DNA of 64,000 nucleotides from Acidisoma silvae (GTDB lineage Bacteria; Pseudomonadota; Alphaproteobacteria; Acetobacterales; Acetobacteraceae), in contig NZ_JAESVB010000005.1 of assembly GCF_020618775.1 (NCBI RefSeq), positions 186,001 through 250,000 on the forward strand. The letters run 5' to 3'. Of the stretch, positions 1 to 64,000 are shown piece after piece. A program made the position numbers and the translations under genes. The notes below the pieces were generated by a model that was not told the origin of the DNA, made no database searches, and saw nothing but the letters and a program-made list of their open reading frames with translations. Each line of letters opens with the position of its first letter. Positions within the stretch are counted from its first letter, which is position 1.

Positions 1-232
1 GCGAAATCTGGGCGTTCACGTCCATGCCGGCGCTGTTCCACAGCAGGGTCGCGTTATTGGCCTTAGCCACCGCTTCCACGCCGCGCTTGCCGAGCGAGAT
101 GAAGGAGGACATGTCATAGACGGTGAAGCCGATGACCGGGTTCTTCGCGTCCGCGAAAGCCGGGGCGGCGCCGGCGGTGCCGACCGAGAGGGCCACGCCC
201 GCCAGAAGAATCTTCAGAAATTTGGACGACAT
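1..232 (-). CDS. Sugar ABC transporter periplasmic binding protein (partial)
   Basis: Only the first 77 residues are in the window; the gene runs off the left edge. The N-terminus is a signal peptide (Lys near the start, hydrophobic core, cut near APAFA-DA). The mature start, [11 protein letters not shown], then [13 protein letters not shown], is typical of RbsB-type (periplasmic binding protein, family 1-like) sugar receptors. It follows the permease and ATPase genes in the same direction, so it should deliver sugar to that importer. The ATG has an AAGGGA ribosome site 6-8 bases upstream. The ligand cannot be read from this fragment. Confidence 0.85.
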
Positions 233-266
233 TTCTCAATCCCTTTTGTGTAGTCGTTTTTTTAAA

Positions 267-290
267 CGCCGCCGCCTTCAGGCGACGGCG
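267..290 (-). other. Intercistronic hairpin between permease and binding-protein genes
   Basis: A 10-base stem with one mismatch and a four-base loop lies in the 83-base gap between the permease stop and the binding-protein start. Stem-loops in this position in sugar importer operons often stabilise upstream message or adjust the ratio of binding protein to membrane parts. That role is inferred here. Confidence 0.5.
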
Positions 291-315
291 CAGGCAAGGC
301 ACGTCCCCTTCAGGC

Positions 316-1320
316 TCAGTCGTCGCCGCGGTTCATGACGCTGTCGACGAAGACGGCGCCGATGATGATCAGGCCTTTGACGATGAGCTGGTAGAAGGGC
401 GAAACGTTGATGATGTTGAGGCCGTTATCCAGCACCCCGATGATCAGGAAGCCGAAGACGGTGCCGATGATGGAGCCGCGGCCGCCGGCCAGGCTGATGC
501 CGCCGATGACGGCAGCCGCGATGGCGTTCAGCTCGTAACCCGTGCCGTTGGTGGCAATGCCGGCGGTCGCACGCGCGGCCAGGATGACACCGGCGACACC
601 GGCCAGAAAGCCCGAGATGGTATAGACCAGAAAGCGATTGCTGCGGAGGCTGACGCCCGCCACGCGCGCCGCCTGCGGATTGCCGCCGACCGCATAGATA
701 TGCATGCCGAATTTGGTGCGGGCCAGAATGATCCAGGCCAGCACGACGACGACGATCATCACCGCCACCGGAATGGAGAGGCCGAAGACCTTGCCGCTCA
801 GCGCCAGGAACTGATCGGACAGGCCCGAAATCGGCTGGCCGTCGCTGGCGACGAAAGCAAGGCCCGAGGCGACCGTCATATTGCCGAGTGTGGCCACGAA
901 AGGCGGCACGCGGGCGAAGGCCACCAGCGCGCCGTTGAAGGCGCCGATGGCGGTGCCGGCGGCGATGCCGAGGATGACGGCCTCGGTGCAGGTCAGCACG
1001 CCGTCATCCTGCGCAAACAGCGCGCCAACGACACCGGACAGGCCGACGATGCTGCCGACGGAGAGATCGATACCGCCGGTCAGGATGACGAATGTCGCGC
1101 CCGTCGCCAGCAGCGCATTGGCCGCCACCTGGATCAGGATGACGTTCATATTGGAGAAGGTCAGGAAGGTATGGTTGGAAATGGCCAGCGTCACCAGGAA
1201 CACGGCCAGGATGATCACCAGCGCATAGCGCAGCGCGAAGCGGCCGATCTGCCGGGGTGACGGCAGGCCTTTCGGCTCCGCCGCATTGGCAACCGCTGGG
1301 GTGATGCTATTGCTTGCCAT
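316..1320 (-). CDS. Ribose-type sugar ABC transporter permease (RbsC family)
   Basis: The 334-residue polytopic membrane protein has the BPD_transp_2 layout of RbsC/AraH permeases. Visible marks are ATFVILTGGIDLSVGS near residue 78, the VPPFVATLG segment, and the AAVIGGISLAGGRGS loop near residue 270 that contacts the ATPase. Length is normal. Its start overlaps the end of the ATPase gene by 14 bases, so the two are translationally coupled, and the binding-protein gene follows. It forms the membrane channel of a periplasmic sugar importer. Substrate is not determined by the sequence. Confidence 0.93.
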   Translation of the reverse strand: MASNSITPAVANAAEPKGLPSPRQIGRFALRYALVIILAVFLVTLAISNHTFLTFSNMNVILIQVAANALLATGATFVILTGGIDLSVGSIVGLSGVVGALFAQDDGVLTCTEAVILGIAAGTAIGAFNGALVAFARVPPFVATLGNMTVASGLAFVASDGQPISGLSDQFLALSGKVFGLSIPVAVMIVVVVLAWIILARTKFGMHIYAVGGNPQAARVAGVSLRSNRFLVYTISGFLAGVAGVILAARATAGIATNGTGYELNAIAAAVIGGISLAGGRGSIIGTVFGFLIIGVLDNGLNIINVSPFYQLIVKGLIIIGAVFVDSVMNRGDD

Positions 1321-2851
1321 TGGATGACCTTCCCATCGCCAGACGCAGGATCGCTTCCTGTTCCAGCTCGTTCTTCTTCAATTCACCCATGATCGCTCCT
1401 TCGCGGATGACGAGCACACGGTGACTGAGGTTGATAAGTTCCGGCATGTCGGAGGATGCTAGCAGAACCGCCACACCCTGCGCCGCCAGATCGTTGATCA
1501 GCCGATAGAGTTCGCTGCGGGCGCCGACATCGATGCCGCGCGTCGGCTCATCCAGAATGAGCAGGCGCGGCGTGCCGGTGACGAGCCAGCGGGCCAGCGC
1601 CACCTTCTGCTGATTGCCACCCGAAAGATGGCCGACCTTCTGGCCCAGCGTCGCATAGGCAACCTTGGTGCGCTTCAGAACATCCAATGCCTGCGTGCGG
1701 CGCTTGCCGTTTTCCAGCAAACCGCCCGGCGTCACGAAGGAATTCAGATGCGGCAGGGTGACATTATCGATGATCGACAGCGAGGTCAGGATGCCGGAAA
1801 TCTTGCGATCTTCCGGCACCATGGCGATGCCGCACTTGATCGATTCCTTCATATGGCCCAGCGGCAGATCGCGGCCGTCCAGGCGCAGAGAGCCGGTGGC
1901 CTTGCGCATGCCGTAGATGGCTTCCAGCATTTCGGACCGGCCAGCGCCGACAAGCCCGCCGAGGCCCAGAATTTCGCCCGCCTTGACCGTGAAGGAGACC
2001 GAAGACTTATAGCCCTTCACGGCAAGATTGCTGACTTCCAGAACCGGCTTGTCGCTTTCCAGAATCTGGCGATCGGGAAAGAGTTCGGTGATTTCGCGCC
2101 CGACCATATCGGCGATTATGGCGCGTTCGGTCAGCGTTGAGGTCGGGGCATGACGAATGATGGCGCCGTCACGCATGATGGCGACGGTGTCCGAAATCGC
2201 CTCGATCTCTTCCATGCGATGGCTGGTATAAAGAATGCAGACGCCGTCCGCGCGCAGGCGGCGGATGACGCGAAACAGCTGTTCCACCTCCCGCCCGCTG
2301 AGCGAGGATGTCGGCTCATCCATCAGGATGATCTTGGCCTGGCGCGATGTCGCTTTCAGGATTTCGATCATCTGCGTGGTCGCGACATTGAGGCGCTTCA
2401 TCGGCAGGTTCGGGTCAACCGACAGGCCGACGCCTTCCATCATCGCCGCCGCTTCCTCGATCATCTGGCGGCGGCGCAGCAGGCCGAAGCCCGACTTCTC
2501 CCGCCCGATCATCAGATTCTGCCACACCTTCATATCGGGAATGGGGGCGAGTTCCTGCGGAATGATGGAGACGCCAAGTCCTTGGGCGTGGCGCGCATCG
2601 AAGCGGCGAATGCCCTCGCCGAACAGCGACAGATGGCCGCTATCGGGCGTCACCTGGCCCGAAATGATCTTGAACAGCGTCGATTTGCCGGCGCCGTTTT
2701 CCCCGGCCAGCACATTCACGGTACCGCGCAGGAAGCGCGCCGAGATATCGCGCAGAACCGGCACGCCTTCATAGGATTTGGTCAGGCTGCTGCAATCGAC
2801 AGCGATATCGCCGGCGGCTTGCGGCATGTCCGCAATTGCTGCCGCGCTCAC
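1307..2851 (-). CDS. Ribose-type sugar ABC transporter ATP-binding protein (RbsA family)
   Basis: The protein carries two ABC cassettes, as RbsA, MglA and XylG do. The first has Walker A GENGAGKST and Walker B ILMDEP. The second has the degenerate P-loop GLVGAGRSE, signature LSGGNQQKV and Walker B LILDEP. It energises sugar import with the downstream permease and binding protein. The start is uncertain. GTG at 2851 (514 residues) overlaps the stop of a 15-codon leader that has a strong ribosome site; ATG at 2827 (506 residues) would also give a normal RbsA length. The divergent neighbour is a glycerate 2-kinase. Confidence 0.92.
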   Translation of the reverse strand: MSAAAIADMPQAAGDIAVDCSSLTKSYEGVPVLRDISARFLRGTVNVLAGENGAGKSTLFKIISGQVTPDSGHLSLFGEGIRRFDARHAQGLGVSIIPQELAPIPDMKVWQNLMIGREKSGFGLLRRRQMIEEAAAMMEGVGLSVDPNLPMKRLNVATTQMIEILKATSRQAKIILMDEPTSSLSGREVEQLFRVIRRLRADGVCILYTSHRMEEIEAISDTVAIMRDGAIIRHAPTSTLTERAIIADMVGREITELFPDRQILESDKPVLEVSNLAVKGYKSSVSFTVKAGEILGLGGLVGAGRSEMLEAIYGMRKATGSLRLDGRDLPLGHMKESIKCGIAMVPEDRKISGILTSLSIIDNVTLPHLNSFVTPGGLLENGKRRTQALDVLKRTKVAYATLGQKVGHLSGGNQQKVALARWLVTGTPRLLILDEPTRGIDVGARSELYRLINDLAAQGVAVLLASSDMPELINLSHRVLVIREGAIMGELKKNELEQEAILRLAMGRSSNGKQ

Positions 2852-2895
2852 GCGCAATGCTCCGCAAGGCCAAGGCTTTTGCCTTCGGCTGTCAT
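2848..2895 (-). CDS. Possible 15-residue leader peptide upstream of the sugar ABC ATPase
   Basis: An AAGGAGG ribosome site at 2901-2907 sits five bases before an ATG. The frame opened by that ATG encodes MTAEGKSLGLAEHCA and then stops. Its TGA shares bases with a GTG in the ATPase frame (sequence GTGA). This could be a translationally coupled leader, or the real ATPase N-terminus broken by a one-base frameshift or base error. No ribosome site of comparable quality precedes the ATPase's own start codons. Confidence 0.45.
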   Translation of the reverse strand: MTAEGKSLGLAEHCA

Positions 2896-3024
2896 CGTTT
2901 CCTCCTTGGAATCTCTGTCGGATTCCATGCGGCCATTCAAAATATGAACCGTCTCTTGCGACATCCATATCATATCTTGCCCGGAAGACAACTCCATCCG
3001 CACAAAATGTCGCAGAGTTATGGG

Positions 3025-3042
3025 AGCAATGTCTCAATTGCT
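3025..3042. promoter_or_regulatory. Inverted repeat in the divergent ABC/glycerate kinase promoter region
   Basis: The site is AGCAAT, six bases, then ATTGCT: a perfect 6-base dyad. It is centred in the gap between the leftward sugar importer operon and the rightward glycerate kinase gene. A dyad there suggests a regulator binding site, but no regulator gene is adjacent. Confidence 0.35.
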
Positions 3043-3124
3043 GCCTCAAGCCTCGGTGCTTCTCGTGACCGTCGAACCGGTGCAAGCTGGGGCCTTAATC
3101 TTGCTTTTGGCCTAAGGACAGACC

Positions 3125-4393
3125 GTGACGGATGATGAGACGCTTCTGCGGCAGATGTTTCAGGCGGCGATAGACTCGGCCTCGCCATCGCATACCTTGC
3201 CGGCCCATCTGCCCGCGCCGCCCCGGGGCCGCACCATCGTGGTCGGCGCCGGCAAGGCGGCCGCCAGCATGGCGCAGGCCGTAGAACGCGCCTGGCCGCA
3301 GGATAAGCCCATGAGCGGATTGGTCGTGACCCGCTACGGCCATGGCGTCGGGCCGCTGGACCGGATCGAGGTGGTGGAGGCCAGCCATCCCGTGCCGGAC
3401 GCGGCGGGAGAGGCCGCCGCTTTGCGGATTCTGGATCTGGTGCGCGGCCTGACGCCGGATGATCTGGTGCTTTGCCTGATTTCCGGCGGCGGATCGGCTT
3501 TGCTGGCCGCCCCCCTGCCTGGCGTGACGCTGGCCGACAAGCAGGCCATCAATCGCGCGCTGCTGCGCTCGGGCGCCGCCATCGAGGAGATGAACTGCGT
3601 CCGCAAGCATCTGTCGGCCGTCAAAGGCGGCCGGCTGGCACAGGCCGCCGCCCCCGCGCCGCTGGTGACGCTGGTGATTTCCGACGTGCCGGGGGATGAC
3701 CCTTCCGTCATCGCGTCCGGCCCTACGGTGGGCGACGCCACCACCCAGGCGGATGCGCGGGCCGTGCTGGCGCGCTACGGGATCGACCTGCCGCCTGCCG
3801 TTGCGGCCGTGCTGGCAAACGCACGTTACGAACCGCCCAAACCGGGTGACGTCGCCTTCGCGCATGCCGAGACAAGGATGATCGCGACACCCCAGGCTGC
3901 CTTGGAAGCGGCAGCCACTGTGGCGCGCGCCGCCGGCATCACGCCCGTCATTCTGGGTGACGCCATCGAAGGCGAGTCCCGCGAGGTTGGCCGCGTCATG
4001 GCCGGGATCGCCTTGCAGGCGGCGCGTCACGGCCAGCCGGCGGGCGCGCCCTGCGTGCTGCTGTCAGGCGGGGAGACGACGGTGACGGTGCGCGGGTCAG
4101 GCCGTGGCGGCCGGAATGTGGAGTTTCTGCTCGCCCTCGCTATCGCCCTTAAAGGCAGCGCCGGTATCTCTGCGATTGCGGGCGATACCGATGGCGTGGA
4201 CGGCGCCGAGGAGATCGCCGGGGCCGTCATCGGCCCCGGGACACTCGCCAAGGCCCTAAAACTCGCCCTGTCGCCGCAAGCGGCGCTCGACGGCAATGAC
4301 GGTCATGGGTTTTTCGAGGCGCTCGGTACCCAGGTCGTCACCGGCCCGACGCTGACGAATGTGAACGATTTCCGCGCCATCCTGATCCGATAG
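3125..4393 (+). CDS. Glycerate 2-kinase (MOFRL family, GckA/TtuD-like)
   Basis: The 422-residue protein has the two-part glycerate kinase fold of the DUF4147-MOFRL family. Visible marks are VVGAGKAAASMA near residue 40, LISGGGSALLAAP near 117, the EEMNCVRKHLSAVKGGRLA motif near 153, and the C-terminal LSGGETTVTVRGSGRGGRN and AGDTDGVDG motifs. These enzymes phosphorylate D-glycerate to 2-phosphoglycerate; older entries call them hydroxypyruvate reductases. Translation begins at GTG, with AAGGA seven bases upstream. Its divergent position beside a sugar importer suggests both serve carbon uptake through glycerate, which is inference. Confidence 0.9.
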   Translation: MTDDETLLRQMFQAAIDSASPSHTLPAHLPAPPRGRTIVVGAGKAAASMAQAVERAWPQDKPMSGLVVTRYGHGVGPLDRIEVVEASHPVPDAAGEAAALRILDLVRGLTPDDLVLCLISGGGSALLAAPLPGVTLADKQAINRALLRSGAAIEEMNCVRKHLSAVKGGRLAQAAAPAPLVTLVISDVPGDDPSVIASGPTVGDATTQADARAVLARYGIDLPPAVAAVLANARYEPPKPGDVAFAHAETRMIATPQAALEAAATVARAAGITPVILGDAIEGESREVGRVMAGIALQAARHGQPAGAPCVLLSGGETTVTVRGSGRGGRNVEFLLALAIALKGSAGISAIAGDTDGVDGAEEIAGAVIGPGTLAKALKLALSPQAALDGNDGHGFFEALGTQVVTGPTLTNVNDFRAILIR

Positions 4394-4417
4394 GGTGTGT
4401 CAGGTTTTGACTGAAAC

Positions 4418-4500
4418 ACCGTCATACCCGCGCAAGCGGGTATCTTCTGGGTCAGGTGCCGCCAGGATGAGAAGATTCCCGCTTTCGCGGGAATGACGGT
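4418..4500. repeat. Composite extragenic palindrome, copy 1
   Basis: Two hairpins (ATACCCGC/GCGGGTAT and ATTCCCGC/GCGGGAAT) are flanked by outer arms ACCGTCAT and ATGACGGT, so the whole 83-base block is also an inverted repeat. The same layout, including the left flank CTGAAACACCGTCAT, recurs at 34454-34538. It lies between convergent genes and may also end transcription. Confidence 0.75.
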
Positions 4501-4544
4501 TAAGGGCCGGTCCAACCAAGGCAGACAAAGGCCAGCCGTCTCTC

Positions 4545-5174
4545 CTACCAGCGCAGAAAGCGCTGACCGATGACGGCCCCCGCGCAGGTCAGAGTGCCGA
4601 CGGCCGCGCCGTACCACAGGATAACGAAGCGCGCGCCGTCATTCTTGCAGGCGATGGCATAGGCGGCAGCCCCCAGCGCGCCGGCCAGCAAGCCGGCCGC
4701 AGCCCCTGCCCGCCACGGCCGCGTGACAACGCCCTTGCGCGTCACATAGAGAAGAATAGCCAGCGCCGGCACGGACGCGCCCAGGATGGCGAAATAGCAG
4801 ATCGGGACGGAGACGGAATCGCGCCCCAGCAATGGGTAGCCGCTGCTATCGGTGATCGCGAGGCAAGCCAGCAGCAGCGGACCCGGCAGAATCGCCCAGG
4901 CCGCCTTATGGCTGGTGCCGGGAATGCCCTGCTGGCGCAGCAGCCAGAAGGCCCCGGCCGCCAGCAGCAGCATGGTCGCTTCCTTGAAATGGAAGGAGTA
5001 GGAGCGCAGCACGCTGCCGGCATCGAAGGTGCCGGCGAAGACGGCCAGGATGATCGCGATGGCCAGCACGAAGGCGGCGAGCGTGCTCAGCAGCAGGGGC
5101 CGGCCGAAGCGGGCCGATCCCCGTCCCTGCCCGGCCTCACCCGCCAGTTTCGCTATGAAATCCGTGTCGCTCAT
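4545..5174 (-). CDS. nrsF: NrsF-type anti-sigma factor (DUF1109)
   Basis: The 209-residue protein has about six transmembrane helices (near residues 28-48, 65-83, 90-107, 123-142, 156-174 and 184-204). That is the DUF1109/NrsF architecture that holds SigF-like ECF sigma factors at the membrane in Caulobacter and relatives. Cys residues in the membrane region (for example in PICYF, IACKNDG and LTCAGA) could be redox or metal sensors, as in the family. Its ATG overlaps the sigma stop as TGATG, indicating coupled synthesis of sigma and anti-sigma. Confidence 0.9.
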   Translation of the reverse strand: MSDTDFIAKLAGEAGQGRGSARFGRPLLLSTLAAFVLAIAIILAVFAGTFDAGSVLRSYSFHFKEATMLLLAAGAFWLLRQQGIPGTSHKAAWAILPGPLLLACLAITDSSGYPLLGRDSVSVPICYFAILGASVPALAILLYVTRKGVVTRPWRAGAAAGLLAGALGAAAYAIACKNDGARFVILWYGAAVGTLTCAGAVIGQRFLRW

Positions 5175-5752
5175 CACTCGTCTTCCTTTACGCGACCGCC
5201 CGCCAAACCGGCCAGCCGCTTGATGGCGCGATGCATCGTCATCCGCACCGCGCCTTCGGTGACATGCAGCGCCGCCGCCGTATCCCGCACGGAGGCGCCG
5301 TCGATTGCCAGCGCCTCCACCACCTGGCGCTGACCGTCCGGCAGAGCCGACATCGCCTGCTCCAGCCCGCGCGTGGCCGACAAAGCCTCATCCGCCGCCA
5401 CCGCCTGATCGACGATCTGCCCCCATTCATCCTCGGAGAGATCGGTCTGCCGCCTGCGCTCCCGCGACCGGCGGCGCACGGCATCCGTCAGCTTGTAGCG
5501 CAGGATCGCATAGACCCAGGGCAGGAAGGGCCGCGTCTCATCCCAGCGCTGCCGCATACTGTGCAGGCCGATCAGCACCTCCTGCAGAATGTCCTCCACC
5601 TCGGCCGATGCGAGGCCCAAAGCCGCGACCCGACTGCGGACGGAGGGCCGCAACACCCGGCTGACATCCCGCAACAGCCAGTCATAGGCAGCCTTATCGC
5701 CCGCGCGTTCGGCCCGCATGGCGGCGGACCATCGTTCCTCCGTCACGCTCAT
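5174..5752 (-). CDS. ECF RNA polymerase sigma factor (SigF/NrsF-linked type)
   Basis: The 192-residue protein shows sigma region 2 (DILQEVLIGLHSMRQRWD and the -10-binding PFLPWVYAILRYKLTDAVRRR) and region 4 (LPDGQRQVVEALAIDGASVRDTAAALHVTEGAVRMTMHRAIKRL). The ATG at 5752 gives the normal ECF length; upstream extensions look like non-coding leader. Overlap with nrsF fixes it as a sigma/anti-sigma pair that answers envelope, oxidative or metal stress in relatives. A GTGAC, 16 bases, CGAA arrangement lies just before the start and resembles the Caulobacter SigF type (GTAAC-N16-CGAA), so self-activation is possible but weakly supported. Confidence 0.92.
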   Translation of the reverse strand: MSVTEERWSAAMRAERAGDKAAYDWLLRDVSRVLRPSVRSRVAALGLASAEVEDILQEVLIGLHSMRQRWDETRPFLPWVYAILRYKLTDAVRRRSRERRRQTDLSEDEWGQIVDQAVAADEALSATRGLEQAMSALPDGQRQVVEALAIDGASVRDTAAALHVTEGAVRMTMHRAIKRLAGLAGGRVKEDE

Positions 5753-5925
5753 CAGACGCTCATTCGATCGAAAGCCGGATTTGTCACGCGCTCGCCTAAA
5801 AAACTTCCACAGCCCTGCCGCGCGTGGGAATGCGCGCGCCGCATGATGCGTTCGCCCAAGGCAAAGCGAAACCACCTATGAAGCCGGACAGCAGAGCGCG
5901 CCCGGCAAAAACAGGATCGATTGCC

Positions 5926-6726
5926 ATGTTGAACCGCCGCCATTTCTCCACCGCCATCATGGCGGGCGCCGCTGCCACCGTCATCGCCAGCAAGGCCAAT
6001 GCTCAGACGGCTGCCACTGCGACCGTCCCGGCCACACCCGTGGCGCCGGGGGCGAAGGCCCGCAATATCGTGCTGGTTCACGGGCTGTTCGCCGACGGAT
6101 CCTGCTGGACCGGCGTCATCCCCCGCCTGCAGGCGGCCGGGCTGAACGTGACCTCGGTGCAGAATCCGCTGACCACCCTGCCGGATGCCGTGGCCTCCGC
6201 CCAGCGCGTGCTGAACCGCCAGGACGGCCCGACCGTTCTGGTGGGCCATTCCTTCTCCGGCATGATCGTGACGGAAGCCGGCATGCACCCGAATGTGGCG
6301 TCGCTCGTCTATGTCGCGGCGCGCGCGCCGGATGCGGGCGAGAATTATACCGCCCTCGCCAAAACCTATCCGACGCCGCCGGCCTCGGCCGGGATCGTCT
6401 TCGACGGCGACGAGGGCCGCCTGACGGAAGAGGCCTTCCTGCGCGATTTCGCGGGCGATATTCCGGCCGTGAAAGCAAAGGTTCTGTATGCGGTGCAGGA
6501 ACCCTTCCATAAGGCGCTGCTGGCGGGCCAGGTGACGCAGGCCGCCTGGCGCCACAAGCCGAGCTATTATGCCGTCTCCACCCAGGACCGGACCATCAAT
6601 CCCGATCTGGAGCGTTTCATGGCCAAGCGCATGGGCGCGCATACGATCGAGGTGAAGTCGAGCCATCTGTCGATGATCTCGCACGCCGATACCATCGCCG
6701 AACTGATCCTGAAGGCGGCTGGCTGA
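5926..6726 (+). CDS. Tat-exported alpha/beta hydrolase
   Basis: The 266-residue protein starts with a twin-arginine signal (NRRHFS, hydrophobic stretch, cut near ANA-QT). The mature part is an alpha/beta hydrolase: VLVHGLFADGSCW oxyanion region near residue 49, nucleophile elbow GHSFSG with Ser109, and a late His in SHLSM. It resembles EstC or methylesterase-like small-ester hydrolases. The gene diverges from the ECF sigma operon, a common setting for sigma targets. Start ATG 5926 is preferred over in-frame upstream codons because it gives the intact Tat signal and has AGGA upstream. Substrate unknown. Confidence 0.87.
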   Translation: MLNRRHFSTAIMAGAAATVIASKANAQTAATATVPATPVAPGAKARNIVLVHGLFADGSCWTGVIPRLQAAGLNVTSVQNPLTTLPDAVASAQRVLNRQDGPTVLVGHSFSGMIVTEAGMHPNVASLVYVAARAPDAGENYTALAKTYPTPPASAGIVFDGDEGRLTEEAFLRDFAGDIPAVKAKVLYAVQEPFHKALLAGQVTQAAWRHKPSYYAVSTQDRTINPDLERFMAKRMGAHTIEVKSSHLSMISHADTIAELILKAAG

Positions 6727-6837
6727 ACCGGACGGCCCTCTGACTATCGTCACCTGCGGCATAAAGCCGCGGGTGACGCGAATATTGACGGCGATCTTTG
6801 GTCAGCGCATCCCGAAATAGCGGCACAATAGGCTGCG

Positions 6838-8250
6838 ATGACCGAGGTGCGCCTTGCCATGGACACTAAGCCGGACGACCAATTACTACAGGATGCCGCA
6901 ACCCGCGCCGCAGACTATCTGCGCAATATTCGCGACCGCCGTATCGCACCCACGGCAGAAGCCGTGCTGCGCCTGGGTGATCTCAACCATCCCTTCCCGC
7001 AGCGGGGACTGGATGCGACGGCGATCATCGGGCTTTTGGACGATATCGGGTCACCGGCGACCGTCGCGACCGCTGGCGGGCGCTATTTCGGCCTCGTCAT
7101 TGGGGGCGCCCTGCCTGTCACCGTCGCCGCCAATTGGCTGGCAACGGCCTGGGACCAGAATGCCTGTTTCCGCGCGACCTCACCCATTGCCGCCACACTG
7201 GAAGATGTCGCACTCGGCTGGCTGACGGGCCTGTTCGGATTGCCGCAGGATACGGGCGGCGCGTTCGTCACCGGCGCGTCCATGGCCAATGTCGCGGCGC
7301 TGGCCGCCGCCCGCCACGCGATCCTGTCACGACACGGCTGGGATGTGGAAGCGCAGGGCCTGTATGGCGCGCCGGAATTGCGCATCGTCGTCAGTGATGA
7401 AGTGCATGTCACGGTTTTGAAGGCACTGTCGCTGCTTGGCCTGGGCCGAGACCGCGTCATCCGCGTGCCGACCGACGCGCAAGGGCGGATGCGGGCGGAC
7501 AGCCTGCCCTATCTCGATGACCGCACAATCCTCTGCCTTCAGGCCGGCAATGTGAATACCGGCGCTTTCGATCCTGCGGCGGAAATTTGCGCCGTCGCCC
7601 GAAAGGCTGGCGCCTGGGTGCATGTGGACGGCGCCTTCGGCCTCTGGGCGCTGGCAAGCCCCGCCCATGCTGGCTTAGCCGCCGGTTTTGCCGATGCGGA
7701 TTCCTGGGCGACGGACGGGCATAAATGGCTGAACGTGCCTTACGACAGCGGCATCGTTCTGGTGCGCAAGGCTGGCCATCTGCGCGCCGCCATGGCGGCC
7801 ACCGCCGTCTATCATGCGCAAGACACGACGGACGCGCGCGAGCCCGCGCATTACACGCCGGAATCCTCCCGCCGCGCGCGGGGCGTGGAAATCTGGGCCG
7901 CGCTTCTTAACCTCGGCCGAGATGGTCTCGCGGAACTCATCGGCCGCACCTGCCGCCACGCGCAGCGCTTCGCGCAGGGCCTGCGCGAAGCCGGGTATGA
8001 AATCCTCAACGATGTCGCGCTGAATCAGGTGCTCGTCTCCTTCGGAACACCGGAGGAGACGCGCGCCGTCATCGGCCAAATTCAGGCCGACGGGGTCTGC
8101 TGGTGCGGCGGCACGGTATGGCAGGGCCGCACCGCCATGCGCATCAGCGTCAGCAACTGGTCAACCACAGACGCCGATGTCCAGCTCAGCATCGCCGCGA
8201 TGCTGCGCGCCGCCGATCAGGTTGTCAGAACAAGTCGACCCGGCACCTGA
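6838..8250 (+). CDS. PLP-dependent group II decarboxylase family protein
   Basis: The 470-residue protein has the fold type I decarboxylase pattern. Marks are GAFVTGASMANVAALAAAR (phosphate cup) near residue 141, HVDGAFG with the ring-binding Asp264, and ATDGHKWLNVPYDSG with the Schiff-base Lys296. Family members decarboxylate aromatic or acidic amino acids, and some act as aldehyde synthases or lyases; the substrate is not clear. A second ATG at 6859 (MDTKPDD) is a possible start. Its 3' end overlaps the convergent alcohol dehydrogenase gene by 34 bases. Confidence 0.88.
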   Translation: MTEVRLAMDTKPDDQLLQDAATRAADYLRNIRDRRIAPTAEAVLRLGDLNHPFPQRGLDATAIIGLLDDIGSPATVATAGGRYFGLVIGGALPVTVAANWLATAWDQNACFRATSPIAATLEDVALGWLTGLFGLPQDTGGAFVTGASMANVAALAAARHAILSRHGWDVEAQGLYGAPELRIVVSDEVHVTVLKALSLLGLGRDRVIRVPTDAQGRMRADSLPYLDDRTILCLQAGNVNTGAFDPAAEICAVARKAGAWVHVDGAFGLWALASPAHAGLAAGFADADSWATDGHKWLNVPYDSGIVLVRKAGHLRAAMAATAVYHAQDTTDAREPAHYTPESSRRARGVEIWAALLNLGRDGLAELIGRTCRHAQRFAQGLREAGYEILNDVALNQVLVSFGTPEETRAVIGQIQADGVCWCGGTVWQGRTAMRISVSNWSTTDADVQLSIAAMLRAADQVVRTSRPGT

Positions 8251-9254
8251 CCGCGCCGCAACCGGTCCAGCGCCGTATTGGCTTCTGCCAGCGGCAGGGT
8301 TTCGACATCGGCCAGAATGCCGGCAGTGAGCGCGAGCTCCACCGCTTCCAGCAGATCGGCCCGCGTACCGACATTGGAGCCGATCAGCCGCTTTTCGAAA
8401 TTCGCGAGCGTGGAGATGGAGACCGGCAGCGTGTCGCGGTCCTTGGCCGGGAGGGCGATGAAGATGACCGCGCCACCGGGCGAGATGGCGGCAATGGCTG
8501 CCGTGAAGGCGCTGAGCGCGGGGGCCACGACGATGGCGGCGCGCAGGCCGGCGTCCCCAGCAATGGCGCGCAACTCCGCCGGCAGGTCGGCGACATCGCC
8601 CTTCACGGTCGCGACGGCACCCAGGCGCGTCGCCAGTTCCAGCTTGCCGGCGTCCAGATCGACCGCGATGGGCCGAAAACCCATGGCGCGGGCATATTGC
8701 ACGGCCATCTGGCCGAGGCCGCCGCAACCGATGACGGCGACATAGGCACCCGGCCGCAGCTGCGCGCGCTTCAGGCCGCGATAGGTGGTGACGCCGGCAC
8801 AGAGCACGGGGGCGAAGCGCGCGGCATCGATATCCTTCGGCAGTTCCGCGACAAACGCGGCGCGCGCGACGATATAGTCGGCATAGCCACCGTCGCGGCT
8901 AAAGCCGGTCCCCTCGGATTCCCGGCAGATCGTCTCGTCGCCTTCGAGGCAAGCGCGGCAATGGCCGCAGGCGCCGCCGTTCCAGGCCACCCCCACTACC
9001 GCGCCGACCGCCGGGCCGGTGGTGTCTGGGCCGTAGGAGACGACCTCACCCACCACTTCATGACCGGGGATCAGCGGCAGTTTGGGCGGCAGGCCCCAGT
9101 CTCCGTCGACGATATGGAGGTCGGAATGGCAGACGCCGCAGGCGAAGACGCGGATGAGCACCTCGCCCGGACCGGGCGTCGGGATAGCCTCGCAGCCGAG
9201 GACCAGGGGTGCGCCCATTTCCTGCATCAGCGCACGCGTCATCTCATTGGCCAT
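8217..9254 (-). CDS. Zinc-dependent alcohol dehydrogenase
   Basis: This is a 345-residue medium-chain dehydrogenase. The catalytic zinc ligands are Cys42 (CGVCHSDLH) and His65 (GHE). The structural zinc loop has Cys96, 99, 102 and 110 (CGHCRACLEGDETIC). The nucleotide-binding motif is VIGCGGLGQ, followed by AVDLD, which favours NAD. It oxidises an alcohol or reduces an aldehyde. Start ATG 9254 (MANEMTRA) fits the family; longer in-frame extensions run into the upstream repressor region. It lies 64 bases downstream of the TetR gene on the same strand, so the two may be co-transcribed. Confidence 0.93.
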   Translation of the reverse strand: MANEMTRALMQEMGAPLVLGCEAIPTPGPGEVLIRVFACGVCHSDLHIVDGDWGLPPKLPLIPGHEVVGEVVSYGPDTTGPAVGAVVGVAWNGGACGHCRACLEGDETICRESEGTGFSRDGGYADYIVARAAFVAELPKDIDAARFAPVLCAGVTTYRGLKRAQLRPGAYVAVIGCGGLGQMAVQYARAMGFRPIAVDLDAGKLELATRLGAVATVKGDVADLPAELRAIAGDAGLRAAIVVAPALSAFTAAIAAISPGGAVIFIALPAKDRDTLPVSISTLANFEKRLIGSNVGTRADLLEAVELALTAGILADVETLPLAEANTALDRLRRGQVPGRLVLTT

Positions 9255-9318
9255 CCGGCACGATCCTTCATGATTGCGGCGGCAAACCTGAACCGGTTCT
9301 GGCCGTGACGCAACGGCC

Positions 9319-9912
9319 TTACGGCCGCAGGCGCAGCCCATCGGCGAGCAGCGCCACCATGCGCTCCGTCTGGCCCGGCCGGCTGAGATAGCCGGAACTG
9401 GCGAGGCTGGAGACAGCGCTGATGAGGTCATCGGCATCGGCATCCGGGCGAACCGCGCCAGCCGCCACCGCCGCCGCCAGAAGCGTGCGCAAGGCCGGCG
9501 TCACGTTCTGATCGAAATGCGTGCGGAGCGTGCAATAGGCCATGTCGCCGGAATGCAGCGCCGGGGCGAGGCCCTTTTTCGTCGCCACGAACAGCGCATA
9601 GCGCTGCATCCACAGCGCCAAGGCTTCGAAGGGTGGATGCTCGGCGGCCAGAATGGGCGCGGCCTCGGCACAGGCATTCATCTCCCGACGGAAGACGGCG
9701 GCGATCAGGTCAGCCCGCTGCGGAAAGTGCCGATACAGCGTGCCGATGCCGACCCCGGCCTTTTCCGCGATTTCCCGCACCGGGGCATCGACGCCCGAGG
9801 TCACGAAAACCGCCTTGGCCGCTTGAAGAATGGCGTCGAGATTGCGCTGCGCATCCGCGCGCACCCGCTTCTCTCCCCCCTCGATCCTCACATCCGTATC
9901 GCCGCTCACCAT
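9319..9912 (-). CDS. TetR-family transcriptional repressor
   Basis: The 197-residue protein has an N-terminal TetR helix-turn-helix (ILQAAKAVFVTSGVDAPVREIAEKAGVGIGTLYRHFPQRADLI, about residues 25-67) and a variable helical ligand domain. It faces an SDR gene. Two tandem 13-base dyads in the shared promoter region lie over the SDR promoter, so it most likely represses that gene and itself. An ATG at 9936 is in frame but lies inside an operator, so ATG 9912 is preferred. The alcohol dehydrogenase downstream may belong to the same regulon. Confidence 0.92.
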   Translation of the reverse strand: MVSGDTDVRIEGGEKRVRADAQRNLDAILQAAKAVFVTSGVDAPVREIAEKAGVGIGTLYRHFPQRADLIAAVFRREMNACAEAAPILAAEHPPFEALALWMQRYALFVATKKGLAPALHSGDMAYCTLRTHFDQNVTPALRTLLAAAVAAGAVRPDADADDLISAVSSLASSGYLSRPGQTERMVALLADGLRLRP

Positions 9913-9920
9913 CGCCCCAC

Positions 9921-9949
9921 TTGATAAACGGAACATAGTTCCATATAAA
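9921..9949 (+). promoter_or_regulatory. Sigma-70 promoter for the SDR gene
   Basis: A TTGATA -35 element at 9921-9926 and TATAAA -10 at 9944-9949 are separated by exactly 17 bases. It points to the SDR gene at 10028. The spacer contains the first repressor dyad, the usual way for a TetR repressor to block polymerase. Confidence 0.7.
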
Positions 9950-9964
9950 ACGGAATGCCGTTCC
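9930..9964. promoter_or_regulatory. Two tandem TetR operators
   Basis: Dyad 1 at 9930-9942 is GGAAC-ATA-GTTCC. Dyad 2 at 9952-9964 is GGAA-TGCCG-TTCC. Both are 13 bases and their starts are 22 bases apart, about two helix turns, so two repressor dimers would sit on the same face of the DNA. They overlap the SDR promoter and the region upstream of the TetR gene. Confidence 0.7.
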
Positions 9965-10027
9965 GATTGGTCAGACTAGCGCAGTGCGCTGTCCCTGGCC
10001 AATCCCGGATAGACAAAGGAAAACGCC

Positions 10028-10783
10028 ATGCAGAACAAGCCCGTCGCCCTGGTCACCGGGGCCAATCAAGGAATCGGCTTTCAGATCGCGAAGGATCTGC
10101 TGAGCCACGGCTTCACGGTGCTGGTCGGATCGCGCGATGTCGCGCGCGGCGAGACCGCCGCCACCGAACTCGGGACAGACGCCCATGCTCTTCAGCTGGA
10201 CGTGACGGATACGGCGTCAATCGCCGGTGCCGCCGCGCGCATCCGCAGCGAATTCGGCCGTCTTGATGTTCTGATCAACAACGCTGCCATTTCCAATACG
10301 GGCCGCGACCCCAACATGACGGTGATGGAGTATGTGCAGTCAACCCGTGTCAGCAACGTCAGGCTTGATGAAATACGCGCGGTGTTCGAGACCAATGTCA
10401 TCGGCGTCGTGGCCGTGACGCAGGCGCTGCTGCCCTTGCTGCGCGAAGCGCCCTCGGCCCGCATCGTCAATGTCTCCAGCAGCGTCGGGTCGCTGACGCT
10501 GAATTCGGACCCGGCCTACCCCTATCGCCCGATCTTCGGCCCGGTCTATCCGGCCTCCAAGACCGCTCTCAACGCCATGACGGTCGCCATGGCGGCCGAG
10601 CTGGAAGGCACCAATATCAAGGTCAATGCCGCCTGCCCCGGCTATACCAAGACCAATCTCAACAACTACTCCGGCACGCAGACCTTGGAAGAAGGCGCGC
10701 GCGAGCCCGTGCGCCTGGCGCTGATCGGCGATGACGGCCCGCACGGCAGCTTCTCCAACAGCGCCGGTCCGCTGCCCTGGTGA
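10028..10783 (+). CDS. Short-chain dehydrogenase (carbonyl reductase-like)
   Basis: The 251-residue SDR has cofactor motif TGANQGIG near the N-terminus, NNAA at about residue 88, catalytic Ser in IVNVSSSVGS, and YPASK carrying the Tyr and Lys. The GSRD after the second strand suggests NADP(H). It resembles plant and bacterial carbonyl reductases that detoxify reactive aldehydes or ketones. Its promoter is overlapped by the operators of the divergent TetR gene, so expression should rise when that repressor binds its ligand. It ends six bases from the convergent GFA gene. Confidence 0.93.
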   Translation: MQNKPVALVTGANQGIGFQIAKDLLSHGFTVLVGSRDVARGETAATELGTDAHALQLDVTDTASIAGAAARIRSEFGRLDVLINNAAISNTGRDPNMTVMEYVQSTRVSNVRLDEIRAVFETNVIGVVAVTQALLPLLREAPSARIVNVSSSVGSLTLNSDPAYPYRPIFGPVYPASKTALNAMTVAMAAELEGTNIKVNAACPGYTKTNLNNYSGTQTLEEGAREPVRLALIGDDGPHGSFSNSAGPLPW

Positions 10784-10789
10784 CGGGCG

Positions 10790-11221
10790 TCAGTCTTCCT
10801 CCGCCGGGATGAAGCGCAAGGTGCCGGCACGCCGCGTCGGCCTGCCGGTGTCATTGGTGTGATTGATGCCGTCCATGACGGGGACTTCCGGGAAGTCGAA
10901 GGGGCTCATCCCGTCCAGGCAGGCGACATTGACGGCGTAAAGATTCTGATCCGAGCGCCGCTGATGATGCGTATAGATGCCGCAACGCGAACAGAAGAAA
11001 TGCTGCGCCGCCCCGGTGTGGAAGCGGTAGCGCGTCAAAGCCGCCTCGCCTTGCAGGATCGTGATGCCGCCCGCTTCCGCCATGACCATGACGGCGCCGC
11101 GCATGCGGCAATAGGAACAGGTGCAGCGGCGGATGGACCGGACTCCATCACTGAGCGTCACGGTAAAGCGCACCGTGCCGCAATGGCACTGGCCTCTGTG
11201 CGGGTTGGTATCGTCCGGCAT
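10790..11221 (-). CDS. GFA-family zinc-binding protein
   Basis: The 143-residue protein has the GFA (glutathione-dependent formaldehyde-activating) zinc pattern: CHCGTVRF, then CTCSYCRMRGA, then FFCSRCGIYTHHQ. This family has a Mss4-like fold with one or two zinc sites. Only some members act on the glutathione adduct of formaldehyde, so the reaction is not assured. It is convergent with the SDR gene and divergent from the sulfatase gene. Confidence 0.85.
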   Translation of the reverse strand: MPDDTNPHRGQCHCGTVRFTVTLSDGVRSIRRCTCSYCRMRGAVMVMAEAGGITILQGEAALTRYRFHTGAAQHFFCSRCGIYTHHQRRSDQNLYAVNVACLDGMSPFDFPEVPVMDGINHTNDTGRPTRRAGTLRFIPAEED

Positions 11222-11387
11222 CGGCTGTGTCTCCCGTAATCGTCACGCGCGGCACCGTCTGGGGTACGAGGCTGGCCGGGCGCGGTCAACAGACGGCAGC
11301 GCCGCGGCTCAGCCCCGGGCGAGACCGCGCCTCTTACCAATCCGAGATGAGAATGATAGCGTTACGGCATTGGACGGAGGCTTGGCT

Positions 11388-13187
11388 ATGGCGGACCAGC
11401 CCAAAGACGATGCGCCCAATCCGTCGCGCCGCCGGCTGATTGCCAGCGGTGCCGCCATGCTCGGCGCGGGCAGCCTTCTGCCGCCCCTGATCGGCCCCGC
11501 AGCAGCGGAAGACACACCATCGCTGTCCCCGCCCATCGTGCCGCCGGACAGGCCGCCCGGCGGCTATAATATCCTCTTCGTTCTGGTCGATCAGGAACAT
11601 TTCTTCCCGCAATGGCCGATGCCGGTCCCCGCCCGTGACTGGCTGAAGGCGAAGGGGATTTCCTTCCTCAATCATCAGGCCGCGTCCTGCGTCTGCTCGC
11701 CCGCGCGATCCACGATCTATACCGGCCAGCATATCCAGCAGACCGGCGTCTTCGATAATGCCGGGTCGCTGTGGCAGCCCGACATGCCGACCGATGTGCA
11801 GACGATCGGCCATCGCATGGCGTCACTCGGATACCACGCGGCCTATCAGGGCAAATGGCATCTCAGCGCCAATCTGGACCAGACGCGGGAGGCGATCGAC
11901 GCGCCCCTGGCCGATTATCGCAAGATCATCCAATCCTACGGTTTCGACGATTTCTTTGGCGTCGGCGATATCATCGACACCACGCTGGGCGGCTACAATT
12001 ACGATGATACGACAACCGCCTTCACCACGCGCTGGTTCCGCACCATCGGCGAGGATTTGCGGGCGGCCGGCAAGCCCTGGTTCCTGGCCGTCAATTTCGT
12101 CAATCCGCATGACGTGATGTATGTCAATTCCGACCTGCCGGGTGAAACCGTGCAAGGGAAAAGCCATGCCATGCCGATCGCGCGGCCGCCGGCGGACAAA
12201 ATCTATCAGGCGGACTGGGATTTGCCTTTGCCCGCGACGCGCGGCCAATCCTTCGACGACCCTGGACGGCCGCGTGGCCAGAAGATCTATCAGGGCGTGC
12301 AGGACGTGCTCGTCGGGCCTTGGCCGGATGAGGACAGGCGCTGGCGGGTGCTGCGCAACTACTATCTGAATTGCATTCGCGACTGCGACCGGCAGGTAGC
12401 GCGCGTGCTGGCTTCCCTGAAAGACAATGATCTCGACAAGAACACCATCATCGTCTTCACCGCCGACCATGGTGAGCTTGGGGGCAATCACCAGATGCGC
12501 GGCAAGGGCAATTGCGCCTATTGGCAGCAGAACCACCTGCCCCTGATGATCGTGCATCCAGCCTATCCGGGTGGTGTCGCCTGTCAGGCAGTGACATCGC
12601 AGATCGATCTGGTGCCGACCTTGCTGGCGCTGACGGGGGCGGATGCGGAGAAGCTGGAAACGGTCAGCGCTGGCTTGAAGGGCCGCGATTTCTCGGCCTT
12701 GCTCGCCGCGCCGGAAAAGGCCGTGCCGCAGTCACTGCGCCCGGCGTCACTGTTCAACTACAATATGCTGTCCTTTCAGGATGCCAAATGGGCGAAACGC
12801 ATGGATGACTTCATGGAGTCCACAGCGCCCATCAAGGACAAGCTGGCTGCCCTGCTTAAGACCGAACCCGATTTCCATGATCGCTGCGCCATCCGCAGCG
12901 TCTTCGACGGGCGCTATCGCTTCAGCCGCTATTTCGCGCCGCTCGATTTCAATACACCCGCGACCTATGAGGATCTGACACAGCATAACGATCTGGAACT
13001 CTATGATCTTCAGAACGACCCCGATGAAATCAACAATCTTGCGGTAACGCCCGCGCATAAAGACCTTGTTCTCGCGATGAACACGGTGCTGAACACGCGG
13101 ATCGCGGAAGAGGTCGGCGTCGATGACGGCGCCTTCCTGCCGCTGCGCCACGGCCAATGGTATTTCCCGCCGAAGTCGGAGCGTTAG
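11388..13187 (+). CDS. Tat-exported sulfatase
   Basis: The 599-residue protein starts with a twin-arginine signal (SRRRLIASG, hydrophobic run, AAA-ED near residue 41). The sulfatase domain follows: NILFVLVDQEH with the metal Asp, then CSPARS with Cys103, the residue converted to formylglycine in type I sulfatases. FTADHGELGGNH gives the second metal site. It should hydrolyse a sulfate ester or related ester in the periplasm; relatives include phosphonate monoester hydrolases. ATG 11388 has GGAGG seven bases upstream. The export route implies folding and modification in the cytoplasm; no formylglycine-generating enzyme gene is seen nearby. Confidence 0.92.
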   Translation: MADQPKDDAPNPSRRRLIASGAAMLGAGSLLPPLIGPAAAEDTPSLSPPIVPPDRPPGGYNILFVLVDQEHFFPQWPMPVPARDWLKAKGISFLNHQAASCVCSPARSTIYTGQHIQQTGVFDNAGSLWQPDMPTDVQTIGHRMASLGYHAAYQGKWHLSANLDQTREAIDAPLADYRKIIQSYGFDDFFGVGDIIDTTLGGYNYDDTTTAFTTRWFRTIGEDLRAAGKPWFLAVNFVNPHDVMYVNSDLPGETVQGKSHAMPIARPPADKIYQADWDLPLPATRGQSFDDPGRPRGQKIYQGVQDVLVGPWPDEDRRWRVLRNYYLNCIRDCDRQVARVLASLKDNDLDKNTIIVFTADHGELGGNHQMRGKGNCAYWQQNHLPLMIVHPAYPGGVACQAVTSQIDLVPTLLALTGADAEKLETVSAGLKGRDFSALLAAPEKAVPQSLRPASLFNYNMLSFQDAKWAKRMDDFMESTAPIKDKLAALLKTEPDFHDRCAIRSVFDGRYRFSRYFAPLDFNTPATYEDLTQHNDLELYDLQNDPDEINNLAVTPAHKDLVLAMNTVLNTRIAEEVGVDDGAFLPLRHGQWYFPPKSER

Positions 13188-13240
13188 CTGCCGGACAGGC
13201 ACTGCGGCCTAAGGCTTCGCGCGCCTGTGTGACGCCTTTA

Positions 13241-13266
13241 TGTGGGGGCAGTCGCCTGCCCCCACA
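13241..13266. terminator. Hairpin between convergent sulfatase and SDR genes
   Basis: A perfect 11-base stem (TGTGGGGGCAG with CTGCCCCCACA) and a four-base loop lie in the 91-base gap between the two stops. It is followed by GTTT on the plus strand and TAAAGG on the other, so it may end transcription in both directions. Confidence 0.65.
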
Positions 13267-13278
13267 GTTTGGACAGCC

Positions 13279-14010
13279 TCAGCCCTGAGCGGCACCGCCA
13301 TCGACGCAGAGTTCGGCCCCGGTGACGAAACTGCTGTCGTCGGAGGCCAGGAACAAAGCCGCCGCCGCTGTTTCTTCCGGCCGGCCGAAGCGGCCCATCG
13401 GCACCATCTGACGGATCATTTCGCGGAATTCGTCATTGGCGGTGTCGAAGATCGGCGTCTCGATCGGGCCGGGGCTGAGCGTATTGACGCGAATGCCGCG
13501 CGGCGCCAGTTCCCGCGCCCAGGTCCGTGCGAAGGACCGGATGGCGGCTTTGCTCGCATTATAGGCCGTGAAACCCGGCGTGCCGATGAAGCCGGCAATG
13601 GACCCCACCAGCACAATGGCGCTACCTTCCCCCATCAGCGGCAGCAGCTTCTGCACCGTGAACAGGGCCGCGCGCGTGTTGGTGTCCAGAATCCGGTCGA
13701 AATGCGCGGGCTCGATTTCGCCCAAAGCGGCAGGCTCGGCCACGCCGGAATTGACGACGAGAATATCGAGTTTGCGGCCCTGCGCCTGCACGGCCGCCGC
13801 CAGACGGTCCAGATCAGGCTCGCTGGTGACGTCACCCTGCACCGCCGTCACGCCCCGGCCGATTGCGGCCACGGCGGTGTCGAGTGCCGCCTGCCGGCGG
13901 CCGGTGATGGTGACGGCGGCCCCTTCGGCCGCGAAGCGCTGGGCGATGGCAAAACCGATGCCGCTATTGCCGCCGGTGACGACGGCCAGTTTGCCGTGAA
14001 GTCGAGACAT
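13279..14010 (-). CDS. Short-chain dehydrogenase, HxlR-linked
   Basis: The 243-residue classical SDR has TGGNSGIG cofactor motif, NSG in place of NNAG near residue 87, catalytic Ser in LVGSIAGF, YNASK, and a PGPIETPI loop. The C-terminus ends in the CVDGG pattern. TITGRRQ after the second strand suggests NADP(H). It is divergent from an HxlR regulator with a 97-base gap full of dyads, the standard arrangement for HxlR-controlled oxidoreductases. Substrate unknown. Confidence 0.92.
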   Translation of the reverse strand: MSRLHGKLAVVTGGNSGIGFAIAQRFAAEGAAVTITGRRQAALDTAVAAIGRGVTAVQGDVTSEPDLDRLAAAVQAQGRKLDILVVNSGVAEPAALGEIEPAHFDRILDTNTRAALFTVQKLLPLMGEGSAIVLVGSIAGFIGTPGFTAYNASKAAIRSFARTWARELAPRGIRVNTLSPGPIETPIFDTANDEFREMIRQMVPMGRFGRPEETAAAALFLASDDSSFVTGAELCVDGGAAQG

Positions 14011-14039
14011 GTGACTGCTCCGTAAAATGGAGCCATCCA

Positions 14040-14094
14040 GGTATATGATGTATATCTAGGGTCAATTACGCACCTGAAGTCGCCTAGGTATACC
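14040..14094. promoter_or_regulatory. Candidate HxlR operators
   Basis: The SDR/HxlR intergenic region contains GTATATGATGTATATC (two GTATAT units, also a TATA dyad) at 14041-14056 and the perfect palindrome GGTATACC at 14087-14094. HxlR dimers bind short TA-rich dyads, so these are likely sites for control of both genes. Confidence 0.5.
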
Positions 14095-14107
14095 AAGGGA
14101 AACCGCC

Positions 14108-14488
14108 ATGCCCGATTTTACCGCCCAAGCCTTCCCGGAAGCACAGGCGGCGCAGCTGATCCTGGATCAGATCGCGAATAAGTGGTCGATCATGATCCTG
14201 TCGGTGCTCTGCACCCAGCCGGCGCGCTTCAATGCCATTCAGCGCCGTCTGGGCGGCGGCATCACGCATAAGGCGCTGACCCAGGCGCTGCGGCGGCTGG
14301 AACGGAATGGATTGGCGACGCGGCGGGTGATCGCGACCTCACCGGTGGCCGTGGAATATGCCATCACCCCGCTTGGGCAGACGCTGCGCGAACCCTTCGC
14401 CGCCCTTCTGGCCTGGACGCTGGCCCATGGCGGCGCGCTGGCGGATGCCCAGGCCGGCTATGACGCGCGGATGGCGGAGGCCGCCTGA
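14108..14488 (+). CDS. HxlR-family transcriptional regulator
   Basis: The 126-residue winged-helix protein shows the HxlR pattern: ILDQIANKWSIMILSVL (helix 1-2), RFNAIQRRLGGGITHKALTQALRRLERNGL (recognition helix region), RRVIATSPVAVEYAITPLGQTL (wing). One Cys lies at about residue 36. HxlR proteins sense electrophiles or oxidants and act on a neighbouring gene, here the divergent SDR. AAGGGA precedes the ATG by about ten bases. Confidence 0.92.
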   Translation: MPDFTAQAFPEAQAAQLILDQIANKWSIMILSVLCTQPARFNAIQRRLGGGITHKALTQALRRLERNGLATRRVIATSPVAVEYAITPLGQTLREPFAALLAWTLAHGGALADAQAGYDARMAEAA

Positions 14489-14493
14489 GGCGG

Positions 14494-15747
14494 TCAGGCC
14501 GGCGGCAGCGGCTGCATGCGGCTCAGGCGCCAGGACAGGAACAGGCCGATCACCAGCAGCAGGCAGGTCAGCGCAACCACGCCATGCCAGTGCCAGTGCT
14601 GCATGAAGACGCCGCCCGTGGTGCCGACGACGCTGGCGCTGAGGTAGTAGAAGAACAGATACAGCGATGACGCCTGCGCGCGGGCGTGGCGCGCCCGCAT
14701 CCCCACCCAGCTGCTGGCGACGGAATGCGCCCCGAAGAAGCCAAAGGTCACCAGCGCCACACCCAGGATGATAAGGAAGACGCTATGCGTCTCCGTCAGC
14801 CCGGTGCCGGCCAGCATGATCGCGAAACCCACCCACAGCACGCGGCGGCGGCCGAGCTTATTGCCCAGATTGCCCATCCAGGCCGAGCTGAAGATGCCGA
14901 TGAGATAGCAGGAGAAGATCAGCCCCACGACGGTCTGGCTGAGATTGAAGGGGGGCGCCAGCAGCCGGTAGCCGAGGTAATTGTAGATGACGATGAAGCC
15001 GCCCATGAGCAGGAAGCCCTCGGCGTACAGCATCAGCAAGGCGCGGTCGCGCAGATGCATGACGAAGGCGCTGCCGAGTGCCGCCGGCGAGAACCGGCGC
15101 GGCAGGAAGAAGCGCGAGGGCGGCAGCAGGCGCCAGAAGGTGAGATTGCCGACGAGCGAGACAAGGCCGATGACCAGCACCGCATCGCGCCAGCCGATAT
15201 GGGCGGTCAGCACGCCGATCACCAGCCGCCCCACCATGCCGCCGAAGGCATTGCCGCCGATATAGAGGCCCATGGACAGGCCGGTGGAGCGCGGATGGAT
15301 TTCCTCGGCGACATAGGCCATGGCCACCGCCGGCAGGCCGCTGAGCGTGACGCCCATCAGCGCGCGGATGGCCAGAAACTGCCACCATTCCGGCACGAAG
15401 GCGGACAGGATCATCAGCACCGAGGAGGAGACGACGGAGGCGACCATCACCGGCTTGCGGCCGATGCTTTCCGATATGCTGCTGGCGACCAGCATGCAGA
15501 CGGCCATCAGGCCGCTGGTGACGGAGAGCGCCAGGCTCGCCCCCGCTTCGGTCTTGTGAAAGACCAGGGAAAAGACCGGCAGCAGCGGCTGGATGGAATA
15601 GAGCAGCGCGAAGGTCGAGAAGCCGGCAATGGCCAGCGCCACCTGGGTCTTCAGGAAGGCGGGCGTGCCGTGCTGGATCTTTTCCAGCACCGCCTCGATC
15701 GCACCGGAGGCGGGCCGAGCGCCCTGGGGATGAGCGCTGCCCGCCAT
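14494..15747 (-). CDS. MFS transporter (YnfM family)
   Basis: The 417-residue protein has twelve predicted membrane helices. The loop motif ESIGRKPVM follows helix 2, and a second conserved loop, GNKLGRRRVL, lies in the second half. It groups with YnfM/arabinose-efflux-like exporters. It begins five bases after the end of the ferredoxin-NADP reductase gene and is probably co-transcribed. Cargo unknown. Its stop almost meets that of the convergent HxlR gene (five-base gap). Confidence 0.88.
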   Translation of the reverse strand: MAGSAHPQGARPASGAIEAVLEKIQHGTPAFLKTQVALAIAGFSTFALLYSIQPLLPVFSLVFHKTEAGASLALSVTSGLMAVCMLVASSISESIGRKPVMVASVVSSSVLMILSAFVPEWWQFLAIRALMGVTLSGLPAVAMAYVAEEIHPRSTGLSMGLYIGGNAFGGMVGRLVIGVLTAHIGWRDAVLVIGLVSLVGNLTFWRLLPPSRFFLPRRFSPAALGSAFVMHLRDRALLMLYAEGFLLMGGFIVIYNYLGYRLLAPPFNLSQTVVGLIFSCYLIGIFSSAWMGNLGNKLGRRRVLWVGFAIMLAGTGLTETHSVFLIILGVALVTFGFFGAHSVASSWVGMRARHARAQASSLYLFFYYLSASVVGTTGGVFMQHWHWHGVVALTCLLLVIGLFLSWRLSRMQPLPPA

Positions 15748-15752
15748 GGGGC

Positions 15753-16526
15753 TTATTTCTCGACGAAGGCCTTTTCGACGACGAATTCGCCGGGCTTGGC
15801 GTGGCTGCCTTCCTCGAAGCCGTTATCCCGCAGCCAGGCGGTCATATCGACCAGCATTTCCGGGCTGCCGCACAGCATGAAGCGGGCATCCGCCTTGTCG
15901 ATCGGCGCGAGGCCGAGTTCGGAGGCGATGGCGCCATTGCCGATCAGGTCGGTCAGACGACCGCGATTGCGGAAGGGCTCGCGCGTCACGGTGGGGTAAT
16001 AGAGCAGCTTGCCGCGCACGATATCGCCCAGCAGTTCGTCATTGGGCAGCTCGGTCTCGATGAAGTCGGCATAGGCGAGTTCCGCCACCTGCCGCACGCC
16101 GTGCACCAGCACGATATGCTCGAATTTTTCGTAGATTTCGGGGTCTTTGATGATCGCCATGAAGGGAGCGAGACCGGTGCCGGTGCCGAGAAGATACAGC
16201 GTCTTGCCGGGAATGAGGCTGTCGGAGACCAGCGTGCCGACCGGCTTGCGGCCGACCAGGATGGTGTCGCCCACCTTCAGATGCTGTAGGCGGGAGGTCA
16301 GCGGGCCGTCCTGAACCTTGATGGACAGGAATTCCAGGCCTTCCTCGTAATTGGCGCTGGCCAGGCTATAGGCGCGCATCAGCGGTTTGCCGTTCACTTC
16401 CAGGCCGATCATGGTGAACTGGCCATTCAGGAAGCGGAAGGACGGGTCGCGGGTCGCCTTGAAGCTGAACAGCCGGTCGGTCCAGTGATGGACATGGGTG
16501 ACCGTTTCCGAATTGAAGGCCGACAT
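15753..16526 (-). CDS. fpr: Ferredoxin--NADP(+) reductase
   Basis: The 257-residue protein is of the bacterial Fpr subclass. FAD motif RAYSLASANYEE lies near residue 53. The NADP part has LLGTGTGLAPFMAIIKDPEIYEKF and LVHGVRQ. The C-terminal end, GEFVVEKAFVEK, is typical of alphaproteobacterial Fpr. It exchanges electrons between NADPH and ferredoxin or flavodoxin, which supports iron-sulfur cluster assembly and oxidative stress defence. Length is normal. A 187-base upstream region separates it from the kinase-GatZ gene and contains a long AT-rich palindrome. Confidence 0.95.
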   Translation of the reverse strand: MSAFNSETVTHVHHWTDRLFSFKATRDPSFRFLNGQFTMIGLEVNGKPLMRAYSLASANYEEGLEFLSIKVQDGPLTSRLQHLKVGDTILVGRKPVGTLVSDSLIPGKTLYLLGTGTGLAPFMAIIKDPEIYEKFEHIVLVHGVRQVAELAYADFIETELPNDELLGDIVRGKLLYYPTVTREPFRNRGRLTDLIGNGAIASELGLAPIDKADARFMLCGSPEMLVDMTAWLRDNGFEEGSHAKPGEFVVEKAFVEK

Positions 16527-16659
16527 CCGTTACTCGCTCTCTAACTTCTAACTTCCGCGTCTTGTCACATAAGGCGGCGCCGCAACCCTGGCCAAGCCAT
16601 TATGTTGCAGCGCAGCTATCCTGACCGGGATGACTTCGCATAGAGGATGCCGTCCCGGT

Positions 16660-16699
16660 CAAGGGATTTATTTAATCAAACGATTAAATAAATCCCTTG
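16660..16699. promoter_or_regulatory. 40-base perfect palindrome upstream of fpr
   Basis: Perfect 18-base arms (16660-16677 and 16682-16699) surround AAAC. The inner part, TTTAATC-AAAC-GATTAAA, resembles a TetR-type operator. The outer arms carry AAGGGATTTA and its complement. It lies 14 bases after the stop of the kinase-GatZ gene and 133 bases before fpr. It could be an operator, a terminator or a footprint of a mobile element. Its AT-richness stands out from the surroundings. Confidence 0.55.
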
Positions 16700-16713
16700 C
16701 AGCGGTTTGACCG

Positions 16714-19002
16714 TCAATTGGCCGGGCGGCAGGCCGCCGCATAGACGCGCAGCACATCCCGCACCGATTCGACCGCCAGGCCCCGCGCCGTCGCGGGCAG
16801 CGTGCCGGCCGCGACACGATCATAGAAGCGCGGCAGATACTGGCTGATCAGCGGCTCGGGGATGGTAACGCCGTCAAGGCGGGCGAACAGCCGCGCCACT
16901 GCCGTGACCGCTTCGGGCTCGGGCCAGTAATAGCGAATGCGGTCGCTGTAGCTGTAATGGCGCAGAATACGCAGCTGCGCCGGATTGCCGTGATAATGGG
17001 CGCGCCAGTATTCCGGCTTCAGCATCATCAGCTGTTCCATCGCCCCGGCCAGGGACTCGACCGCGGGGTCGATTTCCGGCGCGATCACCGCTGCGATCTC
17101 ATCCAGCCCGTACAGCGCCTCGCGCAGCGCGAAGGTCAGGGAGGGGCCGACCTTCAGGATCGGAAAGCCGTCGCGCACGAGGTCCGACAACGCGTCCGCC
17201 GTCTGGTAATCCGTCGCATGGGCCTCGAAGATCAGCCCCGGCAGATGCGCCAAGGCGCCGGTCAGGTCACGCGCGGCGTCGGAGACATAGCGCGTCACGC
17301 TTTCATTGCCGTGTTCCACGCCGGGCTGCACCACCAGCGCCACGACGCGGTCCAGCATCCGGCCCAGGCCGCGCTCGGAAAAGACCTGCTTATGCACGGC
17401 ATAGGTGGCGAGCGGCGCTTCCGGGTCCGTCACCTCGGTCTCAGGGATCGCTTCCAGCGCACCGCCCGGCGTCGGCACCTCGGTGCCGATGATGTAATAG
17501 GGCTTGGTGCCGACCTGGGCGGCGACCCGTTCGGCGACGGAAGCCAGGCGCGCGGCCCGTTCCGCGACCACGGCATCGGCGAGCGCCACCGGCTCGCCCG
17601 CGCAGCCCATGCTGCAATCCAGATGGATTTTCAGGAAGCCGGCGCGCAGGAAGCTTTCCACCATGATCTCGGCCTCGGCCATCGCGGCCTCGGCGGGCAG
17701 CGACTTCCAGGGATTGGGGCCGAGATGGTCCCCGCCCAGAATAATGCGGGCCTGTGGGAAGCCGACGCTCTGCGCGATGCCATAGACATAGTCGCGGAAA
17801 TCGGCCGCCGTCATGCCGGTATAGCCGCCATATTGATTGACCTGATTGCAGGTCGCCTCGATCAGCGCGGTGGTGCCGTCTTCCTTCGCCTGCAACAGGG
17901 CAGCCTCGATGACGAAGGGATTGGCCGAGCAGACCGAGGTGATGCCGAAGGGCTGGCCGGCGGCGCGGGCCGGGGCCAGTTCCGCCAGGATATCGGCGCC
18001 GGAGGGCGGCAGCGGCGGCGCGCCCGGCACCAGGCCGCGGCGCTGGGAGAGGATGAAGGCGTCCAGCTCGGCGAAGCTCGCGGTGCCTTCCATCGGCCCC
18101 TTGCGGGTGACGGCCAGCGCGCCGGAGGCCGCCGCATAGCGCAGGCATTCCGACACGCTGCGGCCCTGCAGGCGGCAGGTGACGAAGGTGGCGCCGAAGC
18201 AATCGCCCGCCCCGGTCGGGTCGATCTCGGTGACGGCAAAGGCCGGCTGACGGCGATGCTCCCGCCCGTCATGATAGACCGCACCCTCGGCGCCCAGCTT
18301 GATGACGATGGCCGAGACGCCAAGACCGAGGATTTCGGCGACCGCGCCGCCCTCGCTTTTGGCTTCCGTCAGCAGGGTCAGTTCCTGGCCGCTGGGCAGG
18401 AAGATGTCGCAGATGCTCAGCATATAGGTCAGCGCCTCGCGCATGCCCGGCGCACCCAGCATTTCCTTGCGGATATTGGGATCGAAGGAAATGCTGCCGC
18501 CCTGCGCCTTGATCAGCGCGATGGCGGCCTTGGTCTCTTCGATGATGCGCGGCGAAGCGAGCGAGGAGCCCATGATATGCAGGTGACGGCTGCGCCGCAG
18601 CAGCGCCTGCGCGGCCTCCGTCAGCTGCGTCTGACCCGACGCGCTGTGGCGGATGTTATAGACGAAATCGCGGTCGCCATTGGGCCGGTAGCGGACGAAG
18701 GCGCTGCCGGTCGCATAGGACGGGTCGATGGCGATGGCGCTGACATCGACGCCGTCGCGCGCCAGGCGCTCGATATTGACGGTCGCGAAATCGTCCTCGC
18801 CGACGCAGCTGACGATGCCGCAGGGAAAGCCGAGCTTGCCGACCTGATCGATGAAGATGGCGGTGGCGCCGCTGGGGAAAGGCCCGATCAGCCCGATCGG
18901 TTCGCGGAAGCCCTGGCCGGGTTCCGTCGCCATGATCTCGACCAGTATCTCACCGATGGTGACGATGCCGCCCGGCGTTACCGTGCCGTCTGCCATACTC
19001 AT
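16714..19002 (-). CDS. Fused PfkB sugar kinase and GatZ/KbaZ-family protein (probable tagatose kinase/4-epimerase)
   Basis: The 762-residue protein joins two enzymes. Residues 1-325 are a PfkB kinase, with substrate motif FPSGATAIF and DPTGAGDCFGA carrying the catalytic Asp267. After a Pro-rich linker, residues 350-762 are a GatZ/KbaZ domain: GITSVCSANPFVIEAAL, EATCNQVNQYGGYTG, ILGGDHLGPNPW, FLKIHLDCSMGC, IGTEVPTPGG and VQPGVEHGNE. GatZ was once seen as a helper of tagatose-bisphosphate aldolase. An Agrobacterium homologue is reported as a tagatose 6-phosphate 4-epimerase acting after a separate tagatose kinase. The fusion would then turn tagatose into fructose 6-phosphate. ATG 19002 follows AGGGAA; 18996 is an alternative. 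Confidence 0.9.
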   Translation of the reverse strand: MSMADGTVTPGGIVTIGEILVEIMATEPGQGFREPIGLIGPFPSGATAIFIDQVGKLGFPCGIVSCVGEDDFATVNIERLARDGVDVSAIAIDPSYATGSAFVRYRPNGDRDFVYNIRHSASGQTQLTEAAQALLRRSRHLHIMGSSLASPRIIEETKAAIALIKAQGGSISFDPNIRKEMLGAPGMREALTYMLSICDIFLPSGQELTLLTEAKSEGGAVAEILGLGVSAIVIKLGAEGAVYHDGREHRRQPAFAVTEIDPTGAGDCFGATFVTCRLQGRSVSECLRYAAASGALAVTRKGPMEGTASFAELDAFILSQRRGLVPGAPPLPPSGADILAELAPARAAGQPFGITSVCSANPFVIEAALLQAKEDGTTALIEATCNQVNQYGGYTGMTAADFRDYVYGIAQSVGFPQARIILGGDHLGPNPWKSLPAEAAMAEAEIMVESFLRAGFLKIHLDCSMGCAGEPVALADAVVAERAARLASVAERVAAQVGTKPYYIIGTEVPTPGGALEAIPETEVTDPEAPLATYAVHKQVFSERGLGRMLDRVVALVVQPGVEHGNESVTRYVSDAARDLTGALAHLPGLIFEAHATDYQTADALSDLVRDGFPILKVGPSLTFALREALYGLDEIAAVIAPEIDPAVESLAGAMEQLMMLKPEYWRAHYHGNPAQLRILRHYSYSDRIRYYWPEPEAVTAVARLFARLDGVTIPEPLISQYLPRFYDRVAAGTLPATARGLAVESVRDVLRVYAAACRPAN

Positions 19003-19095
19003 GTAATCACGTTCCCTTGCTGGACGACATCTTTTACGGTCGTGTGCGGATGCCGATATGCTGATCCGCACATTTGGTCAAAATGGGAGACATAT

Positions 19096-19644
19096 ATGAC
19101 AACCGCAACGGCCACCGTCGGCGGCGGATGTTTTTGGTGCACGGAAGCCGTGTTCCAGGAACTGGCGGGCGTCTCCGGCGTCAAATCCGGCTATGCCGGC
19201 GGCCATATGGTCAATCCGACCTATGAGGCAGTCTGCACCGGCCGCACCGGCCATGCCGAGGTGATCCAGATTACCTATGACCCCGAGGTCGTTTCCTACG
19301 CCGATCTGCTGCGCGTCTTTTTCGCGACACATGACCCGACGACGCTGAACCGCCAGGGCAATGACGTCGGCACGCAATACCGTTCCACCATCATGCCGGT
19401 GACGCCGGAAGAGGCCGAGACGGCCCGCGCGGTGATCGCAGAGATCAACGAACGCGGCGCCTGGGGCGCGCCGGCCGTGACCAAGATCGAGGGGTTGGAC
19501 GTTTTCTACCCGGCCGAGGATTACCACGACGATTATTTCGCCCGGAATCCCAATGCCGGCTATTGCCGCGTCATCATCGCGCCGAAAGTCGCGAAGATGC
19601 GGAAGGAGTTTCTGGACCGGCTGAAGCGCCGCCCGGCGGCGTAA
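19096..19644 (+). CDS. msrA: Peptide-methionine (S)-S-oxide reductase
   Basis: The 182-residue protein has the MsrA active-site motif GGCFWC with Cys12, and family motifs SGYAGG, YEAVCTGRTGHAEVIQ and DVGTQYRS. It reduces methionine sulfoxide (S form) in proteins using thioredoxin. GGGAGA precedes the ATG. A 93-base gap separates it from the divergent kinase-GatZ gene. In Caulobacter msrA belongs to the SigF regulon; here it sits about 13 kb from the sigma gene, so that link is only a suggestion. Confidence 0.96.
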   Translation: MTTATATVGGGCFWCTEAVFQELAGVSGVKSGYAGGHMVNPTYEAVCTGRTGHAEVIQITYDPEVVSYADLLRVFFATHDPTTLNRQGNDVGTQYRSTIMPVTPEEAETARAVIAEINERGAWGAPAVTKIEGLDVFYPAEDYHDDYFARNPNAGYCRVIIAPKVAKMRKEFLDRLKRRPAA

Positions 19645-19653
19645 GGGGACGGG

Positions 19654-21147
19654 TCAGGCGGAGGCTTCAGGCGCGCGGGGGAGGATAATCTCCACCGTCG
19701 TGCCGCCGCCCTTGGGGCAATGCACGCGGGCCAGGCCGCCCGCCTGCTGGGCCAGGCCATAAACCATGGACAGGCCCAGGCCCGTGCCCTTGCCCACCGG
19801 CTTGGTGGTGAAGAAGGGTTCGAAGACGCGGGCCAGAACCTCGGGCGGAATGCCCGGACCGGTATCGCGCACGGCGACCGACACATAATGGCCGGCTGCC
19901 AGGTCAACCTCATCATCCTCGACCACGGCAAGATTGCGGGTGACCAGCGTCAGACTGCCGCCCTCCTGCTGCTCCATCGCGTCGCGCGCATTGATGCAGA
20001 GGTTGAGCAGCGCCAGTTCCAGCTGATCCGGATCGACATGGGCCAGCCATAGATCCTGGGCCATATCCTGATTGACGACGATGCCCGGCCCGATGCTGCG
20101 GAGGATAAGATCCTGCATCTCGCCGATCACCTCATTGGCCGCAACAGACCGTAAGGCAAGGTCGCGCTGCCGGCTGAAGGTCAGCAGGCGCTGCGTCAGC
20201 GCCGTGCCGCGCTCGGCCGCCATGGTCGCGTTTTCCAGCAGCCGCTGCAGCCGCGCGTCGCCGTCATTGCGGCGCACGGCGAGTTCCAAGCTGCCCAGGA
20301 TCGCGGTCAGCAGATTGTTGAAGTCATGCGCGACCCCGCCGGCCATGGTGCCCAGCGCCTGCATCTTTTCCGCCTGATGCAGGCGGTTTTCCATCATCCG
20401 CCGGTCCGTCACGTCATGTTCCAGCACAGCGAGGTAGCGCGGCGTGCCGTCGGCCCCCGGAATGGGCACGCGCGTCACCTGCAGATAGCGCGGCGACAGC
20501 CCGGACCCGCGCTCCTCCAGATGCTCGCTCGGCCGCCCTGTCGCCAAAGTGTCGGTTTCGACGGCCGCCAGTTGTTCGCCGTCCACCAGGTCCGACAGAT
20601 CGGCCTCCCGCCGCCGCAGCGCGGCCTCGGGCGCCAGGCCCAGAGCCTCGGCCTTGACCCGGTTGAGGCGCACGAAGCGACCCGCCGCGTCCTTGAAGGA
20701 CAAGGCATCCTGGCTGCCGTCCATCAGCCCGTGCAGGAGCGCGCGTTCCTCGGCCAGCGACCGGCGCAGCTGGCATTGCTCATGCGCATTGCCGACCATG
20801 CTGATCAGCAGAGAGGGTTCCCACGGCTTCTGCATATAGGCCGAGATGCGGCCATGATTGACGGCATTCACCACCGCGCCGAGATCGGCGTAGCCGGTCA
20901 GCAGAATCGTTTGCGCATCCGAAATGCCGCGTGCTTTCGACAGGAAAACGTCACCGGTCATTTCGGGCATGCGCTGGTCCGAGACGATCACCGAAATTGA
21001 CGGCTCATCGGCCAGGATTTCCAGCGCGGCGATGGGCGAGACCGCGCTCCAGACGTCGAACTCGTCTTCCAGCAGGTCGCGCAGCGCCGTGAGGATTTCC
21101 GGCTCGTCATCGACGATGAGAACAGTGCCTCTCATGGAATCGGTCAT
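19654..21147 (-). CDS. Hybrid histidine kinase REC-PAS-HisKA-HATPase
   Basis: The 497-residue soluble protein has a receiver domain (about 8-122: Asp13/14, phospho-acceptor Asp57 in [10 protein letters not shown], Lys107), a PAS domain (about 135-250) and a kinase core. The core has His274 in AHDFNN, N-box [17 protein letters not shown] and [11 protein letters not shown]. It is the last gene of the chemosensory operon and overlaps the previous kinase gene by four bases. An N-terminal receiver suggests that CheA or the preceding kinase phosphorylates it and so tunes its own kinase activity. No output regulator is encoded next to it. Confidence 0.92.
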
Positions 21148-22934
21148 GCTCCTGCAATCGGCTGGCGCGGCGCTTCGGTCAAGCCTGCCGCGCCCATGGC
21201 AGAGGCCTGAGGCAGAGGTTGCCCCGTCTCATCCATCAGAGGCACCGCGATCTTGAAGGAGGCCCCGCCGAAAGGCGAGCGGCCGATGGTGATGGCACCC
21301 TGATGCGCCTTCACGACCGAATAGGCGATGGCCAGCCCCAGCCCGGTCCCGGACCCGATCGGCTTGGTCGTGAAAAAGGGCTCGAAAATACGCGCCTCGA
21401 CGGCCTCCGGCACGCCTGGGCCGGAATCCTCGATCAGGATGACATAGTCCGGCCCATCCAGCGTCACGGTGATGTCGATCCGCCCCTCGCCCTCGATGGC
21501 GTCTGCGGCGTTGCTGACGATATTCATCACCACCTGATTGAGCAGCGCCGGCGAGCACCACAGCGTCGGCGGCGCGTCATAATGCCGGCCGACATGAATG
21601 CGGTCGCCGAGTTTCGGGCGCAGCAAGGTCAGGACCGTGTCGATCGCCTCGAAGATGTCGACGCTCTGGAAACCGCCTTCATCCAGGCGCGAGAACTGAC
21701 GCAGGTTGAGCACGAGGTCGCGAATACGTTTCAGGCCCGCCCCCATGGCGGTCGCCCGGTCCTGCGCCTTGGCGATATAGCCGCGCGCTTTTTCGGTGGT
21801 GACGTCCTGACTGCCGATCTGGCCCAGAACCCGCTGCACCGTTGCCTGATGCGCCAGGATGAAGGCCAGCGGATTGTTGATCTCATGCGCGATGCCGGCC
21901 ACCAGCTCGCCGAGCGAGGCCATCTTGGCGGCCTGCACAAGTTTCGCCTGGGTTTCGATCAGCTTGTCATTGGCAGCACCCAGTTCCGCATTGGCCTGGG
22001 TCAGCGCTTCCGTCATGCGGGCGCGCTCGACCGTGATGGCGCGGTCGCGGCGGTCGGCATCCGCCTGCGCCATCTCATCCTGCATCATCTTGCGGCGCAC
22101 GATGGCGCGCAGGCGCACGCGCAGCAGCAGATGATCGTTCAAGGTCGGGATGAATTCGTCGAGACCGGCATCGAAGGCGCGGGCGAGCTTTTCCTTCGAC
22201 ACCGCGCCGTCGCGCTCGATGCCGATCATCAGGAAGGGCGCGGTGCTGCGCTCGGCCTGCTGCGCCCGCTCCTCCTCGCGCCGGGCATTGAGCACGCGGC
22301 AGGCGTCCACGCTGTCGAAACGACGCGGCGGCAGGCCGATCAGCACGCAGTCAACCGTCAGATCGGCATTGCCGAGCGCCGCGAGCGCGCCCTCCACGTC
22401 CGATGCGGCTTCCACCAAATAGCCTTCGCGCAGCAGGGTCGCGCTGTGGTCCGCAAGCCCGGCCGGATCGTCATCCAGCACCAGGAAGCGCAGGCGCCGG
22501 AAATGCGGCATCTCGTCGCCCGGCTCCTCCTGCATCGCCGGGCGTTCGCGCAGCAGGGCGCGAATGCGCAGGATCAGGAAATCGGGGTCGGCCGCCTTGG
22601 AAATATAGGCGTCGGCGCCGCTTTCCAGCCCCTCCCGCTCGGTCTCGACCTCCGCCGCTTCCGTCAGCATCAGCAGCGGAATGGAGCGCGTGCGGCTGTT
22701 CAGCCGCAACTGGCGCGACAATTCACCGCCCGACATGCCCGGCAGATGGAAATCGGCGATGATCATATCCGGCAGCCGGGCATTGAGCAGATCGAGCGCC
22801 GCCTCCCCCGAGGCCGCGCGCTCCACCTGAAAGCCGTGGGCCTCCAGCATGCGGCGGATCATGATCGCCTGGGTCTCGGAATCCTCGACCACCAGCAGGT
22901 TATAGACCCGTTCCGGAAGCGGGGCCGTCACCAC
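21144..22934 (-). CDS. REC-REC-histidine kinase (CheS3-like)
   Basis: The 596-residue soluble protein has an intact receiver (Asp18, phospho-acceptor Asp61, Lys113). A second, degenerate receiver covers about 147-280; it has acidic LDDDP, but the acceptor position in VLIGLPP is Gly200. A coiled coil (about 285-335) and a kinase with His350 in AHEINNPLAF, DSGPGVP and GTGLGLAIAY complete it. This resembles CheS3 of Rhodospirillum centenum, which has two receivers before its kinase and works with CheA3 in cyst development. Start is GTG; two adjacent GTG codons (22934, 22931) overlap the cheB end. It likely takes phosphate from the operon's CheA. Confidence 0.9.
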   Translation of the reverse strand: MVTAPLPERVYNLLVVEDSETQAIMIRRMLEAHGFQVERAASGEAALDLLNARLPDMIIADFHLPGMSGGELSRQLRLNSRTRSIPLLMLTEAAEVETEREGLESGADAYISKAADPDFLILRIRALLRERPAMQEEPGDEMPHFRRLRFLVLDDDPAGLADHSATLLREGYLVEAASDVEGALAALGNADLTVDCVLIGLPPRRFDSVDACRVLNARREEERAQQAERSTAPFLMIGIERDGAVSKEKLARAFDAGLDEFIPTLNDHLLLRVRLRAIVRRKMMQDEMAQADADRRDRAITVERARMTEALTQANAELGAANDKLIETQAKLVQAAKMASLGELVAGIAHEINNPLAFILAHQATVQRVLGQIGSQDVTTEKARGYIAKAQDRATAMGAGLKRIRDLVLNLRQFSRLDEGGFQSVDIFEAIDTVLTLLRPKLGDRIHVGRHYDAPPTLWCSPALLNQVVMNIVSNAADAIEGEGRIDITVTLDGPDYVILIEDSGPGVPEAVEARIFEPFFTTKPIGSGTGLGLAIAYSVVKAHQGAITIGRSPFGGASFKIAVPLMDETGQPLPQASAMGAAGLTEAPRQPIAGA

Positions 22935-24010
22935 GACGCGGGCTCCGCCACCGCGCGGCGCATGGTGTCGGCGATGCGGTCCAGCGGCAGCGACAGGGAC
23001 GAGGCACCGATCCTGACCGCCGCCTGCGGCATGCCGTAGACGACGGCGGTGCTGTCATCTTCGGTCAGCGTCAGCGCGCCGCTGTGCCGCATGGCGAGCA
23101 GGCCCTCGGCGCCGTCCTCCCCCATGCCCGTCAGCAGCGCGCCCAGCGCGCGGGCGCCGCAAACCTCCGCCAGCGAGCGGAACAGCACAGTGCCGGAAGG
23201 GCGCTGGCTGCTGACCTGCGCTTCCCGCCCCAGGCGCAGCGTGCCGTCAGGCGACAGCGTCAGATGCTGGTCGCCGGGCGCGACATAGACCTGACCGGGC
23301 ATCGGCATCTGGCCGGCGGTCGCAATCCCCACCTGGAGAGGCACGATCCCGTCCAGCCAGGCGGCAAAGCCGGGCATGAAAGCCGCGCCCATATGCTGGA
23401 CGATCAGAATGGGAATAGGAAAATCAGCCGGCAATCCGCCCAGCACGCGGGCCAGAGCGGCCGGGCCGCCGGTGGAAGCGACAAGGCCGGCAATGGTCGG
23501 CACGCGCCGCCGTCCCGGTTCCGGATACGGCAACTGGCCGGACAGAACGGCCGGAGCGCGCAACGGCCGCTGCCGGATGACCGGCACCTGGCTCATGATG
23601 AAAAGCTGCGTGCAGATGGTCTCGGCAATTTCCGCGTGATGGACGTGGCTGAAACCCGCCGGCTTTTCCACCACCGACAGCGCGCCCGAGCGCAGCGCGT
23701 TCATGGAGATGCGGAGCGAGGAATCCTCCACCGCATCGGCGATGACGACGATGGGCGTCGGCATGCGCGACATGATGGTGCGGGTCGCTTCCAGCCCATC
23801 CATGCCCGGCAGGCGGATATCCATGGAAATGACGTCCGGACAGACCTCGCTCAGCGCCGCGATGGCGGCCTCGCCCGAGGGACAGACGGCACATACCTCC
23901 AACCTTGGGTCGGCCGCGATGATCATGCGCAGCAGCCCCTGGATGACGGGACTGTCCTCCACCACCATGACGCGAACCGGACGGCCGGGAAGAAAGCCAG
24001 CGTCAGACAT
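22928..24010 (-). CDS. cheB: Protein-glutamate methylesterase CheB
   Basis: The 360-residue protein has an N-terminal receiver (VVEDS, phospho-acceptor Asp near residue 64 in SMDIRLPGMDG) and a C-terminal methylesterase. The catalytic residues are Ser near 179 (VASTGGP), His near 206 (VQHMG) and Asp near 299 (GMGEDGAEG). It removes methyl groups from the MCP and so resets receptor sensitivity, opposing CheR. Its ATG shares a base with the cheA stop (TGATG). A GTG one codon earlier is possible. Confidence 0.95.
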   Translation of the reverse strand: MSDAGFLPGRPVRVMVVEDSPVIQGLLRMIIAADPRLEVCAVCPSGEAAIAALSEVCPDVISMDIRLPGMDGLEATRTIMSRMPTPIVVIADAVEDSSLRISMNALRSGALSVVEKPAGFSHVHHAEIAETICTQLFIMSQVPVIRQRPLRAPAVLSGQLPYPEPGRRRVPTIAGLVASTGGPAALARVLGGLPADFPIPILIVQHMGAAFMPGFAAWLDGIVPLQVGIATAGQMPMPGQVYVAPGDQHLTLSPDGTLRLGREAQVSSQRPSGTVLFRSLAEVCGARALGALLTGMGEDGAEGLLAMRHSGALTLTEDDSTAVVYGMPQAAVRIGASSLSLPLDRIADTMRRAVAEPASW

Positions 24011-26169
24011 CACAACAGCCGCCCGATCGCACCCAGAAGATCCTGCTGATCGAAGCTCTGCTTCGCGATATAGGCACCGGCCCCGAGATCGAGCCCGCGC
24101 CGGATATCGTCGGCCGCGTTGCGCGAGGTCATGATGATGACCGGAATGTCTTTGAGGGCGGCATCGCCCTTCATGATCTGCAAAAGCGTCAGTCCATCCA
24201 TACGCGGCATTTCGACATCGGCCAGAACCAGGTCGATGCCGCCGGCACCCGCTTCATCCTGATCCGCGCTCCGGCTGCCCATCCGTCGCAGAACCTCGAG
24301 CGCGTCCATGCCATCGACCGCAACAACCACACGATACCCATGTGCTTCCAGAATCGATTTCTCCAAGGTCCGGCTGGTGATCGAATCATCCGCCACCAGA
24401 ATGGTCCGCACCCGGCCGACCACATCCACAGGCGCGGTCTCGGCGGTGCCGGCCGCATCCAGCCAGCCGCCGCGCCGTCCCCAGCGCGCGAACAGTCCGT
24501 CGGGTGACAGCAGCGCCGCCGGCAGACCGCTTGTGACCATCACCAGTCCGGCCACGAGTTCGGTATCCAGCCCCAGCAGATCGGCGCTATGGGACAGGAA
24601 GCGCCGCGCGTCCTGAAACTGATCGACCGCCAGGGCCAGGCACTGGTTCATAGCACCGCTCTGAATGACGGCGAGCTTCACATGACCGTCATGGATCGGC
24701 AGGCTGGCGCGGCCCATGCCTAGCAGATCGCCCAGCACCGCGACGGGCGCCAGTTGCGGGGAACCACCCGGACCGTCGACCGCCACGCACATCTGGCCGG
24801 CCAGAGGTTCGATCCGGCCCACCGGCACGCGCAGCAGGCGGACCAGCGCCGCGGCGGGCATGGCGACCGTGACCTCGGCCACATCCAGCAGGATGGCATA
24901 TTGGCGGACCAGCAGCAGCGGCACGGTGATTTCGACCGTCGTGCCCCGGCCGGTGGCAACCGGCATCATCCGCGCCGCGCCACCCAGGCCACGCGCGGCT
25001 TCGGCGACGATGGACAGGCCCATGCCCCGCCCCGACAGCTGGCCGACATCGGCGCGGGTGGAAAAGCCGGGTTCGAAGACCAGCGCCAGCAGCTGATCGG
25101 CGCCGGCATTGCGCGCACTGGCTTCGGTCAGCAGACCCAGATCGACGGCGCGGGCGCGAATGGCCGCCAGATCCGGCCCCGGCCCGTCATCCGTGACGCG
25201 CACGGTCAGGGTGTCGCCACCGCTTTGCAGGGCGAGTGTGATGCGGGTCGCGGCCCGCAGGCCCCGCGCACGACGCTTGGCGACAGTCTCGCTGCCATGG
25301 CTCACGGCATTGCGGAGAAGCTGCAGAACCGGATCTTTCAGCGTCTGTAAGACCCGCCGATCGGCCTGCAGGCCAAGACCCTGAAAGTCCGGCTCGGCTT
25401 CCACCCCTTCGTCGCGCGCGATTTCGCGCACCATGCGCGCCATCGGGCCGAAGATGGTCTCGGCCGGCACCAGGCTCATGCGCTCGACATCCTCGCGCAC
25501 GCGCCGCAGCGCCTCATCCAAGGCCCAGGCGGAATCCCTGAGGTCATGCCGCATGAGGGCGGATTGCCGGGTGGCCTGCGCCAGTTCGCTGACCACTTCC
25601 AGCAATTGCGGCGGTGCGTCGGCGCGACCCAGCATGGGTTCGATGGCGCGGCGCGCGCGGCGCACCAGTGCTTCGATCCCCGCCAGCCGGTGCTGCAAGC
25701 CGTCCTGCCGTTCCACCGCCTGCGCGAGCTGGGTGGCGGCGACGATCAGATCCGTCACCTGCCCGGCCTCGATCCGCAGATAGCCGTGCACCGTCTCGTC
25801 CCGGCCGCCAGCGCCGGCATCCGGTTCTGCCTCGCCGTCGCCGAAGGCCAGCTCGATCACCGTCTCGACCTCATCGAGCCCGTTTTCGAGCGCTGCGATG
25901 CGGTCGCGCGACAGACCGCGCCCGGCCTCGATCACGCTGGCCATCTGCGCTTCCAGCTCATGCGCGCGGCTTTCGACCTCGGGCAGGTCGACGGCGCGCG
26001 CCGCCCCTTTCAGGGAATGCAGGCGGCGGAAGATATCTTTCAGATCGGCGCGCTCGCCCCGCCGCGCCGCGCTCAGCGCCGCGCGCACCACCGTCAGATG
26101 GTCGCGATACTCGATCGCGAAGGCGTCGAGCAGTTCCTGGCGCAGATCGGCGGGGTTGACGGGCGGCAT
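24010..26169 (-). CDS. cheA: Hybrid chemotaxis kinase CheA with receiver domain
   Basis: The 719-residue protein has an Hpt domain with His51 (RLHSLKGAARA), a dimerisation/ATPase core (LLRNAVSHGSE, GRGMGLSIV), a CheW-like domain (about 440-575) and a C-terminal receiver (VADDS; acceptor Asp in LADVEMPRMDG). A fused receiver is found in WspE and CheA3-type kinases of alternative chemosensory systems rather than in flagellar CheA. It passes phosphate from the receptor array to its own receiver, to CheB and probably to the two downstream kinases. It lies 16 bases after the MCP gene. Confidence 0.94.
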   Translation of the reverse strand: MPPVNPADLRQELLDAFAIEYRDHLTVVRAALSAARRGERADLKDIFRRLHSLKGAARAVDLPEVESRAHELEAQMASVIEAGRGLSRDRIAALENGLDEVETVIELAFGDGEAEPDAGAGGRDETVHGYLRIEAGQVTDLIVAATQLAQAVERQDGLQHRLAGIEALVRRARRAIEPMLGRADAPPQLLEVVSELAQATRQSALMRHDLRDSAWALDEALRRVREDVERMSLVPAETIFGPMARMVREIARDEGVEAEPDFQGLGLQADRRVLQTLKDPVLQLLRNAVSHGSETVAKRRARGLRAATRITLALQSGGDTLTVRVTDDGPGPDLAAIRARAVDLGLLTEASARNAGADQLLALVFEPGFSTRADVGQLSGRGMGLSIVAEAARGLGGAARMMPVATGRGTTVEITVPLLLVRQYAILLDVAEVTVAMPAAALVRLLRVPVGRIEPLAGQMCVAVDGPGGSPQLAPVAVLGDLLGMGRASLPIHDGHVKLAVIQSGAMNQCLALAVDQFQDARRFLSHSADLLGLDTELVAGLVMVTSGLPAALLSPDGLFARWGRRGGWLDAAGTAETAPVDVVGRVRTILVADDSITSRTLEKSILEAHGYRVVVAVDGMDALEVLRRMGSRSADQDEAGAGGIDLVLADVEMPRMDGLTLLQIMKGDAALKDIPVIIMTSRNAADDIRRGLDLGAGAYIAKQSFDQQDLLGAIGRLL

Positions 26170-26185
26170 CGGCGTCCCTCGCCGC

Positions 26186-27886
26186 TCAGATCTTGTAGCG
26201 GTCGCCGAGGATCATGAGCTGGCCGGCCAGTTCCGCCAGGCTGCTGGCGGCGACATCCAGTTCCCGCGTGCCGGCCGCCGTCTGCTGGCTGGCCTGACGG
26301 ATATTCTGCAACGCGCCCATGACCTGTTCGATGCCGATCTGCTGCTGATTGGTGGAGGCGACGATCTGCTGGAAGGTCTGCACGCTTTCCTGCACGCTGG
26401 CGGTGATCGCCTCGATGGAGCGTTCCGTCACGTCCGACCGCTCACGCCCGATCGCCACGCGCTTGACCGCCTCTTCCGTCATCATGACCGAGCCGTTAAT
26501 GCCGCGCTGGATTTCACCCAGCAGCGAGCGGACCTGCAAGGTCGCTTCCTTGGCCTGATCGGCCAGCACCTTCAGTTCGGAAGCGACGACCGCGAAGCTG
26601 CGCCCGTTTTCGCCGGCCGCCGCCGCTTCGATGGCGGCGTTCAGCGCCAGCAGATGCGCGCGTTCCGAGACGTCGTTGACGGTCGAGATGATCTCCCCGA
26701 TCGCCTGGGTCTTTTCGCTCAGCGCCACGATATTGGTGGCCACGACCTCTCCCTGTTCGCGGATCGCATCCATGGCCCGCACGGCCTCGCCCACGGCATT
26801 GAGTCCGTTGGCGCTGGTCTGCACGGCCTGTTGCGCGACCTGAATGACCTCCTGCGCGCGGGCGGAAATGCGGGCGCCGGAATGGGTGATTTCATCCGCC
26901 GTCGCCGCCGTTTCCTGCAACGCCGCCAGTTGCTGCTCCACACTCGCCGCCTGTTCCTGGGTCGAGGCGCGTATCTGCGCGGCGGAGGCGTTGAGCGTGC
27001 TGGTCAATTGCCGGCTTTGTAGGCTGAGGTCGCGCAGGCTGTCGGCCATGCCGTTCAGCGTGCGGCCGAGCCGGCCCAGTTCATCACGGCCGACGCGCAA
27101 TGGCTCCCCGGTAAGATCGCCCCGGCCGATGCGGTCGGCAAAGCCGATGAAGGCTTCCAGCGGACGGATGATGGACCGCAGGATGATCCAGGCGACCAGG
27201 ACTAGCAGCAGAACCGCCACGATGACCGCCCAAATCAGCAGCGTGCGGCCTTCCGCATAAAGTTCGCTGATGCGGGCAATGCCGGCCGTGCTGCCCGCCG
27301 CCAGCGAATCAACCGCCTGGGACAGCGTCTTTCCAAAAACTTTGTTGTCATCGACGAGCTTTGGTTCCGCCCCCATGACGCTCAGGGAATCGCCCTGTTC
27401 GACGGCATTGAACTCGGTCGTCGAATCCACCTGCAACTGCTCGAACTGGCGCTGCGCCTGTTGCAGAATGGCCGTGATGCTGCGCCAGCTATCGGCCCGG
27501 ATGGTATTGCCGAGGGCGGCCGCCTGCTGTTCGTTCTCCGTGGTGACGGTCACGGTCTGGTTCAGCTGCGCGCTGAAACCGGCCGCCAGGCTTTGCCATT
27601 GCGTGATCGCTTCTGCGATGGCCGAGGGCGTGGCATCCGGATTGACCGGCGCCACCGTTTCCTTCTCCTGCATGAAATCGACGATGATGGCGCGCCGGCC
27701 TTCCAGCAGCGTGATCTGCCCCTGAAGGATGTTCTGAAAGGACCGATAGGCCCAGATATCGTGGTTGATGATGGCGACCGTCGTATCCCGCACCGTGCCG
27801 ATGCGGTTGAGCGCAAAGACGCCGACGCCGATCAGCAGCAGGATGCTGATCAGGAAGCCGAGGAAAAGGCGGGCGGCGATGGTCAC
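26186..27886 (-). CDS. Methyl-accepting chemotaxis protein
   Basis: The 566-residue receptor has a first membrane helix near residues 8-28, a roughly 170-residue helical sensor domain rich in Gln and Glu, a second helix (LLIWAVIVAVLLLVLVAWII), HAMP, and the signalling hairpin EAAAAGENGRSFAVVASE. The sensor looks like a four-helix-bundle type, and its ligand cannot be read. GTG 27886 is chosen because GGAG lies eight bases upstream and the next residues lead straight into the first helix. It is the only receptor in the operon, as WspA is. Confidence 0.93.
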   Translation of the reverse strand: MTIAARLFLGFLISILLLIGVGVFALNRIGTVRDTTVAIINHDIWAYRSFQNILQGQITLLEGRRAIIVDFMQEKETVAPVNPDATPSAIAEAITQWQSLAAGFSAQLNQTVTVTTENEQQAAALGNTIRADSWRSITAILQQAQRQFEQLQVDSTTEFNAVEQGDSLSVMGAEPKLVDDNKVFGKTLSQAVDSLAAGSTAGIARISELYAEGRTLLIWAVIVAVLLLVLVAWIILRSIIRPLEAFIGFADRIGRGDLTGEPLRVGRDELGRLGRTLNGMADSLRDLSLQSRQLTSTLNASAAQIRASTQEQAASVEQQLAALQETAATADEITHSGARISARAQEVIQVAQQAVQTSANGLNAVGEAVRAMDAIREQGEVVATNIVALSEKTQAIGEIISTVNDVSERAHLLALNAAIEAAAAGENGRSFAVVASELKVLADQAKEATLQVRSLLGEIQRGINGSVMMTEEAVKRVAIGRERSDVTERSIEAITASVQESVQTFQQIVASTNQQQIGIEQVMGALQNIRQASQQTAAGTRELDVAASSLAELAGQLMILGDRYKI

Positions 27887-27951
27887 GGCAGTCACTCCAC
27901 TCGTCTGAAACAGCAGCGCGCTGCCGAAGGATGATCGGTTATGAGCAAAGG

Positions 27952-28449
27952 TCAGGGATGCCCGCCCGCGCTGGCGCGGCCGAAGCGGCGGCGCAAGCTT
28001 TCGGGGTCGAAAAGGGCAACCCATTGGCCGTCGAGGTCGAACGTCGTGTCACCGGCCAGATCGAAGCGGCCGAGCACGCGGTCGACGGCCAGCGCCATAT
28101 GCGGCGCGCTGCCGCGTAGCAGCAACAGATGCGCCGGGGCCGGTGCCGGGCCGCCGGCCTCTCCCGCCGGCTGCGTGACGACGCGGGCCAGACCGATGAC
28201 GCTATAGAAGCGGCCGGCCCGGCCGACGACACCCAGCACCGCAGGGTCGCTCACCGGCATCCGCGCGCAGCCTTCGAAGGGAATGACGGCCGCAACCTCG
28301 GCAACGTCGAAGCCAAGCAGGTTTGACCCCACGGAGGCGATGATAAGGGCGCGAAGCGCCTGTGTCTGGCCCTGCCCGTCCTTGCGTTCGGCCAGCGCGC
28401 GGGTGCGGCGGTCCAGGATCAGGGCCGCGCGTTCTTCCTGTCGATTCAC
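27952..28449 (-). CDS. cheW: CheW-like coupling protein (second in operon)
   Basis: The 165-residue protein has a charged N-terminal stretch of about 35 residues and then a CheW fold: LLGFDVAEVAAVIPFEG, DPAVLGVVGRAGRFYSVIGL, and HMALAVDRVLG. CheW proteins link receptors to CheA. The operon encodes two, one on each side of cheR, as in wspB/wspD and the Che3 cluster. It lies 65 bases before the MCP start. Sequence is more divergent than flagellar CheW. Confidence 0.88.
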   Translation of the reverse strand: MNRQEERAALILDRRTRALAERKDGQGQTQALRALIIASVGSNLLGFDVAEVAAVIPFEGCARMPVSDPAVLGVVGRAGRFYSVIGLARVVTQPAGEAGGPAPAPAHLLLLRGSAPHMALAVDRVLGRFDLAGDTTFDLDGQWVALFDPESLRRRFGRASAGGHP

Positions 28450-28471
28450 GAAACCTGCCCCTCCTTGTTCA

Positions 28472-29872
28472 TCAGCCGCGCCATGCCCTTAGTCGCAATC
28501 TGACCTGCTCGACCAGTTCACGCGGGGTCAGCCCATCGCTTTCGGGCAGAACCGCATCCTGCGGCAGATCCGTGCAGAGCCTGATGACCTGCGCCATGCT
28601 GCGCCGGCCGCTTTGCGGCACAGGACCGTCGAGCAGCAGCAGGCCGAGATGGTAATGCGCCAGGACCATGTCGCCAGCAAGATAGACCGCCCGGCGCAGC
28701 GCGGCCTCGGCAACGGCTGCCTGACCGCCGGCCTGGGCGATGATGCCGTCATACAGATGCAGCCGGGCGTCCAGCGGATCGGCGTCGATCGCCAGCCGGC
28801 AGGCGCTGGCGGCCTCCGTCAGACGGCCGCCATTGGCCAGAGCCCGAATGACGGCGAGCGGCGGCGCCATGCGGCGGCCGGGTTCGGCTGTGGGCCGACC
28901 GGCCGGTGGCGGCGAGATCGGCAAAGGCGGCCCTGACGATGCGGGCGGCACCGGCCGCTCGGGCGGCAGGATGGGCTGCCAAGGAACGGGCGCCGCCGCC
29001 GCTTCCGGCTGGTCCGGATGCCGAAAGGCTATGGTGCCCTTCAGCTCGACGATGCGCAGGTGACGCGGCAGGGCCGCGATGGCGTCCGAATGCCCCACCA
29101 TCAGCCAGCCGGTGGGGGACAGGCAGCGGGCCAGCGCGGCCAGCGTCGGCGCGATCCGGGCCGGGCTGAAATAGATCAGCACATTGCGGCACAGGATGAG
29201 GTCGAAATTGGCCCAGTCGACGCTCCCGCCCTCCACCGGCAAATCGAGCAGGTTATGCTGGGCGAAGCGCAGCCGCAGGCGATGACGGTCCGCGATCCGC
29301 CAATGGCGGCGGTCGGGCATGGCCGTGAAATCCCGCGCGCGCTCGGCCGGCGGCATGCCCCGCAAGGCCCAGTCGCTGAAGATACCGGCCCTGGCCTGGT
29401 CCAGCGCGCGAGCGCTGAGATCGCTGCCGACGATCTCGATCGTCCAATGGCGCAGATCCTTGCCCAGAAGGCGTTCCAGCAGGATGGCGATGGAATAGGG
29501 TTCAGCGCCCACGGCGCAGCCCGCACTCCAGATCCTCAGCGAACGGCGATGGGCATTGGCCCGGATGAGGTCGGGAAAGATGACGTCGCGCAGCGCCGCG
29601 AACTGGTCCTGATGGCGGAAAAAGAAGGTTTCGCCGATGGTGATCTCGGCTTCCAGTTCCTGCCACTCGGCCGGCCCGCGCCGGGGCTGTTGCAGCAGCG
29701 CCAGATAGTCCGAGAAGCTGCCGCAGCCGGTCGCGAGCAGCCGGCGGTCCAGCCGGTCACGCAGCAGATAGTCCTTGTCGATATAATAGTGATGGCCGGT
29801 GCGGGCGATGATGGCGTCTTTCAGCGCCGCGAAGCCTGGATCCTCCGCAGGGTCTGGCTTGGGCGCCAGCAT
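28472..29872 (-). CDS. cheR: CheR methyltransferase with C-terminal TPR region
   Basis: The 466-residue protein has CheR N-terminal (ITIGETFFFRHQDQF) and SAM-binding (RIWSAGCAVGAEPYSIAILLERLLG, FDLILCRNVLIYF) parts up to about residue 270. A Pro-rich linker and helical TPR-like repeats (AEAALRRAVYLAGDMVLAHYHLGLLLL) follow. This is the WspC or FrzF type of layout. It methylates glutamates of the MCP with S-adenosylmethionine. Its ATG shares a base with the stop of the upstream cheW (TGATG). Confidence 0.94.
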   Translation of the reverse strand: MLAPKPDPAEDPGFAALKDAIIARTGHHYYIDKDYLLRDRLDRRLLATGCGSFSDYLALLQQPRRGPAEWQELEAEITIGETFFFRHQDQFAALRDVIFPDLIRANAHRRSLRIWSAGCAVGAEPYSIAILLERLLGKDLRHWTIEIVGSDLSARALDQARAGIFSDWALRGMPPAERARDFTAMPDRRHWRIADRHRLRLRFAQHNLLDLPVEGGSVDWANFDLILCRNVLIYFSPARIAPTLAALARCLSPTGWLMVGHSDAIAALPRHLRIVELKGTIAFRHPDQPEAAAAPVPWQPILPPERPVPPASSGPPLPISPPPAGRPTAEPGRRMAPPLAVIRALANGGRLTEAASACRLAIDADPLDARLHLYDGIIAQAGGQAAVAEAALRRAVYLAGDMVLAHYHLGLLLLDGPVPQSGRRSMAQVIRLCTDLPQDAVLPESDGLTPRELVEQVRLRLRAWRG

Positions 29873-30405
29873 CAGCCTGGCTCCGCCGGTTGAAAGAGCG
29901 CATCCCGGCTGCTGGCGCGGGCGGCGAAGGCCAGTAGCTTTTCGCGCTCGTAAAAGGTCAGCAGGCGCTGGACCGACAGAAGCGGCACCAGCGCATCGCC
30001 ATGCCTGATTTCGGCTTCCACGCAGCCGTTGAAACTCTCGCCAGGTGGCACCGGCTGGGGCGGTTCGGCCGCCAGCCTGTCGGTGACGCGGTCGACGCAG
30101 AGCGCGAAGCGCGCGTCGCTGCCCTTGGCCGGCAGCAGGAGAAGGTGATGATAGAGAGCGGTACCCTCGGCCGGTCCCGACAGGCCGAGCAGGCCCGCCA
30201 GCGGCAGCACGAAAACGGCCTGCCCGGCCAGAGAAAAGGCGCCGGCCAGGATCGGCGGCGCATCCGGCACGGCGGCCAGACGCGGCAGCGGCAGGATTTC
30301 CACCACCTCGCTCTGGCGCAGGGCAAGGCTATGCCCCGCGACGCGGACAAGCAGAACGGTGATGGCGGCAGCTCCGTCGGGCTGGGCCAGGGCGGTCGGG
30401 CTCAT
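29872..30405 (-). CDS. cheW: CheW-like coupling protein (first in operon)
   Basis: The 177-residue protein has the CheW fold: ITVLLVRVAGHSLALRQSEVVEILPLP, then PILAGAFSLAGQAVFVLPLAGLLGL and FALCVDRVTDRL. It is the first gene of the leftward chemosensory operon, so its promoter should lie between 30406 and about 30524. The ATG at 30405 matches the family start; a longer frame begins at 30444. It resembles WspD in position. Confidence 0.88.
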   Translation of the reverse strand: MSPTALAQPDGAAAITVLLVRVAGHSLALRQSEVVEILPLPRLAAVPDAPPILAGAFSLAGQAVFVLPLAGLLGLSGPAEGTALYHHLLLLPAKGSDARFALCVDRVTDRLAAEPPQPVPPGESFNGCVEAEIRHGDALVPLLSVQRLLTFYEREKLLAFAARASSRDALFQPAEPG

Positions 30406-30524
30406 GGCGCTATAGTGGCACGGCTGCCCTGTCTCGTCGCCCATGCATTTCGCGCAGCCACAGGCTGCGCGAAACCGCGCAACGCTTCTTTGTCAGGCAG
30501 TGCCGCCGCCGGACTAGGCAGGCG

Positions 30525-30746
30525 TCAGTGCCTGCCCTTCGCCGGGCGCGCCGCCTGCTCCGTGCGGAAGCGGTCGCTGTTCGGCTGGCCCTTCGGCTCA
30601 TCCTCGGGCTTCACCTGCGGCGCGTGATGCACCGGGGTCGGCCGGCTGTCAGACTCGCCACCCGCCGATTCCGCCTGCGGCTGATGGTCGGATTTGGGCG
30701 CTCCATGCGCCTTTTGGTGGCTCGCGCGATCTGAACTGGCTGTCAT
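30525..30746 (-). CDS. Small disordered hydrophilic protein
   Basis: The 73-residue product is rich in Ser, Pro, Gln, Lys and Glu, with no membrane segment or fold. It should be largely disordered. An AGGAG site nine bases before the ATG supports real translation. It lies alone between the chemosensory operon and the divergent amine oxidase. I do not recognise a family. Confidence 0.6.
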   Translation of the reverse strand: MTASSDRASHQKAHGAPKSDHQPQAESAGGESDSRPTPVHHAPQVKPEDEPKGQPNSDRFRTEQAARPAKGRH

Positions 30747-30911
30747 GGCAAGAGTCTCCTGAAGCTGGAACGCTCTCGATATGGGCGCATGCCAGCGCTT
30801 TGCCAGGGGTTCGGCCCGTTATCAGGACCGCCCGCACAACGAATGGCACGGGCTTTGCTTGGATACAGTTTGACCGCTGCGGCGGATTTCTGTTCGTGAG
30901 GAGAACGGCCT

Positions 30912-32870
30912 GTGGATGACATCGCGTCTGTCGCGTCCTTTTCTGCGGCGACAATCCCCGCCTATCGCGCGCTGCTGGAACCGCTGAACCCGGCCGAGAT
31001 CCGCGCCGTTGTCGCCATCATCAAGGCCGATGCCGCTTTCGGCGATGCCGTTCTGTTCGAAACGATCGAGGCGATGGACCCGCCGAAAAGCGCGGTCGTG
31101 AACGGATCGCCGCTGGATGAAAGCGGCGCCCCGATCAGCCGCCGCGCGCGGGCGAATGTCTTTCACGGCGACGTGGACGGCGTCTGGAAACTGACCGTCT
31201 CGCTCGACGACAAAGCCATCCTGACACGCGCCTATGTGCCGACCGCGCGGCCGATGATCCAGCTTGAGCAGTTCATGCAGGTGGAAGGCTGGGTGAAGGC
31301 CGATCCGCGTTTCATCGCCGCCTGCGCCGGGCGCGGCATTACCGATATGGAAAAGGTCTGCGTCGATCCGTGGTCGGCCGGCAATTTCGGCTATGCCGAG
31401 GAAGACGGCCGCCTGCTGTGCCATACCTTCGCCTGGCTGCGTCTTTACGAAGACGAAGCCTTCTACGCCCATCCCATCGAGGGGCTGAATGCGGTGGTGG
31501 ACGTCAAGAGCGGAGAAGTCATTCGCGTCGATGACCGCCCCGGTCCGCCGATCCCGATGACGGAAGTCAATTACGACAGCAAATTCCTGACCGATACGCT
31601 GCCGCCGTTGAAGCCTTTGAACATCGTGCAGCCGGACGGCGTCAGCTTCACGCTCACCGGCCATCACCTGGCCTGGGATCGCTGGGCCTTCAATATCGGC
31701 TTCAATGCGCGCGAAGGCCTGACGCTGCATGACATTCGTTTCGACGGACGGCCGCTCGTCAATCGCGCCTCGCTGGTCGAAATGGTGGTGCCTTACGGCT
31801 CGCCCGATCGCGGGCATTTCCGCAAGAACGTGTTCGATATCGGCGAATACGGCCTGGGCAAGCTCGCCAATTCGCTGAAGCTCGGCTGCGACTGCCTGGG
31901 CGTGATCCAGTATCTGGACGCGCATATGAATACCATGACCGGCGACATCTTCTCGATCGAGAAGGCGATATGCATTCATGAAGAAGACAGCGGCATCCTG
32001 TGGAAGCACTGGGATTTCCGCACCGAGCGCACGCAGGTGCGCCGTGGCCGCAAGCTTGTCGTCTCCTGCATCTGCACCGTCGGCAATTACGAATATGCGC
32101 AATATTGGTATTTCAACCAGTCCGGCGAAATCGAGTTCGAGATGAAGGCGACGGGCATCATCAATACCGTCGGCATCGAACCCGGCAAGCCCAGCAAATA
32201 CGAGACCGAGGTGTCGCCCGGCGTCGCCGGGCAGATCCATCAGCATATCTTCTGCGCGCGGCTGGACATGGCAATCGACGGCGAGAAGAACACCGTCGTC
32301 GAATGCAATACGCAGGCGGAGCCGGCTGAGAGCAATCCGTACGGAAATGCTTTCTTTGAGACACAGACGGCCTTCAAAACCGAACAGGAGGGCAGCCGCC
32401 GCGCCAATCCGGCCAGCCAGCGCTACTGGAAAGTGACCAATCCCAGTGTCACCAATGCCGTCGGCCAGCCCACCGCCTATAAGCTGATGCCGACGAATAC
32501 CGTGACGTCTTTCCTGGTGCCGTCAGGGCCTTCCGGAAGCCGTTCCAATTTCGTCGAAAACCATCTCTGGGTTTCGGCACATGACGCGGAAGAACGTTAT
32601 CCGGCCGGCGATTTCATGAACCATTCGGATGGGCGCGGCGGCATCAAGGACTTCGTGGCGCAAGACCGCGCCATCGAGAATGCGAGCGTCACGCTCTGGC
32701 ATGTGTTCGGGCTGCATCACTCCGTGCGTGTGGAGGACTTCCCTGTTCAGCCCTGCATTTCCACCGGTTTCAAGCTGATGCCGACGGGCTTCTTCAACGG
32801 CAATCCGGCGATCAATGTCGCGGAATCCGTCAATAGCGAAAGCCGACATGCGGGTTCATGCTGCGCATAA
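30912..32870 (+). CDS. Copper-containing primary amine oxidase
   Basis: The 652-residue protein has the N-Y-E-Y motif in which Tyr393 becomes the topaquinone cofactor. Asp309 lies in the FDIGEYGLG catalytic region. Copper ligands include His443 and His445 (IHQHIF) and a late His in LHHSVRVEDFPVQP. It oxidises primary amines to aldehydes, releasing ammonia and hydrogen peroxide. There is no signal peptide, so it is cytoplasmic, like Arthrobacter-type enzymes. Start is GTG with GAGGAGAA seven bases upstream. The amine/amino acid permease 91 bases downstream suggests uptake and oxidation of the same compound. Confidence 0.95.
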   Translation: MDDIASVASFSAATIPAYRALLEPLNPAEIRAVVAIIKADAAFGDAVLFETIEAMDPPKSAVVNGSPLDESGAPISRRARANVFHGDVDGVWKLTVSLDDKAILTRAYVPTARPMIQLEQFMQVEGWVKADPRFIAACAGRGITDMEKVCVDPWSAGNFGYAEEDGRLLCHTFAWLRLYEDEAFYAHPIEGLNAVVDVKSGEVIRVDDRPGPPIPMTEVNYDSKFLTDTLPPLKPLNIVQPDGVSFTLTGHHLAWDRWAFNIGFNAREGLTLHDIRFDGRPLVNRASLVEMVVPYGSPDRGHFRKNVFDIGEYGLGKLANSLKLGCDCLGVIQYLDAHMNTMTGDIFSIEKAICIHEEDSGILWKHWDFRTERTQVRRGRKLVVSCICTVGNYEYAQYWYFNQSGEIEFEMKATGIINTVGIEPGKPSKYETEVSPGVAGQIHQHIFCARLDMAIDGEKNTVVECNTQAEPAESNPYGNAFFETQTAFKTEQEGSRRANPASQRYWKVTNPSVTNAVGQPTAYKLMPTNTVTSFLVPSGPSGSRSNFVENHLWVSAHDAEERYPAGDFMNHSDGRGGIKDFVAQDRAIENASVTLWHVFGLHHSVRVEDFPVQPCISTGFKLMPTGFFNGNPAINVAESVNSESRHAGSCCA

Positions 32871-32961
32871 TTTTCGCAGACGAAAAATTTTTCTTGCATT
32901 CGAGAAACCCGAAAACCGATACTCCCATCGTCATCACGCCATTTTTTGAGGAGACAATCTA

Positions 32962-34371
32962 ATGGTGGCCGCCACCGACATAAATGGCGCTCCGGCTAAA
33001 GCGCAGCTGAAGCATGGTGCCTTGAGCCTGCTCGAAACGATCGGCCAGTCCATCGCCAATATCGCTCCGACGCTGACGCCCGCACTGAACATCACCGTCG
33101 TGGCCGGCCTGGCCGGCGTCGGGTCTTGGCTCTCCTATCTCATCGCGACGATTGGCCTTGTCTTCGTCGGTGCCTGCATCGCGTCCCTTGCGAAGCGCCA
33201 CCCAGAAGCCGGTTCCTATTTCGTCTATATCGGCCGCAATTTCGGCCCGATGACCGGGGCTCTGGCCGGCTGGGCGATGATCCTCGCCTATCTCACCACC
33301 GCCGTCGCGGTCGTTTTCGGCTTCCCCATCTTCCTGTCGAACTTCCTGACGGTCTTCCACGCCAGCCTGTCGATGCCGGTGCTGGTGCTGTTCACCGTGC
33401 TGTTCCTCGGCCTCGTCACCTATGCCGCCTATCGCGATATCCAGATGTCGTCGCGCGTCGGCCTGGTGATGGAGACGCTGTCCATCGGCATCATCATCCT
33501 CATCACCGCCGTCGTCGTCGGCAAGCACGGCACGGTTGTGGACTCCACCCAGTTGAACATTACCCACCTCAAGTTCGGCGGCGTGATGTCGGCGCTGACC
33601 TTCGCGGTCTTCAGCTTCGTGGGCTTCGAAAGTGCCGCCACGCTGGCGAAGGAATCGGCCAATCCGCAGCGCAACGTGCCGATCGCCATCATCGGCAGCG
33701 CGGCCGTGGCCGGCACCTTTTTCTGCATCCTGTCCTACTGCATGGTGATGGGCATGGGCGACAATGCCGCCGCCATCGGCAGCAGCTCCTCCCCCTTCGC
33801 CGATATGACGAACAAGGCCGGCCTGTCCTGGGCCGCCGCCGTGGTCTATTTCGCCGCCATGATCTCGGGCTTCGCTTGCGCGCTGGCCTGCATCAATGCC
33901 AGCTCGCGGATGCTCTATTCCATGGGCCGCTACCAGTTCCTGCACCGCTCCATGGGTCTCGTCCATGGCGTGCATAAGACGCCGCATGTCGCCGTTCTTG
34001 CCTCGGCGGCGATTGTTCTCGTCCTGGTTCTGGCGCTGCTGCCGGAAGGCTTTCTGAACGGGTTCGGTCTCACCGGCACCATCGCGACCTACGGCTTCGT
34101 CGTCGTCTATCTGGGCGTCTGCGTGACGGCCCCGGTCGATCTCTACCGTGCCGGCAAGCTGCAAGCGCAGCATATGCTGTATGGCATCGTCGGCACCGCC
34201 CTGATGGCCTTCGTCATCTACGGCAGCGTCGTCCCTTACCCGGAAGCACCCTATAACTGGCTGCCGCCGATCTTCGTCGCCTATATGGTGATCGGCTTCA
34301 TCTGGTTCTCCATCCTCAAAAGCAAGTCGCCGCAGACCCTGCGCCTGATCGCCGAGGATATGGAGGGCTGA
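32962..34371 (+). CDS. APC-family amino acid/amine permease
   Basis: The 469-residue protein has about twelve membrane helices. Helix 1 region QSIANIAPTLTPALN is an APC motif variant, and FAVFSFVGFESAATLAKESANPQRNVP marks the conserved segment near helix 6. It imports amino acids or amines by cation symport. It follows the copper amine oxidase in the same direction and precedes a clear terminator, so the two form a two-gene unit. GAGGAG lies about ten bases before the ATG. Confidence 0.9.
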   Translation: MVAATDINGAPAKAQLKHGALSLLETIGQSIANIAPTLTPALNITVVAGLAGVGSWLSYLIATIGLVFVGACIASLAKRHPEAGSYFVYIGRNFGPMTGALAGWAMILAYLTTAVAVVFGFPIFLSNFLTVFHASLSMPVLVLFTVLFLGLVTYAAYRDIQMSSRVGLVMETLSIGIIILITAVVVGKHGTVVDSTQLNITHLKFGGVMSALTFAVFSFVGFESAATLAKESANPQRNVPIAIIGSAAVAGTFFCILSYCMVMGMGDNAAAIGSSSSPFADMTNKAGLSWAAAVVYFAAMISGFACALACINASSRMLYSMGRYQFLHRSMGLVHGVHKTPHVAVLASAAIVLVLVLALLPEGFLNGFGLTGTIATYGFVVVYLGVCVTAPVDLYRAGKLQAQHMLYGIVGTALMAFVIYGSVVPYPEAPYNWLPPIFVAYMVIGFIWFSILKSKSPQTLRLIAEDMEG

Positions 34372-34392
34372 TCAGCCGCCGCATCCGACAGC

Positions 34393-34418
34393 AAAAAGGG
34401 GCCGCAAGGCCCCTTTTT
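34393..34418 (+). terminator. Rho-independent terminator after the permease gene
   Basis: GGGGCC-GCAA-GGCCCC forms a tetraloop hairpin, extended by A5 on the left and T5 on the right. It lies 21 bases after the permease stop. Confidence 0.85.
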
Positions 34419-34453
34419 CTATGGTCGAGCACTCATCAGGTTGTCACTGAAAC

Positions 34454-34538
34454 ACCGTCATTCCCGCGAAAGCGGGAATCTTCTCCCTTTGGCAGTGCGA
34501 CAAGGCGGAGAAGATGCCCGCCTTCGCGGGCATGACGG
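34454..34538. repeat. Composite extragenic palindrome, copy 2
   Basis: The layout matches 4418-4500: left arm ACCGTCATTCCCGCG with hairpin, central variable stretch, then GAAGATGCCCGCC with hairpin and ATGACGG. The preceding CTGAAACACCGTCAT is identical to the first copy, so the unit is longer than the palindrome. Confidence 0.75.
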
Positions 34539-34567
34539 CTGGGAGTCGCATCAATCCAAAGCGGAAG

Positions 34568-34966
34568 CTACTGCCCGGCCGTTGTCGGCTGCATGGGCAC
34601 GGGCGCCGTCACCGAGCCAGGGTCGGCGGCGGGCAGGCCATTGGCGGGCGTGCCGTTGCCCATCATCACCACGCGGTCGGCGGGGTCGACGAGGTTGAGC
34701 ATGCTGCGGGCCTGGCCATCCAGCGCGTCCAAATCAAGCGTGCGGCCGCCGATGCCCTGGATACGGTTCTGCCATTGCGCGACGTCCTGATTGGCATGGG
34801 CCAGCTGCACCTGGGCCGCCTGTAGATCGAGCCGGTCCTGCTGCTGGGCGACCAGACCGCGATCGCCGCGCGTCGCGTTCCAGGCGAAATAGCCCGCCAG
34901 CGCGAGGAAAATGAGGGGCGGAATGCCGGCCCGCACGCGCCGCTTGATCGAGACCGCAAACGACAT
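34568..34966 (-). CDS. ftsB: Septum formation initiator FtsB/DivIC family
   Basis: The 132-residue protein has one membrane helix (about 16-28, IPPLIFLALAGYFAW), a Gln-rich coiled coil (about 38-70) and the family end-motif LDLDALDGQARSMLNLVDPADRV. The C-terminal tail is Pro-rich and disordered. FtsB links the divisome proteins FtsL and FtsQ at the inner membrane. In many alphaproteobacteria it stands between eno and the pyruvate dehydrogenase genes; neither is here. Confidence 0.85.
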   Translation of the reverse strand: MSFAVSIKRRVRAGIPPLIFLALAGYFAWNATRGDRGLVAQQQDRLDLQAAQVQLAHANQDVAQWQNRIQGIGGRTLDLDALDGQARSMLNLVDPADRVVMMGNGTPANGLPAADPGSVTAPVPMQPTTAGQ

Positions 34967-35075
34967 AAGGTTCCACTCCAGGAAGACGCGCTATCCTGTT
35001 GCCTTCATGCCGTTTTCGGGGTGCCGGGCGCAAGCCTGCAATAAGGCCGGCGCCCGCAACGCGATCAGGAAATGT

Positions 35076-35483
35076 TTAAAAACCGGCGTGGATGATGTCG
35101 ATCTCCACCCGCCGCGCCTCGATCGGGCTCAGCTCGTAGCTGGTGGCACCCCGCGCCATGCTGGTGACGCGCGCCGCCGGCACGCCGTCGGCCACGATCT
35201 GGTTCAGCACATTGCTGGCCCGCTGCTCGGACAGCGCCTGATTGGCGGCATCCGTCCCGATGGTGCTGGCAAAGCCCACCACTTGCACGGTCGCGGCCGG
35301 GTCTTTCAAAGCGGCCTGCGCGGCCTGGGAAACGACGGCCAGCCCCTTGGCGTCCAGCGTGGCGCCCCAGGGGCTGTAGAAGACGACGAATTTCGGCTCG
35401 GCCGGATGATATTGCTGGCTGACCGCAGCGCAGCCGCTGAGGCCGATCAGGGACAAGGCGAGAAAGGCGGCTCTGCGGCGCAT
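35076..35483 (-). CDS. OmpA-like lipoprotein
   Basis: The 135-residue protein starts with a lipoprotein signal (RRRAAFLALSLIGLSGC, Cys at residue 18). It has an OmpA-type domain: FVVFYSPWGATLDAKGLAVVSQAA, VVGFASTIGT, and ALSEQRASNVLNQIVADGV, ending in ARRVEIDI. Such domains bind peptidoglycan, so it is probably an outer membrane lipoprotein tethered to the wall. Start ATG 35483 is set by the signal peptide. Confidence 0.88.
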   Translation of the reverse strand: MRRRAAFLALSLIGLSGCAAVSQQYHPAEPKFVVFYSPWGATLDAKGLAVVSQAAQAALKDPAATVQVVGFASTIGTDAANQALSEQRASNVLNQIVADGVPAARVTSMARGATSYELSPIEARRVEIDIIHAGF

Positions 35484-35598
35484 GAAACAGGCTCCATACT
35501 GGGTTGGCGCGATGGGGCCTGACTGCGCGCCCTCCGTCAAGGGAGGCCCGCGTAAAACCGTGCGGTTTGAAGGAACTAAAGCCTGATCCGTTGCGACG

Positions 35599-37227
35599 TC
35601 AGGCCGTTGCCGCCACGGCATGATGGCCCGACAGGCGCCAGATGCGGTCCAGCTTCTCCACCCCCAGCAGCCGATGCGCGATGAGAACGAAGGTGCGGCC
35701 ACGGCCGAGATCGTTCAAAGTGGAGAGGAAGGCCTGCTCGGTTTCCATATCCAGCCCGGCGCAAGGCTCGTCCAGGATCACCACCAGGGCGGGGGACAGC
35801 AGCACGCGCGCCAGCGCCATGCGCCGGCCCTGGCCGCCGGAGAAGCGATAGCCGCCCTCGCCCACCCAGGTATCCAGCTTTTCGGGCAGCGCACGTACCA
35901 TGTCGCCGATCTGCGCGGCATCCAGCGCCGCCCATAGCGCGCGCTCATCGGCGTCCGGCCGGGCCAGCAGCAGATTGGCGCGAATGGTATCGTCGAACAG
36001 ATGCGTCGCCTGGCTCAGCAAAGCGATGCGGGACCGGAGCTCCGTCGCTTTCAGCTCGGTGATATCGACGCCGCCGAGCAGAATGCGGCCTTCCTCGGGC
36101 TGCACCAGCCGCAGGGCAAGCTGCGCCAGGGTCGATTTGCCGGAGCCAGATGGCCCGAGAATGGCGACGCGCGATCCGCTGGGAATCTCCATCGTCAGCC
36201 CGTCCAGCACCGGCGTGCGCGCGGCCTGCCAGCGGAAGCGCACGCCTTCGAAGCGCAGAGTCGAATCGCGCGGCAGCGGCTGCGGCTCATCCAGGTCGGC
36301 CGAGGTCAGCGGCGCCGTCGCGGTCGCCCGCACGCGACGGGCGCCGGCCATAGCATAGCCCGCGAGCGCGCCGGCGCGCGGCAGGCCGCCCACGGTCTCG
36401 AAAGCCGCAATGGTCAGGAAGGCCGCCGCGACAGCGGCGGGCGCCGGAGCGCCGAGACCGACCAGCACCGACAGAATGGCGGCCTGGGCCAGCAGGAAGG
36501 AGGCAAGCTGCGCGAGCCGGGCGGATTTCGCGACATCGCGCTGGGCCGCCAGCAGATTGGCCTCCCGCGCCTGCACGGCCGCCAGCATGCGGCCTTCGGC
36601 TCCGAAGACGCGGACCTCACGCAGGCCGGTAATGGCGTCCAGCACCGTGACGCGCAGATTGGACAGATTGACCGCCAGCCGCTCCCCGGCCGCAGCCGTC
36701 GCGCGTGCTGCCAGAACCGGCAGCAGGAAGGCCGAGACCGCGAACAGCACGCCGACGACAAGGGCCAGAATCGCGCTATGCAAGGCCAGCACCACGACCA
36801 GCACGGGCAGCACCAGAACCGCGCCCGCCAGCGGCACCAGGATGCGGGAATACAGACCGTCTAGGGATTCGACATCGCTGACGGCGCGGCTCAGCACATC
36901 GCCGCTGCGGGCCAGGCCAAGCCCGCCAGCCAGGCGCTGGGCAATGCCGGAGAAAAACCAGACGCGGACATCGGCCAGCGCGCGGAAGGTCGCCTCATGC
37001 GTCACCACGCGCTCGGCATAGCGCAGCACGACGCGGGCGACGCCGGTGACGCGCAGCAGCACGGGGGCGGCGATAACACCGGCCACGACCGCCGCCGCCG
37101 TCAGGCGTCCGGCCAAAGCCATCATCAGCAGGCCGGCAAGCACCGCGAGCAGCGACAGAATGATGCCCGCCGCCATCCAGCCGGTTCTGGCCTTCCACAG
37201 ACGGAAGATCGGCAGAATATCCTGCAT
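35599..37227 (-). CDS. cydC: Thiol reductant ABC exporter subunit CydC
   Basis: The 542-residue protein has six membrane helices (1-300) fused to an ATPase: Walker A GPSGSGKST, signature FSGGQGRRMALAR, Walker B VVILDEP. The heterodimer with CydD exports cysteine and glutathione to the periplasm, needed for cytochrome bd and c assembly. Its ATG overlaps the cydD stop (TGATG). No cydAB genes are adjacent. Confidence 0.93.
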   Translation of the reverse strand: MQDILPIFRLWKARTGWMAAGIILSLLAVLAGLLMMALAGRLTAAAVVAGVIAAPVLLRVTGVARVVLRYAERVVTHEATFRALADVRVWFFSGIAQRLAGGLGLARSGDVLSRAVSDVESLDGLYSRILVPLAGAVLVLPVLVVVLALHSAILALVVGVLFAVSAFLLPVLAARATAAAGERLAVNLSNLRVTVLDAITGLREVRVFGAEGRMLAAVQAREANLLAAQRDVAKSARLAQLASFLLAQAAILSVLVGLGAPAPAAVAAAFLTIAAFETVGGLPRAGALAGYAMAGARRVRATATAPLTSADLDEPQPLPRDSTLRFEGVRFRWQAARTPVLDGLTMEIPSGSRVAILGPSGSGKSTLAQLALRLVQPEEGRILLGGVDITELKATELRSRIALLSQATHLFDDTIRANLLLARPDADERALWAALDAAQIGDMVRALPEKLDTWVGEGGYRFSGGQGRRMALARVLLSPALVVILDEPCAGLDMETEQAFLSTLNDLGRGRTFVLIAHRLLGVEKLDRIWRLSGHHAVAATA

Positions 37228-38948
37228 CAGGCGACTCCCTTCTGCGCGTCGCCCAGCAGCAGGCGGCCCGCCGCCATATTGAGGCGGCGGCCGGTCAGCA
37301 TATGCGCCTGGGTGGAATGGCTGGCCATGATGACGGTGCGGCCGACGGCCAGCCGTTTCAGGCTTTCCAGCACTTCCGCCTCGGTCGCCGGGTCCAGATG
37401 CGCCGTCGGCTCATCCAGCAGCAGCAGCGGCGCGTTTTTGAGGAAGGCGCGGGCAATGGCGATGCGCTGCACCTGTCCGCCCGAAAGGCCGAAACCGCCC
37501 TCGCCCACCATGGTGTCCAACCCGTCCGGCAATTCCGCGATGACGCTGTCCATGCTGGCCAGCCGCACGGCCTCGGCGAGTTCAGTCGCACTCGCCTCCG
37601 GCTTGGCGAAGCGGATATTGTCGCCGATCGTGGTCGCGAAGATCACCGGCTTCTGGCCGATCCAGGCCGTCAGGCGCGCCAGCGCCTGTGGCACGATGCT
37701 GGTCATATCCATGCCGTTCAGCAGAACGCGCCCGCTATCGGGGCGGACGAAGCCGAGCAGGATTTCGATGACGGTGGATTTGCCGGCGCCCGAAGCCCCG
37801 GCCAGAATGACGGCGCCACCCGCCGGCAGACGAAAGCTGACACCGTCCAGCGCCGGACCGCGCGCCTTGTCCCAGGTCAGATGCACATCCTCGAAAGCGA
37901 CGCTGATGCCATGCGCCGCGACCGTCACCGGGGCGGCGGCCGGCGGTTCCGCGACAAAGCGGGGATCGGTTTCACCCTCGGGCAGCACGATCAGCGCTTC
38001 CGCCGCCGCGATGCCGGCGCCGCGATCCTGATAGGCGAGCGCGAAGGCGCGCAGCGGCGCGAACATCTCAGGCACCAGCAGCAGCAGGAACAAGGCCCGG
38101 CCCGATTGCGCCGCCATCTCCGCCCCATGGGCAGCGTGCAGGATGAGATCGCCCTGCTGGATGGCAATGCCGATCAGCGCCACGGCCGCCGCCAGGTCCA
38201 GCGCGGTCGAGGACAGGAAGGCCGTGCGCAGCACGCGCATGGTCCGGACGCGAAGCTCGTCGGCGGCGACGCGCAGGGCGGCCGCTTCGTCTTCGGCGCG
38301 GCCTGCCAGCACAATGGTGCCGATGCCGCGAATACGATCCAGAAAGCGGGATTCCAGCCGCATCATGGCGGCCAGCTGCGACCGCGCGGCCAAGCCGGCG
38401 CCGATGCCGGCTATCGCCTGGGCGAAGGGCACGAAAATGCCGCAGGCGGCCAGGATGAGGGCTGAGACGGGGTCGGCGATGGCCGCGACGACGACGATCA
38501 TCACCGGCGCCAGGATGGCCATCAGCGCCGCCGGAATCCAGCGCGCGAAAAAGCCGTCCAGCGCCTCGATACGGTCGACCACGATGCCGGCCAGATGGGC
38601 GCTATGGCCCTGGCGCAGCAGGCTGGGACCGATGGACAGCAAACGGTTCAGGGTTTCGCTGCGCAAACGACGCCGGCCGGCGGCGCCAGCCGCGAATCCG
38701 GCCGCGTCGGCGCCCATCATCATCAGGCCGCGCAGCACAGCGGCGATGCCGAAGATGATGGCGGCCAGAAGCACCGGTTGATCGTCCCGCACGATGAGCG
38801 CGCGCAGAAGATCGGCGGCGGCGGCGGCCTGAATGACGCCGAAAAGCGTGCCGAGGAGACCGAACACGATCGCGCCCGACGCCGCCTTGCGGCCCTGCGC
38901 GCTCTGCTGGCGCAGCCAGGCGGTTGCAGCTTTCTTTTTTGCGTCCAT
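37227..38948 (-). CDS. cydD: Thiol reductant ABC exporter subunit CydD
   Basis: The 573-residue protein pairs with CydC. It has an N-terminal membrane domain and ATPase motifs GASGAGKST, LSGGQVQRIAIARA and LLLDEPTAHLDP. ATG 38948 (MDAKKKAATAW) is preferred to the longer frame because it matches the usual N-terminus. The two-gene unit ends at 35599. Lack of cydAB in the window means the oxidase is encoded elsewhere or the exporter serves cytochrome c maturation. Confidence 0.93.
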   Translation of the reverse strand: MDAKKKAATAWLRQQSAQGRKAASGAIVFGLLGTLFGVIQAAAAADLLRALIVRDDQPVLLAAIIFGIAAVLRGLMMMGADAAGFAAGAAGRRRLRSETLNRLLSIGPSLLRQGHSAHLAGIVVDRIEALDGFFARWIPAALMAILAPVMIVVVAAIADPVSALILAACGIFVPFAQAIAGIGAGLAARSQLAAMMRLESRFLDRIRGIGTIVLAGRAEDEAAALRVAADELRVRTMRVLRTAFLSSTALDLAAAVALIGIAIQQGDLILHAAHGAEMAAQSGRALFLLLLVPEMFAPLRAFALAYQDRGAGIAAAEALIVLPEGETDPRFVAEPPAAAPVTVAAHGISVAFEDVHLTWDKARGPALDGVSFRLPAGGAVILAGASGAGKSTVIEILLGFVRPDSGRVLLNGMDMTSIVPQALARLTAWIGQKPVIFATTIGDNIRFAKPEASATELAEAVRLASMDSVIAELPDGLDTMVGEGGFGLSGGQVQRIAIARAFLKNAPLLLLDEPTAHLDPATEAEVLESLKRLAVGRTVIMASHSTQAHMLTGRRLNMAAGRLLLGDAQKGVA

Positions 38949-39080
38949 GCTTTGGGCATAGCGCGAAGCGCCCGGCCTGCCCAGCGCTCCCATCGGGTGA
39001 TTTTGCTACAATATGGTTAGGTTACGGGGCGGAACGATACGAATTGGGGTGAAAGCCCCCATGACGTCACGCCAAACGAA

Positions 39081-39108
39081 ACGGGCCGGATCTTGCGATC
39101 CGGCCCGT
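39081..39108 (-). terminator. Terminator hairpin after dps
   Basis: A perfect 12-base stem (ACGGGCCGGATC with GATCCGGCCCGT) and four-base loop lie 33 bases after the dps stop. On the minus strand it is followed by TTTCGTTTGG. Confidence 0.75.
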
Positions 39109-39140
39109 CCGACAACAGCCAGCGTGAAAGCCTGACGGCG

Positions 39141-39644
39141 TTACGCGGGTTCCTGCGTATGCGCTTCCAGGAACCACAGCGCCTTGTCCATGTCGCGCGA
39201 CGCGGCCGTGAAGATATCGGCGGTATCGGCGTCACCGGCTTCGGCGGTGTCGTCGATCGCCTTGCGGGTCGCATTGGCCACCAGACCGTAACGCTCGATC
39301 AGCGCCGCGAGGTGATCCTCGATCTTGTAGATATTGGTCGGATAGGCCGGAACGGTGGACTGCGCCGCCACCACCTGCGTGGTGCCAAGCGCGGTGCCGC
39401 CAAGCTGGGCGACGCGTTCGGCAACCGTATCGACATGCTCGTCGATCTGGTCGCGGAAACCGTCCAGCAGCTCATGGATCATGATGAAGCGCGGACCCTT
39501 GAGGTTCCAATGCGCCTGCTTCGTGATCAGCGCGAGGTCGATCATATCGGCCAGACGCGCATTGAGGATCTCGATCGCCACCGTCTTGGCATTACTTTCG
39601 AGATCATTACGAGTTTTGTGGTTATGCATCGGCTTGGCAGCCAT
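39141..39644 (-). CDS. dps: DNA-protection ferritin Dps
   Basis: The 167-residue protein has the Dps ferroxidase signature: AHWNLKG (His45) and FIMIHELLDGFRDQIDEHVDTVAERV supply the inter-subunit iron ligands. The dodecamer oxidises iron with hydrogen peroxide and shields DNA. ATG 39644 is chosen because AAGGGTGA lies six bases upstream. It is the next gene after the polyprenyl synthase on the same strand (66-base gap). Confidence 0.94.
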   Translation of the reverse strand: MAAKPMHNHKTRNDLESNAKTVAIEILNARLADMIDLALITKQAHWNLKGPRFIMIHELLDGFRDQIDEHVDTVAERVAQLGGTALGTTQVVAAQSTVPAYPTNIYKIEDHLAALIERYGLVANATRKAIDDTAEAGDADTADIFTAASRDMDKALWFLEAHTQEPA

Positions 39645-39710
39645 GGAAGTCACCCTTTTCAAAAGCGGTCAGCGAAGCTCAGGCAAAGGTGGGTCCGCAA
39701 TCCGGTCGCG

Positions 39711-40736
39711 TCAATGGACCCGCTGAATCGTGTAGGTCGCGACATCCGTCAGTGCATCGCGCAGCGCGGAGGGCGGAAAAATGCTCAAAGCCGCCTGGGC
39801 GCTGCGCACGAAGCCGGCCGCGCGCTCCACCGTTCTGGCGATGGCGCGATGACGCTCCAGCAATTGCATCGCATGCGGCAGATCCTCGTCGGTCTGGGTG
39901 CCGTCTTCCAGCACGCGGCGCCAGAAGGCGCGCTCCTCCTCGGTCCCATCGGCATAGGCGATCAGGACCGGCAGGGTCACTTTGCCTTCGCGGAAATCGT
40001 CGCCCACCGTCTTGCCGAGCACAGCCTGATCGGCTGCGTAGTCGAGCGCGTCGTCGACCAGCTGGAAGGCGATGCCGAGATCCTGGCCGTAGCTGGCGAG
40101 CGCGTCTTCCTCCGCCAGCGGCCGGGCCGCCACCACCGCACCGACCTGGGCGGCGGCCGAGAACAGCGCCGCCGTCTTGCCGCGCACGACATCCAGATAG
40201 CGCTCTTCCGTCGTCGTCAGGTCATGCTGGGTGACAAGCTGCAACACCTCGCCCTCGGCAATGGTGGCCGAGGCGGTGCAAAGGATGCGCAGCACATGCA
40301 GCGACCCGTCTTCCACCATTAGCTGGAAAGCGCGGGCGAACATGAAATCGCCCACCAGGATCGGCGTCTTATTGTCGAAAATGGCATTGGCGGAGTCGAG
40401 CCCCCGGCGCAGCCGGCTTTCATCCACGACGTCGTCGTGCAACAGGGTCGCGGTATGGATGAATTCGACACAGGCGGCGAGATGGACGTGTCGCTGGCCG
40501 CCGGCATAGCCGCACATGCGCGCCGCGGCGAGCGTCAGCAGCGGGCGCAGGCGCTTGCCGCCGGCCGCCACGATATGCGCCGCCACCTGGCCGATCAGCG
40601 CCACGGGACTATCCATGCGGCTGACGATGGCTTTGCTGCAGGCCTCCATATCCGCCTGAAGCAGGCCCGCCAGCTTGGTCAAAGCGTCGCGCGGTGCGGC
40701 CTGGTCGTGGTTGGAGGGTGTAACCTCGGCACTCAT
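39711..40736 (-). CDS. ispB: Polyprenyl (octaprenyl/decaprenyl) diphosphate synthase
   Basis: The 341-residue trans-prenyltransferase has GGKRLRP near residue 59, first Asp-rich motif LLHDDVVDE (Asp101-105) and second FQLVDDALDY. It extends farnesyl or geranyl diphosphate with isopentenyl units to make the ubiquinone side chain. Small residues (Ala, Thr) in the positions before the first Asp motif fit a long-chain product. Exact chain length cannot be given; most alphaproteobacteria make Q10. ATG 40736 gives normal length. Confidence 0.93.
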   Translation of the reverse strand: MSAEVTPSNHDQAAPRDALTKLAGLLQADMEACSKAIVSRMDSPVALIGQVAAHIVAAGGKRLRPLLTLAAARMCGYAGGQRHVHLAACVEFIHTATLLHDDVVDESRLRRGLDSANAIFDNKTPILVGDFMFARAFQLMVEDGSLHVLRILCTASATIAEGEVLQLVTQHDLTTTEERYLDVVRGKTAALFSAAAQVGAVVAARPLAEEDALASYGQDLGIAFQLVDDALDYAADQAVLGKTVGDDFREGKVTLPVLIAYADGTEEERAFWRRVLEDGTQTDEDLPHAMQLLERHRAIARTVERAAGFVRSAQAALSIFPPSALRDALTDVATYTIQRVH

Positions 40737-40902
40737 GTCCAAACTGAAGCCCTTCCTGACGCAAATCGACGGAAGCCCGAAATCGGTGGGCTCCGCCTGC
40801 CGGCTCATCGCCGGCCGCGTTCGCCATCGCACAAAACGGCCGCTGTCGCTACCACCCCGCGCCCGGTAGGTGTTGTTCGCAGCCGCGTGGCCCCGGTGCG
40901 CC

Positions 40903-41673
40903 ATGACGGATGACACGGCGGAGGCCCCCGCCACCCAGGGATTTCTGCTCGGCGGCCGCGTGCGCTACGCCCAGCCGAAAGATGGCTATCGCACCGGGAT
41001 CGAGCCGGTATTCCTGGCCGCCAGCGTCCCGGCCCGGCCGGGCGAGCGCGTGCTGGAAGCCGGAACGGGGGCTGGCGCGGGTCTGTTATGCTTGGCGCAT
41101 CGGGTCGGTGGCCTGCACGGCACCGGGCTTGAGATCGAGCCCGCCATGGCCCGGCTGGCGGCCGAGAATTTCGCGGCCAATGCCTGCCGCGACCTGACCG
41201 TCGTCTGCGCCGATGTCGCGGCAAGCCCGCTGCCCCGCCTGCTGGGTGCCGAACCCTTCGACCATATCCTCAGCAATCCGCCCTGGCATGACGCGTCCGG
41301 CACGCATCCGGCGGATATGCTGCGCGAGCGGGCGAAAATGGCCGAGGATGGGCTGCTGGACCGCTGGATCGGCCGTCTGGCCCCTCGCCTGAAGCCGCGC
41401 GGCAGCATGACGCTGATCCTGCCGGCCCGTGCAGTCCCCGAAGCCATGACGGCGCTCGGCGCCGGGGGCTGCGGGTCGCTGGTGCTGTTCCCGCTCTGGC
41501 CGCGTGCGGGACGCGAGGCGAAGATGCTGCTGATCCAGGCGATCAAGGGTGGCCGGGCGGAATGCCGGATGCTGCCGGGGCTGACCCTGCATGACGGACC
41601 GGCCTTCACCTTGGCCGCCCATGCCGTTCTGCGCGAGGGCGCAGCAATAGACCTGCGCCGCAGCGCGGCCTAG
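40903..41673 (+). CDS. N6-adenine methyltransferase (TrmN6/YfiC-like)
   Basis: The 256-residue protein has SAM motif VLEAGTGAGAGLLCLAHR, acidic GLEIEP, and catalytic NPPW in ILSNPPWHDASG. The family modifies the exocyclic amine of adenine, typically A37 of tRNA-Val. It is divergent from ispB, an arrangement common in alphaproteobacteria. Its TAG stop lies in a CTAG that also provides the stop of the convergent SCO1 gene. Confidence 0.85.
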   Translation: MTDDTAEAPATQGFLLGGRVRYAQPKDGYRTGIEPVFLAASVPARPGERVLEAGTGAGAGLLCLAHRVGGLHGTGLEIEPAMARLAAENFAANACRDLTVVCADVAASPLPRLLGAEPFDHILSNPPWHDASGTHPADMLRERAKMAEDGLLDRWIGRLAPRLKPRGSMTLILPARAVPEAMTALGAGGCGSLVLFPLWPRAGREAKMLLIQAIKGGRAECRMLPGLTLHDGPAFTLAAHAVLREGAAIDLRRSAA

Positions 41674-42308
41674 CTGGCCGTCCCTTTGCCCATGGCCTCG
41701 CGGATGGCCTTGGCCATGCCGGCCGCGTCCAGCTGGGGCGGCAGGATGGCGACGGCCTCCCCGCGCGGGTTCATGAGATAGAAGAACGCCGAGTGATTCA
41801 TCAAATAGGCGCCCCCGCCATTCGGGATCGGCTGCTTTTCGGCGAAAACGCGGAAATCATCCTCGGCCGCCGCGACTGCGCCCGGATTGCCGGTCAGGCC
41901 GCGCAGGCGCGGGCTGAACAGCGCCACATAGCGGGCCATGACAGCGGGCGTATCGCGCGCCGGGTCCACCGTGATGAAGACCGGCGTGACGGCATTGCCG
42001 GCGGGGCCGAGTGCCGCCAATGCCTGCACGGCCTTGGCCAGATCGGTCGGGCAGATATCCGGGCAGAAGGTGTAGCCGAAATACAGCAGCGTCCAGTGAC
42101 CGAGCAGGTCATCCTGGGTGAAGGGCTTGCCGCTGGCGGCGTCGACCAGGGCAAAGGGACCGCCGACCGCAAGACCCGTACCCGCACCCTGGCGCCACAG
42201 GGCCATCAGGCGCGGAAAATGCGCCGGACCGATCAGGCTGACGGCACCGACTGCCAGCAGAATCGCAGCCAGGAGAGCCAGGGAGAGGCGTCGCAAAAAC
42301 CTGATCAT
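41670..42308 (-). CDS. SCO1/SenC copper chaperone
   Basis: The 212-residue protein has an N-terminal membrane anchor (about 8-28), then a thioredoxin fold with copper ligands Cys82 and Cys86 (FCPDICP) and a later His (LMNHSAFFYLM). It delivers copper to the CuA site of cytochrome c oxidase in the periplasm. ATG 42308 begins right before the anchor. It overlaps the convergent methyltransferase end by four bases. Confidence 0.93.
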   Translation of the reverse strand: MIRFLRRLSLALLAAILLAVGAVSLIGPAHFPRLMALWRQGAGTGLAVGGPFALVDAASGKPFTQDDLLGHWTLLYFGYTFCPDICPTDLAKAVQALAALGPAGNAVTPVFITVDPARDTPAVMARYVALFSPRLRGLTGNPGAVAAAEDDFRVFAEKQPIPNGGGAYLMNHSAFFYLMNPRGEAVAILPPQLDAAGMAKAIREAMGKGTAS

Positions 42309-42347
42309 GCCGCCCGTCTGATCCCCCAGCGCCACGCCGATGGACGT

Positions 42348-43346
42348 TCAGCCGGCGTCGGGCGCCGTATCGGCGGCGGCGGCAGCTTCCGCCTCGCCGA
42401 TCTTCAGCGCAAGGCGGGCCATGGTCAGCGCGCCGTCACGGCTTTTGGCCGAGGCCACGAAGCGGCGCACATGCACGAAGACCGCATCCGGCACGCCGGA
42501 CGCGGCGGCCAAAGCGGCAGGCTCCAGCCCCGCCCAGGCGGCCGGCAGCGGCACGCGCTGGGCGAAAGACCCCTTCTCCGGCGGCATGGTATCGACCATC
42601 CAATTGCCGTTGGAGGCCTGGCTGACGGAATAGATGACCGGCAGGTCGTGGCTGAAGACCGTGTTCTTCCAGGGCATGCCCTGGTCCAGCACCAGAATGC
42701 GGGGATCTTCGCCCGCCGCATGGGCGGCCAGCACGCGGCCATCGGCCAGATGGCGGGCGCGCAGCCCATCCACCCGACGGCGCAGGAAACCGGCCGCGAA
42801 CTCTGTCGCTTCCAGGAAGGCGGCGTCGCCGGCCCCCGGACCATTGGCGGAAGGGCTGTCCCAAGTCGGATTGAAATCGCCGATCAGCCGGCCGAGGCTG
42901 AGGCCATCATCCTGCAACGGCCCACGGGTGGAGACGCCATTGTCCAGCTCGTCGATGCGGCGCAGCACGCTTTCGTCCAGCTCGCCCGCGATGGCCTCGG
43001 CCATGCCGGGAACGGCATCGGGGCCCAGCAGGGCGGCAATCGCCCGCACGCCGTAGACCTGCCAGATCAGGCCGGCGGCGGAATAAGGCGTGCCGTCGGG
43101 GCGCGTCGGCGCTCCGCGCTGGTGATGGTCAAAGCGGCTGACCGCAGGGTCGAAGATGGTGCCGACGTCCCAGACGATATCGCCCGATTCGATGATCTTG
43201 GAGTCGCGCGTGCGCACAAGGCGGTGGTCCTGCCCTGGCGCCGTCAGGCCGAGCGCAAGCTTGAGCACCCCATAGGCAAAGACTTCGTCACAGTGGAATT
43301 TGCCGCTATGGGTGACCAGAAGCGGGCGCAGATCGCCGGAAGACAT
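42348..43346 (-). CDS. MYG1 family protein (DHH-like nuclease fold)
   Basis: The 332-residue protein has the MYG1/UPF0160 motifs: VTHSGKFHCDEVFAYG, DIVWDVG, FDHHQRGA, and C-terminal PWKNTVFS and FVHVRRF. The His/Asp sets resemble the metal site of DHH phosphoesterases. Eukaryotic MYG1 is reported to be an RNA exonuclease; the bacterial role is not settled. It is 39 bases upstream of the SCO1 gene on the same strand. Confidence 0.88.
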   Translation of the reverse strand: MSSGDLRPLLVTHSGKFHCDEVFAYGVLKLALGLTAPGQDHRLVRTRDSKIIESGDIVWDVGTIFDPAVSRFDHHQRGAPTRPDGTPYSAAGLIWQVYGVRAIAALLGPDAVPGMAEAIAGELDESVLRRIDELDNGVSTRGPLQDDGLSLGRLIGDFNPTWDSPSANGPGAGDAAFLEATEFAAGFLRRRVDGLRARHLADGRVLAAHAAGEDPRILVLDQGMPWKNTVFSHDLPVIYSVSQASNGNWMVDTMPPEKGSFAQRVPLPAAWAGLEPAALAAASGVPDAVFVHVRRFVASAKSRDGALTMARLALKIGEAEAAAAADTAPDAG

Positions 43347-43460
43347 AAGGCAGGTCCGATACAGAAACGAGCGTGAGCACTGCCTATAGACGGCGCCCGC
43401 CCTGCCGCACAGCCCTGGCTGAGGCGCAACCTTTGGCCAGCCGTGACAGTCCCGCCTCCA

Positions 43461-44180
43461 TCATGGTGCGTAGATGGACCCCGTCATCGGCTCCACAAAG
43501 ACCACCTTGTCTTCCACGCTGATCACGCCTGGAACCGTCTCCACCGCCACGCGGATGGCCGTGCGCAGCCTTTCGTCATGGATGACGCCTTCCAGAGTGG
43601 CGATGCCCGCATCGACGCGAAGATCGACATTGCTCTGCGCGAACCAGGGCGCGGCATCGAGGGCAGCATGGATTCGCGCCTCGATCTCGGCGTCCGACGT
43701 GGCGCCCGGCGGCTCGATGGCCGCCAGGCGGCGGCCCAAAGCCGCTACCAGATCGGAGCGGGAGACGATGCCGATCAGCCGGCCGCCCTGCTCCACCGGC
43801 ACGCGGCGGATGCGATGCTGTTCCATCAACCGGATCACCTCGGGCAACGGTGTATCGCCTGTCACGGTGACCACGACCTCGGTCATGATATCGCTGACCC
43901 GGCGGCTGTGGCTGCGGATATAGTGCGTGATCTCCTCGCCACCGCCCATGAGAAGTTCCAGAAAATGCGTATGCTTGCGTTTGGAACCCTGCTCGGTCCC
44001 GGTCTCGATCCGGTGCAGCAGGTCGCCTTCCGTGACGATGCCGGCAATGGCCCCGGTTTTCGTCACCACCGGCACGCCGGACACACGCCCGGCGACCATA
44101 AGGCCGATCACGGCATCGATCCTGGCCTCGGGCCCGACCGTTTCGACAGGCGACGTCATGATATCGCGGGCTTGCAGCAT
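43461..44180 (-). CDS. CBS-pair and BON domain protein
   Basis: The 239-residue protein has two CBS motifs (ARDIMTSPVETVGPEARI at the start, SDIMTEVVVTVTGDTPLPEV near 95) and a BON domain (about 165-230: IEARIHAALDAAPWF, GIATLEGVIHDE, VPGVISVEDKVVFV). CBS pairs bind adenine nucleotides; BON domains bind lipids or membranes. No catalytic domain is present, so a sensor role is likely. Two ATG codons lie close to an AAGGAGG site; the second (44180) has the better spacing. Confidence 0.88.
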   Translation of the reverse strand: MLQARDIMTSPVETVGPEARIDAVIGLMVAGRVSGVPVVTKTGAIAGIVTEGDLLHRIETGTEQGSKRKHTHFLELLMGGGEEITHYIRSHSRRVSDIMTEVVVTVTGDTPLPEVIRLMEQHRIRRVPVEQGGRLIGIVSRSDLVAALGRRLAAIEPPGATSDAEIEARIHAALDAAPWFAQSNVDLRVDAGIATLEGVIHDERLRTAIRVAVETVPGVISVEDKVVFVEPMTGSIYAP

Positions 44181-44183
44181 CAT

Positions 44184-44477
44184 CCCCTCCTTGGCCGCAG
44201 CGGGAAACCGATCCCGCGCGCGCATAGGATTGCTACATCCGCGCAATGGATGTCGCCTTGATATCGATCAATCGGGGATGACGACGAGAATGCGTGACGC
44301 GGGCCTTTCGGCCGCCGGTCTTATCTCTGTCGAATTCTATGCTTTGACTTGAAGTAATTGAGCCTGCCGAGACGTGAGACTTCTCGAACCAGCTAATAAA
44401 ACACGCGAAATTATTCTGCAAAATCCGGAAGAATTACGACCCGCGGCGGCGCGCCACGGGCCGCTTTCCTTGATGGA
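44184..44477. other. Intergenic region between CBS-BON and cold shock genes
   Basis: These 294 bases follow the cold shock gene and precede the CBS-BON gene on the minus strand. A weak GC hairpin near 44443-44463 (CCCG/CGGG outer pairs) may end cold shock transcription. The stretch 44330-44440 is clearly more AT-rich and probably holds the CBS-BON promoter. I see no gene. Confidence 0.5.
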
Positions 44478-44681
44478 TCAGACCTTGAGGTTCACGGCTG
44501 CCATCTTGCCCTTCTGGCCGCGCTCTAGATCGAAGCTGACCTGCTGGCCTTCATTCAGACCGCCAAGACCGGCGCGCTGAACGGCGGAGATGTGCACGAA
44601 CACATCGGCGCCGCCGTCTTCCGGCTGAATGAAGCCATAGCCTTTGGTCGCATTAAACCACTTAACCGTGCCAACCGACAT
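44478..44681 (-). CDS. Cold shock protein (CspA family)
   Basis: The 67-residue protein is a single cold shock domain with RNA-binding motifs KGYGFI and VFVHIS. It binds single-stranded RNA and DNA. ATG 44681 follows a GAGGAGAG site by six bases. The long upstream region, over 300 bases to the divergent gene, is consistent with the structured leader common for csp messages. Confidence 0.95.
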
Positions 44682-44993
44682 CGGGTCTCTCCTCGCACCT
44701 GGCAACCCGCAACATGCGGGCCGAACTGACTTTTGCTTTGGGGGGAGGCGCGGCGCGCGGAAACCCGCATACCGAAACACTTGTAGCCCAGGATCAAAAG
44801 CGCCGCCCGAATCTATGACCGGTTCCGCAGCCGATGGCTAGGTGGAAATCGCGGGGCGACGGCGGAAAAAACGACCCGGTACGGAAATTCGATAACCATA
44901 TGCACAAATGCGATTTGCAGGCCTGCCCCCAGATCATGTCATCTTGGTCGGTCACTGCGCCCGATCAGGATTGCGTAGGAAAGCGGAGAATTG
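44682..44993. other. Divergent control region between cold shock gene and Rieske operon
   Basis: This 312-base gap holds no gene that I can support. It should contain the cold shock leader on the left and the promoter of the six-gene catabolic operon on the right. The only clear structure is a 13-base dyad at 44905-44917. Confidence 0.6.
44905..44917. promoter_or_regulatory. 13-base dyad upstream of the Rieske operon
   Basis: CAAAT-GCG-ATTTG is a perfect 5-base dyad, 77 bases before the oxygenase start, in an otherwise featureless promoter region. It is a candidate operator; no regulator gene is adjacent. Confidence 0.4.
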
Positions 44994-46235
44994 ATGATGG
45001 CTGAGTATGGTCGGATCAAGGCTGCCCTGGAAGCGCGCCCGCCGCGCCATTCCCTGCCGCAATATCTGTACAATGATGATGCGGTCTTCACCTTCGACCA
45101 GAAGGCGATCTTCCATCGCAGCTGGATCCTGATCGGTTTTGAGGTCGAATTCCCGACGGCCGGCAGCTACCAGTCCCTGAAAATCGGCGGCGCGCCCATT
45201 CTCGTCATTCGCGGCAAGGACGGCGTGCTGCGTGGTTTCCACAACACCTGCCGCCATCGCGGTGCCGAGCTTTGCCCCGAAGGCAAAGGCAAAAGCGCCC
45301 GTCTGGTCTGTCCCTATCATCAATGGACGTACGACACCGCCGGCAAGCTGATTTTCGCCGGCCGCATGGGCGATGATTTCAATGCCGCCGACCACGGTCT
45401 GGCGCCGGTCCATGTCCAGACGCTGGAAGGCACGGTCTATGTCTGCCTGGCCGAGGACGCGCCCGATTTCGAACCCTATGCCAAAGCCGTGGCGCCGATG
45501 CTGGCCGCCCATAATCTGAAGGACGCCAAGATCGCCCATGAGGCGACCCTGATGGAAAAGGCGAACTGGAAGCTGGTCATGGAAAACGCGCGGGAATGCT
45601 ATCACTGCGCCGGCCGCCACCCCGAACTTGCCGTTACCTTCCCGATCTATGCCAAGGGCAATTTCGAGACGGTCAGTGATCACGAGGCGAATTTCGACGC
45701 GCGCATGGCCGAACTGGGCCTGCCCAGCGCCCCGGTCGAGGCCGATTGGTGGCAGGCGGCGCGTTTCCCGCTCAACGAAGGCATGGTCTCCATGACCATG
45801 GACGGGCAGCCCGCCGTCGCGAAGTTGATGTGTCCGATCGGCGACGGCGATATCGGCAGCCTGCGCTGGGCGCTGGAGCCGCACAGCTTCTGCCACTCCT
45901 CCGGTGACTTCACATTCATGTTCACCTGCATTCCCATCAGCACGAAGGAAACCCTCGTACTCGGCAAATGGCTTGTCCATAAGGATGCGGTGGAAGGGGT
46001 GGATTACGACCTGGACAACCTGGTGAAGCTTTGGGACGTCACCAATATGGAGGATCGCGATCTTTGCGAACTCAATCAGCGTGGCGTCGACAGCCCGGCC
46101 TACCGCCCCGGCCCCTATTCCGAAGTGGCCGAGTCCCTGGTGCTGCGCTTCACCGACTATTACGTCACGAAGGCGCTGGACTATATCGACGCGGTTGAGG
46201 GCGAAAGACAGCTTGCCGCCATGGCAGCCGATTGA
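44994..46235 (+). CDS. Rieske-type oxygenase alpha subunit (quaternary-ammonium demethylase-like)
   Basis: The 413-residue protein has a Rieske centre (Cys86, His88, Cys106, His109 in CRHRG and CPYHQW). The mononuclear iron site follows, in MENARECYHCAGRHPEL (His204, His209). The bridging residue before the first His is Glu201, not the usual Asp; a Glu there is seen in GbcA, CntA and stachydrine demethylase, which act on N-methylated quaternary amines. No beta subunit gene is present, which fits that homotrimeric group. It probably removes one methyl as formaldehyde. First gene of a six-gene operon; GGAGAA precedes the ATG. Confidence 0.92.
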   Translation: MMAEYGRIKAALEARPPRHSLPQYLYNDDAVFTFDQKAIFHRSWILIGFEVEFPTAGSYQSLKIGGAPILVIRGKDGVLRGFHNTCRHRGAELCPEGKGKSARLVCPYHQWTYDTAGKLIFAGRMGDDFNAADHGLAPVHVQTLEGTVYVCLAEDAPDFEPYAKAVAPMLAAHNLKDAKIAHEATLMEKANWKLVMENARECYHCAGRHPELAVTFPIYAKGNFETVSDHEANFDARMAELGLPSAPVEADWWQAARFPLNEGMVSMTMDGQPAVAKLMCPIGDGDIGSLRWALEPHSFCHSSGDFTFMFTCIPISTKETLVLGKWLVHKDAVEGVDYDLDNLVKLWDVTNMEDRDLCELNQRGVDSPAYRPGPYSEVAESLVLRFTDYYVTKALDYIDAVEGERQLAAMAAD

Positions 46236-46237
46236 GC

Positions 46238-47278
46238 GTGACGGAGAGACCGATCTGGCCCGGCGGCGACGACCTGCTGCGCTGCCTCAGCGTCGCCCAG
46301 GAGGCCCCTGGCGTCAAAACCTTCCGCTTCGCGCCCGCCAGCGGCGCGGCGGTGCGCTTTCATGCCGGGCAATTCGTGACGCTGCGCCTGCCGCTGGCGG
46401 GCGGCGACGTCTGGCGCTGCTTCACCATCGCCTCCTCCCCTTTGCAGGAGGACGCCATCGACCTGACCATCAAGGCGCTGGGGGACGCGGATACCATCAA
46501 CGCCTCCGGCTCGGCCTGGATGCATCATCACCTTCATGCCGGGATGACGCTGGCGGCACGTGCGCCCACCGGCCCCTTCTGCCTGATGCACCCGCCGGAG
46601 CGGCCGCTGCTGCTGGTCTCGGCCGGCAGCGGGGCCACGCCCATGGCCGCCATCGCCCGCTTCCTGCGCGATATCGGCGACCGCACCCCGGTGCATTACA
46701 TCCACCTCGCCCGCAGCCCAGCCGATTGTCTGTTCAGGCCCGAGATCGAGGCGATTGCGGCCGAACTCGGCGGCTGGAAGCTTGACTGGCTGACGAGCGC
46801 CGAGCAGGGTCGCCCCTCTGCCGAGACCTTCGCGGCAATGGCCCCCGATCTTGCCGATCGGGAGGTCTTCTGCTGCGGCCCGGCCGGCTTCATGGCGGCG
46901 ATCGAGACCGCTCACGCTCAGGCCGGCGGCACGGCTGACGCCTTCCGCAAGGAGGCTTTCGTGGGCATTTCCATCCCTGAACTGGCGACCACGCACACGG
47001 CGGAGGCTGCGACCGGCAGCTTTACCGTGACCTTCCAGCCCTCCGGCAAGACCACCACCATCGGGCCGGAGGACACGGTTCTGACCGCCGCCGGCAAGCT
47101 CGGCATTCCCATCTCCTATGCCTGCGGCGACGGCATCTGCGGCACCTGCCGCATCACCAAGCTGGAAGGCGCGGTTGAGATGACCCATCAGGGCGGCATC
47201 GAGGATGACGAAGTCGCCGATGGCGAAATTCTGGCCTGTTGCGCCTATCCCCGCTCCAATCTTGTCGTGAAAGTCTGA
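46238..47278 (+). CDS. Oxygenase reductase with FAD, NAD and 2Fe-2S domains
   Basis: The 346-residue protein has a flavin domain (RCFTIASSP), a pyridine nucleotide domain (LLVSAGSGATPMAAIARF, VFCCGPAGFM) and a C-terminal plant-type ferredoxin (Cys in CGDGICGTC and LACCA). It passes electrons from NAD(P)H to the Rieske oxygenase just upstream, like GbcB. Start is uncertain: TTG 46232 overlaps the oxygenase stop, while GTG 46238 lies two bases after it. Confidence 0.92.
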   Translation: MTERPIWPGGDDLLRCLSVAQEAPGVKTFRFAPASGAAVRFHAGQFVTLRLPLAGGDVWRCFTIASSPLQEDAIDLTIKALGDADTINASGSAWMHHHLHAGMTLAARAPTGPFCLMHPPERPLLLVSAGSGATPMAAIARFLRDIGDRTPVHYIHLARSPADCLFRPEIEAIAAELGGWKLDWLTSAEQGRPSAETFAAMAPDLADREVFCCGPAGFMAAIETAHAQAGGTADAFRKEAFVGISIPELATTHTAEAATGSFTVTFQPSGKTTTIGPEDTVLTAAGKLGIPISYACGDGICGTCRITKLEGAVEMTHQGGIEDDEVADGEILACCAYPRSNLVVKV

Positions 47279-47280
47279 CC

Positions 47281-48546
47281 ATGGCTGACCCCAAAACCGG
47301 CCCTGCCTTGTCACTGGAGACGCTGGCGATTGGCGCGGGATATGACCCGGCCGATCATAATGGGGCCGCCAAGCCGCCGATCTATATGACGTCCACCTTC
47401 GTCTATCCCTCGGCCGCCGTGGCGCGGGCGGTGCATCAGGCGTTTTTCGACGGCGACGTGCCGGAGCGCTCGGGCAAGAACGGCTTCATCTATGCGCGCC
47501 TCGATCATCCCAATCTGGTCATGGCGCAGACGCGTATCGCGACGCTGGACCGGGCCGAGGACAGCGCGCTGTTCTCCTCCGGCATGGCGGCCGTCTCCAC
47601 CCTCGCCCAATGCTTCCTGCGGCCGGGCGACAGTGTGATGCATAGCCGCCCGATCTATGGCGGCACGGATATGTTCCTCAATACCCATATGACGGAAATG
47701 GGCGTCCATCCCTTCGGCTTTACCGATGGCGTGGATGAGGCATCGCTGATCCAGGTGGCGGATGCCGCCATGGCCAAAGGCCCGCTGACGCTGATCATGG
47801 TGGAAAGCCCGGCCAACCCCACCTGCGCCATTGCCGATATCGCGCTGATCAGCCGACTGGCGGATCGTATCGCGCTGGCGCAAGGCCGGCGGCCGATCAT
47901 CTCGGTCGACAACACATTCCTCGGCCCCTTCCTGCAAAGCCCGCTGGAACACGGTGCCGATCTGTGCCTGACCTCGCTCACCAAATATGCCGGCGGTCAT
48001 AGCGACTTCATGGGCGGCAGCGTCAGCGGCTCGGCAGCCCTGGTGGGCCGCCTGAAAAAGCTGCGCACGCTGCTGGGCAATCATGCCGATCCGCATAATT
48101 GCTGGATGCTGCTGCGATCCGTCGAAACCATGGCGCTGCGTACGGAACGCGCGGTTGCCAATGCAAAGCAGATCGCTGTCTTTCTGCGCGACCACCCGAA
48201 AGTGATCCGCATCACCTATCTCGATTTTCTGGAAGAGGGTTCCGCCGCCCGCGCGGTCTATGACCGGCAATGCGCGGGGCCTGGCTCCACCTTCTCCTTC
48301 GACGTGGAGGGTGGCGAGGCCGGTGCCTTCCGCTTTCTCGACCGTCTGAAGCTGCTGCGCTTCGCCGTGAGCCTTGGCGGGGCGGAGACCTTGATCTGTC
48401 ACCCGGCCACGACCACGCATTACGCCGTGCCGGAAGAAAACCGCATGGCCGTGCATATCGGCCCGGCCACCATGCGCGTCTCCGTCGGTATCGAAACCGC
48501 CGCCGATCTCATTGCCGATCTGACCCAAGCGCTGGAGGTCGTCTGA
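47281..48546 (+). CDS. Cys/Met metabolism PLP-dependent enzyme
   Basis: The 421-residue protein belongs to the cystathionine gamma-synthase/lyase family. Marks are FIYARLDHPN near residue 69, FSSGMAAVSTL, cofactor Asp210 (SVDNTF) and Schiff-base Lys235 (TSLTKYAGGHSD). Family members eliminate or replace groups at the beta or gamma carbon of amino acids. The Cys that marks methionine gamma-lyase (YGCT) is Gly here (YGGT), so it is not a standard one. Placement inside a demethylation operon suggests it acts on the demethylated amino acid. It starts two bases after the reductase stop. Confidence 0.9.
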   Translation: MADPKTGPALSLETLAIGAGYDPADHNGAAKPPIYMTSTFVYPSAAVARAVHQAFFDGDVPERSGKNGFIYARLDHPNLVMAQTRIATLDRAEDSALFSSGMAAVSTLAQCFLRPGDSVMHSRPIYGGTDMFLNTHMTEMGVHPFGFTDGVDEASLIQVADAAMAKGPLTLIMVESPANPTCAIADIALISRLADRIALAQGRRPIISVDNTFLGPFLQSPLEHGADLCLTSLTKYAGGHSDFMGGSVSGSAALVGRLKKLRTLLGNHADPHNCWMLLRSVETMALRTERAVANAKQIAVFLRDHPKVIRITYLDFLEEGSAARAVYDRQCAGPGSTFSFDVEGGEAGAFRFLDRLKLLRFAVSLGGAETLICHPATTTHYAVPEENRMAVHIGPATMRVSVGIETAADLIADLTQALEVV

Positions 48547-50009
48547 TGGAAGACGAAGACGTCGTATCCGACTTTCACGCCATCGGCGAGAAACATACCA
48601 AGGCCGACGAGCATACCGACATCCTCGTTATCGGTGCCGGCCCTGCCGGTCTCGCCGCCGCCATCACGGCCGCGAAGGCCGGGGCGCAGGTCATGCTGGT
48701 GGATGAAAACCCGCTCGGCGCCGGGCTGATCGGCATGGATGTGCCGCTGCTGTTTGGCAATCGCTGGACAGCCGCCGTGCAGAACCAGGGCCGTATGCTG
48801 GAACAGGTGCTGACCGCCAATCCCGGTCTGGAAGAAGCCTTCGAGCTCGGGATCGATGTCAGGCTCGGCACCTATGCCTGGGGTGCCTTCACCGGTGGCC
48901 CCAATCTGCGGTCCCTACCGGAACCCGTCGTTGGCCTCGCGGACGAAACCCGCTCCTGGCTGGTCGGTTTCCGCCGCCTGATCATCGCGACCGGCGCGCG
49001 CGATCTGGTCTATTCCTTCAAGGGCTTCGAGACGCCGGGCGTGGTCGGCGCGCTGGGGCTGACATCCCTCATCCAGACCTATGCCGCCTTCAACGGCCAG
49101 CGCATCGTCATCCTCGGCAGCGGCGACCTTGCTATCGCGACCGCCGCCATGGCGCTGGATGCCGGCTATGACGTGGCGGCTCTGGTGGAGGTGCGGGATG
49201 CGCCGCAGGCCGATGTCTCCGCCCTCGTCGCGCGTGGCGTCGCGATCGTCACCGGCCATGCCATTCTGGAAGCGGAGGGCAATGCCGAGGGCGTCACCGC
49301 CGCGCGGCTGGCTCCCGTCGCGGGTGGCGATGCGCACAGCCTCGCCTGCGACACCATCTGCCTCGCCATCGGCGCCGTGCCGGTGATCGATATCGCCGAT
49401 GTCGTGGGCGCCAAGATCACGCGCAACCAAGCCGGCGCCTTCGTGCCGGGCAGCCTTCCCGAGGGTGTCTCCGTCGTGGGTGATGCCGCAGGCTTGAGCC
49501 CTGATGCGCTGCCCGCCGATGCCGACGCCTATCGCATGGACTGGATGCGCGCCCTGATGACGACCGGCGGACAGGACGTCATCGCCTGTTCCTGCGAGGA
49601 GGTCTCCCGCCGCGACCTGCTGGACGTGCAACCGCCGCGCTACCTTGCCGCGCCGACGGACAAGCACAACAGCCTGGCGCAGCTGGCGGAAGATGGGCCG
49701 GTCAACCAGGACCAGATCAAGCGGCTGACGCGCGCCTGCATGGGCCCCTGCCAGGCCCGCCGCTGCCGCGAGCAGGTGGCGATGATCATGGCCATCGGCG
49801 CGGACCGGCCGCTGTCTTCCATCGCACTCGCCGGCTACCGCGCCCCCGTGCGCCCGCTGCCGCTCGGCGTATTGGCGGCGGCCTCCGAAACGCCGGGCAT
49901 GGTCGAAGGCTGGAACGTCTGGTTCGGCATCCGCACGCAATGGGTGCCCTACGAGGATATCGGCACGGAGCGCGAGATTGAGCGCGCCGGCCGCATGGCC
50001 CATTTCTGA
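48546..50009 (+). CDS. FAD/NAD(P) oxidoreductase with BFD-type 2Fe-2S domain (HcnB/OoxA-like)
   Basis: The 487-residue protein has FAD motif VIGAGPAGLAAAI, a second dinucleotide motif ILGSGDLAIATAA, and GDAAGL. A C-terminal [2Fe-2S] region has Cys in IACSCEEV and CMGPCQARRC. It matches the alpha subunits of opine oxidase, hydroxyproline dehydrogenase and HcnB, which pair with a DAO-type subunit; the next gene supplies that partner. Its ATG shares a base with the previous stop (TGATG). Confidence 0.9.
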   Translation: MEDEDVVSDFHAIGEKHTKADEHTDILVIGAGPAGLAAAITAAKAGAQVMLVDENPLGAGLIGMDVPLLFGNRWTAAVQNQGRMLEQVLTANPGLEEAFELGIDVRLGTYAWGAFTGGPNLRSLPEPVVGLADETRSWLVGFRRLIIATGARDLVYSFKGFETPGVVGALGLTSLIQTYAAFNGQRIVILGSGDLAIATAAMALDAGYDVAALVEVRDAPQADVSALVARGVAIVTGHAILEAEGNAEGVTAARLAPVAGGDAHSLACDTICLAIGAVPVIDIADVVGAKITRNQAGAFVPGSLPEGVSVVGDAAGLSPDALPADADAYRMDWMRALMTTGGQDVIACSCEEVSRRDLLDVQPPRYLAAPTDKHNSLAQLAEDGPVNQDQIKRLTRACMGPCQARRCREQVAMIMAIGADRPLSSIALAGYRAPVRPLPLGVLAAASETPGMVEGWNVWFGIRTQWVPYEDIGTEREIERAGRMAHF

Positions 50010-50021
50010 GAGGCGCGCGGA

Positions 50022-51221
50022 ATGTCAGAGATTAAAAAGAGCGCGTCGGTCATCGTCATCGGTGGCGGCGTCACCGGCCTCAGCGCCGCCTGGTGGCTGG
50101 CGCGGGACGGGGTGGATGTCCTGGTCATCGACAAGGGCATCGTCGGCTGGGAGGCATCGGGCCGCAATGGCGGCGGCTGCACCCATTACCAGAGCCCGCT
50201 TTTCCATGAGGAGCAGCGGCTTTGGCCGCAGATGGACGAGTTGCTGGGCTATCCGACCGAGCATCGGCCGGAACGCGTTATCATGGCGCTGACCGAGCAG
50301 CAGCTGTCGCAATACAAGGACCATGGCGATATCTGCGCCGCCATGGGCTACCGGTATGAGACGCTGGACCCGAAGCAGACGCGGGAACTGGTGCCGCTCG
50401 CGGGCGATAATGTCGTCGGGTCGGTCTATTACCATTTCGGCGGCCAGGCCAATCCGCAGCGCACGGTGCAGGCCTATGCCTGGGCCTTGCAGGATCTCGG
50501 CGGCCGCATTCTGCAACACACCGCCGTCTCCTCCCTCATCGTCGAGGCTGGCCGCGTCAAGGGCGTGGAGACCTCGCTCGGCCGCTTCGATTGCGACCAT
50601 CTGGTGCTCGCCGCCGGGCCGCAGACCGGCGCGCTGCTGGAATCGATCGGCATCTATCTGCCCGTGGCCCCGGCGCGGGCCGAGATGATCGTGACCGAGC
50701 CGCTGCCGCTGATGAAGATCGGCGGCGTTGACGGTAATGGCCTTTATGGCCGGCAGACGCTGCGCGGCAACCTCGCCTATGGCGGCGGCCCGCATGAATG
50801 GCTGGCCGATACGCCCGCCCAGGGCGGCCCGGTGACGCGCCCGTCCACGCAGCTGCTGCAAAACCTGTCCAAGCGGCTGGTGGAGCTTTTCCCGAAAGCC
50901 GGCCATGTGCGCGTCATCCGCTCCTGGGCCGGGATCATCGAGAATACGCCGGACGGCCGCCCGGTGATCGACCGACTGTCGGAGCCCGACAACCTGACCG
51001 TCACCACCATGAGCAGCGTCGGCTTTGGCCTGTCACCGGCCACCGGCCACGCGATCCGCGATCTGGTGATCGACGGCGCATGCAGCTTTGCGGATATCGA
51101 CAAGCTCGGCCTGCACCGATTCGCGAACCTGCCGCGCGATTGGCGCGTGCGGCAGGGCTGGGTTCCGCCTATCCTGCCGGATTATGACTCGGATGCACGT
51201 GCGCAGATGGCGCAGGCTTGA
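50022..51221 (+). CDS. DAO-type FAD oxidoreductase (HcnC/OoxB/SoxB-like)
   Basis: The 399-residue protein starts with VIVIGGGVTGLSAAWWLARDG and has GWEASGRNGGG near residue 42 and late PDGRPVIDRL. It resembles the catalytic subunits that oxidise secondary amines (sarcosine, hydroxyproline, opines) and pass electrons to the alpha subunit encoded 12 bases upstream. In this operon a likely step is oxidation of an N-methyl amino acid. Substrate not determined. Confidence 0.9.
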   Translation: MSEIKKSASVIVIGGGVTGLSAAWWLARDGVDVLVIDKGIVGWEASGRNGGGCTHYQSPLFHEEQRLWPQMDELLGYPTEHRPERVIMALTEQQLSQYKDHGDICAAMGYRYETLDPKQTRELVPLAGDNVVGSVYYHFGGQANPQRTVQAYAWALQDLGGRILQHTAVSSLIVEAGRVKGVETSLGRFDCDHLVLAAGPQTGALLESIGIYLPVAPARAEMIVTEPLPLMKIGGVDGNGLYGRQTLRGNLAYGGGPHEWLADTPAQGGPVTRPSTQLLQNLSKRLVELFPKAGHVRVIRSWAGIIENTPDGRPVIDRLSEPDNLTVTTMSSVGFGLSPATGHAIRDLVIDGACSFADIDKLGLHRFANLPRDWRVRQGWVPPILPDYDSDARAQMAQA

Positions 51222-51235
51222 GAAGGGCAAAGGCA

Positions 51236-52360
51236 ATGGCGGCCAAGGGCAAGGTTCTGATCGTCGGTGCGGGCATCGCGGGTCTGTCGACCGCGTGGAA
51301 TCTGAAGCGGCGCGGTTACGACATCGAAATTTTCGATCAGGGGCCGATTCCCAATCCGATCAGCTCCTCCTGGGACGAGCATCGCATCACCCGCCACGCT
51401 TACGGCGAGTTCGAAGGCTATGCGCATCTGATGCCCTATGCCTTCAAGATGTGGGACAAGCTGTGGAAGGATCTGGGCGCCACCCATTACGAGCCGACGG
51501 GCGCCACCTATTTCATCCATGAGGAGACGCCCTGGTATCACGGCACCTCAACCGCCCTGTCGGAAATGGGCATCCGCTACCGCGACATTCCGCTGTCCAA
51601 GGCAGCTGACCGCTTCCCGATGTTCAATCTGGAAACCGTGACGCGCATCGTGGAGACCGACGGCGCCGGCGTGCTGTTCCCCTATCGCATCGTGCGCGGG
51701 CTGGTGAACTTCCTGGGCGCTCATGGCGTCACCTTCCATGCCCTGCATCAGGTCACCGCGCTGGACGCCGAAAAGGGTACCGTCACCGCCAATGGCAAGA
51801 CTTTCAGCGGCGATTACGTCGTCATCGCCGCCGGTGCCTGGGCCGACAGGCTGGTGCCGGACCTGCGCCGCGACGCCCATGCCTCCCGCCAGGCCGTCAT
51901 CTTCCTGGCGCCCCCGCCGGAGCTGACGGAAGCCTGGCACGAGGCCGGGGTGATGGCCGATCTGGGCGATGAGACCAGCTGCTACGTGCTGCCGCCGCGC
52001 CGGGGCATGCGCCTGAAGATCGGTGACCATGTCTTCACCCATCGCGGCGACCCGGACGGCGACCGCCGCGCGACGGACGAGGACGTGGCGCGCCTGATGC
52101 GCGTGCTGCCGAAAGTGCTGCGCAACTACGAGGGCTATCAGATTCTGGAGCGCAAGGCCTGCTTCTATACGGTGACCGAGGATGAGCATTTCATCCAGAA
52201 GCCGCTGGGGCCGAAGGGCTGGCTGATCAGCGCCTGTTCCGGCCATGGCTTCAAGCTGGGCGCGCTGACGGGCGAACTGGCGGCCCGCGCCATTACCGGT
52301 GAGACGCCCGCCGCCGAGATCACCGAAATCGCGGCCGGACGCCAACGCATCAAAGCCTGA
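51236..52360 (+). CDS. Monomeric sarcosine oxidase-like flavoprotein
   Basis: The 374-residue protein has VLIVGAGIAGLSTAWNLKRRG, SSSWDEHRITRHAYG, and CFYTVTEDEHFI with Cys309. The latter matches the Cys that binds FAD covalently in monomeric sarcosine oxidase and N-methyltryptophan oxidase. SACSGHGFKLG near the end is also conserved. It should oxidise a secondary or tertiary N-methyl amine with oxygen, giving formaldehyde and peroxide. ATG 51236 follows the previous stop by 14 bases. Last gene of the operon. Confidence 0.92.
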   Translation: MAAKGKVLIVGAGIAGLSTAWNLKRRGYDIEIFDQGPIPNPISSSWDEHRITRHAYGEFEGYAHLMPYAFKMWDKLWKDLGATHYEPTGATYFIHEETPWYHGTSTALSEMGIRYRDIPLSKAADRFPMFNLETVTRIVETDGAGVLFPYRIVRGLVNFLGAHGVTFHALHQVTALDAEKGTVTANGKTFSGDYVVIAAGAWADRLVPDLRRDAHASRQAVIFLAPPPELTEAWHEAGVMADLGDETSCYVLPPRRGMRLKIGDHVFTHRGDPDGDRRATDEDVARLMRVLPKVLRNYEGYQILERKACFYTVTEDEHFIQKPLGPKGWLISACSGHGFKLGALTGELAARAITGETPAAEITEIAAGRQRIKA

Positions 52361-52384
52361 CCCCTGCGGGATAAGCCTGTGATT

Positions 52385-52404
52385 GCCGCCCCTCGCGGGG
52401 CGGC
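52385..52404 (+). terminator. Hairpin after the catabolic operon
   Basis: GCCGCCCC-TCGC-GGGGCGGC forms a perfect 8-base stem 24 bases after the last stop. It lacks a T-tract, so it may be a weak terminator. Confidence 0.5.
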
Positions 52405-52487
52405 GTAGGCTATCCCTTCGGGGCGGCCTCAACGGCAGCCCAGCAGCAAGCCCAAGCCGAGAAGGCCGCTTAACAGGGCGGGACGCC

Positions 52488-52892
52488 ATGACTGACGCCT
52501 ATATCGAAATCACGCGGGGCATCCGCGTTACCGTTCGCGCCTTCTACCTGGATGATCAGTCCCAGCCCGATGAGGGCCGCTTCGTCTGGGCCTATCGGGT
52601 CACGATTGAAAACCAGAGCCAGCAGACGGTGCAGTTGCTGCGCCGCACCTGGCGCATCACCAATGCCGCCGGGCGAATCCAGCGCGTGCATGGCGACGGC
52701 GTGGTGGGGGAGCAGCCGGTGCTCGATCCGGGCGAAAGCTTCGAATATACGTCCGGCACGCCGCTGGACACGCCGACCGGCTTCATGGCCGGCAGCTACG
52801 AGATGGTGGTGCAGGCGACGGGCGACGGCTTTGAAGTCGCCATTCCGGCCTTCAGCCTGGACAGCCCGCACCAGAATTCCCGGCTGCATTAG
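52488..52892 (+). CDS. apaG: ApaG family protein
   Basis: The 134-residue protein is an ApaG/DUF525 domain: RGIRVTVRAFYLDDQSQPDEGRF, FVWAYRVTIENQS, LLRRTWRITNAAGRIQRVHGDGVVGEQPVL, and FEYTSGTPL. The fold is like fibronectin III. In enteric bacteria it affects divalent cation and Ap4A levels; the mechanism is unclear. Length is normal. It follows the flavoprotein operon after a hairpin. Confidence 0.95.
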   Translation: MTDAYIEITRGIRVTVRAFYLDDQSQPDEGRFVWAYRVTIENQSQQTVQLLRRTWRITNAAGRIQRVHGDGVVGEQPVLDPGESFEYTSGTPLDTPTGFMAGSYEMVVQATGDGFEVAIPAFSLDSPHQNSRLH

Positions 52893-52926
52893 GCAGCCGT
52901 CAAGTTTTCACCGTAACGCCTCCCCC

Positions 52927-52961
52927 AACCGTCATTTCCCGCCTGCGCGGGAATGACGGTT
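52927..52961. repeat. Extragenic palindrome, copy 3 (single unit)
   Basis: AACCGTCATTTCCCGC pairs with GCGGGAATGACGGTT with one bulged base. The related flank TGACACACTCT about 30 bases to the right is the reverse complement of AGGGTGTGTCA before copy 1, so the shared unit is longer than the hairpin. The rest of 52893-53135 shows no gene. Confidence 0.7.
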
Positions 52962-53135
52962 GAGGGTGATTTCTACTCAGGCTGACACACTCTAGGCCGG
53001 CCGCTTCCCGCTGTTTCTGTCGCCCGCGAACTTGGTCCGCGGGTCTACCCGGCCGGGCGCCTCAACGGGTAGATCCGGGGCGCCCAGCCCGCGCAACGTG
53101 CACGAATGACGAAAAAGACGCCGGGCGGGGAAAAA

Positions 53136-54398
53136 TCAGTCGCGCAGGCGCTCGATCTTGGCGCCGACGGCCGAGAGCTTGCCTTCGACATCCTCATAGC
53201 CGCGATCGAGGTGATAGACCCGGCTGACGACGGTCTCCCCCTTCGCGACCAGCCCCGCAAGGATGAGCGAGGAGGAGGCGCGCAAATCCGTCGCCATCAC
53301 CTGCGCACCGGCCAATTGCGGCACGCCGCGCACGATGGCGGACGCGCCATGCACATTCACCCGCGCGCCCATGCGGGTCAGTTCCGAGACATGCATGAAG
53401 CGGTTTTCGAAGATCGATTCGGTGATCATGGAGGCCCCATCGGCCACCGCCATCAGCGCCATGAACTGCGCCTGCATATCGGTCGGGAAGCCGGGATAGG
53501 GTTCCGTCATGACGTCCACGCCATGCAAGCCGTTGCGGCGCTGCACGCGCACGCCGCCCGGCACTTCGGCAACATCGATGCCCGCTTCTTCCAGCACCCG
53601 CGCAACGGCACCCAGATGGTCGATCCGCGCATCGCGCAGCACGACGGAGCCGCCGGTCATGGCGACCGCGCAGGCATAGGTGCCGGTCTCGATCCGGTCC
53701 GGGATGATGGCATGGGTCGCGCCATGCAGGCGCTCCACACCCTCGATCACCAGTTCGCCCGTGCCGATGCCGCCGATGCGCGCGCCCATGGCGACGAGGC
53801 AATGGCAGAGGTCGATGATTTCAGGCTCGCGCGCGGCATTGCGCAGCACGGTCTGGCCGTCCGCGAGGCTGGCCGCCATCAGCAGGTTTTCGGTCGCACC
53901 GACCGAGACCATGGGGAAGATGATGGTCGTCCCCTTCAGGCGGCCGATGACGCGGGCCATGACATAGCCCGCGTCCAGCTCGATGATGGCACCCATCTGC
54001 TCCAGCCCCTTGAGGTGGAGATCGACCGGACGCGTGCCGATGGCGCAGCCGCCGGGCAAGGACACCCGCGCTTCCCCGCAGCGGGCCAGCAAAGGCCCGA
54101 GCACGAGGATGGAGGCGCGCATCTTGCGCACGATGTCATAGGGCGCTTCGGTGCTGGTGATGGCGCCCCCCAGCGACAGCACGCGGCCGTCGCTGTCGGT
54201 CTGCTCGACCGCGATGCCGTGGCCGGCCAGCAGGTCCGCCATGGTCGCGATATCGGCCAGACGCGGCACCCGCGTCAGCACCAGGCGCTCGTCGGTCAGC
54301 AGGCCCGCCGCCATCAGCGGCAAGGCCGCGTTCTTGGCGCCGCCGATGGGGATTTCCCCCGCCAACGGCTGGCCACCGATAATCCTGATGCGATCCAT
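53136..54398 (-). CDS. murA: UDP-N-acetylglucosamine 1-carboxyvinyltransferase
   Basis: The 420-residue protein catalyses the first committed step of peptidoglycan synthesis, moving enolpyruvate to UDP-GlcNAc. Lys22 (GAKNAALPL) and Cys118 ([18 protein letters not shown]) are in the active site. Cys118 is the fosfomycin target, so the enzyme should be sensitive. The [14 protein letters not shown] motif is intact. It lies 32 bases downstream of dcd on the same strand. Confidence 0.97.
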
Positions 54399-54430
54399 GA
54401 AGGCCCGATCTATCCGCTGTCGCTGCTGCG

Positions 54431-54985
54431 TTACATGCGGGGCAGCGCGACGCCGCGCTGGCCCATATATTTGCCGGCCTTATCGGCATAGCTGATTTCG
54501 GGCGCGCCCTCGCCCCGCAGGAAGAGGAACTGGCAGATGCCCTCGCCCGCGTAGATCTTGGCCGGCAGCGGCGTGGTATTGCTGATCTCGATGGTGACCT
54601 GGCCTTCCCATTCCGGTTCCAGCGGCGTCACGTTCACGATGATGCCGCAGCGGGCATAGGTGGATTTGCCCAGGCAGATCACCAGCACGTCGCGCGGGAT
54701 GCGGAAATATTCCACCGTATGGGCCAGCGCGAAGCTGTTGGGCGGGATGATGCAGACCGGCACCTTGCGGTCCACGAAGCTGGACGGGTTGAAGGCCTTG
54801 GGGTCGACCACCGCCGAATCGACATTGGTGAAGACCTTGAAGTCATCCGCCACCCGCGCGTCATAGCCGTAGGAGGACAGGCCGAAGCTGACCACGCCGT
54901 CCCGCTTCTGGGTCTCTACGAAGGGGTCGATCATGCCGCGCTCGGTCGCGAGGCGGCGAATCTCATGGTCGGGCAGGACGGACAT
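54431..54985 (-). CDS. dcd: dCTP deaminase
   Basis: The 184-residue protein has the Dcd motifs [25 protein letters not shown] and [36 protein letters not shown] with the catalytic Glu. It deaminates dCTP to dUTP for thymidylate synthesis. Length fits the monofunctional type. It leads a dcd-murA pair. Confidence 0.97.
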
Positions 54986-55051
54986 AGGAAGAGACTCCGG
55001 GACTCGAGGTAAAAGGGGGCACGGCCGGGCCGCGCAATACTTCCCTCTAGC

Positions 55052-55261
55052 TCAGTCTGAAATAGGGGGAAACATATTGTGGGATGCGGCACCGTCCTCG
55101 GTCGCCGGCAGCGGCTGGCCGTCCTCATCCCGCCCGCGCGCCTGGGTTTTGCGGCGGCGCAGATTGGCGCGCAGCGCCTCGGCACGGCGCGCGTCACGCG
55201 CGGCTTTGGCGGCTTCCGCCGCAGGCCCGATGGGGGGCTGGCTTTTGTCCCTGTCGCTCAC
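55052..55261 (-). CDS. Small basic conserved protein
   Basis: The 69-residue product is rich in Arg and Ala, with a helical AAKAARDARRAEALRANLRR segment and an acidic, Pro-containing tail. It resembles a short protein found near cell-wall genes in many alphaproteobacteria, but I cannot name a function. It is 66 bases upstream of dcd on the same strand. Confidence 0.6.
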   Translation of the reverse strand: MSDRDKSQPPIGPAAEAAKAARDARRAEALRANLRRRKTQARGRDEDGQPLPATEDGAASHNMFPPISD

Positions 55262-55435
55262 AGGAACCGCATCTGCGACGGGCGGAGGGGAAAGTCAATT
55301 TTAACGGCGCCGCCGGTAACACGATATGTGATGCTCGATCCGCCGATCTTGGCCGATTCCTGCTTGCGGCTGAGCGGGGGGAGTTCAAGGATTGCATCAA
55401 GTTCATCCGGCCGTAACCACTCCATGGGAGACCAC

Positions 55436-56926
55436 ATGACCGCCAGCAAGGAGCAGTTGGACCATATCGCCCGGATCGATGCCGCCGAAGCCGGGCTGAA
55501 ACACGGGCTGAGCAACCGGCAGATCCAGATGATCGCCATCGGCGGCGCCATCGGCACCGGCCTGTTTCTCGGCGCGGGCGCGCGGCTGCAAGTCTCGGGG
55601 CCGGCGCTGGCCATCGTCTATCTGGTCTGCGGCGTCGTCGCTTTCCTGATCCTGCGGGCATTGGGCGAGCTGGTGATGCACCGCCCGACCTCGGGCAGTT
55701 TCGTCTCCTATTCCCGTGAATTTCTGGGCGAGCGCGCGTCCTATGTCGCCGGCTGGCTCTATTTTCTGAACTGGGCGATGACCGGCATCGTCGATATCAC
55801 CGCCGTCGCCCTTTATATGCACTACTGGCATATTTTCGGCGATGTGCCGCAATGGGCCTTCGCGCTCATCGCGCTCGTGATCGTCACCGCCATCAATATG
55901 GTCGGCGTCAAATGGTTCGGCGAGATGGAATTCTGGTTCGCCATCCTGAAGGTGGCGGCGCTGGTTCTGTTCCTGATCGTCGGCGTGGTGGTGCTGGGCG
56001 CGGGTATCCATGTCGACGGCCATACGCCCGGCTTCGCCATGATTTCTCATAATGGCGGCATTTTCCCACATGGATTATTGCCAGCGATCGTACTGACCCA
56101 GGGCGTCATCTTCGCCTATGCCGGCGTCGAAATTCTGGGTGTGGCCGCCGGCGAGGCTCAGGACGCCCGCAAAATCCTGCCGCGCGCCATCAACAGCGTC
56201 ATCTGGCGTATCGCCATATTCTATGTCGGCTCGGTGGTGCTGCTGGTCATGCTGCTGCCTTGGAACGCCTATCACGCCGGGCAAAGCCCTTTCGTGACCT
56301 TCTTCCATGCGCTCGGCATCGAAGGCACCGGCACGGCGATGAATATCATCGTCATCACCGCCGCCCTCTCAAGCCTCAACTCCGGCCTCTATTCCACAGG
56401 GCGCGTGCTGCGCTCGCTGGCCATCGGCGGGTCCGCCCCGCCGCAGCTGGCCCATCTGAACGCCCAGGCCGTGCCCTATAAGGGCATTATGGTGACGGTC
56501 GTCGTCTATCTCATCGGCGTCGTGCTGAACTATGTGGTGCCGAGCCAGGTCTTCGAGCTGGTTCTCAATATCGCTTCCATCGGCGTGCTGAGCACCTGGG
56601 CCTTCATCGTCGTCTGCCAGATGAAGCTGCGCAGCTCGATCAACCGGGGCGAGAACGAGGCCGTTTCCTTCCGCATGCCCTGGGCGCCCTTCACCTCATG
56701 GCTGACCCTCGCCTTTCTCCTGGCGGTCGTGGTGGTGATGGGTTTCGACTATCCGGACGGCACTGTGACGGTGGCCGCCATCCCGGTTCTTGCGATCATT
56801 CTCGCTCTCGGCTGGATCCTGCTGCACCGGCGCGCCGAGGTGGAGAGTTCCTCCCTGCCCTCGGCCACGCTCACCCGCCGCATCTTCGACAGGGATGAGG
56901 ATAAGGATCGGCGCGACCGGCATTGA
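55436..56926 (+). CDS. Amino acid permease (AnsP/GabP type)
   Basis: The 496-residue protein has twelve membrane helices and the classical start HGLSNRQIQMIAIGGAIGTGLFLGAG. SGSFVSYSREFLG, and FAYAGVEILGVAAGEAQDARKILPRAI, are typical of the amino acid transporter family of APC. Asparagine, GABA or D-Ser/Gly are possible substrates. ATG 55436 has GGGAG five bases upstream; an in-frame ATG at 55424 overlaps that site. Confidence 0.9.
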   Translation: MTASKEQLDHIARIDAAEAGLKHGLSNRQIQMIAIGGAIGTGLFLGAGARLQVSGPALAIVYLVCGVVAFLILRALGELVMHRPTSGSFVSYSREFLGERASYVAGWLYFLNWAMTGIVDITAVALYMHYWHIFGDVPQWAFALIALVIVTAINMVGVKWFGEMEFWFAILKVAALVLFLIVGVVVLGAGIHVDGHTPGFAMISHNGGIFPHGLLPAIVLTQGVIFAYAGVEILGVAAGEAQDARKILPRAINSVIWRIAIFYVGSVVLLVMLLPWNAYHAGQSPFVTFFHALGIEGTGTAMNIIVITAALSSLNSGLYSTGRVLRSLAIGGSAPPQLAHLNAQAVPYKGIMVTVVVYLIGVVLNYVVPSQVFELVLNIASIGVLSTWAFIVVCQMKLRSSINRGENEAVSFRMPWAPFTSWLTLAFLLAVVVVMGFDYPDGTVTVAAIPVLAIILALGWILLHRRAEVESSSLPSATLTRRIFDRDEDKDRRDRH

Positions 56927-56940
56927 CGCCACGTTTCAAG

Positions 56941-56968
56941 GGGGGTTGCGCGGCTTGCCGCGACCCCC
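56941..56968 (+). terminator. Hairpin after the amino acid permease
   Basis: GGGGGTTGCG at the left pairs with CGCGACCCCC at the right, with one G-T pair. It lies 15 bases after the permease stop and 25 before the tRNA gene. No T-tract. Confidence 0.5.
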
Positions 56969-56993
56969 TATGAAGCGCGCCACGCCACACGGC

Positions 56994-57068
<75 letters not shown>

Positions 57069-57132
57069 TTTTCCCTTTGAAATCAACGCTCTACAGATGG
57101 TTTGGCGTAAAATGGCGTAACGGCCTTTGGCG

Positions 57133-57327
57133 TCAGAAATTCTTGGGCAAACCAGCTTGCTTGAGGATTTCGTTCGCGGTGTGCCGTCCCTTGATTGGAT
57201 TGGGCACTGAGAAATTGACCCCGGTCATGGGACTAAACCAGATCTGATGCTTTCCGCCTGTGCGGACCTGCATGCAGCCAGCCGCTTTGAGCAGCTGGAC
57301 GACATCGCGGTAAAAATCATGCGGCAC
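57133..57327 (-). CDS. hicA: HicA-family mRNA interferase toxin
   Basis: The 64-residue protein has the HicA double-stranded RNA-binding fold: LLKAAGCMQVRTGGKHQIWFSP with catalytic His in GGKHQIW, then SVPNPIKGRHTANEILKQAGL. HicA toxins cut mRNA when free of antitoxin. Start is GTG, three bases after the antitoxin stop. It lies 64 bases from the end of tRNA-Thr, a usual site for acquired modules. Confidence 0.85.
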   Translation of the reverse strand: MPHDFYRDVVQLLKAAGCMQVRTGGKHQIWFSPMTGVNFSVPNPIKGRHTANEILKQAGLPKNF

Positions 57328-57330
57328 GGG

Positions 57331-57579
57331 TCAGGCGAAGGTGATTTCTTCGGAGCGATCAGCCGCAAAACGCAAGATGACACTGCTACCGTGCCCATCC
57401 CCATTCAGGCGGAGAAGTTCCGGCACGATCTCGCGCACATCGGCGATCAGCCCTTCGATTGTATCGGATTCGGCGACGAGTCCGCGAAGGTCATTGCTTT
57501 CCGCCCACCAAACGGAAGCCTCAGCGTCCCAATGCGCCATGACGTCAAAGACTTTGCCCGCTGCTTTGGTCAGACCCAT
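57331..57579 (-). CDS. DUF1902 antitoxin partner of HicA
   Basis: The 82-residue protein has the DUF1902/HicB-like partial RNase H fold: FDVMAHWDAEASVWWAESNDLRGLVAESDTIEGLIADVREIVPELL. It is encoded directly upstream of hicA, as expected for an antitoxin. Unlike full HicB it has no DNA-binding domain, so self-regulation would need another factor. Confidence 0.82.
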   Translation of the reverse strand: MGLTKAAGKVFDVMAHWDAEASVWWAESNDLRGLVAESDTIEGLIADVREIVPELLRLNGDGHGSSVILRFAADRSEEITFA

Positions 57580-57699
57580 ACCCCCATCGTCGCGTCCCTC
57601 CCCGATGGCATGTGGCGGCGCTTTCCGCGCGCTTGAGCGTCAGCACCCTACATCGGTCGCTGAGCAGGGCAACTTAAATGCGCAAGACGTGCCCGCCGG

Positions 57700-57933
57700 T
57701 CACCGCGGGTCGGCATAGCCCGGCTTGATGAACAGCGTCGCCGGCTTATCCGCAATCTCAGGCCCATAGACGTCCTGGCCCCAGGCTTCAGGCGTCACAT
57801 CCTCGATGCTGACCGAAACCGATTCCGGCTTGCTGCCGAGTGTGGCGATGATCGCGTCATTGATGGCGCGCGCCAGCGCATCCTTCTGGGCCTGATCGCG
57901 GCCAGGGAACATCTTGATGATGGCATGGGGCAT
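57700..57933 (-). CDS. 4-oxalocrotonate tautomerase-like protein
   Basis: The 77-residue protein begins Met-Pro-His; the Pro becomes the N-terminal catalytic base of the tautomerase superfamily. PGRDQAQKDALARAINDAIIATL and VSVSIEDVTPEAWG are family features. It should tautomerise an enol or keto acid. ATG 57933 is fixed by the Pro. Confidence 0.88.
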   Translation of the reverse strand: MPHAIIKMFPGRDQAQKDALARAINDAIIATLGSKPESVSVSIEDVTPEAWGQDVYGPEIADKPATLFIKPGYADPR

Positions 57934-58007
57934 GGGTCGGTCTCCGTCCGTCAGAAAGGCCCAGAACGCCCCATGCCGCGCCATCTGTCTACAGACGGGC
58001 TGACAAA

Positions 58008-58457
58008 TCAGGGCGCCGAGGCGACGACCGCCGGTGCGGCACCGGCCGTCCCACAGGCCTGTTGATAGGCATTGGACGGGCTGATGGGCAGCGCCCGCCA
58101 GTGATCGCTGTCATAGCCGACGGCGATGAGGGAGCCGGTCGCCATCGGCCCCGAATACATCTCGTAATAAAGACCGCGCCGCTGATGCGAGGCGCAATTA
58201 TATTCGACCTGATACTTGATCGAGCCGACCGGCTTATTGTTGACCATCCGGTTGGAACTGTAATTCTGCATGCGCCAGATCACGGCGTAATCGTCCTGAC
58301 GCACCAAAGCCGAGGCCGCGACATAGCGCGTGACGTCCTTATGGGCACCGGTTTCGATCCAGCGATCCGCCAGAGGCTTGTCGGTTGCCGCCTGGGCCGA
58401 GACGGCCACAAGGCAGGCAGCGGAAGCGGCGAGCAAGACGCCGTGCAAGGTTTTCAT
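58008..58457 (-). CDS. Secreted adhesin-E-like protein
   Basis: The 149-residue protein has a signal peptide (MKTLHGVLLAASAACLVAVSAQA-AT). The mature part fits the surface-adhesin protein E type: YVAASALVRQDDYAVIWRMQNY, KYQVEYNCASHQRRG, and a late Cys that can pair with the first. Many such proteins in environmental bacteria are periplasmic and of unknown role. Start ATG 58457 is set by the signal. Confidence 0.75.
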   Translation of the reverse strand: MKTLHGVLLAASAACLVAVSAQAATDKPLADRWIETGAHKDVTRYVAASALVRQDDYAVIWRMQNYSSNRMVNNKPVGSIKYQVEYNCASHQRRGLYYEMYSGPMATGSLIAVGYDSDHWRALPISPSNAYQQACGTAGAAPAVVASAP

Positions 58458-58585
58458 GGCAGACCCTCGAATAACTAGCTCTGCCGTTATAGAGGATCCG
58501 CCCCTGATCCCGCGCGCCGGAATCCGTGACATCGCAGGCTTGTGACATTACGGCGAAAATGGGGCGCGCACGCGCCCGGCCCCTG

Positions 58586-59044
58586 TCAGTTGCGCGGCGG
58601 CTCGCCCGCCAGAAAGCGGCTGAAGGCCGCCAGTGTCGCCTCGGACGCGTAATGCTCCATGCCTTCCGCGTCCTCCTCCGCCGCTTCCTCCGGAACGCCG
58701 ATGGCGATAAGGAATTCCACCATCAGCCGATGCCGGGCGCGCACGCGCTGGGCCAGTTCCTGCCCGGCCTCGGTCAGGAAGATGCCGCGATAAGGACGCG
58801 AGGTGACCAGCCCTTCCCGCTTCAGCCGGGCGACGCATTTCAGCGCCGTCGGATGGGTGACGCCCATGCGCTTGGCGATATCGGTCGCCCGCGCCTCGCC
58901 ATGGGCGGCCATCAGATCGGCGATCAGCTCGACATAATCTTCCTGCACCACCCCGGACCGGGCGGAGCGCGCCTTGCCGAAACGCTCGGCCTGGGTCGGC
59001 TCCTCCGGCATGTCGGCCGGAATTTCGGATGGGTCGTCAGCCAC
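58586..59044 (-). CDS. mntR: Manganese-responsive regulator MntR (DtxR family)
   Basis: The 152-residue protein has an unordered 30-residue N-terminus, a winged helix (DIAKRMGVTHPTALKCVARLKREGL), and a metal-binding/dimer domain. Ligands are His105, Glu127, Glu130 and His131 (DAEGMEH). It lacks an SH3 domain, as MntR does. It should repress metal uptake when manganese is high. The divergent NRAMP-type gene is the obvious target. Confidence 0.92.
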   Translation of the reverse strand: MADDPSEIPADMPEEPTQAERFGKARSARSGVVQEDYVELIADLMAAHGEARATDIAKRMGVTHPTALKCVARLKREGLVTSRPYRGIFLTEAGQELAQRVRARHRLMVEFLIAIGVPEEAAEEDAEGMEHYASEATLAAFSRFLAGEPPRN

Positions 59045-59157
59045 GCCGCCTGCACCACGCTCAATTGACAGAGACCCCTTCTAGCCGATCCGGGCCGCAT
59101 CGCGTCAATCTCAAGCCATGCCATCATGACAATGCCGGGGCGTGACCTCAAAGCCCA

Positions 59158-59185
59158 TTGACTGAATTGTACCCTTGGCTACATT
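59158..59185 (+). promoter_or_regulatory. Promoter of the NRAMP-like gene with overlapping MntR-type dyad
   Basis: TTGACT at 59158-59163 and TACATT at 59180-59185 are spaced by 16 bases. The region 59171-59181 and its flanks form an imperfect dyad; on the minus strand it reads TAGCCAAGGGTA, which matches 10 of 12 positions of the core of the Escherichia coli MntR box as I recall it. Binding here would block the -10 element. Confidence 0.55.
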
Positions 59186-59236
59186 CGGAAACACACAGAT
59201 GTGGCGGGTAGAGTTTCGCATGGGCTGGCTTTTCGC

Positions 59237-60583
59237 ATGAGCTGTGAGGAAACGTCCGGGGGCGCGGTGGCCATCGCGGCCGATGAGCGCCAGCGCAGCC
59301 TCGACCAGCTGAAGATTCTTCGCATACGCGCGGCCGGCCGCAGTTGGCGCCTGCTGTGGCTGCTGGCCGGCCCCGGCGTGCTCGTCATGCTGGGCGAAAA
59401 TGACGGCCCGTCGATGGTCTCCTACGCCACCACGGGCGCGACCTATGGCGTCGGCTTTTTCGTGCCCTTCATCGTGGCGACCTTCGCCATGTCCTTCATC
59501 GTCCAGGAAATGACGGTACGCCTGGGCATCGCCACCGGGCGCGGCCATGCCGAGCTGATCTTTCAGCGCTTCGGCCCCTTCTGGGGCTATTTCGCCATGG
59601 CCGATCTCGTCTTCGGCAATGTGCTGACTTTGGTGACGGAATTCATCGCCATCCAGGCCGGCGGCCTCTATTTCGGCCTGCCCGCCTGGCTGTCCGTCCT
59701 ATGCGGCATCGTCGTCATCGTCGCCTCCCTCGGCCTACGCCGCTATGCGACCTGGGAACGGGTGCTGATGGTGCTGGCCGGGTTCAACCTGCTGTTTATC
59801 CCCGCCGCCCTGCTGGCCCATCCGGACGGCCATGCGCTGACCCATGCGCTGGCCCATTGGGGTCCGCTGCCCGGCGGCTTCAATACCGCCTTCGTCACCC
59901 TTATCCTTGCCAATATCGGTGCCACCGTGACGCCCTGGATGGTCTTCTTCCAGCAAAGCGCGGTCGTGGATAAGGGGCTGACGGAAGCCGACCTGCCGCA
60001 GGGCCGGCTGGATACGGCCATGGGCGCCTTTATCGCCGCCATCGCCGCCATCGCGACCGTCGTCGCGACCGCCCCGCTGTTCCTCCATCACGTCGACATT
60101 TCCAGCTTCGCCAGCGGCGCCGATTTCGCGACGGCGCTGCGACCCTATATCGGCTCGACCGGCGCGACGCTCTTCGCACTCGGCATTATCGAGGCCGGGC
60201 TGGTGGCGGCGATGACGATCTCGACCAGTTCCTCCTATGCCTTCGCGGAAACGCTTTCCGCGCGGCACAGCCTCAATCTCAATTTCCGGGACGGAAAGCT
60301 GTTCTATGGCGCGGCTATCGTTTCCGCCGTTGTCGCCGGCAGCGTGGTGTTGATCCCCGGCGCGCCTCTGCTGGCGATGACGTTGACGGTGAACGTCATC
60401 GCCACCCTGCTGATGGCGCCCGCTTTGCTGTTTCTGCTGCTGCTGGTGAACGACCGCATGATCATGGGCAATCTCGCCAATGGCCGGCTGGCCAATCTGG
60501 CCGGCGGCACCATCGTCATCGCCATCTCGCTGGTCGGCGCGCTGTATGGGCTGATCACCGTCTTTCCGAATGTCCTGGGCTGA
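59237..60583 (+). CDS. Non-canonical NRAMP-family metal transporter
   Basis: The 448-residue protein has eleven membrane helices and an NRAMP layout, but helix 1 carries GENDGPS (residues 53-59) in place of DPGN, and helix 6 has TPWMVFFQQSAVVDKGL without the MPH motif. This places it in the divergent branch of SLC11 that includes the magnesium-transporting NRMTs. Divergent mntR suggests manganese is a substrate or signal. ATG 59237 is preferred to an upstream GTG-type start because it lies after the promoter. Confidence 0.88.
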   Translation: MSCEETSGGAVAIAADERQRSLDQLKILRIRAAGRSWRLLWLLAGPGVLVMLGENDGPSMVSYATTGATYGVGFFVPFIVATFAMSFIVQEMTVRLGIATGRGHAELIFQRFGPFWGYFAMADLVFGNVLTLVTEFIAIQAGGLYFGLPAWLSVLCGIVVIVASLGLRRYATWERVLMVLAGFNLLFIPAALLAHPDGHALTHALAHWGPLPGGFNTAFVTLILANIGATVTPWMVFFQQSAVVDKGLTEADLPQGRLDTAMGAFIAAIAAIATVVATAPLFLHHVDISSFASGADFATALRPYIGSTGATLFALGIIEAGLVAAMTISTSSSYAFAETLSARHSLNLNFRDGKLFYGAAIVSAVVAGSVVLIPGAPLLAMTLTVNVIATLLMAPALLFLLLLVNDRMIMGNLANGRLANLAGGTIVIAISLVGALYGLITVFPNVLG

Positions 60584-60594
60584 GGAGCATTGCC

Positions 60595-60774
60595 ATGACC
60601 CCAGACCCGATGATGACCGCCCGCCGCCCGGATGGATCGCTGGCACCGCTGCCCCGTGCCAAGCTCGGTCGCTTCGCGCTGTCGCTGCTGTATCTGCTGC
60701 GCGTCTATGTGCTGATCGCCATTCCCATCGTCGCCTATGCCTTCATCCGTGCCCTGCATCAGGCGCCGCATTGA
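60595..60774 (+). CDS. Small single-span membrane protein behind the NRAMP gene
   Basis: The 59-residue product has a charged N-terminal half and one hydrophobic helix (about residues 28-50), then a short tail. GAGGAG lies seven bases before the ATG, and the gene begins 11 bases after the transporter stop. Small proteins such as MntS or subunit-like peptides are known near manganese systems; any shared role is a guess. Confidence 0.7.
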   Translation: MTPDPMMTARRPDGSLAPLPRAKLGRFALSLLYLLRVYVLIAIPIVAYAFIRALHQAPH

Positions 60775-60875
60775 AGACCCTGCCGGGCAAGCCCAGCTGA
60801 CGCTGCGACAGCTTTCTTGGCGGCGGCGAAAGCGGCCGGGTATAGAGGGGCCGATGAGCGAGCGAGGAACAGAGA

Positions 60876-61586
60876 GTGAGCGACGGGTCTGGCGATAACT
60901 ACGAAGCCGACGATATGGACCAATGGGCCAATACCATTGGTGACGACGAGGAACTGGCCACGCTATGGGCCGCCCTCCTGGCGGCCATCGCGGAAGCCGG
61001 ACCGAAGGAGCTGGAAACCAGCCTGGCCACGCATTTCGCGACGCTCGGCGCGCGCAGCCGGCGCACGACGGAAGGCCTCATCCTGGCAGTGATCGCCGCG
61101 ACCGCCGCCGAAGGCCCGGCCTGGGATGACTGGCGCGTGGTGCTGCATCGGCATTTCGCGCGGGACGAGCGGATGGACCTCAGCGTCGCCGCCGCCATCC
61201 TGACGGAATGGCGGAAGGAGGAGACCCCGCCCGACTGGTATTCCCTGCCCGACCGCGTCACCGAACGCGTCTTCCGGTCCTATGTGCAGGATATGCGCAG
61301 CCTGCTCGATCTGCTCGATAAGCCGGACGAAGCCGCCGCAGCGGCGGCTGGCCTGGTGACCTTGGCCAGCGAATTATTCGATGTTGCCATCGCCATGGAA
61401 CCTGAAGCGGTCGAGGAATTGCAGCATTCGCTGGAAGCGGCCGAGCTGATCCAGTCGGTGCAGCAAAAACTGTCCGAAACATCCGAAGAGCAGCCGGCGG
61501 CCATCGCCCAGAACCTGGCCAAGGCGCAGGCGCTGATCGAGGTGACGCTGCGGCAGCTTGAGATCGGGCCTTCTGTGGTGCATTAG
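60876..61586 (+). CDS. Acidic all-helical protein of unknown function
   Basis: The 236-residue product is rich in Ala, Glu and Leu. It has no signal peptide, membrane helix or motif that I recognise. Tryptophans cluster in the first 140 residues (DQWAN, TLWAAL, WDDWRVV, TEWRKEE, DWYSLPDRV). The last 60 residues look like a coiled coil. Start is GTG with GAGGAA about eight bases upstream. It is co-directional with the metal transporter unit. Confidence 0.65.
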   Translation: MSDGSGDNYEADDMDQWANTIGDDEELATLWAALLAAIAEAGPKELETSLATHFATLGARSRRTTEGLILAVIAATAAEGPAWDDWRVVLHRHFARDERMDLSVAAAILTEWRKEETPPDWYSLPDRVTERVFRSYVQDMRSLLDLLDKPDEAAAAAAGLVTLASELFDVAIAMEPEAVEELQHSLEAAELIQSVQQKLSETSEEQPAAIAQNLAKAQALIEVTLRQLEIGPSVVH

Positions 61587-61631
61587 GCTTCGTCCATCAT
61601 GACGGCCACTGACATGTAGTGGCGCTCTATC

Positions 61632-61706
61632 GGGTAGATGCCCGGCATGAAGCCGGGCATGACACGTAAACAATCGTCATCCCCGGGCTTGTCCAGGGGA
61701 TTTACC
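61632..61706. repeat. Extragenic palindrome, copy 4 (variant)
   Basis: ATGCCCGGC-ATGAA-GCCGGGCAT (61638-61660) is followed by a second hairpin, ATCCCC to GGGGAT (61679-61701). Outer GGGTA and TACCC also pair. The order of parts differs from copies 1 and 2 (GATGCCCGGC first, GTCATCCCC second). Confidence 0.65.
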
Positions 61707-61768
61707 CCGCGATGCGCCATTGCTGGCTGAGGAAAGCCCGCGACTCTCGCTCAACCCTAAGGACATCC

Positions 61769-63346
61769 ATGGCCCTGCTCCGCCGGGTCGCCACCGTCGG
61801 CGGCTATACGATGATCAGCCGCGTGCTCGGCTTCGTGCGCGAAATCCTCACCGCCTCGGCGCTGGGTGCGGGGGCCACCAGCGACGCGTTCTTCGTGGCG
61901 CTGCGCCTGCCCAACCTGTTCCGCACGCTCTTCGCGGAAGGCGCCTTTTCGGCCGCCTTCGTGCCGCTGTTTTCCGGCATGATCGCGAAGGACGGGCGAG
62001 ACGTCGCCATGCGCTTCGCCCAGGATACCTTCTCGGGCCTGCTGACGGCGCTGACCATTTTCACCATTCTGGGCGAGATTTTCGCCCCCGCCATCCTGCA
62101 TGTGGTGGCGCCCGGCTTCGACGCCGACCCCGCGCATTTCCGCCTGACGGTGGAGCTGACGCGCATCACCTTTCCCTATCTCGCCTTCATCTCTCTCGCT
62201 TCCTTCCAGGGGGGCCTGCTGAACGCGGTCGATCGTTTCGCGGCCACCGCCGCGACCTCCATCCTGCTCAATGTCTTCATCATCGCGGCCCTGCTGATCC
62301 ATCCGGTGACAGGCCAGAACCTGTCGCTGTCGGTGACGCTGGCCGGCATCGCGCAATGCCTGTGGCTGGCCTGGTCCTGCCGCCGCGCGGGCCTGAAGCT
62401 GGGCATGCCGCGCCTGCATCTGTCGCCCGAACTGCGCCGGCTGATGCGCGTCATGCTGCCCGGCGTCTTCGGTGCCGGGGCGACGCAGCTGAACCTGATG
62501 GTCTCGACCGCCATCGCCTCGTTGGCCCCCGTGGGCTCGGTCTCCTATCTCGCCTATGCCGACCGGCTGAACCAACTGCCGCTCGGCGTCGTCGGCATCG
62601 CGGTCGCGACCGCCATTCTGCCCACCCTCTCGCGCCACATCCGCCGCGGCGAGGATAGCGCCGCCCTGCATACGCAGAACCGGGGCCTGGAACTGGCGCT
62701 GCTGCTGACCCTGCCGGCAGCGGTGGCCCTGTTGCTGGAAAGCCATGCCATTTTGCAGGTGCTGTTCGAGCGTGGAAAATTCGGCCCGCATCAGGTGGCC
62801 GAGGTGGCACCGACCCTGGCCGCTTACGCCTTCGGCCTGCCCGCCTTCGTGCTCATCAAGGTCGTCATCACCGATTTCCTGGCGCGGCACGACACGCTGA
62901 CGCCGGTCAAGGTCGCGGCCAGCGCCATGGCGGTGAATATCGTGCTGACGATTACGCTCGGCCTTTATTCCGGCCTGGCCCATGTCGGCATCGCGCTGGC
63001 GACCTCCATCGCCGGCTGGGTCAATGCCGGCAGCCTGATGGTGATCTCCTCCCGCCGCCGGCATTTCTCTCTGGACCAGCGCAGCCGCCGCAGCATCCCC
63101 CGCATTCTGCTGGCCGCCATGGGCATGGGGGCGGCATTGATCGGCGTGCAGCATCTATTGCAGCCGGGCCTGAACGCACATCATCTTCTGCTGCGATTGA
63201 TTGCACTTTCGTCACTTGTCGGCAGCGGAATGGCAGTCTTCGCCCTGCTATGTCTGGTCCTTGGCGTCGCCCATCCGCGCGAGCTGAAGCGGATGCTGCG
63301 GGGCCGGCGCGGTGCGACGGCACCCACCACCGAGACTGTGCCGTGA
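61769..63346 (+). CDS. murJ: Lipid II flippase MurJ
   Basis: The 525-residue protein has fourteen membrane helices of the MurJ/MviN family. Family marks are SRVLGFVREILTASALGAGATSDAFFVALRLPNLFRTLFAEGAFSAAFVP at the start (shown in parts: SRVLGFVRE, SDAFFVA, LFAEGAF) and YADRLNQLPLGVVGIAVATAILP in the middle. It moves lipid-linked peptidoglycan precursor across the inner membrane. AAGGA lies six bases before the ATG. Confidence 0.96.
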   Translation: MALLRRVATVGGYTMISRVLGFVREILTASALGAGATSDAFFVALRLPNLFRTLFAEGAFSAAFVPLFSGMIAKDGRDVAMRFAQDTFSGLLTALTIFTILGEIFAPAILHVVAPGFDADPAHFRLTVELTRITFPYLAFISLASFQGGLLNAVDRFAATAATSILLNVFIIAALLIHPVTGQNLSLSVTLAGIAQCLWLAWSCRRAGLKLGMPRLHLSPELRRLMRVMLPGVFGAGATQLNLMVSTAIASLAPVGSVSYLAYADRLNQLPLGVVGIAVATAILPTLSRHIRRGEDSAALHTQNRGLELALLLTLPAAVALLLESHAILQVLFERGKFGPHQVAEVAPTLAAYAFGLPAFVLIKVVITDFLARHDTLTPVKVAASAMAVNIVLTITLGLYSGLAHVGIALATSIAGWVNAGSLMVISSRRRHFSLDQRSRRSIPRILLAAMGMGAALIGVQHLLQPGLNAHHLLLRLIALSSLVGSGMAVFALLCLVLGVAHPRELKRMLRGRRGATAPTTETVP

Positions 63347-63432
63347 GATTGACCGGCGGAATGGCAAGGTTCAGTCTCACACTGGAATAATGACGGCCCG
63401 GCAAAGCTGCGGCCTTTCGTGAGGGGCCGAGC

Positions 63433-64000
63433 ATGTCCGACACCATCAGTGGCGCGCCGAGCGTTTCGGACTATCTCAACGCGTCCTACTGGGCCTATTC
63501 CCAGGCCGGCACGCCCTATCCCGATCGCGACACGACGCTGCCAACCGGCTTCAGCTATTTCACCGTGAATGGCCAGAACCTGATCGAATACGACCCGGCT
63601 GTCGGCCTGTATGCCGCTGCGGTCATCGATTCTTCGGGCAATCTGCTGGTGACCTTCGAAGGTACGAACGTCCATACCGGCAATGACACATTCACCGCCG
63701 CGCAGATCCTGGACGATGCGTCCATCGTCGAGGGCATCAATGCCCCATCCTATCAGCCGGCGCTGACCTTCACCCAGACCGTGCTGGCCGATGCGGAAGC
63801 CGCTGGGTACAGCGTGTCGAATATCTTCGTCACCGGGCATTCCCTGGGCGCGGCCGAAGCGGAATATGTCGCAACGCAGACCGGGCTTTCCGGCACCACC
63901 TTCGGCACGCCCGGCATCCCGACAGGCGATATCCCGGCCAGCACCACGTCCGTCATGACCGATTACGTGGAACGCGGCGATCCGGTCGGCAATTACGCGG
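63433..64000 (+). CDS. Lipase-like alpha/beta hydrolase (partial)
   Basis: The frame is open from ATG 63433 to the window end (189 residues visible). It has no signal peptide. LLVTFEGTN near residue 71 matches the oxyanion strand of class 3 lipases and GHSLGAAEAEYVA has the nucleophile Ser137. The FGTPGIP segment after it also fits. Proteins with such starts and many Asp, Asn and Gly are often type I-secreted enzymes with C-terminal calcium repeats; that end is outside the window. Confidence 0.7.
   Translation, partial: MSDTISGAPSVSDYLNASYWAYSQAGTPYPDRDTTLPTGFSYFTVNGQNLIEYDPAVGLYAAAVIDSSGNLLVTFEGTNVHTGNDTFTAAQILDDASIVEGINAPSYQPALTFTQTVLADAEAAGYSVSNIFVTGHSLGAAEAEYVATQTGLSGTTFGTPGIPTGDIPASTTSVMTDYVERGDPVGNYA

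What the first reader, a model, noticed from the sequence alone, without database searches (positions are those of the whole stretch)
44994..52360. Six-gene operon combining a Rieske demethylase, a Cys/Met PLP lyase and three amine flavoproteins
Gene overlaps and 2-14 base gaps show a single operon. The Rieske enzyme carries the bridging Glu (Glu201) seen in GbcA, CntA and stachydrine demethylase. A covalent-FAD sarcosine oxidase-like enzyme (Cys309) and an HcnB/HcnC-like pair can remove further N-methyls. A cystathionine lyase-family enzyme, lacking the YGCT cysteine of methionine gamma-lyase, sits in the middle. Together they suggest stepwise demethylation of an N-trimethyl amino acid followed by beta/gamma cleavage, perhaps of a sulfur-containing betaine. 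I do not know a described pathway with this set. No transporter, regulator or formaldehyde-handling gene is inside the operon.
Basis: partly seen in the sequence, partly recalled or inferred. Interest (0 to 1): 0.78.

Follow-up and report, generated by a model that had tools for sequence, protein, structure and literature searches.

The report
Operon that strips and splits betaines
These six neighbouring genes look like a pathway that removes the three methyl groups of a natural betaine one by one and then breaks the exposed amino acid in two; the target may be the head group of phosphorus-free algal and fungal membrane lipids, for whose breakdown no bond-cutting enzyme is known.

Summary
Confirmed: six same-strand genes (44994-52360) encode a Rieske oxygenase of the quaternary-ammonium type, its reductase, a Cys/Met-family PLP enzyme, a SoxA/HcnB-like and a SoxB/HcnC-like flavoprotein, and a monomeric-sarcosine-oxidase-like enzyme. 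The set is conserved. PLP relatives at 55.7% identity or more sit beside the Rieske and/or HcnB/HcnC genes in 24 of 24 loci (five cut by contig ends); relatives at 52.3% or less did so in 0 of 82 examined. Beside the operon, relatives carry a LysR gene (15 of 24), betaine/choline-type ABC transporter genes (5) and formaldehyde-detoxification genes (2); 3 of 7 loci without the monomeric oxidase have a heterotetrameric sarcosine oxidase. A sister cluster joins the same demethylases to another, methionine-gamma-lyase-like PLP enzyme. Best reading: three N-demethylations expose a primary alpha-amine, which the PLP enzyme then uses to release a small uncharged side group. The substrate is unproven; my leading candidate is glyceryl-N,N,N-trimethylhomoserine (DGTS head group), then methionine betaine. 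Ten searches of the held papers listed no such pathway. New variant of known betaine-demethylation systems.

The parts
44994..46235 (+). Rieske oxygenase alpha subunit; presumed first N-demethylase (NMe3 to NMe2)
   Evidence: Rieske and Ring_hydroxyl_A domains; GbcA model 439.5 bits, cut-off 670; nearest PDB 3n0q, 3vca, 4qup; C-x-H...C-x-x-H at 86 and ECYHC at 201
46232..47278 (+). Reductase with FAD, NAD and plant-type 2Fe-2S domains, electron donor of the Rieske protein
   Evidence: Pfam domains; GbcB model 237 bits, cut-off 500; present in 6 of 24 operon loci
47281..48546 (+). Cys/Met-family PLP enzyme; presumed beta/gamma lyase or gamma-substituting enzyme
   Evidence: NF005455 508.6 bits, cut-off 504; PF01053; nearest solved structures 5ijg and 7swh; PLP lysine K235, YGGT at 126
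48546..50009 (+). SoxA/HcnB-like NAD(P)/FAD partner subunit
   Evidence: Pyr_redox_2 and SO_alpha_A3; in 23 of 24 operon loci
50022..51221 (+). SoxB/HcnC-like FAD amine dehydrogenase or oxidase, presumed second N-demethylase (NMe2 to NHMe)
   Evidence: DAO domain; nearest PDB 1y56_B and sarcosine oxidase beta subunits; 62-90% identical in relatives
51236..52360 (+). Monomeric-sarcosine-oxidase-like FAD enzyme, presumed third N-demethylase (NHMe to NH2)
   Evidence: NF008425 187.8 bits, cut-off 257; nearest PDB sarcosine oxidases; K-x-C-F-Y cysteine in 11 of 11 relatives

Best explanation
A catabolic operon for an N,N,N-trimethylated alpha-amino acid (a betaine) with a leaving group on its beta or, more likely, gamma carbon. 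The Rieske oxygenase and reductase turn NMe3 into NMe2, the HcnB/HcnC pair turns NMe2 into NHMe, and the covalent-FAD sarcosine-oxidase-like enzyme (a heterotetrameric sarcosine oxidase in some relatives) turns NHMe into NH2, each step giving formaldehyde. The primary amine is what PLP needs to form its external aldimine. The Cys/Met-family enzyme then releases the side group by elimination (2-oxo acid plus ammonia) or by substitution with water. Shown: genes, conserved order and linkage, motifs, and betaine-transport and formaldehyde genes in relatives. Inferred: the assignment and order of the demethylations, the lyase reaction, the substrate. Candidates in order: glyceryl-N,N,N-trimethylhomoserine (deacylated DGTS), methionine betaine, another gamma-substituted trimethylhomoserine.
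For: Linkage: 24 of 24 high-identity PLP loci beside Rieske (22) and/or HcnB (23), 0 of 82 low-identity loci examined. Two PLP types are separated by one branch with SH-aLRT 100; G002 and G077 hold both. A second Cys/Met PLP subfamily is joined to Rieske and MSOX homologues in G021, G135, G132. MSOX in 12 loci, heterotetrameric SoxA in 3 of 7 loci without it and 0 of 12 with it. Formaldehyde dehydrogenase plus S-formylglutathione hydrolase directly after HcnC in L049 and L063. OpuAC and choline-permease genes in 5 loci. Neutral V363, I70 and M131 where human cystathionine lyase has E339, E59, R119 (numbering recalled); entry 5tsu, E59N/R119L/E339V, is titled as methionine-depleting.
Against: No assay. 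Close Rieske homologues occur without any PLP gene near: 2 loci of G018, L142, and 4 class genomes at 49-52%. MSOX is absent from at least 7 loci, 4 of which show no replacement in the stretch held. The window's genus has no regulator or transporter next to the operon. Homology alone does not prove that HcnB/HcnC or MSOX act on N-methyls of this substrate.
Confidence: 0.66

Rival explanations
1. Methionine betaine (N,N,N-trimethylmethionine) is the substrate: complete demethylation to methionine, then gamma-elimination to methanethiol, 2-oxobutyrate and ammonia.
For: Nearest characterised folds after 5ijg and 7swh are methionine gamma-lyases; V363 and the neutral pocket are methionine-lyase-like; the variant cluster carries a methionine-gamma-lyase-like PLP gene.
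Against: Cys116 is missing in both PLP types (YGGT; YSNT) and K240/D241 read R/T and R/Y (their role is recalled). Methionine gamma-lyase models fall short: 306.7 bits of 549.7. One literature search for the compound gave 5 papers, none on its breakdown by title.
Confidence: 0.2
2. The PLP enzyme performs gamma-replacement: it swaps the side group for water or a thiol, giving homoserine or homocysteine instead of a 2-oxo acid.
For: The family is named cystathionine gamma-synthase (NF005455) and 5ijg is titled O-acetylhomoserine sulfhydrolase. Canavanine-gamma-lyase gives homoserine and hydroxyguanidine (passages of PMC10018355).
Against: I recognised no thiol-supply or homoserine dehydrogenase gene beside the operon, but these need not be linked.
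Confidence: 0.15
3. The operon degrades an ordinary betaine (glycine betaine, stachydrine or similar); the PLP enzyme serves a side task in one-carbon or sulfur metabolism and does not act on the betaine skeleton.
For: Rieske and reductase resemble GbcA/GbcB and Stc2; demethylation produces one-carbon units; some close Rieske loci lack the PLP gene.
Against: Strict linkage of one PLP clade (24 of 24) and independent use of a second PLP subfamily. The own genome holds other Rieske genes of the group.
Confidence: 0.13

Closest known systems
Glycine betaine monooxygenase GbcA/GbcB and the later dimethylglycine and sarcosine steps
   Same: Rieske plus reductase followed by flavoprotein demethylation of an N-trimethyl amino acid
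   Different: Model scores far below cut-off for both subunits; a PLP enzyme is added
Stachydrine demethylase Stc2/Stc4 of Sinorhizobium meliloti
   Same: Same Rieske group and ECYHC-type centre; 42.6% identical over the whole length; next to a reductase and a LysR gene
   Different: The annotated locus lists no HcnB/HcnC pair and no Cys/Met PLP gene; proline has no beta/gamma leaving group (chemical reasoning)
Carnitine monooxygenase CntA/CntB
   Same: Bridging Glu and Cys pair
   Different: CntA releases trimethylamine (passages); weaker similarity, 127 bits over residues 20-215
HcnABC and heterotetrameric sarcosine oxidase (SoxBDAG)
   Same: HcnB/HcnC- and SoxA/SoxB-like pair
   Different: Full-length SoxA and SoxB model scores not met; no separate small HcnA-like gene in the operon (HcnA recalled)
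Methionine gamma-lyase
   Same: Fold, neutral pocket residues
   Different: Lacks Cys116 and the K240/D241 pair; model cut-off not met
Canavanine-gamma-lyase and the RtxA dihydrorhizobitoxine synthase domain
   Same: PLP or O-acetylhomoserine-sulfhydrylase-like enzymes working at a gamma C-O bond of a homoserine derivative (passages: PMC10018355; PMC3222319; the ether structures are recalled)
   Different: Act on free amino acids, not after demethylation; not compared with the window by sequence

Membership tests
Group V Rieske oxygenases (quaternary ammonium) | C-x-H...C-x-x-H cluster motif, bridging Glu and C-x-x-C pair | tested here: met
   Window and 21 of 21 relatives; pattern from passages of PMC10952381
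Group V Rieske oxygenases (quaternary ammonium) | Oxidation of a quaternary ammonium substrate | not testable with these tools
   Needs an enzyme assay
Glycine betaine monooxygenase GbcA (NF058607) and GbcB (NF058606) | Curated cut-off reached | tested here: not met
   439.5 of 670 and 237 of 500 bits. None of 5 other Rieske proteins tested reached 670 either, the S. meliloti Stc2 locus protein included
Stachydrine demethylation system | Locus make-up of stc2-stc4 | tested here: not met
   One annotated locus compared: no HcnB/HcnC, no Cys/Met PLP gene
NF005455 cystathionine gamma-synthase family protein | Curated cut-off reached | tested here: met
   508.6 of 504 bits, barely; the clade is set apart from standalone members
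Methionine gamma-lyase | Cys116 and K240/D241, model cut-off | tested here: not met
   YGGT, R262/T263; 306.7 of 549.7 bits; residue roles recalled
Cystathionine gamma-lyase/synthase | Glu59, Arg119, Glu339 (human numbering, recalled) | tested here: not met
   I70, M131, V363 by motif alignment
Monomeric sarcosine oxidase / N-methyltryptophan oxidase | Covalent-FAD cysteine | tested here: met
   K-x-C-F-Y in window and 11 of 11 relatives; covalent bond itself not testable
Monomeric sarcosine oxidase / N-methyltryptophan oxidase | Model cut-offs | tested here: not met
   187.8 of 257 and 126.9 of 479.65 bits
HcnABC / heterotetrameric sarcosine oxidase | Complete subunit set and model cut-offs | tested here: not met
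   141.3 of 1164 (soxA), 122.1 of 529.45 (soxB); no further small subunit in the operon
Catabolism of the DGTS head group (proposed, no known family) | Activity on glyceryl-trimethylhomoserine | not testable with these tools
   Needs assay; btaA (PF11899) absent from 18 of 18 carriers, so the lipid would be foreign

The most novel reading that the evidence does not exclude
The operon is the missing route for bacterial breakdown of the DGTS betaine-lipid head group. After lipases remove the fatty acids, glyceryl-N,N,N-trimethylhomoserine is imported, demethylated three times to glyceryl-homoserine, and its ether bond is cut by the PLP enzyme to glycerol plus 2-oxobutyrate and ammonia (or homoserine). 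Demethylation comes first because PLP can bind only a primary amine.
Probability: 0.3. Interest if true: 0.85.

Novelty: new variant of a known kind. Interest (0 to 1): 0.64.

Why it matters
Betaine lipids stand in for phospholipids in algae, non-flowering plants, fungi and some phosphate-starved bacteria. [quoted passage not shown] This operon offers one concrete and cheaply testable solution, demethylate first and then use a PLP lyase, with a named strain that carries the core genes (Novosphingobium capsulatum HAMBI_0103). Even with another substrate, joining complete N-demethylation to a Cys/Met-type lyase would extend betaine catabolism to side-chain-substituted betaines.

Tried and rejected
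Rejected or unsupported: (1) glycine betaine operon: model scores far below cut-off, though no Rieske protein tested reached that cut-off, so this is weak. (2) Stachydrine pathway: the annotated locus lacks HcnBC and PLP genes. (3) Cystathionine as substrate: charged binding residues absent (numbering recalled). (4) Recycling of the cell's own DGTS: no btaA in 18 of 18 carriers; 1 of 38 other genomes searched has it. (5) The sister PLP family as canavanine-gamma-lyase: the three rhizobial loci opened list no B3/4 gene in the stretch; the enzyme's paper was not held. (6) The shorter HcnB of the window as a defect: the gap lies in a variable linker.

Led nowhere: habitat (some carriers are MAGs whose titles suggest lakes; not checked); lipase or glycerol neighbours: a CocE/NonD hydrolase after HcnC in L141, one further down in L066 by my reading, a PETase/PAF-AH-like gene in L065; too scattered. 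The AlphaFold model is of moderate confidence (mean pLDDT 78.1) and adds only the fold.

Weak spots: the PLP tree has one very long outgroup (a second was planned but did not enter); rooted on it, the 21 standalone rows fall inside the operon rows, so which type arose from which is open. In the Rieske tree L150 entered as a 67-residue misread fragment, so its place means nothing; the PLP-operon Rieskes are not one clade (4 changes of label), and the group that holds them (81/64) also holds L025, L027, L142 and the variant loci. Sister loci: of 86 lower-identity places (my count) I read the surroundings of 10; one search kept 80 of 579 relatives and all 80 were screened. L052 and L074 seem to be one contig (equal contig length), so 82 counts it twice. 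L121 has a Rieske relative at 28%, L084 and L093 an HcnC relative at 28-29% near the sister PLP; I counted these as absent. Of 173 plasmid records I opened 5, of 329 also 5. Most neighbours were named by my reading of translations; only those went to family models. The variant PLP protein was scanned without its C-terminal end.
Full report
OBSERVATION. The six reading frames are present on the + strand between 44994 and 52360. Junctions are a 4-base overlap (or a 2-base gap with the GTG start), a 2-base gap, a 1-base overlap, a 12-base gap and a 14-base gap (sequence). Families: Rieske oxygenase, GbcB-like reductase, Cys/Met PLP enzyme, SoxA/HcnB-like, SoxB/HcnC-like and monomeric-sarcosine-oxidase-like proteins. 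Nearest solved relatives: 3n0q, 3vca, 4qup for the Rieske protein, 5ijg and 7swh for the PLP enzyme.

CONSERVATION, FROM THE PLP GENE. The six genes keep their order in 5 of 5 genomes of the genus. In 299 family genomes, 71 have a PLP relative at E up to 1e-90; 13 places are at 57% identity or more (two are fragments), the rest at 51% or less. In 385 class genomes 31 have one; besides the window 2 are at 61-62%, the rest at 52% or less. A scan of named genomes kept 80 of 579 relatives: 8 at 56-63%, 72 at 52% or less. One plasmid, of Novosphingobium capsulatum, has one at 58.9%. This gives 24 high-identity loci. The PLP gene has the Rieske gene (directly or across the reductase) in 22 of 24 and HcnB in 23 of 24; 19 show all four core genes on one strand in the same order (in L045 HcnC runs off the contig), and 5 are cut by contig ends: L047, L048, L062, L064, L065. 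Of 82 low-identity loci examined (10 and 72), none has these neighbours, apart from three weak hits at 28-29% that I counted as absent. The two PLP types lie on two sides of one branch, SH-aLRT 100 (rooting unsafe). G002 and G077 hold both types, so they are paralogues.

CONSERVATION, FROM THE RIESKE GENE. In 299 family genomes 17 have a relative at E up to 1e-125, 18 loci. PLP gene of the clade beside it: 12. Different PLP gene: 2 (G021, G135). Contig of 3-4 kb that shows MSOX but ends early: 2 (G189, G231). Neither: 2, both in G018. In 385 class genomes 7 have one: the window, G337 and G650 with the PLP gene; 4 genomes of one other family, at 49-52%, without it (one of these lies at a contig end).

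WHAT RELATIVES ADD (24 loci). LysR gene related to that of the G021 variant: 15. ProX- and ProW-type transporter genes: 5 (L041, L042, L043, L050, L068); OpuAC domain and choline permease model. S-(hydroxymethyl)glutathione dehydrogenase and S-formylglutathione hydrolase directly after HcnC: L049, L063 (one of each put to the models and above cut-off). Reductase: 6. MSOX after HcnC: 12. Seven loci continue past HcnC without MSOX (L046, L049, L061, L062, L063, L066, L141); 3 of them hold a heterotetrameric sarcosine oxidase alpha gene (L046, L049, where it is over 5 kb away, and L066; model 1040.8 of 1164 bits in L066), against 0 of the 12 with MSOX. The genus has formaldehyde dehydrogenase (5 of 5; 4 above cut-off, one partial) and OpuAC proteins (5 of 5) elsewhere; no transporter or LysR gene stands next to the operon there.

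A SECOND PLP ENZYME WITH THE SAME PARTNERS. In G021 and G135 the Rieske homologue (55-56%) is divergent from an MSOX homologue (59%) that is followed by a methionine-gamma-lyase-like PLP gene, with HcnB/HcnC homologues several kb away. The model scores of that PLP protein, scanned without its C-terminus, are below cut-off (438.9 of 666). G132 shows Rieske, LysR, MSOX and this PLP gene on a 4.1-kb contig. Two subfamilies of the Cys/Met fold were thus joined to the same demethylases, which I take as the best sign that a lyase step belongs to the pathway (inference).

PLP ACTIVE SITE. Positions that differ between the clade (22 sequences) and its relatives (82) include D130 for E, T231 for Y or L and C373 for S; D130 is four residues after Tyr126, T231 four before Lys235. 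By alignment to methionine gamma-lyase and recalled numbering, V363, I70 and M131 stand where human cystathionine lyase has E339, E59 and R119. Entry 5tsu carries E59N, R119L and E339V and is titled as methionine-depleting. This argues for a small uncharged distal group. V363 and neutral residues are also found in the standalone family (V363 in 82 of 82), so they do not set the operon enzyme apart.

MECHANISM AND SUBSTRATE. Three kinds of N-demethylase and a PLP enzyme that needs a primary amine point to a trimethyl alpha-amino acid with a leaving group (inference). Carnitine, stachydrine, hercynine and ergothioneine lack a suitable leaving group or alpha-amine (chemical reasoning). Glyceryl-N,N,N-trimethylhomoserine fits: trimethyl alpha-amine, gamma ether, uncharged leaving group. 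A review states that enzymes which break this ether bond are not identified (PMC9892843, passages). Precedents for gamma C-O chemistry: canavanine-gamma-lyase (PMC10018355, passages) and RtxA (PMC3222319, passages). Methionine betaine fits too. No result here decides; carriers lack btaA (0 of 18).

LITERATURE. Ten searches of the held library listed no paper on this gene set or on bacterial catabolism of the DGTS head group. I saw listings (at most 20 rows of each) and the passages cited; PMC10132767 passages concern DGTS synthesis under phosphate stress only. The library lacks most subscription journals, so prior work may exist.

VERDICT. Real, conserved and coherent. Mechanism class likely (0.66); substrate open (DGTS head group 0.3). 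The organism is an alphaproteobacterium by its named relatives, perhaps of the Acetobacteraceae (inference; not tested).

Noticed in passing
L026:9076-13798, L148:8080-11890, L150:32-4103: Variant cluster: Rieske divergent from LysR/MSOX/methionine-gamma-lyase-like PLP (motif YSNT), with HcnB/HcnC homologues nearby in L026 and L148.
   Followed up: partly
L032:5493-10471 (own genome) and L034:5064-10131: A second Rieske-HcnB-HcnC set without a Cys/Met PLP gene, beside genes that read like amidohydrolases, an epimerase and a peptide-type binding protein (my reading).
   Followed up: no
L146:1-15285: An MSOX homologue (58%) beside genes that read like a beta-keto acid cleavage enzyme and a carnitine-dehydrogenase-like protein (my reading).
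   Followed up: no
L147:7246-11125: HcnB-HcnC-MSOX together without Rieske or PLP gene, as expected of a module for an N,N-dimethyl substrate.
   Followed up: no
L046:17116-17592, L068:16083-17078, L085:16346-17230: A fatty-acid-desaturase-family gene near three of the operons (PF00487 in L068; homologues); role unknown.
   Followed up: no
48546-50009: The window's HcnB lacks a linker of some 30 residues present in its nearest relatives, but others are as short.
   Followed up: yes
L164, L165, L166: In one other alphaproteobacterial family a related Rieske gene (49-50%) lies beside genes that read like a PhyH-type oxygenase (my reading).
   Followed up: no
PDB 5ijg and 7swh: The two solved structures of the sister PLP family bear different enzyme titles (O-acetylhomoserine sulfhydrolase; putative cystathionine gamma-synthase); I saw no assay for either.
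   Followed up: no
55079-56926: An amino-acid-permease-like gene (my reading) 3 kb downstream, past other genes; not seen beside the operon in the stretches of the four genus relatives.
   Followed up: partly
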